The notes beneath the pieces are model-generated. The model saw only the letters and a list, made by a program, of their open reading frames with translations, was not told the DNA's origin and searched no databases. The position numbers and the translations under genes were made by a program. Source: Ophryocystis elektroscirrha (taxonomy: Eukaryota > Apicomplexa > Conoidasida > Neogregarinorida > Ophryocystidae). From it: 64,000 bases of DNA. How positions within the stretch are numbered: position 1 is the first letter of the stretch; each line of letters opens with the position of its first letter. Where the stretch lies: positions 186,001-250,000 of the forward strand of contig JAQIFP010000002.1 of the NCBI GenBank assembly GCA_030141585.1, in the 5' to 3' direction. Below are positions 1-64,000 of this stretch, piece by piece.

Positions 1-964
1 TTCAATGTTCATTTCTTTTTCATTTAACTCTTGCAATTTGGAGGAAGATTGTTTACTATCTTTGGTACGAGTTTTTTTATGTGATGTAGAACGTCGTCTA
101 CTATTACGTGAAGGTTTTCGTAAATCATATTGGGATGAATAATAGCTATCAATAATAATTTTGCAACCTCTTGCTGGAGAAATATATCGCTTACTAACTC
201 GATCGTGGGAATACCTTTCTCTATGATATCGTAATCTATTGGGACTTATGCATTTGTCAGATGAACGTTTTTTTTTTGAATAAGTATAAGTATCTGAAAA
301 ATGATTTCTATATTTTTCAGAGGCATGTAAAGAATAATGTTCTTTAGGATAATGGTAACGGTTATAGTCGGGGTATAAATAATCATTTGAATATTTTGAA
401 GAGCTGGAAGTACGGGGAAAATCATAGCTTGATTTTCTTTTTTCACGTGAACTTGACTTTAAACGAGAATGTGTTTTATCTCTTTCAGATCTTATCCCAT
501 GTTTCCCATTTTCATCTCTCCTTCTTTCATAAATGCTTTCAACGCTTCGTTTGTTGGAACCTAGAGATGTTTTACTTTGCATTTCTTCAACTCTTTCTTC
601 TTTTTTCCGTTTATCTGAATCTTTTGAAATTTTTTTATCTGGATTTTTTACAGATAAATTGATTACTACTAATCAAATTACATATTTGGCTCTACTTACA
701 TTTTTCATTTTGCTTTTCTAAGCTATCTCTTTGAATCTCAATGTTTGATTTAGATAATGCATTTTTATCAAAAAATTTCTCATCTGTGTTTGAACTATGT
801 TTATTTTCATTTAAAGTGGTATTCTTGTTATATTCTGATCTGGTATTTGAATTAAATTCTTCTTTTATTGAACTGATAGTTTAATTAAAACAGGTGTAAA
901 ATTACCTTTTAGAACATATTATTTCACCTTCTTCTATTTCATCTGATCTATTTCTGTGCATCAT
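1..964 (-). CDS. RS-rich nuclear protein, N-terminal part (partial)
   Basis: Partial gene whose 3' part lies beyond the left edge. The start is the ATG pair at 964, giving MMHRNRSDEIEEGEI. Splicing two short introns (about 867-900 and 664-698, both GT-AG) keeps one frame open to base 1. The protein is very rich in Ser, Arg, Lys, Tyr and His, with many RS, SR, RD and RE dipeptides and no globular domain in view. An acidic DEIEEGEI start followed by an RS-like tract is common in spliceosomal proteins and in the N-termini of CDK11- or PRP4-type kinases. Which of these it is cannot be told because the C-terminal domain is missing. The RS content would make it a candidate substrate of the SRPK kinase encoded at 25354-28218 (inference). 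Confidence 0.65.
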
Positions 965-1840
965 TGCACAGCATCACTAATTTAAAGGTATGCCTGCTGG
1001 CTCCTAAAATAGGTGTAAGTATATGAGGTAGTATTTGGTACATTAAATATCACATATTCGTGCATATTATTCTATATCAGTACGCTTTTATCTGTGTGAA
1101 ATTATAATTTCTGAGTAACAAGTTAATATAATCTCGCTTATTACCTTCACGTATGATTCATTCAATTGACGTAGTAGATGAGCTTCATATAAACTAAGTC
1201 TCTCAGTTCACCATTATCTGTATTGTTTAAGATATTTTAGTATTTACAATAATTTTTGTTATCCGACTCTGAATATGAATACTAATAATACAAAATGTAA
1301 GATAATGTAGTTTTTTTAAAACTGTAATTCATTTATGATTAGATTTGATTCTTTTCTTGTTCCATAATAGACAAAACATGTATACTTGAAAACTAACTAA
1401 CAAAAACGACCAAAAAATAATATGAAACATATTGCAAATCTGCCTCATGTAGCTTCATAGTAAAAAAATTACATTGAAATGTATATAAGCTTTAGCATAA
1501 CAAAATAAATATTTAAAAACAAAGCTTTAACATCCTTTTAGCAAAAAAATTATATATGGAAATTTATTGATTGAATTTCTTAATATAATTTTAAAGAATA
1601 CTAATATTGTGTTTGATTTATAACTGATATAATTTAACATATCAGTTATACAGTTTTCATATAATTTGAGAAGTTATTATTTATTAAATATCAATAAATA
1701 TCGAAAGATGTTTTAAATTTATATAATAACAGTAATATCATAAGTATTCATAAAAGAAGTACTCATTAAACATTTATATACAGTAATTTTACTGCAAAAA
1801 TTATAATTTACTGCGATTTGAGGTTTCACCTGTATGGTTG
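965..1840. other. Intergenic, AT-rich
   Basis: Shared upstream region of two divergent genes. It is AT-rich with short homopolymers. I see no ORF, tRNA or clear repeat. The acceptor-like string tttatatacag at about 1773-1783 could belong to a 5' intron of the next gene. Confidence 0.4.
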
Positions 1841-3472
1841 ATGCTCTTACCATGCGCATCCGTACAAATAGAAGGTGACACGTATCAATTAGACGCACTG
1901 CAGAAAAATGTATTTGCAGTCGAGTATTTATTAGAGCTTCAATGGCAAAAAAAAAAATTAATTAAAGACGAACTAGAAAAGTGTTGCGATTTTCCTTTGT
2001 TATCTGCAGCGCCACTGTACATATCCACTAAGTACAATGTATCAGCTGGTGAGGATAATGACATTCTGCAATTAGATAACCATTTGATTATCACAAATAA
2101 CAATAAAAGTGAAGATAATGCAAGTAATGAAGCTCCATTAATATTCTCCAAATGTAATGATTTACTAAATGTTGATCAAAATAATTCAACTTACAACTTT
2201 TTCTCAATAATACGTCCATTTTCTCATCGATACGGTGATATGTATTTTTTTCAATTACATCCGCAATTTTGGCTGAAAATACCAGTAATTATTGAAAGTA
2301 ACAATTCCTGTAACAATAAAGTACTTCAGAAAAGTTACTCCCAAGCATTTCACACTAACTTCAAGCTGATATCCAAATGCTGTATCGTGAATAATGAAGA
2401 TGACTTTAATAAAATTAAAAAATTACCAGACATTATCAATGAAAAAACTTATACTTACAAACTTATGGCATTTTTATTAAACCCTTTTATTGAAACTTCA
2501 GTTTTATCTTTGATATCTAATTTGCAGCCTGAATCATTGTGTGAAGGATTCTATTCCCCGCTTAGTCCTTTAATTTCTGATACGGCAGAATCATCTAAGT
2601 CTTTACAACAAAAGCCAAAAAACGTAATTTGTCCATTTCACTACGAAGATAATAAACTGATGCCAAATATCAATTTACTCAAAACAGCAAAATACTTTTC
2701 TAGCCAACATCGTGATTCCAATTTACCTTTATTAACACCGTCATTATGCTCGTGTTCAAATGAAAAACTAAAAGCTATTTGGACTAAAGAATTAGAGGAA
2801 CATGAGACCAGTTGTTTATCTAAAAGTTCAATCAGTTTTAATGACATCAATTATGATATTCTTGGAAAAACTGATTCATATTTATCTTTTCCTTTTTTAT
2901 CAAAGTCAATGGAAAACTTACATTTTTGTTCTCAATGTGGTGGATTACAGTATATACCTTATAGTTTTATTGAAGTCAAATTAAATCGAGAAGTTTATTC
3001 AATATATAATTTGGTCAAAATATTACCTTTACCTATATCTACGGAAATTTATTGTGATCATGTGAAATTAACAGCATGTATTGTTGCACGTAATCCTTTA
3101 CATGAATGGTTTATTTGCTTTGCACTCAAACTTGCAAATTTGGACAACGTGCTGAAAGCGTATTCAGTTTGCTCTTTTTCTTTAACTCCTTTTCATAAAT
3201 TTAATGAAAAGATTGATATACCATCCAAACCTATACAGCAATGCTTGGAACACAATCTTATGCGTCGTTCATCTTTGAAAATCAATAGTAATTTATTTAT
3301 TCACTTTTATTTGAGACGCTCGTATTGTTTAACTCCTAAAAAAATACATACAAATGATGATTTTATGGGTTCGCCACCGTCAAATTTGGCACAAATATTT
3401 ACAGATTGGCTTAAAAATCACAACAAAGAATATTTTGATAAGAATAGCAAAAAACGCAAACTTCAAAACTAA
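1841..3472 (+). CDS. Hypothetical protein, about 543 aa
   Basis: Single long exon ending in TAA. The first in-frame ATG is at 1841. The frame stays open upstream to 1787, after an acceptor-like tttatatacag, so an additional 5' exon is possible. I do not recognise the family. Visible features are a Lys/Glu-rich helix near the N-terminus (about residues 28-48), low-complexity Asn/Ser stretches in the middle, a CxxC pair (FCSQCGG) near residue 365 and a Lys/Arg-rich C-terminus ending KKRKLQN that could act as a nuclear localisation signal. There is no signal peptide and no clear membrane segment. The extent of the coding region is secure from its length in this stop-rich genome; the function is unknown. 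Confidence 0.7.
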   Translation: MLLPCASVQIEGDTYQLDALQKNVFAVEYLLELQWQKKKLIKDELEKCCDFPLLSAAPLYISTKYNVSAGEDNDILQLDNHLIITNNNKSEDNASNEAPLIFSKCNDLLNVDQNNSTYNFFSIIRPFSHRYGDMYFFQLHPQFWLKIPVIIESNNSCNNKVLQKSYSQAFHTNFKLISKCCIVNNEDDFNKIKKLPDIINEKTYTYKLMAFLLNPFIETSVLSLISNLQPESLCEGFYSPLSPLISDTAESSKSLQQKPKNVICPFHYEDNKLMPNINLLKTAKYFSSQHRDSNLPLLTPSLCSCSNEKLKAIWTKELEEHETSCLSKSSISFNDINYDILGKTDSYLSFPFLSKSMENLHFCSQCGGLQYIPYSFIEVKLNREVYSIYNLVKILPLPISTEIYCDHVKLTACIVARNPLHEWFICFALKLANLDNVLKAYSVCSFSLTPFHKFNEKIDIPSKPIQQCLEHNLMRRSSLKINSNLFIHFYLRRSYCLTPKKIHTNDDFMGSPPSNLAQIFTDWLKNHNKEYFDKNSKKRKLQN

Positions 3473-3793
3473 TTTAAAACCTGATGCAAAATCAAGATTG
3501 AAGGCATTTTAAGTAAATCCTGTCAAAATCAAGAATTTTTATACGTTACGACTAATCTTCGAAACTAACATAAAATTTTTGTACCAAAAATTAAAATTTG
3601 ACATTTTGTTGTACCAAAATTGCATATATATTTGGAAACACATATTTATAAAAAATTTTAGTAAATCATTTTTATTTGTCGGATTAATTGAATATAATTA
3701 TTAGATTTATTATTTTTACAAATACTATTTTTCTAGAAAAGTTTCCCACTTTCACAAAATATTAATTGTGGTTCTCAAGTAATAAATTGTAAA

Positions 3794-4303
3794 ATGCGTA
3801 AAGTAACACAATATATTGGGCTATTGTCATCATGCACAACTTTGGTGCTAGGAATTATTCATATTTGCGCGAGCACTGCAAAGTTGGAATGGCCAAGTAG
3901 ATTTCTGGATGACGTTAATAAAGATTATTGGCGTGATCGATTATTTACGTTAGACCCTGATAGATTTTGTAATGTAGAAACAAAACAAATTGTGTACTAT
4001 AGGTGACAGTTTCACGCCATTATTTATGGGATTGATTGGAATAGCTTTGCATATGAAAAATGTAAAATGTTCACTTATATCTGAGTCATTTTTGAGATAT
4101 TTCGTAAGCACTGAGTTTATTCCGATTTTATTTAGATATTCTTATTTTTGACTGGATTGATCGGCAATCTTGGATACCGGGGAGGCTTAGGAATTATTTT
4201 TGCACCAATTTCATTTCTAGCTGCTGCACTTAGCTTAATTGTTTTCTTCTTTGATGACGGAGAAGTTGGATTGGGTGTGAATGTCCCGTTATTGAGTAAA
4301 TAA
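3794..4303 (+). CDS. Small multi-pass membrane protein, tandem copy 1
   Basis: Three exons: 3794-3968, 4003-4103 and 4136-4303, with introns of 34 and 32 nt (donors GTAATG and GTAAGC, acceptors TATAG and TTTAG). The product is about 147 aa. Hydrophobic segments occur at residues 7-25 (IGLLSSCTTLVLGIIHICA), around 62-76 and over about 96-130, including GNLGYRGGLGIIFAP. It ends with an acidic DDGE stretch. It is clearly paralogous to the next gene: the first segment, the W-P-S/D context, the NLGYxGG motif and both intron phases (1, then 0) match. I do not recognise the family. A four-helix membrane topology is likely but not proven. Confidence 0.75.
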
Positions 4304-4517
4304 GGACAATTTTGAATAGTTTATTAAAAAATTTGAAACTTATAAAAATATTTGAGGTTTTTTTTTTATTTCTTTTTTGTAATATAAATACATGAAGCTT
4401 AATAAATATAAAAAAAATTACACAAATTTCTGAATTTTTATTTATTTTTTCTTAATATTGAATCTTATTATTGATCCAAAAAAAAGTGGAAAATCATTTG
4501 AACCATTTAAATACAGA

Positions 4518-5033
4518 ATGATCAAACCAATAACGCGTATTTTAGGATTAGTATCTTCTCTTGCAACAATTGCAGTAGGAATTATTCACGTATTAGATAT
4601 AAAAACCGGATTAAAATGGCCCGATTCAGGATTCTTGAAAGATACGAATGCTGGCTGGAGAGAAGCATTTTCTTTTGCTCCATCTGTGATAAGTAAGTGT
4701 CGTCAAAACTAAACGAATTAATTTCATAGCTAATATGTGGGCACCCTTAGTCCTTGGAATTATTGGTGTTTCATTACATATTCAGGGATTTGCAAAAAAC
4801 TCAATAATGCAAAGTTTTGCAACATACATGGTACGCTTGTTATCAAATTAATTGTTGAGCAGCTATTTTTGTTATTTCAAGCATTTTTCACTAATCTAGG
4901 ATACACTGGAGGTTTTGGAATAATTGTTGGATCTGTATCATTGTCTGCGTGTGCATTTTGCATAATCTCTTATCTTTTGGGTGATGATGAAGCTGACTTA
5001 AAACTTGACATTCGATTAAGAACTGCAAAGTAG
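4518..5033 (+). CDS. Small multi-pass membrane protein, tandem copy 2
   Basis: Paralogue of the preceding gene, about 215 bp downstream on the same strand. The ATG at 4518 gives MIKPITRILGLVSSLATIA. An in-frame TTG lies further upstream but the ATG matches the start of copy 1. Introns lie at about 4692-4728 and 4831-4862, in the same phases (1 and 0) as in copy 1. The shared hydrophobic core contains FFTNLGYTGGFGIIVGS, followed by ISYLLGDDEADL. Length is about 148 aa. The function is unknown; the conserved intron positions show duplication after intron gain. Confidence 0.75.
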
Positions 5034-5055
5034 ATTTTCTATAGTGATAACTGGA

Positions 5056-6516
5056 TTAATAATTAATTAGACTTCTTTTTGCACACACTAATGCATTGAA
5101 TTCATTTTTTATTGATATCATCTGTATAATAGATATGTAAAATGCAAAAAAACTAATGATAACTTGAGAAAAACTTAATGCAAGCTTGAAATACCATTTG
5201 ACAGGTGGCATGAAAAACAGAGATCCTAAAATTACATATGACATAATACTTGCACCTATAATTAAATTCCATTTCAAGTTTATTGAAAACAGTTGTTTCA
5301 CTAATATTTTATCTGCAAATTCTAATGTATCTCTTAAATCGGATTTCTTGAATATACTACATTTGTTATAACAAAATAATGATTTCTCCATATTTATTTT
5401 TGTTATGTACTTTTCTTCTGGCAAAGACTTTTGTTCAGAGTTGACTTCAATCAATTCATAAGTATCATCACAAGAGCTGGAATAGTCGTTTCGAAATTCA
5501 TCAATTGTGTATTTAAGCTTCACAGTCAAAGCTTCATGATCTGAGTAACTTATTTTTTCGTTTGGAATCTTATTAGGAATTTCATGAGAATAACTCACGA
5601 TCTTCAGGTTATTCAATGTTTTTGCCCACACCCATATGTAATCAATCCTTGTTCCATTAAGAGGCTTACTATTTTTGCGGGTAAAAGAATTTGTCGATAA
5701 TCCACACGTGCCGTATACATTACTAACTTTTCCAGACTCCAAATATTTTTCGTATATCTTCCTAAACATTTTATTTGAAAGGCGCTGATTGCTTGGCAAT
5801 TCATCTATCATAAGCGTTTTCTGAGTCACAATTAATTCTCCTAGTAAGTTATTTTTTTGAACAATAGAGAATTTTTCGTCAACTTCAACATACAAAGTAG
5901 AATTGAAATATCTAGATTCCGCTAACATATAAGTGTCGTAAATATTTGCTGCTTTAGATAGTAGCTCCAGTAAAATATTGTAAGGTTCTGTATTTAAATC
6001 AGCCGCCAGAATAATCATTTCTGCCTTGTCTTTTAGTATTTTTATGATATCAATAAGTTGAATTATTTGATATAATCTATGAGGAGTATGTTTTATACTT
6101 TCTACATGTGTATGAGTATTTAGTATTATAAGTTCAAAATTTTTAGCTACCGTCAAAGAATTCAGTGAAAACCCTTTGCCACTAAATCGATCTCCATAAC
6201 AGATATTATGGTAGTAACCATTCGCTTCATATTTGGAAAAAAAACGCGTTTTTATTGGATACTGAGAAAAAATGCATAATCCTGAACCAACGGTCCCTGC
6301 TTCAAAATAATCCCCATAAGGAAATTTTGTGCATAATTCACTTTGTAAATAATTGTAATCATTGTGGGACCAAACTTCCTGTAAGCATACGACATTTACA
6401 TCACATTCGCGTAAATAGGCAGCTATAGCCTTTAGACGTAGATTTTTTTGCTGCGAAAAAAAACGCAGTAACCAGCAATTCCATGACAGTATTGATAAGG
6501 TATACTCAGTAGTCAT
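5056..6516 (-). CDS. Neutral sphingomyelinase (EEP-fold phospholipase C), SMPD2/ISC1-like
   Basis: Intronless, 486 aa. The N-terminal 320 residues carry the endonuclease/exonuclease/phosphatase catalytic motifs in order: SWNCW (Asn), CLQEVW (metal-binding Glu), GSGLCIFSQYPI, ILNTHTHVE, AADLNTEP (Asp/Asn) and the final YSDHEAL (catalytic Asp-His). The C-terminus has two predicted membrane helices separated by a short turn (about 418-436 and 446-466), as in animal SMPD2 and yeast ISC1. The family hydrolyses sphingomyelin and related sphingophospholipids to ceramide at membranes. An insert of about 80 residues (about 205-285) precedes the RIDYIW motif. It converges on the copy 2 membrane-protein gene, with stop codons 22 bp apart. 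Confidence 0.9.
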   Translation of the reverse strand: MTTEYTLSILSWNCWLLRFFSQQKNLRLKAIAAYLRECDVNVVCLQEVWSHNDYNYLQSELCTKFPYGDYFEAGTVGSGLCIFSQYPIKTRFFSKYEANGYYHNICYGDRFSGKGFSLNSLTVAKNFELIILNTHTHVESIKHTPHRLYQIIQLIDIIKILKDKAEMIILAADLNTEPYNILLELLSKAANIYDTYMLAESRYFNSTLYVEVDEKFSIVQKNNLLGELIVTQKTLMIDELPSNQRLSNKMFRKIYEKYLESGKVSNVYGTCGLSTNSFTRKNSKPLNGTRIDYIWVWAKTLNNLKIVSYSHEIPNKIPNEKISYSDHEALTVKLKYTIDEFRNDYSSSCDDTYELIEVNSEQKSLPEEKYITKINMEKSLFCYNKCSIFKKSDLRDTLEFADKILVKQLFSINLKWNLIIGASIMSYVILGSLFFMPPVKWYFKLALSFSQVIISFFAFYISIIQMISIKNEFNALVCAKRSLINY

Positions 6517-7540
6517 TTATATACTTCCTAACAGCTAAATTAATGATTTTAGGATTTAAATTAGTGTAAAAAATGCTGTCAGTTTTCGTATAAAAGAAAA
6601 ACTAAAGTTTGAAACTAGTGTTGCGTTGAATTATTATTTTTTCGGCTTACATGAATTAATAAATTATCAATATACCTAATTAATTCTCTAATGGAATCTG
6701 GTGTTGAGCAAATCTTTTGATTTACAATATTTTTTTTATCCAATAAATTTAACACATCAATTTGTAATTATAAGCTCATTAAAATAAATTATAAGTTTTG
6801 ATTTAACGGCAAGAATTACTCGATTTTGAGTCAACGCATTCGTACTCAATAAAAACGATTTGCTTGAAATAAAACACATGTGATTAAAGTAGATGATGTG
6901 TAATAAAAAAATACACTTGAATTTTTAAGAACTCAACAAGCTTTGTTACCTATTAATGAGTCTTGCAAAAAACTTTCATTAATTTTCGTTTATGAACGTC
7001 TAAAAACCCCTTAATTTAGTTATTTTTTTTTTATTAGATACATAATAGTCTGTAGATTTTGTAAGAAAAAAAATTTAATATGTTATAAGAGTTATATGTA
7101 GTTTCACTATAACAAGGTTAATTTGTTTTTTTTCTTAAATTGATATACATATATGACAGATAGTTAGTTTTCGTTAATTAGTAATAAGATTACTTATGTT
7201 TTAAGATTTAATTATATCTACCGGTAAATAGCAGTGCAAGTTTGATTTTTTCTTAAAATGATTAAAAACCTTTATAATCAGACTGCACTTCAGTGCCCAT
7301 CTAATAATTATATTTGTTTTATAGAATTATTTGGTTTTTGATAATAACGCTAAGCTATTTACCGTATAATTGATATTTCGACATATAACCCAACAATAAA
7401 AAATAATTAAAGTATATAATATATTTTAGTGTGAATTGATATAAACCCATTATACATACAGTTAAATTATCAATCAAATTTCGCCGGAGAAATAAAGAAT
7501 CAAAAAAGCTTGGTGAAAAAGTTTTTTTATAATTATACAG
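6517..7540. other. Intergenic, 1 kb, contains a possible structured RNA
   Basis: No ORF is supported. Divergent promoter space between the sphingomyelinase and the 7541 gene. It contains the inverted-repeat element described separately at 7222-7364. The rest is A/T-rich with poly-T and poly-A runs. Confidence 0.4.
7222..7364. ncRNA. Candidate structured RNA or regulatory hairpin
   Basis: An exact 11-bp inverted repeat (CGGTAAATAGC at 7222-7232 and GCTATTTACCG at 7354-7364) encloses two further small inverted repeats: TGATTA/TAATCA at 7259-7264 and 7275-7280, and GCACT-TC-AGTGC at 7285-7296. In an AT-rich intergenic region this nested arrangement could fold as a multi-stem RNA, or could be a cruciform or protein-binding site. 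No match to tRNA, 5S, U1-U6 or other RNAs was recognised. The strand is unknown and the call is tentative. Confidence 0.25.
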
Positions 7541-8458
7541 ATGACTTACTTCAATGAGATGACGTGTAATTTTCGCCCTGACAATCGTAATAAGGATAAA
7601 TGTTCATTACTAGTTTCGCTACCATTGCTTTTGTCATATGGGGCAGTAGCTAAGCAAGAATCATCGTTAAGTGCTACTTATGTATTTCCTCCAAATTATC
7701 CATCTGCTCAAGCTTTATTTGCCAGATCCGTGGATATTTGTGATATGTTTGTCGGACAGTTGCAAATTGACTTAGTATCATTTTACTGTCGTAAACATCA
7801 TGTACCTCAAGTGGCATTTTTATTTACTGAATTGGCAAAACAGCATTTCAAACAATTATTATCAAAGCCTATATATATCCGTTGCTCTGGATTAAAGCAA
7901 CGCCCTGCGAGATCCTATAATCATCAACTTTACACTATAAATCAACATACTATGTATTTCACTCCAGTAGATGTTGTTACTCCAGCTGATCAAAAAAGAT
8001 TCTGGTCTGTTCAACAATTTACCGAAGAATTTATTGCACTATTAATTAAATTACGCCTTATAGATTCAGAAAATGTAATTTGTGCTCCGGAATTATTAGT
8101 TGTTGTTAGAAGATTTTTGAATGACCCACCAAAACATCCATTAAGCCATTATTCAAAATTTGTTTGTGAAGGCGTACAACTATCTGAGATACGTCTAGTC
8201 TACTCAAAAGGATCTTTGCAATGCCCCGTACAGCACATCAAAACAGACCCTAGATTCACCCAGGATACTATATTCTGTAGACCACTAGTTTGTGACGTCG
8301 AAGGTATACCTGCTCGTTTCGAATTCGCTAAACCAATTTTACCAACATTATTCCCTACTGTTAATGCCGCTTTAGCTTATTATGCTAAAATTTACCCTTC
8401 TTATAGTAATACACCAAATATGCTTGAGTATCAGCAAGATGAAGAATGTAAGAAATAG
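7541..8458 (+). CDS. Hypothetical protein, 305 aa
   Basis: Intronless ORF starting at an ATG that directly follows a tacag string, so a 5' UTR intron or an upstream exon is possible. It has no recognised domain. The sequence has normal globular composition with few low-complexity runs. A hydrophobic segment SLLVSLPLLLSYGAVA lies near residue 23-38, too internal for a standard signal peptide unless translation starts later. Other recognisable stretches are RSVDICDMFVGQLQIDL and FEFAKPILPTLFPTVNAAL. The coding call rests on length and on composition unlike the surrounding DNA. The function is unknown. Confidence 0.65.
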   Translation: MTYFNEMTCNFRPDNRNKDKCSLLVSLPLLLSYGAVAKQESSLSATYVFPPNYPSAQALFARSVDICDMFVGQLQIDLVSFYCRKHHVPQVAFLFTELAKQHFKQLLSKPIYIRCSGLKQRPARSYNHQLYTINQHTMYFTPVDVVTPADQKRFWSVQQFTEEFIALLIKLRLIDSENVICAPELLVVVRRFLNDPPKHPLSHYSKFVCEGVQLSEIRLVYSKGSLQCPVQHIKTDPRFTQDTIFCRPLVCDVEGIPARFEFAKPILPTLFPTVNAALAYYAKIYPSYSNTPNMLEYQQDEECKK

Positions 8459-9071
8459 CGGAGAAACCTTTTAATATTTATTTAATTGAGTAGCAATTAT
8501 ATAATATAATAAAGGTTTTTATTTTAAATCAGTATAGTTACTGTGCTCTGAGATTTCTTATTATGTCAATTAAGTTTGTAATTATCATATTTGTAAGCCT
8601 TCTGTCATTTTAACATATATATTGCCGAAGCTCTTTTTTGTCCCTGCAATTTTAGTACTCAGAACACCTATGAATATTTCTGCTTTGCTTGAACAAAGGC
8701 TTCTCAAAGTTTAGTATATGAATTTTAGAATTTAGAAATATTTTTAATTTTTTTAGTGAATAATTGATTACATCATTTAACAATTTAAACAGAAAAAGTC
8801 TTAAGACAACTTTAAAAATTTTAATTTTTTTTTTAATTTTTCCCTTTGTACTACTGTTGTTCAAATTTTTTTTTTCGTTTATTTGTTAAGAGATATATTG
8901 TAATTTCACGCTTATTTTTGATTATCAACAAAGAAATTAAATAATTAAAAAAGTGTGAATAATTATGAAACTTGTATATTTAGGTTGAAATAATTGGATA
9001 TAATTATACGAAAGATACAAGTAAGTTGCATTAATGATTAATAGCATTCAAACCTTTATAGTCACAGAACA
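8459..9071. other. Intergenic, AT-rich
   Basis: 3' and 5' flanks between two same-strand genes. It contains poly-T and poly-A runs and a short chance minus-strand ORF of extreme Lys/Ile/Leu composition. Nothing further is seen. Confidence 0.4.
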
Positions 9072-9769
9072 ATGGAAAGCACTGGATCTTTAGCACACAT
9101 ATCTGAAGCTAAGCGAATAGAAAGCAATATAAACCACTTAAGAGACATCGCAGCAATAATTTCCGAGCCACAGGTACGAAAACATCAACGCTGACGTCAA
9201 TACTAATATCAATAATTAGTTAGATCCCCTTACATTATATGGACATCTAAAAGATGCCCGTACTTTAGCAGTTCAAACTTACTCATTACTTAAACGTTAT
9301 CAAGCTTTTGTCAATAGTTCTGATATATATGAAAAGGTACAGCAATAGGTATTATCTTTAGTAGAGTCAAAGAAAAGTTACATTGAAAGAACTGAAATTA
9401 CAATACCAAAATGCTCTACGCAATATTGATACCGTTGCTCAAATCACACTTGGTAGCTCTAACAGGTGAGTTATCTCTTTTTTATGTAAATTAATAATTA
9501 AGGAAGCAAATAAGCAGTGAAATCCCATTGAGCAATTTTGAGTCAGATACAAACCAATCTTGCATGAGTTGTATTGATGATTATAAATTGTATGATGAAA
9601 GAGGCCGTTCTAAATTTGAAAAAAATAATTCCTTTATTTCCAATTATGATGAACTTGAAGACTATCATAAAACTTCGCAACCGTTAAATTATAAAAATAG
9701 CTGGAATCCTTTCTCTGCCTTTAATATAAACAAAAAGTAAGTAAAAAAATAAACACAAATTTTAAATAA

Positions 9770-9806
<37 letters not shown>

Positions 9807-10214
9807 AATTTATACATATCATAGAGTGTTTCGATTATAAATAATATTTATTCAGTGTAACAAGGCCAATTGATACTCACAATTCATTGTTAATGGATGA
9901 ACATCATAAAATTCTTAATGACGTACAAGGTATCCGTAATTTATACAAAAAAATGGGAATGCAAGTATTAAGCAGTACAGATGATTTAGGTAATTGCTGT
10001 TTTTCAAAAAAGCGTTATAGACCAGCTAGAAACTCAAATGAGATCTGCTAATGAGTTTTCTAGAGAAAATATTAACTCATTAGTAACTTCGTTGAATAAA
10101 ATAAACCGTCAAAGAAAAATTAAGTAAACTAAATTTCAAAACTATATTTTTATCAGTATAATGATATTTACATTCGTATTATGTTTCATCATTATATTAT
10201 GGTTTTTTCCTTGA
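9072..10214 (+). CDS. Tail-anchored SNARE-like protein
   Basis: About seven exons. The start is MESTGSLAHISEAKRIES. Introns include 9337-9364 (28 nt), 9990-10020 (31 nt) and 10124-10156 (33 nt); a longer one (about 9738-9856) carries a (TA)n run. The N-terminal half is helical (KRIESNINHLRDIA; LYGHLKDARTLAVQTYSLLKR; KVTLKELKLQYQNALRNID), followed by a charged linker. Then comes a heptad segment of about 60 residues starting at LLMDEHHKILNDVQGIRNLY and ending with NINSLVTSLNKIN, a basic RQRK, and a single C-terminal helix IMIFTFVLCFIIILWFFP. Helical bundle, SNARE motif and tail anchor is the layout of Golgi/ER Q-SNAREs (GOS1, membrin, USE1 or SEC20 types). I cannot decide which subtype. Confidence 0.65.
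9774..9804. repeat. (TA)n microsatellite in intron
   Basis: Uninterrupted TA dinucleotide run inside an intron of the SNARE-like gene. Confidence 0.9.
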
Positions 10215-10536
10215 TTTATAGTGCTTATTTATTTTATCACTGTATTTACGCTGAAATTTGCATGTGTTATACGCTTAGTTCTAACAAATTAATTTGTACT
10301 TTTTTTGGTAATTTTTTTTTTATTAATTTTCTAAGGTGACAGTTTATAATTAAACTTTCACTATGTGAATTTTACTTTTAAAGAATTATTTAGTATTTGA
10401 ACAATTGAAAGAAAAAGTGAGAGAATTAATGTTTGATTAAAAAAAAAAATACGTCTCAAACAAATTCAATCGTTTCGTAAATTTTTAGGTATAACTATAT
10501 CAAATGTTTGCACTTCAGGATCTTTGCTAATTGATT

Positions 10537-11942
10537 ATGGCTATCAGTAATTTAGATGTTCCTATGCTAAGTTATGACGACAGCGATTACAAAAATAAAA
10601 ATGCTAAATTAACAGGTACAACTTCCATGAACACAAACACATAAAAGTATTATATCTTACACGCAAATAAATACTTAATATAATTTTGCAATTATTAATG
10701 ACTAATATTAGTGATTAAGTGTAATAAAAAACTTTTGGTAATATTGCATTAAATTGAGGAAGTCTGTTTTATAAAGTCTACCCTTAATTTGTTGAATGAA
10801 CTTGGTGCGTAAAATTGAGACTTAATATGGTTTAATTAGTGATGTTTTGTTATTTTTAATTAATTAAATTATTAAAACTGATTTGATTTATTTATGTAGA
10901 TGTTTCATTTAAAAATACAGAAGATAAGTGTACGTTATGCGATGAAAATAACGAAATTATTTCAAATGAAAATTACACAAACGATTCGTTCCACGTTGCT
11001 TCTAACACTAAACGGCTAAATCTAGCGAAGCAGTCAACGAGTGTTGTCAAAATTAACCCAGACCCCATTTATACCCTTGTGAACAATAAATCATTCTCTC
11101 ATGTTAAATATAATCGACTAAATAGTGATGAAAATTTTTCTTATAACTCAAATCATCGATCAAATTCGCAACCTCCTCAAGGTTATTGCTTAGAAGCTAT
11201 AAACCATTGTACTCCCCTGTCTAAAAATAATCCCATCAAGCGTAGAATTAATAATCGTTTGATACAAAATAATTCAATAACTACTCCCGAAATCTTAAAA
11301 GTTCATTTACATTCTTTACTGCAAACAGTTGTTTACTCGGTATGTTAAAATTTTCATTAAATATTATATTTTCCCCTTTTATATTTATATGTATATTCAA
11401 ATTTATATTTATATGTATATATATACATATATTTGTTGCAGGTGTTGGTAATAACAATATTCCTTTTTATGTGTATGTTGATGAAAGATGTATTTGCGAA
11501 GACTGCGGTAATAATTTTTTGTGATATTTAAACGTTTTCTAGTATCATAATATTGAATTGCAAGAAGAAGCTGAATACTGTAGACGTGAATTTGAACGGA
11601 ATTATTGTGATTCAATGCAAAGAGCTCCAGCATTGGAACTATCTTGCCGAGAGTGGCAAAAATGCTCTCATACTAGCATGCATAATACTAAAAGCTCAAA
11701 GCGAGCTGTTTTGTTGATAGAAACTTTTGGTCAAGTGTTGAATGTATTTTTTGAACAATTTAGCTGGTAAAAGTTCTGAGTCATCATTTTATTTCAGGAA
11801 AACAATTTGTTCCTTAGGAGTTTTTACCACGTTTATATGGGTACTTTGCTTCGTGTTGATATCAGGACACAAGTGGTTATTATTCAGTTCTCACTCCAAA
11901 ATCTATCTTAAACCAAACAACAAACAACTATTTCGCTCTTGA
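10537..11942 (+). CDS. Brl1/Brr6-family nuclear envelope protein
   Basis: About five exons: 10537-10615, about 10899-11340, a membrane-helix exon from about 11442, the Cys exon from about 11556 and a last exon from about 11800 to 11942; the last intron is 31 nt. The N-terminus is disordered. A first transmembrane helix (VLVITIFLFMCMLMKDVF) precedes the family signature: AEYCRREFERNYC, PALELSCREWQKC, then SKRAVLLIETFGQVLNVFFE. The four cysteines form the paired disulfides of the Brr6_like C-C domain. A second helix, CSLGVFTTFIWVLCFVLISG, follows. The family helps membrane fusion during nuclear pore insertion in organisms that keep the nuclear envelope during mitosis (fungi, Apicomplexa, amoebae). 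The gene converges on the NYN gene with 31 bp between the stops. Confidence 0.88.
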
Positions 11943-11973
11943 TAGGATTATTCTTTTTTTTTGGTATCTCCAA

Positions 11974-14160
11974 TTAGGTAGATAATGAGATGATTTTCTT
12001 CAAGAGTCTGATAGAATATATAGATTTATTGATAAGAACATTAACCATACATTTATGAAAAAGAAACAATAAATCTAAATAATTACTTGGAAATTTAAAG
12101 TCAGGGTTTGGAATAAATTCATCTTGAGCAAATATGAAAGATATAACATGAGATTTTATCCAGCTTCTTGCTAGTTCTTTATTCTTTTGTGAACCGGCTT
12201 TAAGAATGTAATCTCTGTACATATCATTCGAAACTATACAGCATCCTGAATGCTTTTTAGCATATTCAAGCATATAAGAATCATCGTAATCTTTAGAAGG
12301 TGTTAGTATAACTAAACCTTTTTCCACTAATCTACGAAGTGTATTAATATCATTAGGAGTTTTAGCTGGATTTACTTCCTGTTTCAATGTTTTGGCGGCA
12401 TACTTTATCTCTCCTACTTTATCGTAGCTGACTAAATGTTCTGGTACAAATGCAATAGCCTATGAGTAATTGAAGTTCATTTATAATTACTTTGCAACCT
12501 TGATTAATATAATAATATAAAGCTATCAAAATTCCTCTTGTACTAAATTGACGCTGCATAATGCCACCATATCGCATCGCTACATTGCTTCCATCAATTA
12601 AAACCATTTGCTTGACTATTTTACTAAATATAAACCAACGATATAAACAAGGACGATGTTCCAAGTAAATATCTGTGATGCTAACTGGCTTCACATCGTA
12701 ATCTGATTTTTGCATGTTAAATGCCATCTTCACGTATCTTCCATCTTTATAAAACCTCCAGTTGGGAATAAGACCAACTAACATCACGTCTTCATATGAG
12801 CATTCTAGTAAATCATTTAGATCACGGTTTAGCTTAAATTGCTTTTTATCTTTTGGAAATTCTATCCTATTTACATACCGTTTAAAATGTTGTAAAAAAT
12901 TTGCTGCTATAGGATCCCATAAGATTTCTAATGCAGTAAACCAAGATATTAAAATAGTCAAAAATGCTGGCAATTCAAAAGGTTTTTTTATGAATTGAAA
13001 CAAGGCTATACCATAATTGACTAGTTCGTTAATTAGGTTATGATAAAACGTTTTTTGAGAGTTGTCAATGTTTTTACAATCGTCGGAAACTGCGGTAATA
13101 AAGTATAAAAAGTATTGCCAATCTTATTATTCATATATAAATCATCATATATATATATATATATATATATCAATAAAACAGAACTAGTAAGCACTTAAAT
13201 TACCTATAGACGCAATGTTTGGTGGTAAATTAGAATAAAATTCCGCAGTGTCTTTTAAAACACTTTCAATTCCAGTATTATCAGTTGTAACGCTAAGATT
13301 GGCTAACTTAATTTTTTCAGTTATACTTGCGCCTTTTTGAATGATTTTAGACCATGATTTTGAGCACAAAATTAATATATATATCATTATTAAAGTGACT
13401 ATTAAAATATTAAGTTATTTTAGTGAGTATGTTACTTTTCTCATAATAAGAATGAGGTATCTGATCCAAATAATGTTCCCAGTTAAAATTTCGTATTGTT
13501 TTTGTATTATTTAAGTAAGAGCTTAAAATAGTACTAAAGTGTTCAAGTATTTCTGGAGAAAAATCGGGTATTGATGTATTTTTAATTGTTGTAATTAACA
13601 GAGATATGTCATTTTTAGAATGAAATACACTAAAATTGTTTATATAGTAAACTCTATTACCTTATTGCGTTTTGAAAGGAATGTACAATAACACATAATT
13701 GATCTTTATTTAAAACAGCCAATTGCATCATCTGATTATATGTATGACCCTCCTGTACAAAATTGCTATAAAGTTTATAATTACTCACAGATGGAAAACA
13801 AATTTGAGCACATTTATAATTGTGGTATGCATTTTTTAAGAACTTTTTCTGTTCATCATCTTGAGCTTCAATGGCGCAATATCGACAAAGATCACCCAGA
13901 ATGGTGTAAAGTATTGATTGAACATGTTTGCATTCTAATGAAGCATTGTTAGATTCAGCAGATTTTATATAATTATTAAAATGGTTGAATATACGGTCAT
14001 AATTTTGTAAAAGATATTTATGATCAAATGTGCATACTAATTGTAACCATAATACATTCAATAATCTTCCACTGACGGCATTAGGGAAGTGAACATTCAA
14101 TTCTTCCGAATAATTGTTTAGGGCACAATCAATGTCTTTTAACTCGAACTCTTCTTTCAT
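11974..14160 (-). CDS. EST1/SMG5-7-like TPR protein fused to a Regnase-type NYN ribonuclease domain
   Basis: Five exons: 14160-13661, 13629-13436, 13398-13204, 13122-12491 and 12459-11974. They splice to an exact 668-codon frame; three introns are 31-37 nt. The N-terminal half resembles the EST1/SMG 14-3-3-like TPR region: ILGDLCRYCAIE, then NAYHNYKCAQICFPS, then GHTYNQMMQLAVLNKDQ, then HSFQNAI. The C-terminal 240 residues are a Zc3h12a-type NYN/PIN-like nuclease: VLIDGSNVAMRYG, FSTRGILIALYYYINQG, AFVPEHL, TPSKDYDDSYMLEYAKK and CIVSNDMYRDYI, which retain the conserved Asp positions of active Regnase. SMG6 carries an EST1 region plus a different PIN domain, so an NMD-like decay role is an inference. 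The motifs are visible directly; the pairing is unusual. Confidence 0.82.
13147..13170. repeat. (TA)n microsatellite in intron
   Basis: TA run inside the third intron (13123-13203) of the EST1-NYN gene. Confidence 0.85.
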
Positions 14161-14313
14161 TTATCACCTACTATAACTCAAACTCTATAATTAAAAACAT
14201 ATTAATTTTTTTTTTTTTAGTTTTTTTTCACTAATATTAAAATATTCCTTCAATATAATTTAGGTAGATTTATAAAAAAACTGATTGATTAGGTTTAATG
14301 TAAAAATTTTGAT

Positions 14314-15934
14314 ATGACTTCAACTAAGTTTCATGGTAAAAAACTAAATGAGGAGGAACCGTTATTTTGTTTAGTCCGTGATTTAGTTAAAGGTATACTG
14401 AATGCTTTTATTCACAGGATTTTTTTTGAAACATAGTTATAAATTTGTATTAGCATATAATCTAGATTACTATACAAATTTCATTCTATATATATATATA
14501 CATAGATTTCAATGAATCCCCACATGATCTTACTTTTGATTCTGTCACTAAACTTCAAAAATGCATTGAAGAAAATAAAAAAACAGCTTCAAAACGTACA
14601 ATTCAGCATGCATATGAAGTAAAGTGCTAAAAATCCCATTTTTTTCAGTTATTCTACAAACTGCAGCAGTTTTTTATTAACGAAAAAAAAGAAAACATTG
14701 ATTTGGACTTGTTTCCTGACAAGAATCTTAAAGCTGTGTCTCACAAAGAACCAGTTAAACTTACTTTAACTGAGAGGCTCAATCAATACAAAAGTAAAGT
14801 TATCAGTATATGTAACCTTCAAAATACGGTGTAAGTTTTGTACGTATCAATCTAACAGTGATAATTATAAATAAATTAACGGAGATCTGCATAGTTATAA
14901 AAGCCATTTCGTTAATTAAGTTTGAGTTTTCAGCTCAAAAAAGATTATTTAATAGCACATCCTATAAATAATATAAATTTAAAGTAACTAAGCTGTAGAT
15001 TTCACATATGGACATAATTATTTTTTTTTTTTCTACTTACTCTTAGTTAGCGCACTGAAATAAATTTTTTTTTTTTTATCTCAATGTTCTGACTATAAGT
15101 TGTTATAGTAAATTTATGGAAGATCGTTTTAAATCAAATACATTGATCAGTGATGTGGTATTTGAAGAACTATATCATTTGAGTATCAGACTAATAGTGT
15201 TTTAATTTTTCCCCATGCGTATTTAGCTGTTCAAGCCAGTCATCTCAAAAATGTTGCTTTAGTGTATTTGTTGATTGACACTATTATATTTTTAGATTTA
15301 ATACGGTAGATTCATCATTTGTATTACGAAATTGCACAAATGTGTTTGTTCTACTACTCAAAACACACCAAGTAATTATTGAAGAATAGCAAATAAGAAA
15401 CATTTAGGCTAGATTAGAAAACATTCAAGATTGTCATATGATAATCAACGCTCGATCTTCTCCCATAATAGAAAAGTAAGTGAATGTTTCCCTGATTCTG
15501 CTTGCAGTTCTACCAATATTAAAGTTTCGAATTTGCCATTAACAGACGTCTCTTTTTCTCAAAATCCCATAAAAGTTATTGATTTTTACTCGGCTCATAA
15601 ACTAGAGGTAATAAATTCGCAGTTACAAAATTTTAATATTGAATCAGTAATAAAATTTCTTGTGTTTATTATTGTGTATAAAAATATATGCTCAAGTTTT
15701 AAGCATACATGTGATGTATATGTAAAAGCTTCTTTAAAAAATAAGTTGTATTAGAAGTCCGAAAATTGGGGTCACTTACCAGAATACGTTGTGGATAATT
15801 TTTCAAAAACATGCTTCTTGGAATCTACTGATTCAATAAAAAATAAGTGGCTGATTGAACAGCAACAGCCAATTATTCGACGAATTTGTGCAATGTTACC
15901 AAACTGTCTTAATTATTTAGATTTACATTTTTAG
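14314..15934 (+). CDS. Hypothetical multi-exon protein
   Basis: ATG at 14314 (MTSTKFHGKKLNEEEPLFCL). About eight short exons can be spliced in one frame through GT-AG introns, including 14618-14647 and others of about 30-45 nt. The last two introns use acceptors at about 15414 and 15753. The product is about 320 residues, mostly helical and polar, with LTFDSVTKLQKCIEENKKT, KLTLTERLNQYKSK and a C-terminus KWLIEQQQPIIRRICAMLPN. No membrane segment or known motif is recognised. A coiled-coil kinetochore, exocyst or centrosomal role is possible but unsupported. The stop codon overlaps the stop of the opposite TLC gene. Confidence 0.55.
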
Positions 15935-17084
15935 TCTGTATTTGTTTCTCTATTTTTTCTTTCAGGAATAAGTGACTCGTAATGATTTTCATCATTTGTT
16001 AAATCAATTCTTTTGATATTTTTAAGGACTTTATGAATCATTGTTGCACCCCAGTAATAATTTAAGCTTAACCATAAACTTAGCCATATAGTCTGCAGCA
16101 GGTAAATAATGAACAAGTGCTTACCAATGTAATGAGTTCAACTCTTGTTAATCCGTACGTTTTATTAATATTATACATCCTCACGGTAAGTGCTATGGTT
16201 AATATAATAACCCGATAAGACACGAATAATAAAAAAAACAGGTAGGTTGATACTTTATAAGCTAATCTGACAACAACAACAACAACAAAAATCGTTGAAC
16301 CAGGATTATTAATGTATCGTTTCTTTAGAAATATATATATATACATTACTTATTTTGATAGCCAGCTATCTTAAGATACCAGCGATAATGGAAAAAAAGA
16401 GTGGAAACTTCAGAAAACATTATCATAGAAACGACCCAATAATATTTTCCGCCAAAAAATGCGGCATGCATATATACACCTAGTATCGATTTGTCAATGG
16501 TTATTTATACCCCAGGCTGAAAAAATTCCATGTAGTAAAAATGATAATCCATATATTTGATAATGAATGATACACATTAGGATGTCCCATACAAAATATG
16601 CAGATGAGAAAACAGCTAAAAAAATTTACTCATTTTTTTAAACAAATCGTTTAAAATGGCTATCTGTAAATTACATAAAAATTTGCTGTAACCAGATTTT
16701 CCAAACACAACATCATCCCGAATAGGATTAGGTGCAAAAGAGAGATAGCCACCGATGACTGTTAAAACAAAAGCGTGTAGCATAGCTACAGCATTAATTT
16801 TAGCAGTTATATCAGTTTCTAAAATTGCATGATATTAATTATGTATATTACTTGAATTAAGTTGCCTTTTTGCATTCAATTTTGACAACTTAGTTTTTGA
16901 TAAAAAACATTTTAATATCTGAAAATATTATATTCGTGTTCAACCTTACAAAATCTGTTTTATATGAGTATATATAATACCATATGAGAACACCTATAGC
17001 GGTTTTAATAAGAAATCTGATGCTGGTTGGCAACATCACGTTATAACTATATACTAATGATATGGTCTTTTCATTCATGCTCAT
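15931..17084 (-). CDS. TLC-domain (TRAM/LAG1/CLN8) multi-pass membrane protein
   Basis: About six exons starting at 17084 (or the second Met at 17078). The TLC signature is spread over small exons: NAVAMLHAFVLTVIG in TM2, AYFVWDILMC, IHYQIYGLSFLLHGIFSAWG, SMIMFSEVSTLFFHYRWYL (the classic E-[IV]-S-T-x4-x-R-W motif) and a final pair of helices ending LSLWLSLNYYWGATMIHKV. One intron (gtataaata...atactag) is 31 nt. The overall layout resembles TMEM56/FAM57-type TLC proteins rather than catalytic ceramide synthases, because no HH motif is seen. The role is probably in ER lipid handling (family-level inference). The C-terminus ETNTD* overlaps the convergent gene by 4 bp. Confidence 0.75.
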
Positions 17085-17607
17085 AATACTTACTCAATAT
17101 GGTATTTTTGCATGTCTTTCTATTGTGACATTGTCAGTTTTAGAACTGTTACATGCAAAATGTCAAATTTTAATATAATAATGTATATAATAATTCGAAA
17201 AATGTCTATTTACATTTTTCATTCATTACTTATTGGTTGTAGCAAAAATAAATGCTATAATTAATTATATGTACTAAAAATGGCTTTTTGGGGAATGTGT
17301 ATGTAATAAATTATATAATCTTAACAATAAAATTTTATCTTTTGAATAGCTTTAAAATATCATGGCAAACATTATATCAAAGGATTTTATCAATAATATA
17401 GTATCAACAGATTAATTATTAACGTGACTAAATTTATCACAATGCAACAATATATTTTGGAATAATTTAATCACTGATAATTAGAAAAATGCTCCGACTG
17501 TTTTGTTTTTGTAATACTTCATTGATTATCATTTAGGGTTGGCTCATGAAATATGATAAATAAACGATGTTTAACATTTTAATACAGTTTCCATTTATAA
17601 GAAACAG

Positions 17608-19139
17608 ATGATGGATAATTTTGAGGGTATTAGTGGAAGTTCCAATAAATCTGCAAAAATAGATTTTCAAGTTAATTGTAGCTATAAATAGATAATATAT
17701 GCTTCAGATATTAAATAAAATAGCCTTGAAAATATCTTATTTAAAATTAAATATACAAAATATATTTGAATCATTAAATTTTCAATTGCTAGAAGAAATA
17801 GATACAAATTTACATGAATTACTGTCTATATGGAAGTGTTTTGAAGATACTTCATCAAGTAAATATCCATTACAAGTAACCTCTATTTAGTTGGAAATGA
17901 GGATACACATGACTTAGAATCCAAAGATGATCTAAAAAATTCAGAGAGTAATATGTTTTTGTGCATCGATAAATTGCACATGATCTGTGTAAAATCCGAT
18001 TGGTTTTCGGAACATACATGCAAACATATTCTTAATAACGTTATAGAAGAGTGCATACAAATTCCCAGCATATATTTTTGTATGAAAAAAAAACCTCTAT
18101 GGGTTACACACACACATATAAAAGATTTCAGAAATAAACTTGTTGTTTTAACCTGTTTTTTAAACTTATTCAGCTTAAAAATTTGTATTAAGCTGTTTAA
18201 TATAGCTGCATCAGAGTGTCAGTCAGAATTTTCTCAGTTTCAAGTCTTTACGCATTACTTTTTGAAGCCTTTAAATATCATAAATATTTTTGTGAATTAT
18301 TTGTACTTTAAGGTAAAATTTCCATGAATTATTTAAATATTCTATATTGGTTTTTTTGTGCTTGTATAAACGGTTGAAATAGGTTTTGAAAAATAATGTT
18401 AATACATGGAATGAAAGTTTGAAGAATTTTCTCGTATATTCCTATGAGGAATTAATGAATATTGAAGATCTTCAAAAGAAAATTTTATTGGAGGGTATAT
18501 AAAATTATTTAAATATCCGTGTAGATATTTGTTTTTGGAAGCCAAGTTGTAATTTGCTGTATAAATTATATTCTCTTACTTGCATGACACATGATACCCT
18601 GTTTTTATTAAAATTTGCGACATTCCCTTTGACATATATACAATTTATAGATATATCAAATACACCTGATGACATTCGAGAAACATTTTTGAGTAAGAAA
18701 TTTTAGTTTCTGTATATATATATATATATCATTGTTCAGCTTGCTACAGTTTAATACTACAAGTATTCAAGGATGCTTTGAACAATGAAAATTCTATTTT
18801 TCATTGTGTTAAGGAATTTGTAAACCAAAAAAGCAATTCGAAACATTCTAATGGCTCAAATATTTGGCTTGCTTCCACTCATTATTTCTGTACTAAAAAC
18901 ATTACAGTAAGTTATTACTTTACCACTATTTTTTATTATAGAATATTGATTATGCGGATTTGATTGTTCCACTGGTTGTTAGTATTTTGATAGTTTTTTA
19001 TGGAGAAGATACAAGTTTAGATGATGAGACTTTTTTGATATCACCAGAAAATACTATAAAGGATGGCACATTAAATTATAATTTTATAACTTACAAACAT
19101 TTTAAAGAAAACAGAGAAATATACACATACAATAAATAA
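17608..19139 (+). CDS. Hypothetical multi-exon protein, about 400 aa
   Basis: ATG pair at 17608. Exons splice in frame across introns at about 17660-17696 (37 nt), 17860-17892 (33 nt), about 18313-18382, about 18495-18649, about 18692-18740 and about 18907-18941, ending TAA at 19137. The sequence is helical, with motifs such as ISYLKLNIQNIFESLNFQLLE, KLHMICVKSDWFSEHTC, FFRNKLVV-type segments and LVVSILIVFYGEDTSLDDE near the C-terminus. No family is recognised; the alpha-solenoid composition would suit a tethering or scaffold subunit (weak inference). The stop lies 5 bp from the stop of the convergent hydrolase gene. Confidence 0.55.
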
Positions 19140-19144
19140 ACTAA

Positions 19145-21113
19145 TTACATACCTGAATCTATCGTATCTCTGCTTGATGGTTCGTGATCAACTGATGATT
19201 CAAAACATAGCTTATCATTGGCTTCTGATGCTATCCAAGATTGATCAGTTTTCCACCATATGCAGGGCAAATTTTTTTGAACTGGAGTTAAAATAAAATG
19301 TAGCATCACACTGTGTATATATTGTACACATTCCATTAGTTCAATGTTTTCAGGAACTAGTGGAAACGGTGTAGGTAACCATCGTAAATAAATATCATCT
19401 GTTGCTTTCATTAAGCATTCTGCAGTATCTAGCGTACAGCTTCTTGTACAAGATAATGGAAAAGCATTGTTTCTATCTGAATAATCTAACGCATCAATTA
19501 ATATTGAATACACAGTCTCTAATTCAGTAAGAACATAACAGCTGCCTTGAAATGATGTTGAACCTAAATTACATTTAATCTGTAAAAAAGAATTCGACCT
19601 GATTTCCAGTCATTCACTATTTGTTGATAGCCTATTATATAATCTGTTGACCGTGGTTTTGGATCATTTTCTTTTGTTAATAACGTAAAACGAATTTCAT
19701 CAAACAATCTTACACATGGATATAATATTCCGGGAAATCGGGTGTATTGATTTGATGAAAATCGTGCAGCCGCTTGCAATTCCAATAGTACAGTGTCATC
19801 AGCAACAACGTCATGTCGATATAAGTCCCTGGCTATACGAATCAATCTTTGTATAAAAATAATAGCTAGATTTAAATTTGCTAAGAATTTTTTGTGTTCT
19901 TCAGTAGGATATACGTCTGAGCCGCCGCCTGTGACAAAATTATGTAATTTGAATAAATTAAATTATAATTAATATTTATTTAGAGGCAACTTACTGTCTT
20001 CGATATTGTCAGGATCCCATTGGTCTCCTGACAAAATTTCAACAACTCTCCATAAGGAATCGATATAAGCTATCGCTTCAGGCATATAATATCTTGAGTT
20101 AATCAATACATGATGAAATATATTATGGTGGATAATTGAAGGTTTTGTTGTACAATCAAGCTGAGAGCATAACGCCATATAAACTGCGCGATCATTTTTC
20201 AAGTTTATTAAATCTACTTTTCCGTTAAACTTTATATTTTCAGGATGAATGAAGCGTGAGTCTAAACTGCAAAGCCAGTATATAGATGTCTCTAAAAATA
20301 AATAATCTTTCAGTATTATTTGATTTTTTTCTTCATGTTTGATTTTTATTCGAGGGTCTTTTATTAATGCTTTGACAGTGTTTATATTATTTGCGCTCAT
20401 TGAAAAAAGTTTTTCTGTTCTGCAATTGCAATTATTTATTTATAAACTATACCTATTTTGAAATAAATCCATCGGAGTTATTTTATCATATGGTGTATTT
20501 GGTTGGGCATAGATTGGATATCTATATAAATTTTGAGTCCAATAAGTGAGTGAAGTCCAGCCTTTTGTAGTTATATAAAATTTATTTTTATATATAAGAC
20601 GAGATTCAAACCAGTCCCAATGATCAATAATTTTACCCAATAATTGTTCAAATCCACCTGTAAAGCAGTTTCCAAAATTGAATCCTAATCTTTCCACGAT
20701 AGGGCGCTTAATTTGATCAAGAAAATCGTGAACCCAATTAGAAGCAATCTCCTCCAATGTGTGCAAGTAGGGTAGCTCTGCTAGATCTGTTAATTTGGCA
20801 TATTCAACTGATGCCAGTAAAACCCAACGAGCTATAGGAAAGTAAATATCTGAAGGAGGTGTGAATACAGGCTGTATTAAATAATTTTTTTTAAAGCACC
20901 ATTCAGATGTGTCATCAGCGATTGAAGCTAATTTTTCTACTTTTAAAGAGTTATTGTTAATGCGTAGAAGTAATCCAGCAACAATTAAACCTTCAAGGTT
21001 AAATTCATTTAAATTGTCATTGTTTGCTTTATATAATAAATCGAGACTTAAGTTATGGCGAAATCTGATTGTAATCATTCGACGTATAAATTGAACCACC
21101 GTGTCGAATTTAC
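19145..21113 (-). CDS. Large helical region, probably the C-terminal part of the ABHD17-like gene
   Basis: Exons 21113-20455 (approx), 20423-19992, 19938-19600 and 19564-19145 splice through introns of about 31-55 nt into about 600 residues without a stop. The upstream (AT)n-containing intron joins in frame to the hydrolase exons, so it is most simply the same protein. A separate gene starting at ATG 21079 (MITIRFRHNLSLD) is the alternative. No domain is recognised. The sequence is helical and Trp/Tyr-rich (EEIASNWVHDFLDQIKRPI, ITTKGWTSLTYWTQNLYRY, AIAYIDSLWRVVEILSGDQW, PFPLVPENIELMECVQYIHS). It ends in a Ser/Asp-rich tail. Confidence 0.6.
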
Positions 21114-21168
21114 CTAAAAATTTATATTTTTACTCTAATCAAAAAATAGCCTTATTTACAACAATAAG

Positions 21169-21218
<50 letters not shown>
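21169..21218. repeat. (TA)n microsatellite
   Basis: About 50 nt of TA repeat in the intron separating the hydrolase exons from the C-terminal exons. Confidence 0.9.
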
Positions 21219-21221
<3 letters not shown>

Positions 21222-21257
21222 AGCAATTCTAACTTAATAATATTTATTTGGACTTAC

Positions 21258-23220
21258 AGGATTGATTGCTTTGTAACATATTACGCTCTTTGACTTTGCA
21301 AAGTAAATAAAACCCAAATTCGTAGAACACAGTTTTGATGTACTTCATGAATTGGGATTCAGGCCACAATTGAGACATATGCTCATCAAACTTACTTTCC
21401 ACGTTACACGAAGTCTTAAGGTCGAAAATTTTGGTTACTTGAGCTGATTCATATTCATCTAAAATTAACTTTAATTAAAAAATAAGTTTATAATTATATT
21501 CAGCACACAATATTAAAAAATGTCATTACTGGTTAAACCATGTAAATAAAGTTATTCAGATTTTTTACAGTTAGCAATTTTGATATATGGATTCTTTTGT
21601 TTACCATGTTCTTGAGCGTTATTGACTGAGCATTTTGCAGAGCCAAGAGTATGACATGATGAAGGTTTTATTGAAACTGCAGATGCTTCAATAATATTTA
21701 AGGGCAAAATTATTTCACTATTTGGATTGACTATGATAGAATAATATGATCTCTTATTTGAACAAATGAATTCAAAAGTTCTATTTTGGCATAAAAACTC
21801 AACTTTATGCTTGATGAGATCTCTGATAGATGGAAGAATAGAGCTATCAATAGGGAGGGGTATGGGACATATTTTAGAAGTATCAACGCGATAAAAGTTT
21901 AAATTGAATAAATTTAAGTAATGGGGAACAAAAGCAGCATTTGGAAGTACCTAGCAAATAAATATTTTAGTATAAAACTTACAAGGTTTTTTATAAATGA
22001 GCGAATAGGAGTTAAAATATCATTCTCAAAATTGAAATTTAAATGTGTCGCATTTTCAGGTAAATGAATCTATAAATATATGTTAAAATGTTCAATAATA
22101 AACAGTGATCAATCAATGTTTCTAAACTTTACCATTTTCCTATTAGAATATTGATTGTACATATTAAGAGTTCCATTATAGTTAAACATTTCATCTTTTT
22201 TACCGTGTATGCACAATAGAGGGCATTCACATTCTTTCAACTCATCCTCAACACTCCATCGGGGACCAATAAATAACTTAGCAGACAATCGTCCTATATA
22301 CCGTTCAGCTGCATGTCGTATAGAACGAAACGGACACTGTAATATCAAACCTCCCAAACGTTTTCCTTGTATCAATGAATTATGTTTAGCTTTTAAATTT
22401 GATACAGCTTGAGGTTTTTTTGTACTACTGCACTAATTAGAAATGAATATATATAACTCGTTTAGGAATACAAATCATACCGAATTAAAGCAATATGCTT
22501 TGTCTTGTTTCGACGTGTTGTTATAATGTCTTTCGGAAACTGCCACATAACGCGCGAATCGGGTACATGGGCCAGTGCCAATAGAACATCTGAAAAACAT
22601 TATGTTGAATGCACAAAATTTCGTTCTTAAAAGCTGTATTATCGAGTAATATTATTAATATTTATTACAAAATTTAGTTATTTACCCATATAATACAATA
22701 TTTTCCAACGGCCACGCAAAACTATTACAGATAAAAGATATAATACTGTGCAGGGTATTGTCGACAGTTTCAACATCAGACTGGCCTTCATAGCATCCGT
22801 AACCTATAAATAAAAAATAATATACTTAAACACAAGACCACTTCTTTACTATAAATTTTACAAATTGTTTTAAATATATATGCATAGCCTAATTATTACC
22901 AGGATAGTCAAAAGCTATCACGTGTACTTTAAGAAAAATGCTTAATTTTTCTAATCGACCCATGATATCACCTGACAGGTATAGGTTTTTTTATGCAAGT
23001 ACCAAGATCCGTTCCATTTCCATGTGCGTAAACTATAATTATTGAAGATCCTGAATGACATGGGAAAAATAAAAAAGGAACTATAAGTTGTTTTAAGAGC
23101 TCAAAGTTTACTTTTAGGCTTCGAATCAATAGAGTATATAGATTCACAGGAACCTAAATCGTATGATGACTCTGTTCCGGGAAAGATAGCACGATCTACA
23201 AAATTTCCCCAAAATTTCAT
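21258..23220 (-). CDS. Alpha/beta hydrolase, ABHD17-like
   Basis: ATG at 23220 (MKFWGNFVDRAIFPG). Splicing several small introns, one of 31 nt inside the HGNGTDLG motif, gives the core: PFLFFPCH, IIIVYAHGNGTDLGDIMGRL (oxyanion region), VHVIAFDYPGYGCYEGQS, ENIVLYGCSIGTG (GxSxG nucleophile), LGGLILQCPFRSI, CPLLCIHGKKDEMF (acid) and HLPENATH (candidate His). ABHD17 enzymes are membrane-linked serine hydrolases that depalmitoylate proteins. The N-terminal Cys cluster that animal ABHD17 uses for membrane binding is not evident here. The frame continues past the His into a non-catalytic region and probably into 21113-19145. The catalytic assignment is secure; the substrate is unknown. Confidence 0.85.
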
Positions 23221-23991
23221 TGCTCTTGAATATGGTGTTTGTTATACTCTTAAACTCCACTTTGAAATTTGTTGAAATAATTGCTTCAGTACATTCAAAA
23301 AAAGTCATATAATGCTACTAAGCAGTTGGATATCAGTTACTGCATTGGTATCAATGTAAATTCATTTATATTGTGCAATGTAAATACTTGTTTCAAGCAA
23401 AAGATCAAACAGTGGTTTATAAAGTTGCTTTTAATTTATTTTAATTGATTATAAAAGAAATTTACTTTTACTACATTTAAGCATTTTTAATATTATTTTC
23501 CTAGATATATAATTTTAAAAATTGGTATCATGCCATTTTATATTATTTCCCTAAAAAATCTAAGCAGACAACTTTCGTACCTCTTGCTTCAAGTTCCAAG
23601 ACTTTAAGAAATATGGTTGAAATTTAATATATTTGATATATCGATTGGCTTAATTTCAAATTAAATAGTAAAAAAAATCTGTTAATGTATAATCACTCTT
23701 TCAGTTTTGGCAATAAAAGGTTTATCAAGTAATCTGATTCATAATGGTAATATCTAATTTTATTTAATGAAATAAACTTTTATTTCTTATAACTATCTTT
23801 TTGTAAAAAAATTTAGTTTGGGAAATATTAAAATATATTTCTTGAAGCATATGCTGGTACAAAATATACGTCAATATTAAGATTATTGGCACAAATAACA
23901 AAGATTTAAACAGTTTTTGAGTTGTCTAGATATTGTACATCAGGTTAGTTTAATTTTTTCGGGATTTAATTGAAGAGAAACCTAAGTACAG
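23221..23991. other. Intergenic, divergent promoter region
   Basis: AT-rich, between the hydrolase and the actin-like gene. No ORF, RNA gene or repeat was identified. Confidence 0.4.
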
Positions 23992-25206
23992 ATGTCTGAT
24001 AGCAGGAATGCAATTGTTCTTGATCTGGGTTCACACTCTTTTAAAGTAGGTTTAGCAAGTGAAGAGCCACCAAATAGTACGGTTCCTAGTATCTATGGTG
24101 TAGATGGGCACAACAATTTAGTTTTTGGCGAAAAAGCTTTAAGCTTAACTTCAGGCTATACGAAAATTTTTAATAATGGTACAATAACAGATTGGGATAT
24201 CTATGAAAAAGCTATGAAAAACTTAATAAATGAGGAATTGAAAATAAATAATATATCTGAGCATAATGTTTTACTTATAGAACCTGCATTGAATCCAAAA
24301 TTATCTCGGGAAAAGTTGGTACAAATTGCTTTTGAAGAATTTAATGTACCTGCACTACAAATTGCTGTACAACCCATTATGGGATTATATGCTACTGGTC
24401 GTACAACAGGAACGGTTGTTGATATTGGTGAAGACATTTGTCAAATACTGCCCATCATAGATGGTTTCGCACATTTACATCGTTGCGTCCGTGATCGACA
24501 TTATAGTTCAGCTGGTTTTGATATAACAAAGTTGTTGAAACATGATCTGACAAGTTCAAATTTTGATGTTGAGGGCAAGTATAAACCAAATTATTTTAAT
24601 AACTTTCCTTTCCATATAATTGAGGAAATAAAGCACAATCTGTGCTATGTTAAATACACAGAGTTTTCATCGCCAGATTCTTCTAATTTGATCAATGATG
24701 TGACTATGCAAGCGTGTGATACTGAAAAATTTTTGAACCAAGATGTAGTCGAGTATAAATTACCGGACGGTCAAAAACTTGAATTACCCACAGAGATATG
24801 CACAAATTGCACCGAAACACTATTCCAGCCTAAATTGCTGCATAAAGTTAAATATGAACAATCATCCAAAAGCTGCAGAGATTTGAGGGGACTTCATGTC
24901 AAAATATTTGAATGTATAGATAGCGTGAATCCTGTTGATTATTGGAAAAACTTATATTCTAATATTGTTCTAATAGGTGGCTCTACTATATTTAAAAACT
25001 TGTCTGAACGATTACATAAAGAAATGATACAACTGGCTCCTCCCACGATGCAAACAAATATTACTTGCTCAAAAAAAAATAAATTTACAACTTGGCTAGG
25101 TGGTGCAATATTAACAATGTTGGGTAGTTTTCACTCAATGTGGGTAACAGCTGCTGATTACAACGCAAACGGACCAACATTTATACATAGAAAAAGTCTT
25201 TTTTGA
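23992..25206 (+). CDS. Divergent actin-like / actin-related protein
   Basis: Intronless, 404 aa. It has the actin fold along its whole length: phosphate-1 loop VLDLGSHSFKVGLASEEPP, PSIYG, ITDWDIYEKAMKNLI, LIEPALNPKLSREKLVQIAF, phosphate-2 loop TGTVVDIGEDICQILPIIDG, NITKLL-like SAGFDITKLL, ETLFQPKLL, adenosine loop VLIGGSTIFKNLSERL, and the C-terminus TTWLGGAILTMLGSFHSMW ... GPTFIHRKSLF. Conventional actin has DSGDG at the phosphate-2 loop and DNG at the phosphate-1 loop; here they read DIGED and DLG, so ATP hydrolysis and polymerisation may differ. It is not close enough to ARP1, 2, 3, 4 or 6 for me to name a class; apicomplexan ALP1-type proteins are the nearest analogy. Confidence 0.88.
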   Translation: MSDSRNAIVLDLGSHSFKVGLASEEPPNSTVPSIYGVDGHNNLVFGEKALSLTSGYTKIFNNGTITDWDIYEKAMKNLINEELKINNISEHNVLLIEPALNPKLSREKLVQIAFEEFNVPALQIAVQPIMGLYATGRTTGTVVDIGEDICQILPIIDGFAHLHRCVRDRHYSSAGFDITKLLKHDLTSSNFDVEGKYKPNYFNNFPFHIIEEIKHNLCYVKYTEFSSPDSSNLINDVTMQACDTEKFLNQDVVEYKLPDGQKLELPTEICTNCTETLFQPKLLHKVKYEQSSKSCRDLRGLHVKIFECIDSVNPVDYWKNLYSNIVLIGGSTIFKNLSERLHKEMIQLAPPTMQTNITCSKKNKFTTWLGGAILTMLGSFHSMWVTAADYNANGPTFIHRKSLF

Positions 25207-25353
25207 TTTCATTTGATACGGATACAATGAAGATAGATGTAGTAATTAGTATGAGATACTTTAATTTTTTTTTGTTTGAATAATAATAAAAACGACAATA
25301 TACATCATTACATTACTAATAAATCTACTAATTTAATAGTCTTTATCATTATT

Positions 25354-28221
<2,868 letters not shown>

Positions 28222-28653
28222 TCAAACATCAAATTCATTGCTCATTGAGTGCTCACAGCACTATTTATAAATAGATTCTTTTTTTATCAATCTGAGGCAT
28301 AAAAAACTGTGCCATATTTCCCAATTCTTAATATTCTTTCTCTGCCACTAAATCAAACTCTATATCTGAAATTTGATAAAAAATAAAGCAAACTTTAGTA
28401 CAATCTTTGTTTTTAAAAATATTGAACTTTCTGAGTAGATAATTTGCACTATTCCTGAAAAAATTACTGAAAAAAATAACAAATAACTAATGCAGAATTT
28501 GCTATATACAAAAGTTTATTTTGAACCAATTATTTTGAAATAAATCGACTAATTTATTGAAATTTATGTTGTTTGGTAAAAAAAAAGGCGGTTCAATAAT
28601 TTCAGTCTTTCTTAAATAATATGTTTATATCATTAATGGGAATTTAAGTAAAT

Positions 28654-28882
28654 TTAGTTTTGTGCACTATTTGGTTTCCTTCTCTTATCTCGTCCATTAA
28701 CAACATTTATGTATCTTCTTTTATATAATTGACGTTTTTTGGCGCGTCCTGTCAAATTTCTTTGAGTTTTCTCATTTTTGGGAGTTTTAGGAGTTTGGCT
28801 TTTAACTTTACCAGCACGAGCGAGAGATCCGTGTACTTTTCCTATAAAAAAAATTAGCTGAACAAATAAATAACTAACCCAT
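28654..28882 (-). CDS. Small-subunit ribosomal protein eS30
   Basis: Two exons. Exon 1 is just ATGG (28882-28879), then a 37-nt intron (28878-28842), then 28841-28654. The mature protein starts [20 protein letters not shown] and runs through [18 protein letters not shown], 63 aa, the typical eS30 length. No ubiquitin-like FUBI domain is fused in front, unlike animal FAU; protists and fungi usually encode eS30 alone. The 4-nt coding first exon means that single-ORF prediction calls the wrong start (MNKKWVSYL...). Confidence 0.93.
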
Positions 28883-29671
28883 TTTTTATTCAATAATCTT
28901 GAATGTTCTAATAGGTATACTTTAATGGGACAGTTTGAGCTGATTTCAGTACAGCATTATCTAGTTTTAATATTTTTGATTGTTCGCCTCTAGAGTCACT
29001 TATTTATTCTTTTATAATAGTTTAAGTGCTAGAGAGTGCGTAAAATAAGACTGAGTAGTTTTTGCTTGAGCGTAGATCAATCTTTTACGCTCATTAGAAA
29101 ATTATACCCATACAATATATATTCATTAATATGATTATAAAAGAACAAACTATTCTGTTTCAAAACCCTTTCATAATATTACTCTCAGTTGTACACATAA
29201 TTAGTAGTATTAGCTTTATTGTAAAATATCGCTATTCATTCAGCTGCATAATTTCTAGAACCAGGATAGATTTAAAGAACTTTTTAATAATCAAGCGTTT
29301 ACAGTTCTATTAAATTGCCATTTATCCTCGCAAATTATTTAATTACTTTATATGGTCATCAAAAATGCATATATACAGTATTGATTCTATAAACAAAAAG
29401 CAATAATATATATCTACTGATACAAGCAAACTCATCTACGCTGAACATTTAATAACATTTTATTTAAATATACAATCAATGCAAGAAATACATCTAAATG
29501 TATTGTAATTTTTTAAAAACAAATTTATATTTTTTTTTCTATCTGCTATTATTTGAATGCATTCATTTTTACTGATCATGCTGCTAGAGTTTTTGATCAT
29601 AAATAGTTATGGTATATATAATATAGACAGTCACTGAAATAAGTAATTTTTCAAAATATAATCATACAAAA
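28883..29671. other. Intergenic, about 790 bp
   Basis: Divergent space between eS30 and the BAP31-like gene. It contains a small perfect hairpin (29068-29092). The 60-codon plus-strand ORF at 29131 has chance composition and is not supported. Confidence 0.4.
29068..29092. promoter_or_regulatory. Short hairpin upstream of eS30
   Basis: GAGCGTA (29068-29074) pairs exactly with TACGCTC (29086-29092) around an 11-nt loop. It lies about 190 bp 5' of eS30. The G+C-rich arms stand out against the AT background. It may be a binding site for a dimeric regulator; the function is unknown. Confidence 0.2.
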
Positions 29672-30188
29672 ATGGCATACTCCTTTTGGTCATTAATTAC
29701 TTATGTATTTCTGCCTTCCGCTTTATTTTTAGCTTTATTACTAGTGACAAATGTAAAAATCCTTGAGAATGCTGCACACTCCGTCTGTATGATAGATATG
29801 GGATTCTTAGGATTTTCTTTCAAATTTCCTCTATTTATTATCTTTATTTGTAGTATTGCTTTCCTTGGTGAATGGAGAACATTAAATCGGCTGTATTCTC
29901 AGCGCACAAATAAAGTTACAATTGTTGAATTTAATGAAGTCTGGAAAGCATCTTTATGGCGTCATCAAAGAAATTGGTAGATTTCAACATATATATCTAA
30001 GAACTCATTAGGTGGTTAACTCTAGGCTGCATAATTTTTTGGTTGTAAGATTATAATACTATGATATTTATTTTAGCATGGTATGGCGATTAAGTGCTGT
30101 ATTGCTGTCTATAAGACGAGAGATAGAGCTTTTGGACATAAAAAAACCAGTGCTCTTAAATCAAGAAAAATCTCATCGTATTAAATAG
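29672..30188 (+). CDS. BAP31-like ER membrane protein
   Basis: Three exons with introns of 35 and 32 nt (gtagattt...cattag and gtaagatt...ttttag). The product is about 145 aa. Three membrane helices are visible: SFWSLITYVFLPSALFLALL, FKFPLFIIFICSIAFLGEW and WWLTLGCIIFWFMVWRLSAV. The motif RHQRNWWLTLGCIIFWFMVWRL matches the third-helix region of BAP29/BAP31 proteins (R-x-x-R-N followed by an aromatic helix). The family acts in ER export and quality control of membrane proteins. The usual long coiled-coil tail with a KKxx ER signal is reduced to about 30 residues here, ending HRIK. That is shorter than the family norm. Confidence 0.7.
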
Positions 30189-30440
30189 TATTAATTTTTA
30201 GATACCATAAGAAGATAGCTTGTACATATTTTTGATTTAAGATCTATATCTGTTGCGATGTAAAAAAAAATTAAAATAATTTTCAAATAAGCTTTAAATA
30301 ACATTGAGAGATACTTAAAAACTAAACACAATACTTTTTATAACTATAAATATAAGAAGATTTTTGTGGGATAAACTAAAAGGGAAGATAATAAATTTAG
30401 TAATCAATTATATTATGTCAATGGGAGGTACATTTAAAGG

Positions 30441-31481
30441 TCATTCTTTGGTATATTGAATACTAAATAAATGTTTTTTTGTAAAAGAACGCTTTAAGTG
30501 AGTGGGAGTTTCATTAGGATCACGGTCAATCAAAGTTTTGGGGGTAGATTCATTAGCTAACGTCGTAAAGTAGCTAACAATGTCACTTGATTGAAATGTT
30601 TGAGCATAATCAAATGCTGTTTTACCAAAATTGTCTTTGTGTTCTGGGTCTAAACCGTAGTATAACAAATTTTTAAGCGTAGTAAATACATCGTTTGTGG
30701 TAATGGTTAGATTAGGTTGCTTATTACACGGGATCATACATAAGAGATGTAATGCAGTTTGATTATATTCGTTCACTCCATTTATTACCGCTCCAGCTCT
30801 AATTAATAGATCAATTGTGTTGTATTGTGCACGAGAAGCTGCGGCTAAAAGCGGTAAAATTCTAATCATCTTAAAAGGGTTTTGAATGTCTGCTATACTT
30901 ATTTCACTATTGGGATCTTCTCCTGCTTCTATAGCACGTATCAATAATTCATCAGAATTTTGATTTATACCATACGCTAAAGAAAAACGTTTGTTTTGCC
31001 GGATAGGGGCGTTGGGAGTTGATGGCTCTTCGCATGCTGATTTGGAACCAATATATGGTGTTCCAGTGCATGAAACAAAATCGGTTACATTAGTTAATAA
31101 TTGTCTTAGTCGACATGGGGGGCTTCTCGATTTATCACGAATATTCACTGTGCATTTACGCAAAATTAACTTAGGGGTTGAGGGTTCTTTACTTTCAATT
31201 GGTGATCCCAAAATACAGGGAGTATTTTTACATGCAGAAGAAATAGTAGTTGATGAAGACGAGGGAGCTGCTGTACTGACAAAACTTAAAATTTCATCTT
31301 TAATAGCAACTTCTTCGCTTAATTTAGAGTTTTTACGGGGGGGTGTCCGATACATATCTACTTTTGAATCCACATGAAGGGTGCGATTTATTCTTAATAA
31401 ATGCCGTTTACGTGTATCGTAACTGGAATTATTTATCTTTATACTATGAATTGAAGATGTTTCCAATTCATCTAAAACCAT
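30441..31481 (-). CDS. Ankyrin-repeat protein
   Basis: Single exon, about 346 aa from the Met at 31481 (MVLDELETSSIHS); an upstream in-frame Met at 31532 is less likely. The N-terminal half is Ser/Pro/Thr-rich with several basic STP/TPP sites (MYRTPPRKNS, KEPSTPKLILRK, CEEPSTPNAPIRQ), suggesting phosphorylation by proline-directed kinases. The C-terminal half holds about three ankyrin repeats: LIRAIEAGEDPNSEIS, LAAASRAQYNTIDLLIRAGA and YNQTALHLLC ... LLYYGLDPEHKDNFGKTAFDYA. Ankyrin repeats bind partner proteins; the partner is unknown. Neither a DNA-binding KilA-N nor an enzymatic domain is present. Confidence 0.8.
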   Translation of the reverse strand: MVLDELETSSIHSIKINNSSYDTRKRHLLRINRTLHVDSKVDMYRTPPRKNSKLSEEVAIKDEILSFVSTAAPSSSSTTISSACKNTPCILGSPIESKEPSTPKLILRKCTVNIRDKSRSPPCRLRQLLTNVTDFVSCTGTPYIGSKSACEEPSTPNAPIRQNKRFSLAYGINQNSDELLIRAIEAGEDPNSEISIADIQNPFKMIRILPLLAAASRAQYNTIDLLIRAGAVINGVNEYNQTALHLLCMIPCNKQPNLTITTNDVFTTLKNLLYYGLDPEHKDNFGKTAFDYAQTFQSSDIVSYFTTLANESTPKTLIDRDPNETPTHLKRSFTKKHLFSIQYTKE

Positions 31482-32059
31482 ATTAAATCTAAAACTAAAA
31501 CACAATTTGTAGAATTCACAAATGTGGCGCAACCACCTGTGAAGATTAGTCGCGCGATTAGAAATATGTTTAATTCTTTAAAAAATTGAGCATACAAAAC
31601 TATTTAATAGTAAATTGTACTTTGAATGAGGTAAGCAAAATTTTCCGTTGCACCCCAAAGTAGGCGCAGGTCATCATAGCGGAAATTGCAGGCTACATGG
31701 ATAAACATGTAAGCGTTTAGTTTGTAATCATAAGACCACAATTATTTTGTTAGAACTTTCATAAATTTGTTGCCATATACAGATTTCATTGTCTTATTAG
31801 TTTTTATCTACACAACCGCGTAATCATATTTTGTACTTCAAGTAAATTTTTGCTTATAAACTTTGCTGTCATAATCCATTTATTCTTTTTATATACCAAA
31901 GTTCAAATAAAAAAAATAAATTTTTCCCAAACGCATAAAAAGAATTACTGCAGGATATATTGATAAACCTACCTTGTAAAAAATAACAACCAAGCAGCTA
32001 ACACGTTTTGGTATTAACAATTTATTTTGGACCTTTTATAAATAATTATACTATTTGAC
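31482..32059. other. Intergenic
   Basis: Divergent region between the ankyrin gene and the membrane-protein genes. A less AT-rich patch lies around 31640-31700, with a 6-bp TTTCCG/CGGAAA inverted repeat. No gene was recognised. Confidence 0.35.
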
Positions 32060-32429
32060 ATGGCAGCGCACTATTTAGTTAGCTTGTTAATTTTATTAGT
32101 TAACGTAGCAATGCAGTTATTTTTCTCTAACATATTAGAGAAATCTGAAATAATTTTACCTGAATGGTTTAATTTTGGAAAGTAAAGTTTAATATATATA
32201 CTGATTGAATAGTTCTCTCAAAGAATTGCGATTTATTATACTATATAGTATATTCATCAAGACTTTTTTATTTCATTCGCTTCTTGGAATTATATCTATG
32301 GCAGATAGTACTACAGCAAAATATATTGGTATCACAAAACAATTGACAGTAGATGTTAGAAAGCAAGTTTTGGATTCAACTGATTATTTACTTAATACCA
32401 ACAACGAAAATCAATCCGAGCCTACTTAA
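32060..32429 (+). CDS. Small membrane protein, hypothetical
   Basis: Two exons joined through a 32-nt intron ending gattgaatag at about 32214. It begins MAAHYLVSLLILLVNVAMQL, a strong N-terminal helix (signal peptide or anchor), and has a second hydrophobic stretch FIILYSIFIKTFLFHSLLGI. It ends in a polar tail NNENQSEPT. About 112 aa. No family is recognised. The next ATG follows the stop by one base, so the two may be parts of one mis-modelled gene. Confidence 0.45.
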
Positions 32430-32430
32430 C

Positions 32431-33154
32431 ATGGTAACCAAAAACAAGCGACATGCTAAATTAGCTTCATCAACCCTGGATATTGCACGTTGCTACTTTG
32501 ATATTCTTTTTGTATACCTGCTTGGTATATTTCTGCTTTTGCGAGAGATTATCAATAGTAATTAGGATATATATTTTCAATATTTAAAGAAACATATTAG
32601 ACAATCAAATCCTACAACCCTTTTATCACTGTTATGATGAGCATTATACTTGGATTAGTTATAATAAGTATTATTATATGGGAAATGTTAATTGTATGTT
32701 ATTTAGCATATAACTTCATAACTTATTAGGTATACAACTTTGTTCTTTCAAATAATCATGTGGTATGAATCATATTTTATTATTTTGCTTCATTAGATTA
32801 ATCCCTTACAGTTCCATTCTTTTAAAGTACAAACATTGCATTAAGTTTGTGTTGTAGATATGGATGTTATGTTCAATGGGGTTATTATTTTTTAGCTTAT
32901 TGATGACGTTGCTAAGTCCAAAGGGAACATTACTATGCTTCAGCTTATTTCATTTCTATGTAGGAGCTATGTGGTTTTTATTAATAACAAATATACAACC
33001 TGAACTTTCGAATTATCAAATTAGAAATGTTTTGATACCTGCTATATGGTTCTTGCATATGTGTCGTATAGGACGTATACAAAATTCAGACAAAGTAATG
33101 CTCGGTTATTTAAAAAGGTTTATTCTAGATGAATTCAAATTATTGGAACTTTAA
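32431..33154 (+). CDS. Polytopic membrane protein, hypothetical
   Basis: Exon starting MVTKNKRHAKLAS with helix YFDILFVYLLGIFLLL; a middle exon with VMMSIILGLVIISIIIWEML; a final exon beginning at about 32861 with MGLLFFSLLMTLLSP and LCFSLFHFYVGAMWFLLIT, ending KLLEL. The second and third pieces join in phase 0. The first junction could not be resolved cleanly, so the start is uncertain. A basic N-terminus plus at least four helices suggests an ER/Golgi membrane protein. The family is not recognised. Confidence 0.45.
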
Positions 33155-33663
33155 ATTTATATGCGCAGTAGGATTTTTATTAGAAGTTTATTTGTATTTT
33201 CACGCTTTTGAAGTAAAGAAGTAATAAGTTTACTGTTTAAATTTTTTTGTAGCATAACGAAATTTCTAGAATATCTTGTTTGTTTTGGGATTCCCGCATA
33301 CATATTCATACCTCAGATAACATACATTTATGCAATCACAGTACCAATTATATTTCCACATAGAATATTTGACTAAAATTTTCACTAAAATTTTCTAGAA
33401 TATTTTTTTTTGTAACAAAAAAGTTTAGTGATTCTTAAAAGAACATAAAAAGTATAGCCAAGTTGGAATGAAAACCTATAAATACATGTAACGAAAAAAG
33501 ATAAAATCAGATTATACACTTTGAGGTTTGAAATGACAACTGAAACACATTGTGTAATTGGGAAATTACAATATAACACGTGTACATGGTATTATACTAT
33601 ATTATATGTGGTAAAGACAGTTCAAATTCACGTATGTGAATTATGATTTATAATTACAAGGAA
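33155..33663. other. Intergenic, convergent 3' region
   Basis: About 500 bp of AT-rich sequence between convergent genes. A short minus-strand ORF here has chance composition. Nothing is supported. Confidence 0.4.
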
Positions 33664-35644
33664 TCATTGCTGGCGTTCAAAGAGTGATGATGATTTGGTT
33701 AAATTGTCGATGTTGCTTTTGCTATAATTATTATTATTATTATTATTATTATTATCTGAATAAATACTGAATCTCATATGCTGCAATTGTTTATTTATAT
33801 CATCGGAATAATTGAAAGGCTGTTGTAAATATGGTACAGTAAAATGTTGTTGCTGTAGTCCCTGTTGCTGTAGCACTTGTTGCTGTAGCACCTGTTGTTG
33901 TAGCCCAGGTTGCTGCTGTTGTTTTGACAATACGGTGTTCATTAACAAATTCACGGGACTCACGTTGGAATTTTTTTTCGTTTCATTTGGAGGCATTGAT
34001 TGATGATGATATTCACTTAAAGATTTAATTAGCAACTGATAAGTGTCCGTTTGAGACTGCGGACATGAAGTTGGCTGCTGTGGATGGTAATTTTGTTTAC
34101 TCAGGAATTCAAGACTAGGTGAATGTGGAATTTTATAAGTTGTATTTGGGTCCCTTCCATTATTTGATGGGGAAGATGTAGCGTTATTAGTTGCGATACC
34201 AGATGTGGTATAGCCTCTTGAAGCAGATGCAGCCTGTGGCGCCATAGAATTGTATTTTTCTGCAGAGAATTGATGTGGAAAAAACATTTTGGGATGAGGG
34301 TTTCCTCCTATTGAATTATTGTTTGATGATTTACACAAATTTAGAGTATTTGGAAAGTTCATATGTTTTTTGTCTAATCCCATCATATTCGGGTATGAAT
34401 TGGAAGGTCTTGTCAAGGTATCATACATTGCCATCTGAGATAAATTATCTTTTGTACTATTCACATGAAAACTCTGACTCAAGGGGCTTTCCTGTGCAAA
34501 TGCTGAATTGCATGAATTTCCACAAACATTGCCCAACTGTGATAAATCTATGTTTCCTAAAACTGCATCTTGATTTGCATTTTTGTTTAAGTCCATCGAT
34601 TTCGATGAATTAGAAAACATATCGCCTGTATTTTCGGATAGCAAAATATAAGAGGACTGATCATTTAATAAAGAACGTAAAGTTTCGTTTTTTAGAAAAT
34701 GAGCTGGATCAATTTGTTTATTGAAAGACCTGAATTAAAAGAGAATTACATTATTCAACATTTTTAAGCTACAACGACAATTTATTCAATTAAAAAAATT
34801 GTCATAATACTAATATTTCGCTACTAAAAAATTATATTAATATCCTCAAACATAAATTAGAATCATAGATATTAATATAAACATAATCCTTATATTTATA
34901 TTGTATCTATTTACAAAGATTCATTACTTTTTAGTCCATAGAGAAGGTTCAAAATAAGTCCATATATCACTCGATTCATTGTTTACTATAAACAATTTTC
35001 ACTTAAAAAAGAAAATTTACCCTGATGATTGTAAAAAAACCATTTTTTCCAGTCTGTATGATATGTCCAACCCCGATTATATAACTCTATAGCAGCGTAA
35101 CTTTGCCACATATCGCAAACAATCGTATAAAAAATATAAAATAGAGTTTCAGCAGTAAATCTCTTTAAGTGGAAAAGCTTTCAATAATAAAATATATAAA
35201 TAATTGATTATATACCTTAAGAGTAGGGGTATTCATATAGTAGCATGCTGGCAGATTAAATCTAATTAAATATTGATATTATTATATTATTTTACTCTAC
35301 AGAGTCTTTAGGAGGTTTTACATCTTTCAGTAAACTTGTTAGTGACGGATGCAATGCCCTATAAATATAAATATTTGAAAGGCAAATATGAAGACAATTC
35401 ATTAGTATTTGAATTTTACGCTGACTACATTTAATTTGTATTTCCTTGTATTCTTAAAATTATACAACACATACTCAGGAGCAATAACATCTAATCCTAA
35501 TGATGTTAAATCTGTACCAAGCGCAAGTTTACTGATCCAAGAATTCCCCATATAAACTAAATTAAATATTTCTTTTAGCCCATACGGAGTTGGTTTCTCA
35601 GGTTCTTTTTCATCAATAACATCCTCTTTTTGTAGCGGTTCCAT
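33664..35644 (-). CDS. CCR4-NOT complex subunit NOT2 with an N-terminal NOT box and a long Asn/Gln-rich tail
   Basis: The start MEPLQKEDVIDEKEPEKPTP leads straight into the NOT2 domain: YGLKEIFNLVY, SKLALGTDLTSLGLDVIAPE spliced (donor gtatgt) to ALHPSLTSLL, LPACYYMNTPTLK, RFTAETLFYIFY, SYAAIELYNRGWTYHTDWKKW and DIWTYFEPSLWTKK. NOT2 binds NOT1/NOT3 to form the NOT module of the deadenylase complex. In yeast and animals this domain is the extreme C-terminus. Here about 350 residues follow, beginning SFNKQIDPAHFLKNETLRSL and rich in Asn, Ser and Gln, including an LQQQ-type repeat and a poly-Asn run from an ATT array at 33725-33757. One exon junction in the middle is not resolved. Confidence 0.85.
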
Positions 35645-35853
35645 TTACCCCTCGCTGATCCAGATTAACATAGGCACAAATTTGTACATTTTGTCATATA
35701 TTTGCTGACTTATTAATCAAAAAAAAAAGATATTATAGATTTGATTTTATATTATTTTTATTTGAATTCTATTAACCAATATATTAAAAATTGATAATTA
35801 TTTCAAAAATTTTGGGATTATTTGTAAAATAACAAAATCAATTAAACTTGGAA

Positions 35854-37961
35854 TTAGACTTTACTTTTTGCAATTTTTTTTTCCAATTTTATTCGAGCTT
35901 TTTCTGCTTTATCTTTTGATTTATGTTTTGATTTCTTTATTTTATTAAGTTTATCTTTTTTCTCTGTCTTTTCACTATCTCTTTTTTTTTCTTTTTTCAC
36001 TTTTTTTTCTAAAACTCTAAAAATAATATACAACTTATTTCAAACGTTACATTTCAGGTTCTGGATCTTCTTTAGCAATTATTTCTTTGATTTTTTGTTT
36101 TTTTGTATAAGATTCAACTAACTTAGCATACTAAAAAAGCATCATGATTTATTTATAGACAAAACATTATTTTTGTATAACTATAAAAATATGTAAATAT
36201 TGTTTTAGCATATAGAACTACTTCATTTAACATTTTACCTCTTCAGCAGCTTCTTTCATTACTTCCAAATTTTTTTTGGTGGCAATTCCATCAGATAAAT
36301 AGTTTAGTCGGGCTTCAATCTAAAACTTATGTCAACTTATTTAAAGTTACTTGTTCTTTTAATTTTTGACCATATATGTCATTGGGAATGTTTGCAAACG
36401 AATCAATACGAGCTGCTAAAGAGCATTTATTGGCTAAATAACGACTGATACGGCCTAAAAAAATTGTATTGTCCAACAAAACAAAATACCCTTATTTTTT
36501 AGAGCCGCTCTTCCTATATATGATGATTGAAATAATAGACCATACTTCGGAGTGTTTCCTTTAGTTTTTAAAGCCCTGAAAAGAGCTTTTTCTGCACCGA
36601 GTATTTGAATAGTTGATGCGGGGTACTTCGCTAAATTTGTTAATGAGCCTTAAAAAAATTTTGTGAATAATTGAAAAAATTTGATACCAGCGTGAGCAAT
36701 CAGTTTTGCTGCTAAAACTTCACCAAGAATAACTTTTAAATTTGGGGCAACAGTATCAAGTTTTTTTGACAAATAAGATAACAACTCTTTTCTTTGATCA
36801 TAGATTTTAATAAATTCTTTGGCAAATATTTCAATATTTTTCTGAATTTAATTAAAGATTCACAAATTATAAATACCATATCCATTTCTAATATATCTTG
36901 ACCCATTGAAACATCTTTAGCAGTCATAATCTCTTCAGCTACTGCTTCATCTTTAACAATTTCTATTAATTTGGATAATTCTGATCTATTAAAATGTTCT
37001 TTTATGCGAATCAAACACACGGCCTTAATCAATTTATATTAAAACTAACATTACTTGAGCAAACATGTAATTGTCTGTTAAAATCTTGCCTAATTCGGGA
37101 AAATGCCAGCTATACCATTCTTTGACTCGCATTGAAAACTGATTCAAACTTTTGTCAAACTATAAAATATTAAATTCAAGCTAAGGATACATTTTCAATT
37201 AATGCTATTGAGTTTTGAATCGGTTTATCTTGTCTATTTGGATCCAATTTAAGCTTTGAACGCGAAAAATTATGTCCTAATCCAACTTGGAAATTATAAA
37301 GGTTATTATATTTGTACGACTTTTCCATGTGTGCAGATAAGATACTATATACATAATAGGAATATAATTTTAATTACTGGTCCATATGCACATGGCATAT
37401 ACGTGCAAGTTCTATGAGCGATTTGTCGTAAAATACCTTGAATCCAATCTTGCATAAATCCTTTCCCAGTGTAGGGTCTAGAATAAAATAATAAATTGTA
37501 AGAAAAAACTGTGATTTATGACTCTAGTATATATTAGGCATAAAATAGTGATTTTAGTTAAATAATCAGTTTTATACAGCAATTTTCAATATTCATAAGC
37601 CGCTCAAGTAATCAGATGTCTACTTGTTTATTGTATAATTACCTATAACTCCTAATTGATAATCATTGTTCTTTGAAAAATGATAACGAAGACATTCAAG
37701 CAATGATTCAGGACATTTTCCAAGAGCTAAAGTTTGACAAGCCTCTAAAGCTATTTTCGCGTCGTTGAACAACTGAAAACGCTCTACACTTATCACTTGT
37801 TTGAACCTGTTTAAGCTTCAATAACACAGCTTTTACTTTTCAAAGTTTAATAATGCTTGTTGAGTTTCTTGAAATGATTGAGCTATAGACTCCCATTCTT
37901 TAATTCTCAGTACTATGTAGCCTGCGGCAATTTCTACGAGAAAAAAAGTCGGTTTTGACAT
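35854..37961 (-). CDS. NOP56: NOP56, box C/D snoRNP core protein
   Basis: About ten short exons starting at ATG 37961 ([20 protein letters not shown]). The N-terminal domain continues as [24 protein letters not shown] over two exons. Then [40 protein letters not shown], the coiled coil, and the highly conserved Nop domain: [79 protein letters not shown] and [10 protein letters not shown]. It ends in a Lys/Glu-rich tail. NOP56 binds fibrillarin, NOP58 and 15.5K on box C/D snoRNAs to guide rRNA 2'-O-methylation in the nucleolus. It is divergent from SDA1 across about 480 bp. Confidence 0.93.
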
Positions 37962-38445
37962 ATTGCCGCTTAATCAGTCCCAATGACCGTAATAGTGCCA
38001 TATACTTTGCAAAACTTATTAAATTATATGTTTTAGTTTTAAATCTCACCAAATATAGATATATATTATTTAGTTTTTTCACATTTTTTATAAAAAAAAA
38101 TTAAAAAAAAATAAATCATTCATATTCACCAAATAAACCATATTTTCAACTATTGTCATTTTTTTAGTTATTTATACAATATATTAAGTGACTTTAATAG
38201 CTTAAAAATATATATTTTTTGTTCTTATATTCAAAATTTGTTTAAGCAAAGGTTAAACATTGAATTATGACAAGTACTCTTAACTTTAAAAAAAAACCCT
38301 GAAATTGAAATGAATAAAATAAATAAATAATAAAAGTGTTGCTTGCGTATACTGAATTTTGAAGCTTATGCAAAAATTCAATTTACTTAGCAAAAAACCT
38401 TTAATAGGACCTTATAGCTGATACTTCAGCTAGAAATTCTAGCAA
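37962..38445. promoter_or_regulatory. Divergent promoter region, NOP56/SDA1
   Basis: 484 bp shared by two nucleolar ribosome-biogenesis genes reading outward, a natural place for co-regulation. It contains poly-A and poly-T tracts (for example around 38088-38111). I identified no specific motif. Confidence 0.4.
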
Positions 38446-41400
38446 ATGAGTATTTCACTTCCAGTATTATTGCATCGAATTAAAAAGGATCCTAAAGCAT
38501 ATGAATCAGTTTTTCTTGAGCATTATGAATTCTTAAAATCTTCTTTGACTGTTTTATTTTCAACATTAGAAAAACCGTCCACCGAAATATATGAACAAAT
38601 TTTATTTATTGCTAAAGTAATTATTTGAAAATAAAAAAAAAAAAAATTATTCCATATTAAATGTAAATAATTACCTTCTTTCAAATTTATATATTCATGA
38701 CTTCATTTATTAAATTATAAATAAAGTTATATAAAATAATTATATAACTTAAGTAACATTATTAAAACATTAATATTCAATAGTTGCATATAGTAAGCAT
38801 TTATGTAATAGTCATAGAAAAATATCATTACATTCAGGCTTTACCATATTATCCAAATTATCTAGAATCCTTTATACAACTGATTTTAGATGTATTTGAG
38901 ACGCAGAAACTCGAGAGTTTGTCCTTAAATACTCAGTTTACTTTAGTGAAATCAATATTTATATTGAGAACTAAGAAATGTATCAGTCTGATAAGGTAAA
39001 GCATTAATTTATCTTATGGTCATAGAATATTACCGTTTTGCTTTGAAATCATAAATTTGGGAAATAAATCATTGAGAAAATATGTTTTAACCTATTTAGT
39101 AAAAGATTTAGTTAATCGTAAAATACTGAAAAATCGAAATACAGCGGAGGAGGGTGTAAAAAAATTCTTGAAACAGCAACTAACTTCGCCGGATATAAAG
39201 AAGCAAAAATATGTTTTAAATCTACTAATCGAAGTTTTTCGCCGAAAAATCTGGATGGATGCTGATTTGGTCAACGCCATATCTGAAATGTGCTTCTCCA
39301 ATGATTTCAAAATAGCTTTTACAGCTGCTCATTTTTTCTTGGGCGTATTCGCTCCTTTACTGCAAGACGCTGAGTCGTCATCAGACGAAGAAAGTCAAAC
39401 TGGCCCCAAATTTAAAATAAAACAAACCGGTTCTGCTGTCCGTAAACGTGAACGCATTTTATCGTTGAAGAAGCGCAAAGAAGAGCGACGTCAAGGCCGT
39501 GAAGCTGGTAAAATTTGTTGATTTTTATCAATATACAGAGTCTCTTGTTGAATTTTCTTCATCTCATATATTAGAGAGTATTTGGGACTTGTATAAATTT
39601 TCGGAAAAGTTAATTAGTAAGTTTTAATTGTACACTAAATTAATAAAAGACAATTATTCTAGATTAGTAACTCGCATATTTGTACTCCTCATCCTTTACT
39701 TAAATTACCTTATCAACACTATATTGAAATAAATTAATTATAATTTATATAATTTATAATTTATAAATTTTTTTATATAATTTATTGTTGTACTAACAAA
39801 TTCTAATAAATGTTTATATATATTGATATTTATATTGTAAATATAATATTTTGCTGATTGTACCATTCTTTTTTAATTATATGGAAAATGTGAGATATAT
39901 AGTGTTCACATAAAATAGATAATTGAAATACAAACAAGATTGAACAGTTATGGGTTTCAGTAAATTGTTAATTTGTAGAATATGCTTCTTTTTGTGGGCC
40001 TCAAAAAAGACCATATGCATTACGTTTAGCCTTTTTGAATATAGTCTCACGTTTAATAGGAAAATTTCACATTCACGTTCCAGCATTTTATCCTCTTATT
40101 CAGCGTTTTATGAATCCTAAACAAACACAAATATACCAGATACTTGCTATTGCCGCTCAAGCTACCAATCAATTTGTTGATTTCGACGATGTTCAGCCTA
40201 TTATTCAAAGTCTTATGAAAGATTTTATCGTAGACTATCAACAACCTCAAGTTATTGCAGCTGGCTTGAGAACAGTATGACATTTGCTCTTAAATACAAT
40301 ATTCGTAGATTTATCATATGTGCCAAAAGTCACCTTGTATTTTGTCCAAAGAAGTTCTTTTAGATCTTGCTGGTTTCAAAGAAGTAAGACTAATATTTGT
40401 GATTTAACAAAAAACATAGAATTCCCATAAACTAGTTAGTGCAAACGCTCAAGCATTAATTCGATTATATCGTGATTTATACCCGGAACTACTTCCTAGG
40501 AAATATAGAGGGAAAGAAGCAAATATTGAAGTAACAAATAATACAGCACCTAGAGCATATATTGGACATTGTTTCAATCAATATACTGGAGGAGCGTTTT
40601 CAATTACCATGGCAAATGCTAGCAATACAGCGGAAACAAGAAATACATCTACTCGATCTATTGGTTCCAACAGCTCTACTATAGCAAGCGAAGATGAGAC
40701 TGCTGCTACAGAAGATGAAACAGGCACTACAGCTACGAGTGATCGTCACTGGAGTACGGATACTGATGCAGATGACGAACACGATGGTGCTTCTTCAAAT
40801 GAAGATGATGAAGAAGAAGAAGAAGAAGAAGAAGAGGAAGAGGAAGAGGAAGAAGAAGAAGACGACGACAGTAACGAAAGTAACATTAATGATAGCGAAT
40901 TTCCCGATGAAGAATTTAAAAATCAAATGAATCCGAAAAAAACTATAAACTTATTGGAAACTTTTTTGAATAGTTCTGATCTACAAGACAACTCGTCTTC
41001 AGAAAATGATTCAGAAGTAATTTAGCAAAAATTTATTGATGTATTTATTGATTGATAATTTAGACATAATAATTTAATTTATATATAAAAAAAAAAAGAA
41101 AAAAAAAAATTCATTAAGTTTATCTATTTATAATTGTTTGTAAAAAAGAAATAGTTGGTTAATATATTTATTTTACATTTCGTGCATACAGAGTTCAAGA
41201 GATAAAGATATCATTGAACCGAAAGATTTAATGATACCAGTTAAAAGGAAAGACAAAGCTTACTTGATGAGTTTAAGAGCAAACGCGAAAACTGATGAAG
41301 CAGATTTTAAGCTCAAGAGACGGGAAAAGGCTGCCAAGTTTAAAGGATCTATTCCTGAGTCTGTAAAGAAAAGAAATAAACCTATTATGATGACAAAACA

Positions 41401-41591
41401 CGTAAGCTTTATCGCTATAGTTTAATATAACGACTTAAATTAACTTTTCTCAATTTCTGTTCTATTTATAGAGTGAAAAAATTTATAAAACTCGTCAACA
41501 AGATGCTAATACAAGAATTGCTACTATAAAAAAAACAATTAAGAATCTGAAGAAAAAAACTGGGGGGAAAAAAAAATTTCGACGTTTATAG
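38446..41591 (+). CDS. SDA1: SDA1 homologue, 60S ribosomal subunit maturation/export
   Basis: About eight exons. It starts MSISLPVLLHRIKKDPKAYE. The conserved SDA1 features follow in order: HYIQALPYYPNYLESFIQLI, LSLNTQFTLVKSIFILRTKK, KDLVNRKILKNRNTA, VLNLLIEVFRRKIWMDADLV, FKIAFTAAHFFLG, the SSDEES linker, RLAFLNIVSRLIGKFHIHVP, AFYPLIQRFMNPKQTQIYQI, then PQVIAAGLRTV and the SANAQALIRLYRDLYPELLP region. A long acidic run (about 18 Glu then Asp) is encoded by the GAA/GAG repeat at 40807-40868. It ends with the basic RKTIKNLKKKTGGKKKFRRL-type tail. The family is needed for pre-60S maturation and nuclear export. Confidence 0.9.
40807..40868 (+). repeat. GAA/GAG trinucleotide run encoding poly-Glu
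   Basis: In-frame acidic repeat within the SDA1 coding region. It probably varies in length between strains. Confidence 0.85.
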
Positions 41592-41684
41592 TTATTTATT
41601 ATTTAAATGTAAAAAGTTGCCGGCGTTTTTTTTTTTTTTAAGCTAACAACAAATCTTGCACGCAAAATATCAAATATAGAGAAA

Positions 41685-44518
41685 ATGGTATCCAAACAGC
41701 AAATGAATAAATTAGTGTCTTCTTTCAATATGGCTGATGCTTCCCGAATTAAAGGGTTAGTAATTTGGACATCTAAAGCTCCAGAAATAACAGCCAATCC
41801 AGATAAGCTATATGCCAAGTGTGTTGTGTTACAAGGATCAACTGAGGTATCTTGAATGCAAATGCATAATCATTTAGAAATTATTGCGTGTTCGTCAAAT
41901 AGACCCTCCCAATGATCAAGTGAGTCAGCTGTGTACAGTCCATATGTTTATAAATTAAAAAAAATTACTATCAGTAATAAATTTTTTTTTTCTTTTTAGG
42001 AGTTTAGTATTACTAGAGCTGATGCGCTCAACTGTAATCAAAATATAGATCCATTAACATATGGAGATATCGGATCAATTCCTCACAAAAATCCACCTTG
42101 TGTTTTAGATTTTCTAAATGTTCGTTTCGTTAATAAAATGATTTATGTAAGTAATTTGTATGGGAATTAATGCTCTATAATCAGACTACTGTTGAACCCT
42201 TGCTTGTTGCCATCAATCCATTTATGGATTTGAAAAATACAACAGATGAAGTCATACAAAAATATAGAGATGCTCCAAACGTTGATCAATTACCACCTCA
42301 TGTATTTGTAAAAGCTCGGTTGGCTTTAGAAAATTTGTATTCAATAGAAAAATCACAATCGTTGATTGTATCAGGGGAATCCGGTGCAGGGAAAACTGAA
42401 GCTACTAAGCATATAATGAGATTTTTTGCTGCAGCTAAAACTAAAGGTCAAGAAAATGCCAAAATACAAGAAGCTGTATTAGCTGCAAATCCTTGCTTAG
42501 AAGCTTTCGGAAATGCTAAAACTATTAGAAATAACAACTCATCACGCTTTGGAAGATTTATGCAATTAGAAGTAACTCCCTCTGGAGGAATTAAATACGC
42601 TACAATTCAAAGTTTCCTATTAGAAAAAAGCCGCATTGTGACTCAATCACCAGAAGAAAGAAATTATCACATATTTTATCAATTACTTAAAAGCGCCGAC
42701 TCAAACATGAAGAAAAAATACCATTTAAAAACACTTAGTGATTATGAGTTCATAAATAAAGCTTGCATTGATGTCCCTTCTATCGTAATACTACTATTTA
42801 TAGTATTATAAATTTATTCATGATAATGATAATTTATTTAGTTGATTTGACTAAATAAAATTACTCTTGTGCGTACATATGTTTATAATTATGCACACAA
42901 TTAAATAGATTGCTTCAGAATGACGTTGAAGAATGGGGCTTAGTGATGAAATTTTTTAAAAGTATCAATTTGAAAACAGAGATTGTAGAGTCAATAATAT
43001 CCATGCTATCAGGCATTTTACACCTTGGAAATGTTGTTATTGAAGGAACAGATCACTCAGAAATTAAAAATAAAGAAGTCTTAGAAATAGCCAGCAATTT
43101 ATTATTTTTAGATGCTGAAAAAGTTGAAAAAAATATAGTACATAAGATATCTTATGTAGGTAACGAAGTCATCAGAGGAAACTGGAATAGAGCGGATGCA
43201 GAAGTATTGAAGCTTTCTTTAGCAAAAGTAATAATCATATAATTCGTGAAACTTATACTACTATTTTAACTGTATTTTTTGTATTATTTAATAAATGCAG
43301 TGTCTATATGATAAATTTTCTTGAATAATATTTTGTTTATATATAGTCAAAATATGTCTTTATCTTTAGGCTGTTTATGAAAGATTATTTTTCTATATCA
43401 TTCAAAAGCTGAATTTAGCAATAAAACCACCTCATGACTTCAAATTGTTTATTGGAATGTTAGATATATTTGGTTTTGAAATATTCAAAACGAATTCTTT
43501 GGAACAGTTATTCATTAATATAACTAATGAATTATTACAGCGCAGTTTTATTAACACTGTATTTGAAAAAGAAACAAAGTTGTATCAGTCGGAAGGAATC
43601 CAGTTTTCAAGTTTGAAATGGACAACAAATGTAGATATTATAAACGTTTTGATTGGAAGTAAACCATGTTTGATGTCGATATTGGAAGATCAGTGTTTGG
43701 TAGCTGGGTCACAAGATGAAAAATTTTTATCATCGGCTTATGATGTATTGAAGAAAAGCACTATATTTACTAAAGCAAAAGTACGCCCTGCGACCAATTT
43801 TTTGATAAATCATACAATTGGCCCAATACAGTACAGCTGTGAACATTTTTTAACGAAAAACAAAGATATTCTCCGTGCAGAATTCACAGAATTGCTCCAA
43901 TCTTCTTCAAATGAATTGGCGAGAGAATTATTTGCTGGAGTTGTTGTTGAACGTGGCAAATTAGCCAAAGGTCAACTGATTGGGTCTCAATTTTTAAATC
44001 AATTGAATTCTCTTATAAATATTATAAATTCAACGGAATCTCACTATATTCGATGCGTCAAGCCAAATGAAGAAAAAAAGCCTTTATTATTCAATAATGC
44101 TAAAGTATTGGTACAACTGCACGCTTTATCCGTATTGGAGGCCATTAACTTACGTAACTTTGGCTATTCATACCGAAGGACTTACAGCGAATTTGTCAAA
44201 CAGTTCCGTTATGTGAATGCCAATGCCTTTAATAAACTGGAAACTGATCCTAAACAAGCTGCCGAAATGATTTTACAATCTGCTAATCTTCCACCTCAAG
44301 GTGTAAGAATAGGAAAAACAATGATTTTCCTCACTAACTCTGCTTTAAAAGATATTGAGAAACAGCAGAGAAATGCTATTGCACATTACGCTCCTCTTGT
44401 AGAAGTTCTTGAACCCATGATTATTAGAAAAATGCGCTTAACGAAAATGCGAAACGCTTTACCTGGTCTTATACGCTTACAAGCTCACATTCGAAGAGTT
44501 ATAGCTTGCGCAGAATAA
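41685..44518 (+). CDS. Class XIV myosin heavy chain, MyoA-like
   Basis: About six exons starting MVSKQQMNKLVSSFNMADAS; the first intron (31 nt) follows KCVVLQGSTE. The motor motifs are intact: P-loop VSGESGAGKTEATKHIMRFF, switch I NAKTIRNNNSSRFGRFMQLE, switch II LDIFGFEIFKTNSLEQLFIN, actin-binding region NSLINIINSTESHYIRCVKP, converter and a short neck LTKMRNALPGLIRLQAHIRR ending ACAE. There is no SH3-like N-terminal barrel and no tail beyond the degenerate light-chain site, as in apicomplexan MyoA, which powers gliding as part of the glideosome at the inner membrane complex. Length is about 800 aa, as expected. It is tail to tail with the MyTH4-FERM myosin, 122 bp apart. Confidence 0.93.
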
Positions 44519-44640
44519 TTTTATGTTAACTTTGTATGTTGTTATGTATTTTACTTTAAAAAGGATATGTATAAACTAATCATTCAAATGATAAAGTTTT
44601 TATAATTATGTGTTCACAATAATATTATTCAAATTTATTT

Positions 44641-47600
44641 TCATAACCATAACAATGCATTGAGGGAAGGTAAGCTTGCAAAGCTGAGCCTATAGTTGTT
44701 GCCGAAGACTGAAAAACATTTGTAATATTTTTATCATACACTTAAAGGAATAACAGGTACTAAAGTCCATTGAGGTTCATCTATTGAAGATGCCATATTG
44801 AAGCAAAGTAGCAATCCTCCATATAACCAAGCTTTAATAGCTTTATGATAAACCCATAAAATTTCACAAGCAAAAATCTGTTTATTAAAGTACTAAAAAT
44901 AAATTTACTTGGTGAGGATAGATGTGTACGTAAGGAACGTTCACATTATTGACAGAACTCAAAGATATTGCTGGCAGAAAATATAAGCCATTACTATTAT
45001 AACACATCCATAGAGGCCAAGATTTTAAACACTCGGCGTCGATCTCATTAGATTTATCGTCGTTCTCAGTTACATTTCTCAGTTCATCTAATAAGCTTTT
45101 ACCTTTAAATACACTAAAAAATTGATTCTTTTTTGAGATATTCAAAAAATCCTCTCCTTTTTGTTTTGATAAATGTCTTAAGTCTTCTTCCATAATAATT
45201 ATGGGTTGTATCATATCATTAGGTTCATTGTATTCATTGCTTTTCGAAGATTGTAGTAAAGCATCAATTCTGTATGGCTCGATAGTAACTGAATAGCCTT
45301 TATACATTGCATTTAATTGACTTCCAGACATTAAAGAATGAAAACTTTGAGTATGAGGTTCAACAACAAGCCACGCAATGGCTCCAAACATCTACATATA
45401 ATTTATACTTTGATAATATGCATAGCAAAAATGTATACATGTTAATGTATCTATAGAATCTACATAATAATTACCCTTAAGTGTTGCATTTCACTGAGTG
45501 TATTATTTATTGAGAGAAATTGATATTCATCTGGATTAAGTTCTTTATATGCATTTTGAACGGCACTTTCCCATTCTGACTGCTCTTTGACATCAGCTGT
45601 TTTATACATAATGGGAAAGCAGTCCATTTGAATAAGTTGATCGTAAGTGATAGCATTGGCTCTGAACTGTTTGCTTGCATCATTGATTTTAGGATTCCAC
45701 CGTTCTGAAATCAAAATACGAGCTATAATACTTGCAATAACACAACGATATTCTGCGAAGGGATACCTAACAAACTCCCACAGAATTTGTTTGTAAGTAA
45801 GATGAGCGTGACTAGGATGAGGGTATACGGTTTCGATGGATGAAATAAGTTTTCGACGAAAAATAAAATTTGGAAAATTTTGACCTTTAGTGTCCCACAC
45901 ATCCCATACTCGAGTTGATTCCTGCATTACTCGAAACTGAGGGAAACCGTCGAGTGCAGCTAAAACAGAGTTAGCTATTAAACCAGGTATATGCGGAAAC
46001 TCAAGTAATTCCAGTAAATTCAGCGAAAGACGTGAACTAATTTCTTTTATCTCTGATAAAAGCATCACTGTCCATTGAGATGGATCAATGTGAAACTTTA
46101 AACATATTTCATCAACGACGTTCCCAAAAGTAGTTTCAGCGTGAATATTTATTCTTTTACGCGAGTTGTCCATTAATAGAATCATTATATCGATATTGTA
46201 GTTTTGAGTCATGTTATGAATGCTCACTCTTTCTATCTCTTGTTGTTGCTGTGCTAAATTAGTCAAATCTTCACAAGCTTGTCTAGCAATATTTCTAATT
46301 TCTGTAACTTTGTCATCTTGCTGAGAGTTTTTGCTGATTTCAGAATACGCTTTTTGATATAAAAAGTATAACAGAAAGGGGTATAGATCTAAAACGCATA
46401 TTCAATAAGGCTACGAATTATATACCTTTTGAAGGCATAAATGTTTGACAGAAAAAAAGTAGTAAAAGCCATCCTTGCAATTCGCATGATATATTTGGAT
46501 GGTCTATCAATTGCTGAATATTGCCAAGTAAATTTATTAATTAGTTACTTTCACAACTTGAAGATACAACTCATCACGCAACTCAGGGTTATACAAACCT
46601 GTATTTACTACATAATTAAACCAATAAGATCTTCTTTGAGTTGTTATGTCACCGAATACGCCTTGAATAATGCTACAGACAAATTAAAAAAATCATTTAT
46701 TTACGGAAATATATCGATAGCTTGTTTTCTTAAGTTAGAAGGAACACGTGTTAAAGGGGCTTTTATTGGAGTATATGAATGACGACATATATTTTTCCGG
46801 GTTTTTTTGATACAAGGCAAACATATTATCTAAATTTACAATAATAACATATCAAGCAAATTACGTCGGATCGGGAGTTTATTGCTAAACCTGGATAATG
46901 TTCAATATTTATTACTCCTTGGGAAGAAATAACGTAAGGAGAAGTGTTATCATCTGAAAATGAAAAGCAGCTAATATGGCATGTCGAATCTTCAATAATT
47001 ATTTATAGAGTTTTCAAAAATTTAGGTATATATTTAAGCATTGTTTCTTAAATAATATTTAGCATAAAAGAAAATGAAAAAGTCATTCAAGATATGATCA
47101 ATTTTCTACTAAAACTATTATTAAAATCGCAAACAATTGTGTAGTATTATCTAACAGTGGGCAGCTTATAAATAAGAACTTACTATTTGTGTTCAAGTTA
47201 TTATCTGTGGGTTGTTTTTGTGGGTGTAAACGTAAAGAATTCAAAGCTTTTTCAGCTGATTTTAAATTGGGATGGGAGTCTGGAGATAAGCCCAGTTCGT
47301 ATGCCTATATCTATTATGTATTAAAATTATACTTTACTCTATTAATAAGGTTACTCAAACGAATAACTTGCTCAGGAGATGATAACCCCCAAACAACTGA
47401 AATTACAGCTTCTTTCAATTCTTGAAGAACCCAATCAACATTATTCAGATTTTGACAAAGATCTTTCGCGATCTGTAAATCTTTTTTACGCAGAAAAGAG
47501 CCCATATGTTCTGATCGTTCAATCAAGATTTCCAAAGTATTTAAATCTAATGTGGCGGCAGCCTGAAGTTATTCAACCATAATTGTTGCATAAGCTATTA

Positions 47601-50600
47601 TTACTATATAATTTTACTCTATTTTAAGATTTAATTGACACTATGATAGCGCTGATAGTTTATTTAATGCATAATCTCAACTAACTAGTCTTTAATTAAT
47701 TATTTTTTATGTAGTTTTTATAGTTATGTGCATATTTTGAATTTACCGCTTGCACTTCTTTCATTAATTTTTTGGCAGCGTAAACTTTGGAAGTTATTTC
47801 TATCAATTCATTTGTTTCATTTTTATCTTCGGTATCATCTTCGGATTCAGAAAGCAGTTCATAAGAAGAACTTTCAGATATGAGCGGACTTAAATAATTT
47901 TTAGGAGACAAAGATATAGGAGTTGTTTGACTTCCAGTAGTAACAACGGAACGGGAAGCTTCGGGAGAATTAACGTGGAACCGAACTTTATTGTCTAATA
48001 AAGTCAATAGTACATACCATGCTACTTTCTAAAGTCCCAGATGCTCCAGAAACGTGTGATTCATAGTTTTTGTCCTGGCCGTTCTCATTTTGAAGCATTT
48101 TTTGTATTTGAGGAAGTAATTTTTTTAGCTGCTTTGTTAAACATATTTCTACATCTTTAACGTTAGTCTAATAAATAATAAAATTGTTACTCTAAATTTT
48201 ACCGAATAGTTATCAAACTCTTTTAAGAATTTTTTTCCAGTATCGATTGATCTGATTATAATAAGACCATGAAAAAAAAGAAAGATATTTGAGAGTTTAT
48301 TATTTTGAAGTATTCTAGGTTAAACAAATGATGACATATAAAAATTTCTATAGATATTTAATTAAGAAACTATTTAATTAAAATCATATTTTTAATTCTT
48401 ACTTTCTTTGTAAGGCAGTTTCGCCTAGCTTAGTAACTTCAGCTTCTTGACGAATTCTTTTACAGCGTTTATTTACCCATTCAATTGTTGGATTTTTTAT
48501 ATTTCCTTGCGCTGCACGGTCTGATACAACAACCAATCTTTCTAAATTTGTAGATCTATCAAGCATAAGCTGTTCAGCATCAACCATTATTTCAGCCTCT
48601 AAGCACATCGCTTCATAGATCAATCTTGCTTTATTCAAAGTTCCTGCTTTTATGCTTTCGGGTAGATTAAGAGCTTTCTCCATTATTTTTTGAATATTCT
48701 TTGTGCTGCATCATTCAAATTAATAAAGCTTTGATTTATTTAACGTAATTAAGCAATTCAAATGAAGTGAAAGCCCATGGTATATTTTAGCACGTATATT
48801 GAACAGTTAATAAAGAATGCATATTTATAATTTTATAAAGTTTGATTTCAATAACAATAGTGATTAATAACAAAAATATGCTATAATTTGACTCACTAGT
48901 TCAACAACTGAGATCCATTTGATACACCCGGTATAGCATTTTTCGGATATAAAAAGCTACCTTTCTGTTGTGCTGAAGTCACTCCAGCACCTAGTAACGG
49001 CCTTAGTTCTTTTTGAATCTCTTTAGCTACTTTTAGCAGCTTTCTTTCTCTGTAACCTCTCCAAAATGACTGTATTTGAATGGCAGGGTGTACTAGAGCC
49101 ATACGCCTAAAAGATTTTTGATGCCACAAGCTTTTTTTTACTTCAAATGTTCAAGGGGAATCAGCAACTTGTCTCTTAAAAATATTCGTGTTTTACCTAT
49201 CACAAAGTCCGAATGGGATACAGTAAAATTATGTACAACGTGGTCAATCTTAGAACTTGATCTATAATTACAAAACTACTTACAAGCTTGGCAGCAGAAT
49301 CTTTATAATTCTTGGAATTTTTGAGCTCTTGGAATTTCCTTCCATATATTACAGCAAAGTCTTTAACAAAATCCTCCAAAAGAAATCGAACGGGATAACC
49401 CATTTTCCTGATTTTGATAGTTTGTAGTACACCAGCACATCTAAGTTGGTGTAAAACCATTGCTGAATTGATCTTTTTATGTAAATTCTTGTTATTTGAT
49501 TTAATACATCTACAAAGTTGTTTTATTTCAAATAATTTTTGATGCGATTATTTTTGGGAACCAACTATCTTTTTATTATTAATATCACTCTATATTTTAA
49601 CAGAAAGAAATTACAATTTGCTATTATAACTGCAAGTATTTACAAACCTGACGTAATGGACTTCAGTAGTTTCAATTTTCTGTATTAAACTAGTAAGTTG
49701 AAGTTTGAATGATTGCGCTAATATATTAATGATGTATCTAATACTATTTTGTACCAACTGATGTTTTTTTTTTTTCGTTGACCACAGTGGAGCCGTATAA
49801 TGAACAAACTTCGTATAATAAGGCATTATTTGATTCCATGAAAGTCTGAATTTGTTTGAATCAGTCACTCTCACATTAAATGCCAATAAAGGCAACGAAT
49901 AACTGTTTTTTTCAAGCCACCCTTTAACTGTATATTCAACAGTGCCCGCAAAATGATTTATTTTAAATAGTGCATCCTTTGCTATTCTGCATAAATGTTA
50001 TTGTTACCAAAGTATGTGCCACTACAAAAAAACTATTTGTTTTAATCATCGTATGCTAATTTGGTAATGAAGTTCAGTAAATTTATTTATACAATAACTT
50101 TTATCAAGCTTTTTAATAAATTCACATATTGATCTATATATATGTAAATAATTTAATTATAGGTTTTTTTTATTATTATTATTCTAATTAGCAATAAGTG
50201 CTAAAAAGTTATTTATGCTTGAATTAATTACTTAGGAAACTGAACAATAGTATTATTAGCAAACTGTTTCTTAAGTTTATTGTAAAAATTGGTGTCAGAA
50301 CCAGACGGCAAACGTATTTCTTCATTTAATAATCCAAAAATACCTATTATAATAAAATATTGAATATTACAACCTCTATTTCCTTGTATAGATTCAATAA
50401 TATTCTTGTTGTCAAAATAGTTTATATTTTCCTTAAGCTCCACACCTTCTTGTTGATAAGATTTAAGTTCATCTTCAAATACATTCAAATTAAACTGGTT
50501 TTGAAGAGTTTCATTGGAAAGATTGATACATAACTGCTCGAAATAATTAAATTTGAATGACTCAAACCCCGCTATGTCTAAAACACCCAAAAACCTCTTT

Positions 50601-52643
50601 GACTCTTCAAGCTTTTTTGCCTTCTGAGGTCGAAGGCTTAAGTTTACTCGATAAATCAACCATTGGAATAACGCGCCGTATAATATTTTTGCTACATTAT
50701 CTCTCATAATATAAGCTTCATTTAATTTGAGGGGAATTTTAATTGTTTCTTTAGATATTTCGACTTCACGGTTCAATAAAGCAATTTCAAAATTTACTGG
50801 ATTAACTTGTAAAATAGTGCAGACAATATCAAAATATTTTTTAGTTGTAGGATCTATAAGACTACTTTCATTTGGTCCTTCCTATATACAAAAAGGCTTA
50901 AGCTATTTGCGATTAAAAATATATATATATATATATATATACAACATATAGTATAATTTAACATATAGTTTATATAGGCATAGTTACATATTCTTATATG
51001 TACATATTTATATATACAAAAACCTTTTATTTTTGATTGTAATTACATTTTAATGCCTTCATATAATTACCTTGAATTTGATGTTGCCTAATTGTAGAAT
51101 TGATGCAACAAGACCAAATAACATTTCTTGTTCAGTAGAGGTAAATTTAAGATCATTCAATGATTCTTTTAACTCTTCAAAACAATTAAAATCATTTTCA
51201 TTATCTTTGACTCGCGTTTCTGCGTTTTCTTGAAAAGAAGAGTTTTCCATTTGCGGCGTTGTGTATGTATACGCTAATTTATTATCAGTCAGTTTATATA
51301 AATCCATGTATTCACCCAGTTCAGTTGACATTGCCACTAAGAAATATTTTTTTTTTTTTTTTACCTAGCAACTGATAAAAAACGTGATAATTTCTTTCAA
51401 GTTGAGAATGCTGCGTAACACGAGGTAATTCAAGTAAATAAGCTGTAATTTGAGCTCCCGTCATATTATTATTGTCGTCAAATTGAAGTTCAATCCATTT
51501 TCCAAATCTACTACTGTTTTTATTTCTACTTGTTTGAGCATTTCCAAAAGATTCTAGTACTGGACTAACACTTATTATTCGATCTTCAATAGTGCACTTG
51601 TCTTGAAATAATCAAAATTAATTAAAAATTGTGAAAATACCTTAAATTTTCTATTACTTACCATCTAAATCAAATAAGTTTGATTTGCTAGAATGTTTTA
51701 GTTTGAATTCCGTGTTGGCAATACTTGCTTGGGATATGTAGCTTAAAAATAATTTAGTGGATTCTGACTTTCCAGCTCCTGATTCCCCACTGATGATAAT
51801 AGCTTGGGATTTTAATCCGGTTCTTAAACGTCGAAATGCTTCAGCAGAAGTTTGATATATATGAGGAGAACATTCAAGGGGTTGTTCACTATTTTTATAA
51901 TAATTTAAGATTTCATCACTGTAAAGTCCTGTTTTCAATTTATCAATATTATAGTAACAAATATAATTTTCCCCATGTGCGTCACATGTGTAAACTAGTA
52001 TACATGCAGTGTTCTAAATATTTACATTTACATGCACCATATTTTTATTGCTTTAACCTATATGTTTCCTATAAACAATTTAAATACGTGTTAATAAGTT
52101 AAAGATACACATTTATGTTACAATGACATGTAGTTATTTTACCTGGAAGTTTAGCAAAGGGGTTAAGTGCTATCAATATACGTCCAACATTTGTATATAT
52201 AGCGGATTTAAAATATCTTATTCTAAGGGAATGTAATACTGTAGCTTCATTAACATCAGCTAATTTACATATATCATCAGGGCCTGGATGATTATATTAC
52301 ATATATAATATTTAACCTTCAAAAGACATACTATCTATGACAGGCATAATCAAATCATCAAATTTTTGGGTTTGAAGAGCATTAGAATATAGATCTGTAA
52401 ATAATTACACAGTTTAACCAAGTAAACTTGCTCAAATCTATAAATATAACTGATTCAAATACCTGAACAATCTTTAAAAGTTTCAGCTATATTTTTAAAT
52501 CGGGTAATATCCACAATATCTCCGACATTTTCCGTAGTATCCATATCAGTCACTTCATGCAACTTGTACTGATTATTGCTAATTTGCTCAGCCACACTCC
52601 ATACTTCAGTTTTGTGTGGTACCCAAAACAATTTAACCATCAC
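44641..52643 (-). CDS. MyTH4-FERM unconventional myosin
   Basis: Very large multi-exon gene (roughly 2,000 aa) starting MVKLFWVPHKTEVWSVAEQ. Motor: DVNEATVLHSLRIRYFKSAI, VGRILIALNPFAKLP, P-loop IISGESGAGKSESTKLFLSY, switch I FGNAQTSRNKNSSRFGKW, switch II LDIAGFESFKFNYFEQLCIN, and a converter with an IQ neck HPAIQIQSFWRGYRERKLLK near 49060. A charged, partly helical linker (48683-47000) follows. The MyTH4 core is LYNPELRDELYLQVVKQLID plus CELQGWLLLLFFCQTFMPSK at 46650-46440. The FERM-like region begins NYNIDIMILLMDNSRKRINI and holds LSLNLLELLEFPHIPG. MyTH4-FERM tails bind microtubules or membrane receptors. The second half of the motor shows long introns and several unplaced small exons. Confidence 0.85.
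50919..50941. repeat. (AT)n microsatellite in myosin intron
   Basis: AT dinucleotide run inside an intron of the MyTH4-FERM myosin gene. Confidence 0.85.
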
Positions 52644-52761
52644 ATATATTCAATAAAAACAAAAAAAAAAAAAAGTTTTTAATTATCTTATATCATGCAG
52701 CCACTTTTTAGATTCAATATTTGAAAATTGTTTAGGTTCAAAAGTTATAAACACAAAAAAG

Positions 52762-55700
52762 TTATAAAGTTTCGATTAATAGCTGTTGTAATTTCGCCCG
52801 AATATTCCTAATACTTGTAGGATTTTTGGCGTCTTACCAGTTCTTAGTTGTAATAAGCATCACTAAACGTTTTATCAATATGTTGATATGAGCTTTGCTT
52901 CCTACATATTCTACACTTTTATATACAATATGAGTATCTTTCGGAAGAATGAAAGTATGAAGAGAATCAAGTATGTACTCAATTTCCTCTAATTTTTGGC
53001 TAGGGATCGGACACTAAAAAAAAAATTCAATATTGTATATTATTTTTATATTTGTATATTTGATGCTATTCAAGCACTTTGTAATATACCTTTCTGCTAA
53101 GAGAATCATTCTTTATATACTGGCTTAGTAGTAAGTCGGTTATATTCATCAAGCACTGAAACGCTATAGGGTTCAATATGGATGACTTTTTTGATGCACA
53201 AAAAACACTATTAATATTTTATACGTATAAAAATTGTTACGATTGGAAGGCAGATAATGTAAGTTTATAATTTCTATCAAAATCGGCTAGTATTGTTAAA
53301 TTGTATATTAATTCGAACTAAGGCAAATGTTACTTCGTAGGTTTTACTATTATTTCTTCCACAGTAGTTTCAGTGGATATATGTAACAATAAGTATTTTA
53401 AGGTAACTAGTAAAACTTTTTCAAAGCTGAAGTCCATAGAATTCTATAAAGTTATATTATATAATCACAAATTATAATATTAAATTGTATATTAGCAAGA
53501 CTATAATGTTTCAATTATTTACTATATAGAGTAATTTAATATTGATTAATTTACATTCAACAAATATATATATGCTATATTTTTAATTACTAAATTCTGT
53601 AAAAATTGGAAAAAAATTCTTCAAAATTATTTTTAGCTAATAAAGTATAAATAAATTTTATAGGTGATGTTAATACAACAAAAAAATAATTACTAACAAA
53701 TGTTAATATAATACCCACACACAAAAGTTTCAAAGATTGTGAAAGCTTACTTTTTTATAAGAAATTAGTTGCAACACAAATGGAGGAAAGGGTTGCTTTT
53801 TTTCTTGAGCATCTCCATTTCTTCTATTGATAACCTTTAGTAAAACTTGATTATTAAGAAATTGCAAAAAATCTGTCATTAAATCTTCAAGTTGAGGTGT
53901 TTTTAGATACAGCAAATGAGCAGAGTCGACAAGAAGCTGACAGTAAACTTCAAATATTACTGCTGGAAATTCATGATAAATAAAATTATCAGTAGAATAT
54001 TCTTCAAGCAGTAATATCAGTGTATTTTTTAGAAACGTGATAGCAGAAATATAATTATCGATTGTAAAATGATTATTAACTGTTTTGATTAACATTTTTC
54101 TATAAAGCTCTGAACCAATTACAAATTATTCACCTTATCAACAAACATAAATAATTGATTATTTGCATACTCACATACACTCCATACGGTGAACCATAAA
54201 TGATTTCGGAGTTGAGAAATATCGAAGAAATCTAAAAAAAGTAATAAAATAAAATTATTTACTTCTGAGATTATAACCATGCCGCATTCTGGTTCATTTT
54301 TAAGTAATGATTCCCATGGAAAAAGATTAAATAAGATTATAAACAAGTTATTGATTTGCTCAGGCAGCTCCACTTTGCATAAGAAAAACCGTTCGATGGT
54401 ACACGTAAAATTGTCTATCACGTTAGCAAGAAAAAACCTTGAAAATACCTTTTGTATTAATCAGAAAATACAAATCTTTGTCTATATGCTCAAAATCAAC
54501 ATTTTGAAGATGTTTTAAGCATGGAAATACACTATTTGAACCATTTAGTGTTTCTGGTACCAAATGGGATGTATGGTAAGTGATTTTGCTCAATTGATCG
54601 GGTGTCTTAAGTTTTGCTAGAATTTGTATAGACATAAAATTTAATAAATTCTCGAATAATGTAAAGTCCTCAGTGTTATTATTTGCTTGCATTATTTGAC
54701 AATGATTATTTTTCGAAATCTTGCAGGGTTTCAAATAGTCTAATATAAATATTGTACATAAGTGTGCTGTAGTCATATATTCGAATTTATTTTGGGGTTT
54801 CACGTTTGAAAGTGTGTCTATTAACACATCAAGTAGTTTAAGAGGAAAAAAGCCTTGGCTTGGCTTTACAATCAAATTAACTTCAAGCAAATGAAGTGTT
54901 TTCCATAAATTATCAATTACTCCCGTAAACTCATCAGAAAATTGCTTTGAAACACTTAATGTGGCAATATCTCTCATAACTGTGAATGTGCATAGACAAA
55001 CTGAAAAAAAATACAAATATTTAAAATGAAAATTCGATACATATGTTGCGAAAGATATGACATATTATAGATCTAGAATTAATCATAAAGTATCATCATA
55101 ACTATGTAAAATATTTAATATTATTCAAATAATCAAGAATATTCGGGAGTATAAATAAAATATAATTACACAGCAGCTGAACAAATTATTTATAATATTG
55201 TTGCTATAAATATATAATCATGAATAATTTACCCTGGAATGCGTTTTCTATCAGAAAATTTAAATTAGAAATTATTAGATTTATGAACTCAAGAAAAGAA
55301 TGCAAAAGCTCTTGAATATAGCCTTTCTCAATTTCGTTAAAGAAAGCTTCTTCTGATTTTAGTATAAATTGTATAATATTAAATACCTATAAAGCAAAAT
55401 ATGAAACAATTCAAACTTGAAATTTCTTTAAACTATGTATTTTACACTCCGTACTTCTAGTAGCATCATGTTGACACTTTCGCTCCAAACTTTTAAAGGT
55501 GTATCTCGTGAATGATGCTCTATGCCTATTTGTTGAATGAGTTCTTGAGGATCGTGAAATTCTAAGATCAAGCTTTTATAAATCTTCTGGGTTTCGTTGA
55601 CAGATTGTAATAATATTGGAAGTATACAAAGATTCAAAGAAGTTTCCAGATTATCCATATTTGCAATATATGAAGAGCATAGCGTACGCAAACCACAATT

Positions 55701-58700
55701 TCTCAATTCAATCCTGTTATGAGTACAATAACGCTGTATAATCTTAAAAATACGATTCAATGTATATTCAAAATCGCCTATAAGTAATAAATTAAAAGGT
55801 AAACAATTAAATTGAAATTCCGAAATGTCGACAAAAGGCATTATTAAGTGGCCATACTTGTCAAGTTTGATTTGATGTTCCGCAAGGAACTGGACACCAT
55901 AAAAACAATTTCCTTTAAGTTCTTTCGATAATACCTTTTTCCGTTTCGAAATATTTTCCGCTAGAGACCACAAGATCTCTATAGCAGTAAATATCATATT
56001 ATCATCAGATTCTGTCATTTTGTCATCTAATATACTTATAAGAATATCATATTGGTTCTAAAAAAAAAAATATATATTATACAAAACTTTAGGAAAAATA
56101 CTAGTTGCTTTAATACAATGATTAAACTTACTGTATAAGTAAATGTATGCAGAAATTCTTGTACAATTACTTGGATCATGTCGTATAGTATAATAATCTC
56201 ATTTACAGATGTATAAATCTGTAATGCGTGCGACGCAATAATTAATATATATAATGAAGTTAAAGTTGGATGTTGAAATTGAAATGTATTTGAACGAATA
56301 ATACTAAATATGCTGTTTAATATTTCATTCTTTAAGTTTTGATTAAACATTCGGCTATTGTCAAATAAACAAGTTATAACGTATCCTTTAATCATTACAG
56401 AATAAAAGTTTTTTTCTATGGGTTCAATATCAGACACCAACTGTTCAATCAATTTACGGTTCCAATTTAATAAATTATAGCGTAAATTGAAATCAGCAAA
56501 CTTTTGAGCTGTCACAAATAAATATTTGTATATTATCGGAACAATTGTTATGGGTTTTTTTTTAAATTTGAGGGTGAGAAGTATACTGACAAATTTTTCT
56601 ATTATTGTTGTGTTTAAAGCAGCCGCATACTGGCCATCTGCACCAGGTGATTCATTGCGAGGAAGACTAGGCGAATAATTGGATGGTATAACAGGTGAAT
56701 AGTTACAATGTATGACAGGTGATTCAGTGCAAGCTAAAACATGTGAACTATTCCGAGCTAAAGTATTTTTGAAGTACGGTGATAAGAAGTCTGTATTAAA
56801 TGAATCCTGTGATTCTGTTTTCTTCTGAGAATATCCCATATTTATGTAAAATAACTCATTTAAAAAACAGATTTCATTGAAATCTTGATTATATGTCACA
56901 AAACATTTCTTTATTAACGATTTGAAATAAGTGATAAATGATTTTTCATCAATGAGGGTTAGATACAATTCAAGCATTATATAGTAAATATAATTGGAAA
57001 AAAGAACAATCGATTTAGCGTTTTTAGTTTCAATAAAACTAAAAACACACTGGTATATATTAAGCATTGCATGATTATCATTACGCTCATTATTTGTACA
57101 TTTGTACAGATTTTCAAAGTCCGCTTTACTCAACTTCAACATTAAAAGCTGATTAGCTGTGAAGAGAACGTTGTTGTACACGTCCCAATGCTGTTTGTTG
57201 AAGCAACAACCTATGTGAGTACCCAAATATAAAACTGCAGCTGCAGAAATTTTTTGGTACTCTGTAATAGGATCTTTAGGACAGTTATGAGTTATGATTA
57301 ATAGACAGCTTAGTAAAGCTTTGGAATGGTTATATAAGCCAAATATTGTAGCCAATAAACATAAATGATTCAATAAAAATAGCTTAAATCCATCTGAAGT
57401 ATTTGATAACAGTAATAATAGTAGATTCAGTGTTGATAGTAAAAATTCCCAGGTTGCATCAATTAAATTAGAAAATATACATCTTTCTTCATTGAAGGGT
57501 CTTTCCAAAGGTGTATAAATTAAGTTGTTACCATCTAAATATATATAGCTGTTGCTAACAGGGCGAACTATTGTTTCACATGTCCGATTAATCAAAGTGA
57601 TACCCTCAGTGTAATCTAAAATATTTATATAAGGCAAATAATCAAACTTCAACTAACGATTATTGCATTTAAATATATATTACGCAAAATAAAATATATT
57701 TACGTATACATCAAGTTTCATATAGAACTTTTATATAGAAATATAAAACTCAGGATATATATTACCAAGAATCATATTTTTTATTAAATACTCTATGCAG
57801 TTAATCAAAAGCTGGACACTTTCTTGCAAAGTTTGGGATTGAAATTGACGGGAATTTTCTTGTGTATTTGCCAATTTGAGCTGATTTGAATCATATTGAT
57901 TCAATAATGAAGGAAAGTCTAAAACTAACTGGGATGTATTGAATGCTATGTTTAATAATTCCACTAAAGATAAACTCAAAGTTTTTGTTTCTTCGGCTGG
58001 ATCTATGTCAAATAAGTTTTTATCAACATTTCTCAGAATTGACGGAATAACCAAGGGATAAACTAAACGAGATTCAAAAGATCTAACGTTAAATTCATTG
58101 ATTGTGCAGTCATCAACAAAATAACACATTTCATGAATGAATTTTGTGCCACTTTCAATGATGATCTGACATAATCGATGAGAAAGTTTGTTGGTAGTGA
58201 CTAAAAAACTAAAGTACTGCATTGATATGGTGGAAAAATATAAATCTCCTTTCACATCTATCATGCTAATTATTTTAAGAATAAAATCGTCTTTGTGCCA
58301 ATTACACGGATCTTCCAATTGGAGCATACAATGGCACAATCGGAATAACCTAAAATTCATTTTATATATTAAATTTTTATTACTTATAAAGCAGTAGTTC
58401 CAAGAAAATACATTTTATTTAAATATATTTTATTAAATTTTGATCAGCAGAGCTTTCAATTAATTAAATTTATCTAACAATTAATATAATATAGCACTGA
58501 TAATATGAATATCAATCAATAGAAATAATTATATACGTTATTATTATATACCATACTTTGAAATAACTAGGTAATTTGAATCTGGTTTAAATAATTGATT
58601 TATTATATATGACTTGGTCTCTCTAAGTATGCTGGAAAACTTGGGATACAGATTAATAATAGAAGGGGACGTAATTAAAGTTGATGTTAACACTTCAGTT

Positions 58701-59871
58701 GCAAAACTCAAACTCATAGGAAGGTCGCATAACTCTGAATTCTTTTCTTGTATAACTTGGCAAATATTAGTAAATATTTGAATTGTCACAAACGTGATAG
58801 ATTCTTCATTTATATCTACATTTAAAATTTATTATCATAACTCAAAAGTTAGTAATAAATAAAAAAAATTAACTTTATTTGATACGTACATATAATACGC
58901 AGTAAAAAATATTCTAATTAATACCTTCAGTATTATAGAAAGTAGCGTGCATAGAATCTAACAGAAATTTGAAAAGTTGATTGATGCCTGCAAGTGCAGA
59001 TTGCTGTGTTGAAAGAAACATCGATTTTTCATGCATTAGTAGAAGGATGCGCAACATATTAAAAACTCTAGAATACGCTATATCACTCTGTTTTGGAATA
59101 ATTGGAGTATTTTGCTGGAATAAAATAATCAAAGTCTGCAGAATTCTTAACTGCACTGACTCTGTAAGTGGAGAATTGGGATCATATATATAAACTTTTG
59201 GGTAAGCTATTTTGGGTGCATTTACACTGAGAGAGTCCGATAATTTAGGAAGCAAAATAACTTTTTGTTCATAGGCCAAACTCTCGGTACTAGCTTCAGT
59301 ATGCAATAATAATAGCTGTAATAAGTTGTCTAATTGATCATCTGAAAAAAATATTTCACTCAACAGTAAGTTCTCGGAAAAGTCATTTGAGGACATCAAT
59401 TTTACGTCGATTTGAGATAAGTATAATTGCTGTTTTTGCCATAAAAGTAAATTTTTCTTTAAAGCAGATAATCCTAAGAGCAAACATTTTTGTAAAACCC
59501 CGCAGGAACTTGCTGAAGCCATACTATTAGATACACTCCATAATATAGATAAAACGTCCCAAGTCAAAAAAATACGTTTAGTATTCTCGGAAGTTTCTAA
59601 AAAATAGCATATGTTATGAAATTTTTATTTTATAATTTTATATATTTTTTTTTATTATTATTTTTAACATATTATTTTAAATATTATAATGTAACTTACG
59701 TTCATCAATAAATCGTTGTATATTATTTAGGGCTGTCTTAGCGACAGTTTTTACATTCGCACAATTGCGATCGCATTCTTTAATAACCTCTTCAATATCT
59801 TTTTCAATTTGATTATACACGATGAGCACTCTGGTGTTACATATGCATGATAAACTTATTTTAGAACTCAT
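52762..59871 (-). CDS. MON2: MON2 homologue, Sec7-related Golgi/endosome trafficking protein
   Basis: About fifteen exons over 7.1 kb, starting MSSKISLSCICNTRVLIVYN. The DCB-like N-terminus (IEKDIEEVIKECDRNCANVK) and the region LRILQTLIILFQQNTPIIPK resemble MON2. The clearest match is the HDS region: FTAIEILWSLAENISKRKKV, ELRNCGLRTLCSSYIANMDN and HHSRDTPLKVWSESVNMMLL, equivalent to the MON2/BIG motif with IHHSRNT-A-K-W-E. No Sec7 catalytic domain is present, as in MON2, which scaffolds DOPEY and phospholipid flippases in endosome-to-Golgi recycling. A short repeat of the type PVIxxNYSP/SPxxxxNxSP occurs near 56640-56750. The last exon ends QQLLIETL. The gene runs in the same direction as the upstream myosin gene. 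Confidence 0.8.
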
Positions 59872-60204
59872 TTTATTCTACATAGAATCAATCATTGCAA
59901 TAAATTTCTCCATGAACAGACTTATGTGACAAAATTTATTCTTTACTAAAATTATTAAATTATCAAATACGTGTTTATGTGGATGAACGTATATTTCGTA
60001 TATTGGGGTTTTTATGATAAACTTGTTTTACAGCATATAGTTTTAGCATATACTCGAATAACGACTAAGTATACGCTTATATACACTAAATAAAGGTTTT
60101 TTAATTAACTAATGCTAAACAAATTTAAGGAAAAAATAATAATATATCAGTTAAATGTCTTTATATTAATTAGTCATATTGCAACTCCAAAAATAGAACC
60201 ATAA
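59872..60204. other. Intergenic
   Basis: About 330 bp of AT-rich sequence between MON2 and the downstream minus-strand gene. Nothing is recognised. Confidence 0.35.
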
Positions 60205-61452
60205 TCAAAGACTCCTATAGGTACAACTAGACAATGTTTTACTAGTAACTATCAAACCTGAACAGAAAGTTGGAAACCATATAAGTTGATTGTCAGCATT
60301 AATGTCTTCATCATTTATCATTTGATAATTGACTTACGGTAATTTAATGTGACAGATTTACATTCTTCTAAGTGATGGCATTTTATTAAACTTTCCGACA
60401 AACTTTGGTAATCTTGATTTCCTGTTAAATCAACCTATAGCATATGTTCAAGTATAATTATTTTACAGTTAAAATTTGATGCAATTCAGGGCAAATCGCT
60501 CTATAATTTAGTGAAATATTGTAATTTTCTAATCCTTTGATTACTGACACTTAAAAAACATTATATTGGAGTATCACTACAACTATCAGATTTCAACGCA
60601 TAAAGACTATTCTGAGCTTTTATAACATTATTCCAATTAGTCTCTGATTAAGAAAAATAATAACATCAATGTATTTGAATATAATTGCATGAGTTGTTGT
60701 TGATCTCATGAATGCTGTGCACTGATATTTTATATATGTATATGTTTTATTCTATGAATGTATATATTCATTTTATACATCAAGCAAGCTTATGATATTA
60801 AACATACTGATAATTATTTTTGGATGATATATATATTTAATATAATCTAGACACATTTATATCATTTTAATTAACGCATTTTTTTTTCAATTTGATTCAA
60901 ATATAATTTGATGATTCTCACTTACTATCACAAATATGAACACTACTGGGGAGTTTTTTGTTGAAAGAAAATGCAGAACATGTTGTGGTCTCATCGCAAA
61001 CAATTTGAGCAAGTATTTCGTCGTCATAATTTTTCTATTGAATTATATTTAATCAAAGCTTACTGAAAAATTATAATGATTTTCAAAAACTTGACATTTA
61101 GAAGCTACTCCTGGTATATACTTAAATTATAAATTCATTTAAATCGAATGAACTTACTAGGTATTTTTCTGCTGATATAATATCTGTTTTAAATTATACA
61201 TGTAAATGTTCTCACGTATGCCATTGTGCTCAGAAACTGAATCTAGTAAAGCCGAAAAAGTCAGTGATGTATTTTTATAATTCTCTGGTACATCAAATGT
61301 CCAAACGGGTAATTGAGCAACAAATGGAAAAAACTAACATATTCATAATTATTAGATTATTTTACTCCAACAAATTTTGTTTTCGAACTGACTATAACAT
61401 TAAAGTAAAATGTAAAAAACAAAAAAAAAATTAACGTATTTTTATTTTTCAT
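60205..61452 (-). CDS. Secreted PAN/apple-like Cys-rich protein (small exons)
   Basis: Found by hand splicing, because no exon reaches ORF-caller length. The ATG at 61452 gives a signal peptide: MKNKNTLIFFLFFTFYFNVI then VSS. In-phase 32-nt introns join FPFVAQLPVWTFDVPENYKN, then HIISAEKYL, then YIPGVASKCQVFENHYNF, then SKNYDDEILAQIVCDETTTC with SAFSFNKKLPSSVHICD. The spacing (C-x-V-F near the start, a C six before another C, C-x-AF-x-F) fits a PAN/apple module. A second similar unit follows a 300-nt intron: GLENYNISLNYRAICPELHQ, VDLTGNQDYQSLSESLIKCH, HLEECKSVTLNYR, ending SSCTYRSL. PAN modules bind carbohydrate or protein in micronemal and oocyst-stage proteins. The last exon is least certain. 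Confidence 0.6.
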
Positions 61453-61518
61453 AACTAAGAGAGGGAGTCATAAAATATTAGTTTTGGTTTTTTTGATATG
61501 TAAAAATGTAATTATTAA

Positions 61519-63084
61519 TTGTTAATAAATAAAAGTTCCGTTTTTGCCTATTCATACAATCATTATAATTTTAAAAACTGTTCATTTTTCAATTTAAGTT
61601 TAAGAAGAACAAATGTATCATTTACTACACTAAATGGTGAAATAACAATTGATATTTCATATAACGTACAGGGTCCCTCGTCAAAAATGTTAACTCCAGG
61701 TTGGATAGAAATTCCAGCTCCTTCTAATCGTGATTTATATATCCCGTCTGAATTAAGAGATAAAGTTCGAGTAAGAATTTTGTACATAACTTGCTAATTT
61801 CAGTTACACTTTAGTTAAATATATTTACTCTTGCTTTTCTTATTAAATTTTGTAAAGATATTTTTTTTTTACCGAAAATATCTTAAAAAAAATTTTTATA
61901 TGTTGTAATATATATTTATTACTTTATAATTTATTTGTTTGTAAGCATGCTCAAATTATTACATGCAACTCATAAAACTCATCTTCTACGTTTTTATGCA
62001 TAATAATTAATTAATTATAATAATTGATTCAGGTTTTTTACAAGACACACACTGCCACTGGAACTAGTATAGATTGGGTTTTCGAAAACTTAGTAAGATT
62101 TATATGCACGTTAATTAGCAAATCAATATACATGAAAATATATAATTCAATATATGCATGTATATATAATTATATAATTTGATACCTATAGAGCAATATA
62201 TTTATTTGATGCTATAAAATTTCAAAACTTTATTTTAAATAATTTATTTAAATTTATTACGAAATAGTTGTCGGAAATATATAAAGCCTTATTACATTTA
62301 TCTTTATATATATCTATAATTTTTATACAATTCATGTACATATGATATACATCTTACTGCCTCACTTTCGGTTACAACAAACTAAATAACTCTCAAAAAT
62401 ACTTTTACATTATTATCTATAATCAATTAATTCAGTACATTTTGTATTGTATTGTAAAATAAATGTTATTTAATTTGAAGAAGTTATTAGATAACAAATG
62501 TTATTATTTTATAAAACATACATTCTATTTACATGAGATAGAAATGAAAAAACACAAATTTATTCAAAACTTTCCTCTATCAGGATAATTGCTCATGTCA
62601 TAAAGATTGTGTTACAATTGGAGACCGACAACAATTGTTATCTACTGGAAAACAGTGTAAATCAGCCACTTATACATCTGAAACTATACATCATAAAGAA
62701 CCTCCTTACATCACGGAAGCAGACAGAGTTCGAACTTTACCTATGGAATTACCACGTAGATCTTCCGTTTACTGTAATCCAATTAAAAATAATACAATAA
62801 AGCCAAAGAATGATAAGGTTTCGAGTGATTCTTTCCGAGTTGGAAACGTTATTATTAGAGCTAATAAAAATTTTACAGCTCATGCTGAACCAATCAATCC
62901 ACAAATGTGGCTTCAAGAACCAGCACATCAATATGCGTTTCATTTAGGAGAATCCGAGCCTAATTTAAAAGGTTGCTACATTGCATATTCGTCTAGTGAA
63001 CCCAAAACTCATATTTTAATAGGGTCACAATGTATACACATTACTCCTGCTTTGGGAATAGAGTTCTTTTATTCTCCTCAATAG
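61519..63084 (+). CDS. Cys-containing, probably secreted protein, hypothetical
   Basis: Three exons recognised: about 61519-61776 (SVFAYSYNHYNFKNCSFFNL ... WIEIPAPSNRDLYIPSELRD), 62033-62091 (VFYKTHTATGTSIDWVFENL) and 62584-63084 (DNCSCHKDCVTIGDRQQLL ... ending ALGIEFFYSPQ). A 490-nt intron, long for this genome, precedes the last exon. No ATG precedes the first exon in frame, so a short 5' exon, perhaps with a signal peptide, is missing. Potential N-glycosylation sites (NCS, NVS, NFT) and scattered Cys suggest an extracytoplasmic protein. No family is recognised. It is divergent from the PAN-like gene and so may share its control region. Confidence 0.55.
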
Positions 63085-63219
63085 AATTATATGTTGAGAT
63101 ATTATGTATTAGCAAATTTTTTTTCTTATTTTAAAGCTGTGTAATTTTATCGCAATAAACAAAATTACTGTTATTAAAAAATAACTTAATGTATTGATCA
63201 AGAAATTAATCTTAATATT

Positions 63220-64000
63220 TTATATTACTCTGTCGAAGAAAGGTCTTAAAACACCAGTTTGTTGAAATACATCTCTGCCTCCAGGGATTCCTGTTTTTAA
63301 TATATACGTTGCATCTGTTGCTAGCCATTTAAATGCCCAATTTAACAATATATTTTTGAGTTCTTTCAAATACGGGGTTTTACACTGATATTTGTCACAA
63401 TGCACCCATAAAACTGACAAAACCTAAGGATCGCATATATGTACAACATATATCTAACTTGAGCGCAAACTATGGCTTGAGTAGGCTTGAAATTTTCATA
63501 TACATCTAATCCGTATTTATAAAATATTTCTGTTTCAAGAGAAGGTGTATAATGAAGTTTTAGATTATCAAATGCTTCATCTGGTAATTTGACACCCATG
63601 GTACTGTTTGCAAATAACTCCCCAGTAATGTAGTAACCTTCTGGACATTTTAGTCGTCCCTGATTGTAATTTTAGAAAAAATTCCATATACTTTTGTTCT
63701 TGTTTTTCTTGTGCATTTTAAAATTTTTTTATTATTCAAGGAAAAGTCATTTAAATCTTCAGCTTCCATAGTGTAGGTTGAAGGACAAATTACACCTGGT
63801 GATAGACGCTGTATAACAGTTGAACATTGATTATATCCATCGTCTACCATGCCACGAGGGCATTTAGGATAGCCATTTAAGCTGTTTTCTAAAAGCTGAT
63901 TACTAATTTATAATGGGCATAGGAGAAATAAATACGTATATAGACAATTAATTTAAAATAATTCTATTTAGTAATAAGATTTAGTTTTACGTCTACATAG
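63220..64000 (-). CDS. Cys-rich, probably secreted protein (partial)
   Basis: C-terminal exons of a gene that probably continues beyond the right edge. Exons near 63891-63700, 63662-63459 and about 63422-63220 are joined by introns of 32 and 36 nt. Two units of the type CPRGM...C...ICPSTY...C and LKCPEGYYITGELF recall the CP-G/W-Y spacing of apicomplexan oocyst-wall or CPW-WPC-like proteins, but the match is weak. It ends with TGIPGGRDVFQQTGVLRPFF. A 5' exon may lie near 63990. It converges on the 61519-63084 gene. The function is unknown; surface or wall structure is the plausible guess. Confidence 0.5.

Follow-up and report, generated by a model that had tools for sequence, protein, structure and literature searches.

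The window analysed here is a stretch of 64,000 nucleotides from Ophryocystis elektroscirrha. On its minus strand, from 14160 to 11974, lies a gene whose one predicted frame joins an EST1 (SMG5/6/7) half in front to a Regnase-type NYN half behind it. Elsewhere in the window there are a 486-aa frame with an endonuclease/exonuclease/phosphatase domain (5059-6516, minus strand; PF03372, 7.4e-19), an actin-family frame (23986-25203, plus strand; PF00022, 1.3e-84) and a myosin motor-domain frame (43370-44515, plus strand; PF00063, 5e-82). Just outside the window, at C2:182031-182693 on the plus strand, a MIF4G domain was found in a 1533-aa frame (3.1e-26), which is possibly eIF4G.

Gene model and the joining of the two halves

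All splicing of the window gene was predicted from the genomic sequence. With the introns of the sequence-only reading (13660-13630, 13435-13399, 13203-13123 and 12490-12460), its frame of 668 codons plus stop was recovered exactly, and the motifs that it had listed (IDGSNVAM, CIVSNDMYRDY, ILGDLCRY and YNQMMQLA) were all found within this frame. The frame of this five-exon model stands, but a probable in-frame intron of 36 nt in exon 1 had been overlooked and the acceptor at 13123 looks poor. For the intron that begins at 13203, the acceptor at 13090 (TTATTACCGCAG) keeps the frame as 13123 does, gives 657 aa if the 36 nt are not removed, and has the better-looking pyrimidine tract as judged by eye. 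Removal of the 36-nt stretch GTGAGT...TTTTGTACAG at 13788-13753 also keeps the frame, in phase 0, and leads to 645 aa. This stretch is probably an intron, and we accepted it because the model of a paralogous gene on contig C113, described below, has an intron at the matching place and in the same phase. The exon after it measures 92 nt in the window gene and in the paralogue model, and the BLASTP score of the N-half against the C113 paralogue increases from 60.5 to 67.0 bits, with equal settings, when the 12 codons are taken out.

We prefer a predicted model of six exons and 645 codons. Exon 1 (13789-14160) contains the start codon, the 14-3-3-like domain and the LGDLCRY motif including R93. 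It is followed by the probable 36-nt intron (13753-13788) and by exon 2 (13661-13752), in which EGHTYNQMMQLA lines up with the SMG7 helix PYNQLA. The middle region is encoded by exon 3 (13436-13629) and exon 4 (13204-13398), and the introns after exons 2, 3 and 4 are one of 31 nt in phase 2 (13630-13660), one of 37 nt in phase 1 (13399-13435) and one for which we prefer the acceptor CCGCAG (13090-13203). Exon 5 (12491-13089) encodes about 160 residues, including SYEDVMLVGLIPN, which we read as an LPEDxxLxGFxP-like EST1-family motif. The NYN domain then starts in this same exon (VLIDGSNVAM, with D450). After an intron of 31 nt in phase 0 inside this domain (12460-12490), exon 6 (11974-12459) supplies the remainder of the NYN domain, with D543, D544, D563 and D567 as well as NPDFKFP. 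The 37 C-terminal residues that follow NPDFKFP are less certain and have no counterpart in the aligned relatives. The introns at 13630-13660, 13399-13435 and 12460-12490 are all phase-matched in the C113 paralogue.

A neighbouring EST1-like gene and an NYN gene could have been wrongly joined by such a model, since it requires five predicted introns, one of them with two possible acceptors, and the bridging exon was ascribed to the SMG body solely through its LPEDxxLxGFxP-like motif. Against this, the single exon 13089-12491 spans the start of the NYN domain together with the residues ahead of it, the two halves recur in this order, with common intron positions, in the C113 paralogue, and P0001, P0002 and P0003 from a protein database are single predicted proteins that each bear both halves. 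In a further database protein, P0004 (439 aa), the first part of the SMG body is missing. We consider a false joining of two genes very improbable, and the predicted product combines an SMG5/6/7 body and a C-terminal NYN domain in one protein, as is the case for SMG6L.

Families of the two halves

The C-terminal domain of the window protein is matched by PF11977 (RNase_Zc3h12a) with E=2.3e-23 in a Pfam search with the single sequence, and structures of ZC3H12A-C and KHNYN in the PDB match the NYN half at 2e-9 to 2e-7. In the 645-aa numbering, acidic residues are present at D450 (IDGSN), D543 and D544 (YDDSY), D563 (SND) and D567 (RD); we assume these to be the metal-binding catalytic residues, with their roles taken from Regnase-1. 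The relatives also have in common a C-terminal stretch with an invariant W at its start and PNPDF..P at its end. Like the Regnase (ZC3H12) family, the window protein therefore has an NYN nuclease domain in which the acidic residues are conserved. In that family a CCCH zinc finger follows the NYN domain. Among the 6 Pfam families listed up to E=10 for the window protein there is no zinc-finger family, a KH domain was not found by Pfam, and PIN_4, the SMG6-type PIN domain, is not listed either. Hence the protein is like Regnase-1/ZC3H12A and KHNYN in its nuclease domain, and it differs from them in having an SMG body and neither a CCCH nor a KH domain by Pfam.

The N-terminal half falls below the Pfam cut-offs when taken by itself. 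For the window sequence alone there is no EST1 match above the Pfam cut-off, and the sole EST1 match has E=6.3 at residues 349-389. The sequence-only reading was to count as refuted if profile searches gave no EST1 match in residues 1-300. Taken literally, the single-sequence Pfam search had this outcome, whereas profiles built with relatives matched SMG6 and SMG7. We judge the single-sequence test too weak, because the profiles built with relatives reveal the kinship with SMG5/6/7. When a five-sequence profile of the N-half was compared with the PDB, the best 3 of 54 matches listed were human SMG6 (8.5e-10), human SMG7 (1.2e-8) and worm SMG-7 (7.6e-5), and the next match was a designed TPR at 9.5e-4. 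It is by these matches to SMG6, SMG7 and worm SMG-7 that the 14-3-3-like N-terminal body of the SMG5/6/7 family is recognized. A profile of the window and C113 sequences only gave SMG7 at 4.7e-5, with EBS1 (0.15) and SMG6 (0.2) below significance. When the N-half was shuffled 200 times, the highest score was 23.1, against 67.0 bits between the real N-half and the C113 paralogue. With a profile made from P0001-P0003 only, the window N-half alone reached a borderline 2.0 bits, and 1 of 300 shuffles was equally high. EST1_DNA_bind matched the N-half piece of C113 at 5e-4 and was not listed by Pfam for the whole C113 protein.

By motif, LGDLCRY of the window protein corresponds to GDIARY of SMG7, and R93 to SMG7 R163 as counted in the 1ya0 chain; the HMMER alignment itself is shifted at GDIARY. 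R93 is invariant in all five rows of our alignment. In excerpts of PMC6739308, R163 and K66 of SMG7 are reported to mediate the binding of phospho-UPF1, while SMG5 and SMG6 are without K66. Structure prediction, which had been proposed as a check, yielded for exon 1 a poor model (mean pLDDT 53.6) with mixed structural matches and is too weak to decide; residues 1-218 of the predicted model of P0001 resemble 14-3-3 proteins.

The domain reading made from the sequence, that of an SMG5/6/7 body plus a Regnase-type NYN domain in a candidate NMD endonuclease, is thus supported by domain and profile matches. It had also been assumed that no standard protein pairs an EST1 region with an NYN domain, and this is wrong. 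Tetrahymena SMG6L (Tian et al. 2017) is described as a protein of the SMG5/6/7 family that carries an NYN nuclease at its C-terminus, appears to act with UPF1 in NMD and is conserved in many other protozoa (excerpts of PMC6173133). The pairing is an already described protozoan SMG6-like design and not a new one.

A second gene with a degenerate active site

We searched the source genome of the window, which comprises 8.0 Mb in 118 contigs. PF11977 gave 3 matches: the window gene accounts for two of them, in separate exons, and the third lies on contig C113. This third match belongs to a second SMG5/6/7-NYN gene on the minus strand, at positions 6401-2447 of the piece C113:12500-21000, for which splicing was predicted with nine exons and 939 aa. 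Its protein has an N-terminal extension (KKDRPLYVPPQAR), an SMG-like body in which LGDVYRY, EGHLYSQWANLA and LTGFIPIP occur, and an NYN domain at the C-terminus; both halves match the window protein in the same order (1e-13 for the N-half and 2e-14 for the NYN domain). In the alignment of the two proteins, at least four intron positions are common and phase-matched: between FPS and EGH in the window protein and FPQ and EGH in the paralogue (phase 0), at QNAIS and RSCLS (phase 2), between YEK and I and between YCN and I (phase 1), and inside the NYN domain (phase 0). A fifth common intron in phase 1 is plausible, at a place where the alignment is weak. Just upstream of the paralogue, at positions 7566-7114 of the same piece and on the minus strand, we noticed a Cys/His-rich, CCCH-like open frame. 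When the genome was searched with the N-half of C113 (E<=10), the window and C113 genes alone were recovered; distant members could escape such a search.

The NYN domain of the paralogue keeps one of the five acidic residues (D802), and S, W, N and K stand at the positions of D543, D544, D563 and D567. The gene therefore encodes a protein with an SMG5/6/7 body and a degenerate nuclease active site, i.e. a predicted pseudonuclease. This second gene with the same layout was unexpected and may be new: as judged by titles and abstract openings, no description of a degenerate NYN paralogue of the SMG proteins was found among the papers listed by searches of a CC-licensed library, some of which were directed at other questions. 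The pair resembles the active SMG6 and the inactive SMG5 of animals. Like animal SMG5, the paralogue has a paralogous SMG body, a degenerate nuclease domain and an active sister alongside, and it differs from SMG5 in having NYN instead of PIN.

The paralogue suggests a division of labour, and it probably acts in the same pathway as the window protein. The odds are evenly balanced that the gene is decaying, or its product is a simple adaptor, and that the window protein acts alone. The loss of four acidic residues points in that direction, as do the last intron of the model (631 nt), which requires an unusual GTCATA donor, and the fact that the 7991 candidates scored included no relative of the paralogue at E<=0.1. 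On the other hand, the nine exons can be joined into a frame of 939 codons, the NPDFKFP tail and the N-half motifs are retained, and PF11977 still matches the protein at 1.5e-8.

A candidate endonuclease for nonsense-mediated decay

In the genome we found UPF1 (1.1e-53), UPF3 (3.7e-12), Mago (3.7e-20) and a UPF2-like frame (863 aa) in which MIF4G matches three times, once below the Pfam cut-off. The SMG6-type PIN_4 domain had no match in the genome when searched exon by exon, with a search control that was positive in 9 of 14 prokaryote genomes. The C-terminal exon of UPF1 is located in C97:59500-62700, and the intron that precedes it contains a run of N. No SQ/TQ dipeptide occurs in the 144 residues of this tail exon, while the 861-residue frame ahead of it has 8. 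Classical phospho-docking is doubtful for this reason, and if the organism is an alveolate, docking through SMG1-type phosphorylation is unlikely.

Our main reading, to which we assign a probability of roughly 0.8, is that the window gene encodes the SMG6-like (SMG6L) catalytic NMD endonuclease of the organism. It is based on the predicted frame that unites the two halves, on the families to which they belong, on the conserved active-site residues and on the UPF1, UPF3 and UPF2-like genes; from these sequences we infer the splicing, the RNA cleavage, the role in NMD and the docking on UPF1. The 14-3-3-like SMG5/6/7 body would dock on the UPF1 complex where a ribosome has stopped prematurely, probably not via phospho-SQ/TQ marks made by SMG1, and the C-terminal NYN domain, with its five presumed metal-binding acidic residues in place, would cut the mRNA nearby. 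The protein is like animal SMG6 (EST1A) in its EST1/SMG body and in a C-terminal nuclease of the PIN-like superfamily, and SMG6 is also the best PDB match of the N-half among those listed. The nuclease domain of SMG6 is a PIN domain, whereas the one here is an NYN of the Zc3h12a type. The likeness to Tetrahymena SMG6L lies in the SMG5/6/7 body, the C-terminal NYN and the presence of UPF1, and was drawn from its description rather than its sequence; a difference is that a Mago gene is present here, while the NMD targets of Tetrahymena are reported to have no dependence on Mago (excerpts of PMC6173133).

Several results count against the SMG6L reading: the single-sequence Pfam search without EST1 above the cut-off, the borderline 2.0-bit profile score, the poor model of exon 1, the UPF1 tail exon, and the NMD machinery of P. 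falciparum, which is reported in excerpts of PMC10449492 to be inefficient and non-essential. A real fusion protein may also work outside NMD, e.g. as a Regnase-like regulator of certain mRNAs or at telomeres like yeast EST1. Regnase-1 decay is dependent on UPF1 and translation and yet is described as a separate pathway (excerpts of PMC6426291), SMG5/6/7 relatives function at telomeres too (excerpts of PMC6173133), and the UPF1 tail without SQ/TQ agrees with such a role as well. Nevertheless, those excerpts of PMC6173133 describe the identically built Tetrahymena protein as acting with UPF1 in NMD, the UPF genes are in the genome, and a Regnase-style CCCH finger is not found by Pfam, so we hold a function outside NMD to be unlikely.

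Beyond the SMG6L reading, we put forward a conjecture about the pair by analogy with animals. The inactive PIN domain of human SMG5 was reported in 2026 to complete the active site of SMG6 in a composite nuclease (excerpts of PMC12923823); the words NYN, protist, ciliate, SMG6L, protozoa and alveolate do not occur in the main text of that paper. An SMG5/6/7 ancestor that already bore an NYN domain may have been duplicated into a catalytic copy (the window gene) and a pseudonuclease copy (the C113 gene), whose NYN domains would together make up a composite endonuclease for NMD at UPF1, convergent with the SMG6-SMG5 PIN pair of animals and built from another nuclease subfamily. This is tentative, and we give it clearly less than even odds.

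The fusion itself adds one more genome to a known protozoan family of NMD nucleases. The active/inactive pair of NYN proteins matters more, and it yields a directly testable prediction. If true, such a parallel pair would suggest that evolution split an NMD nuclease into a catalytic half and a completing one on more than one occasion.
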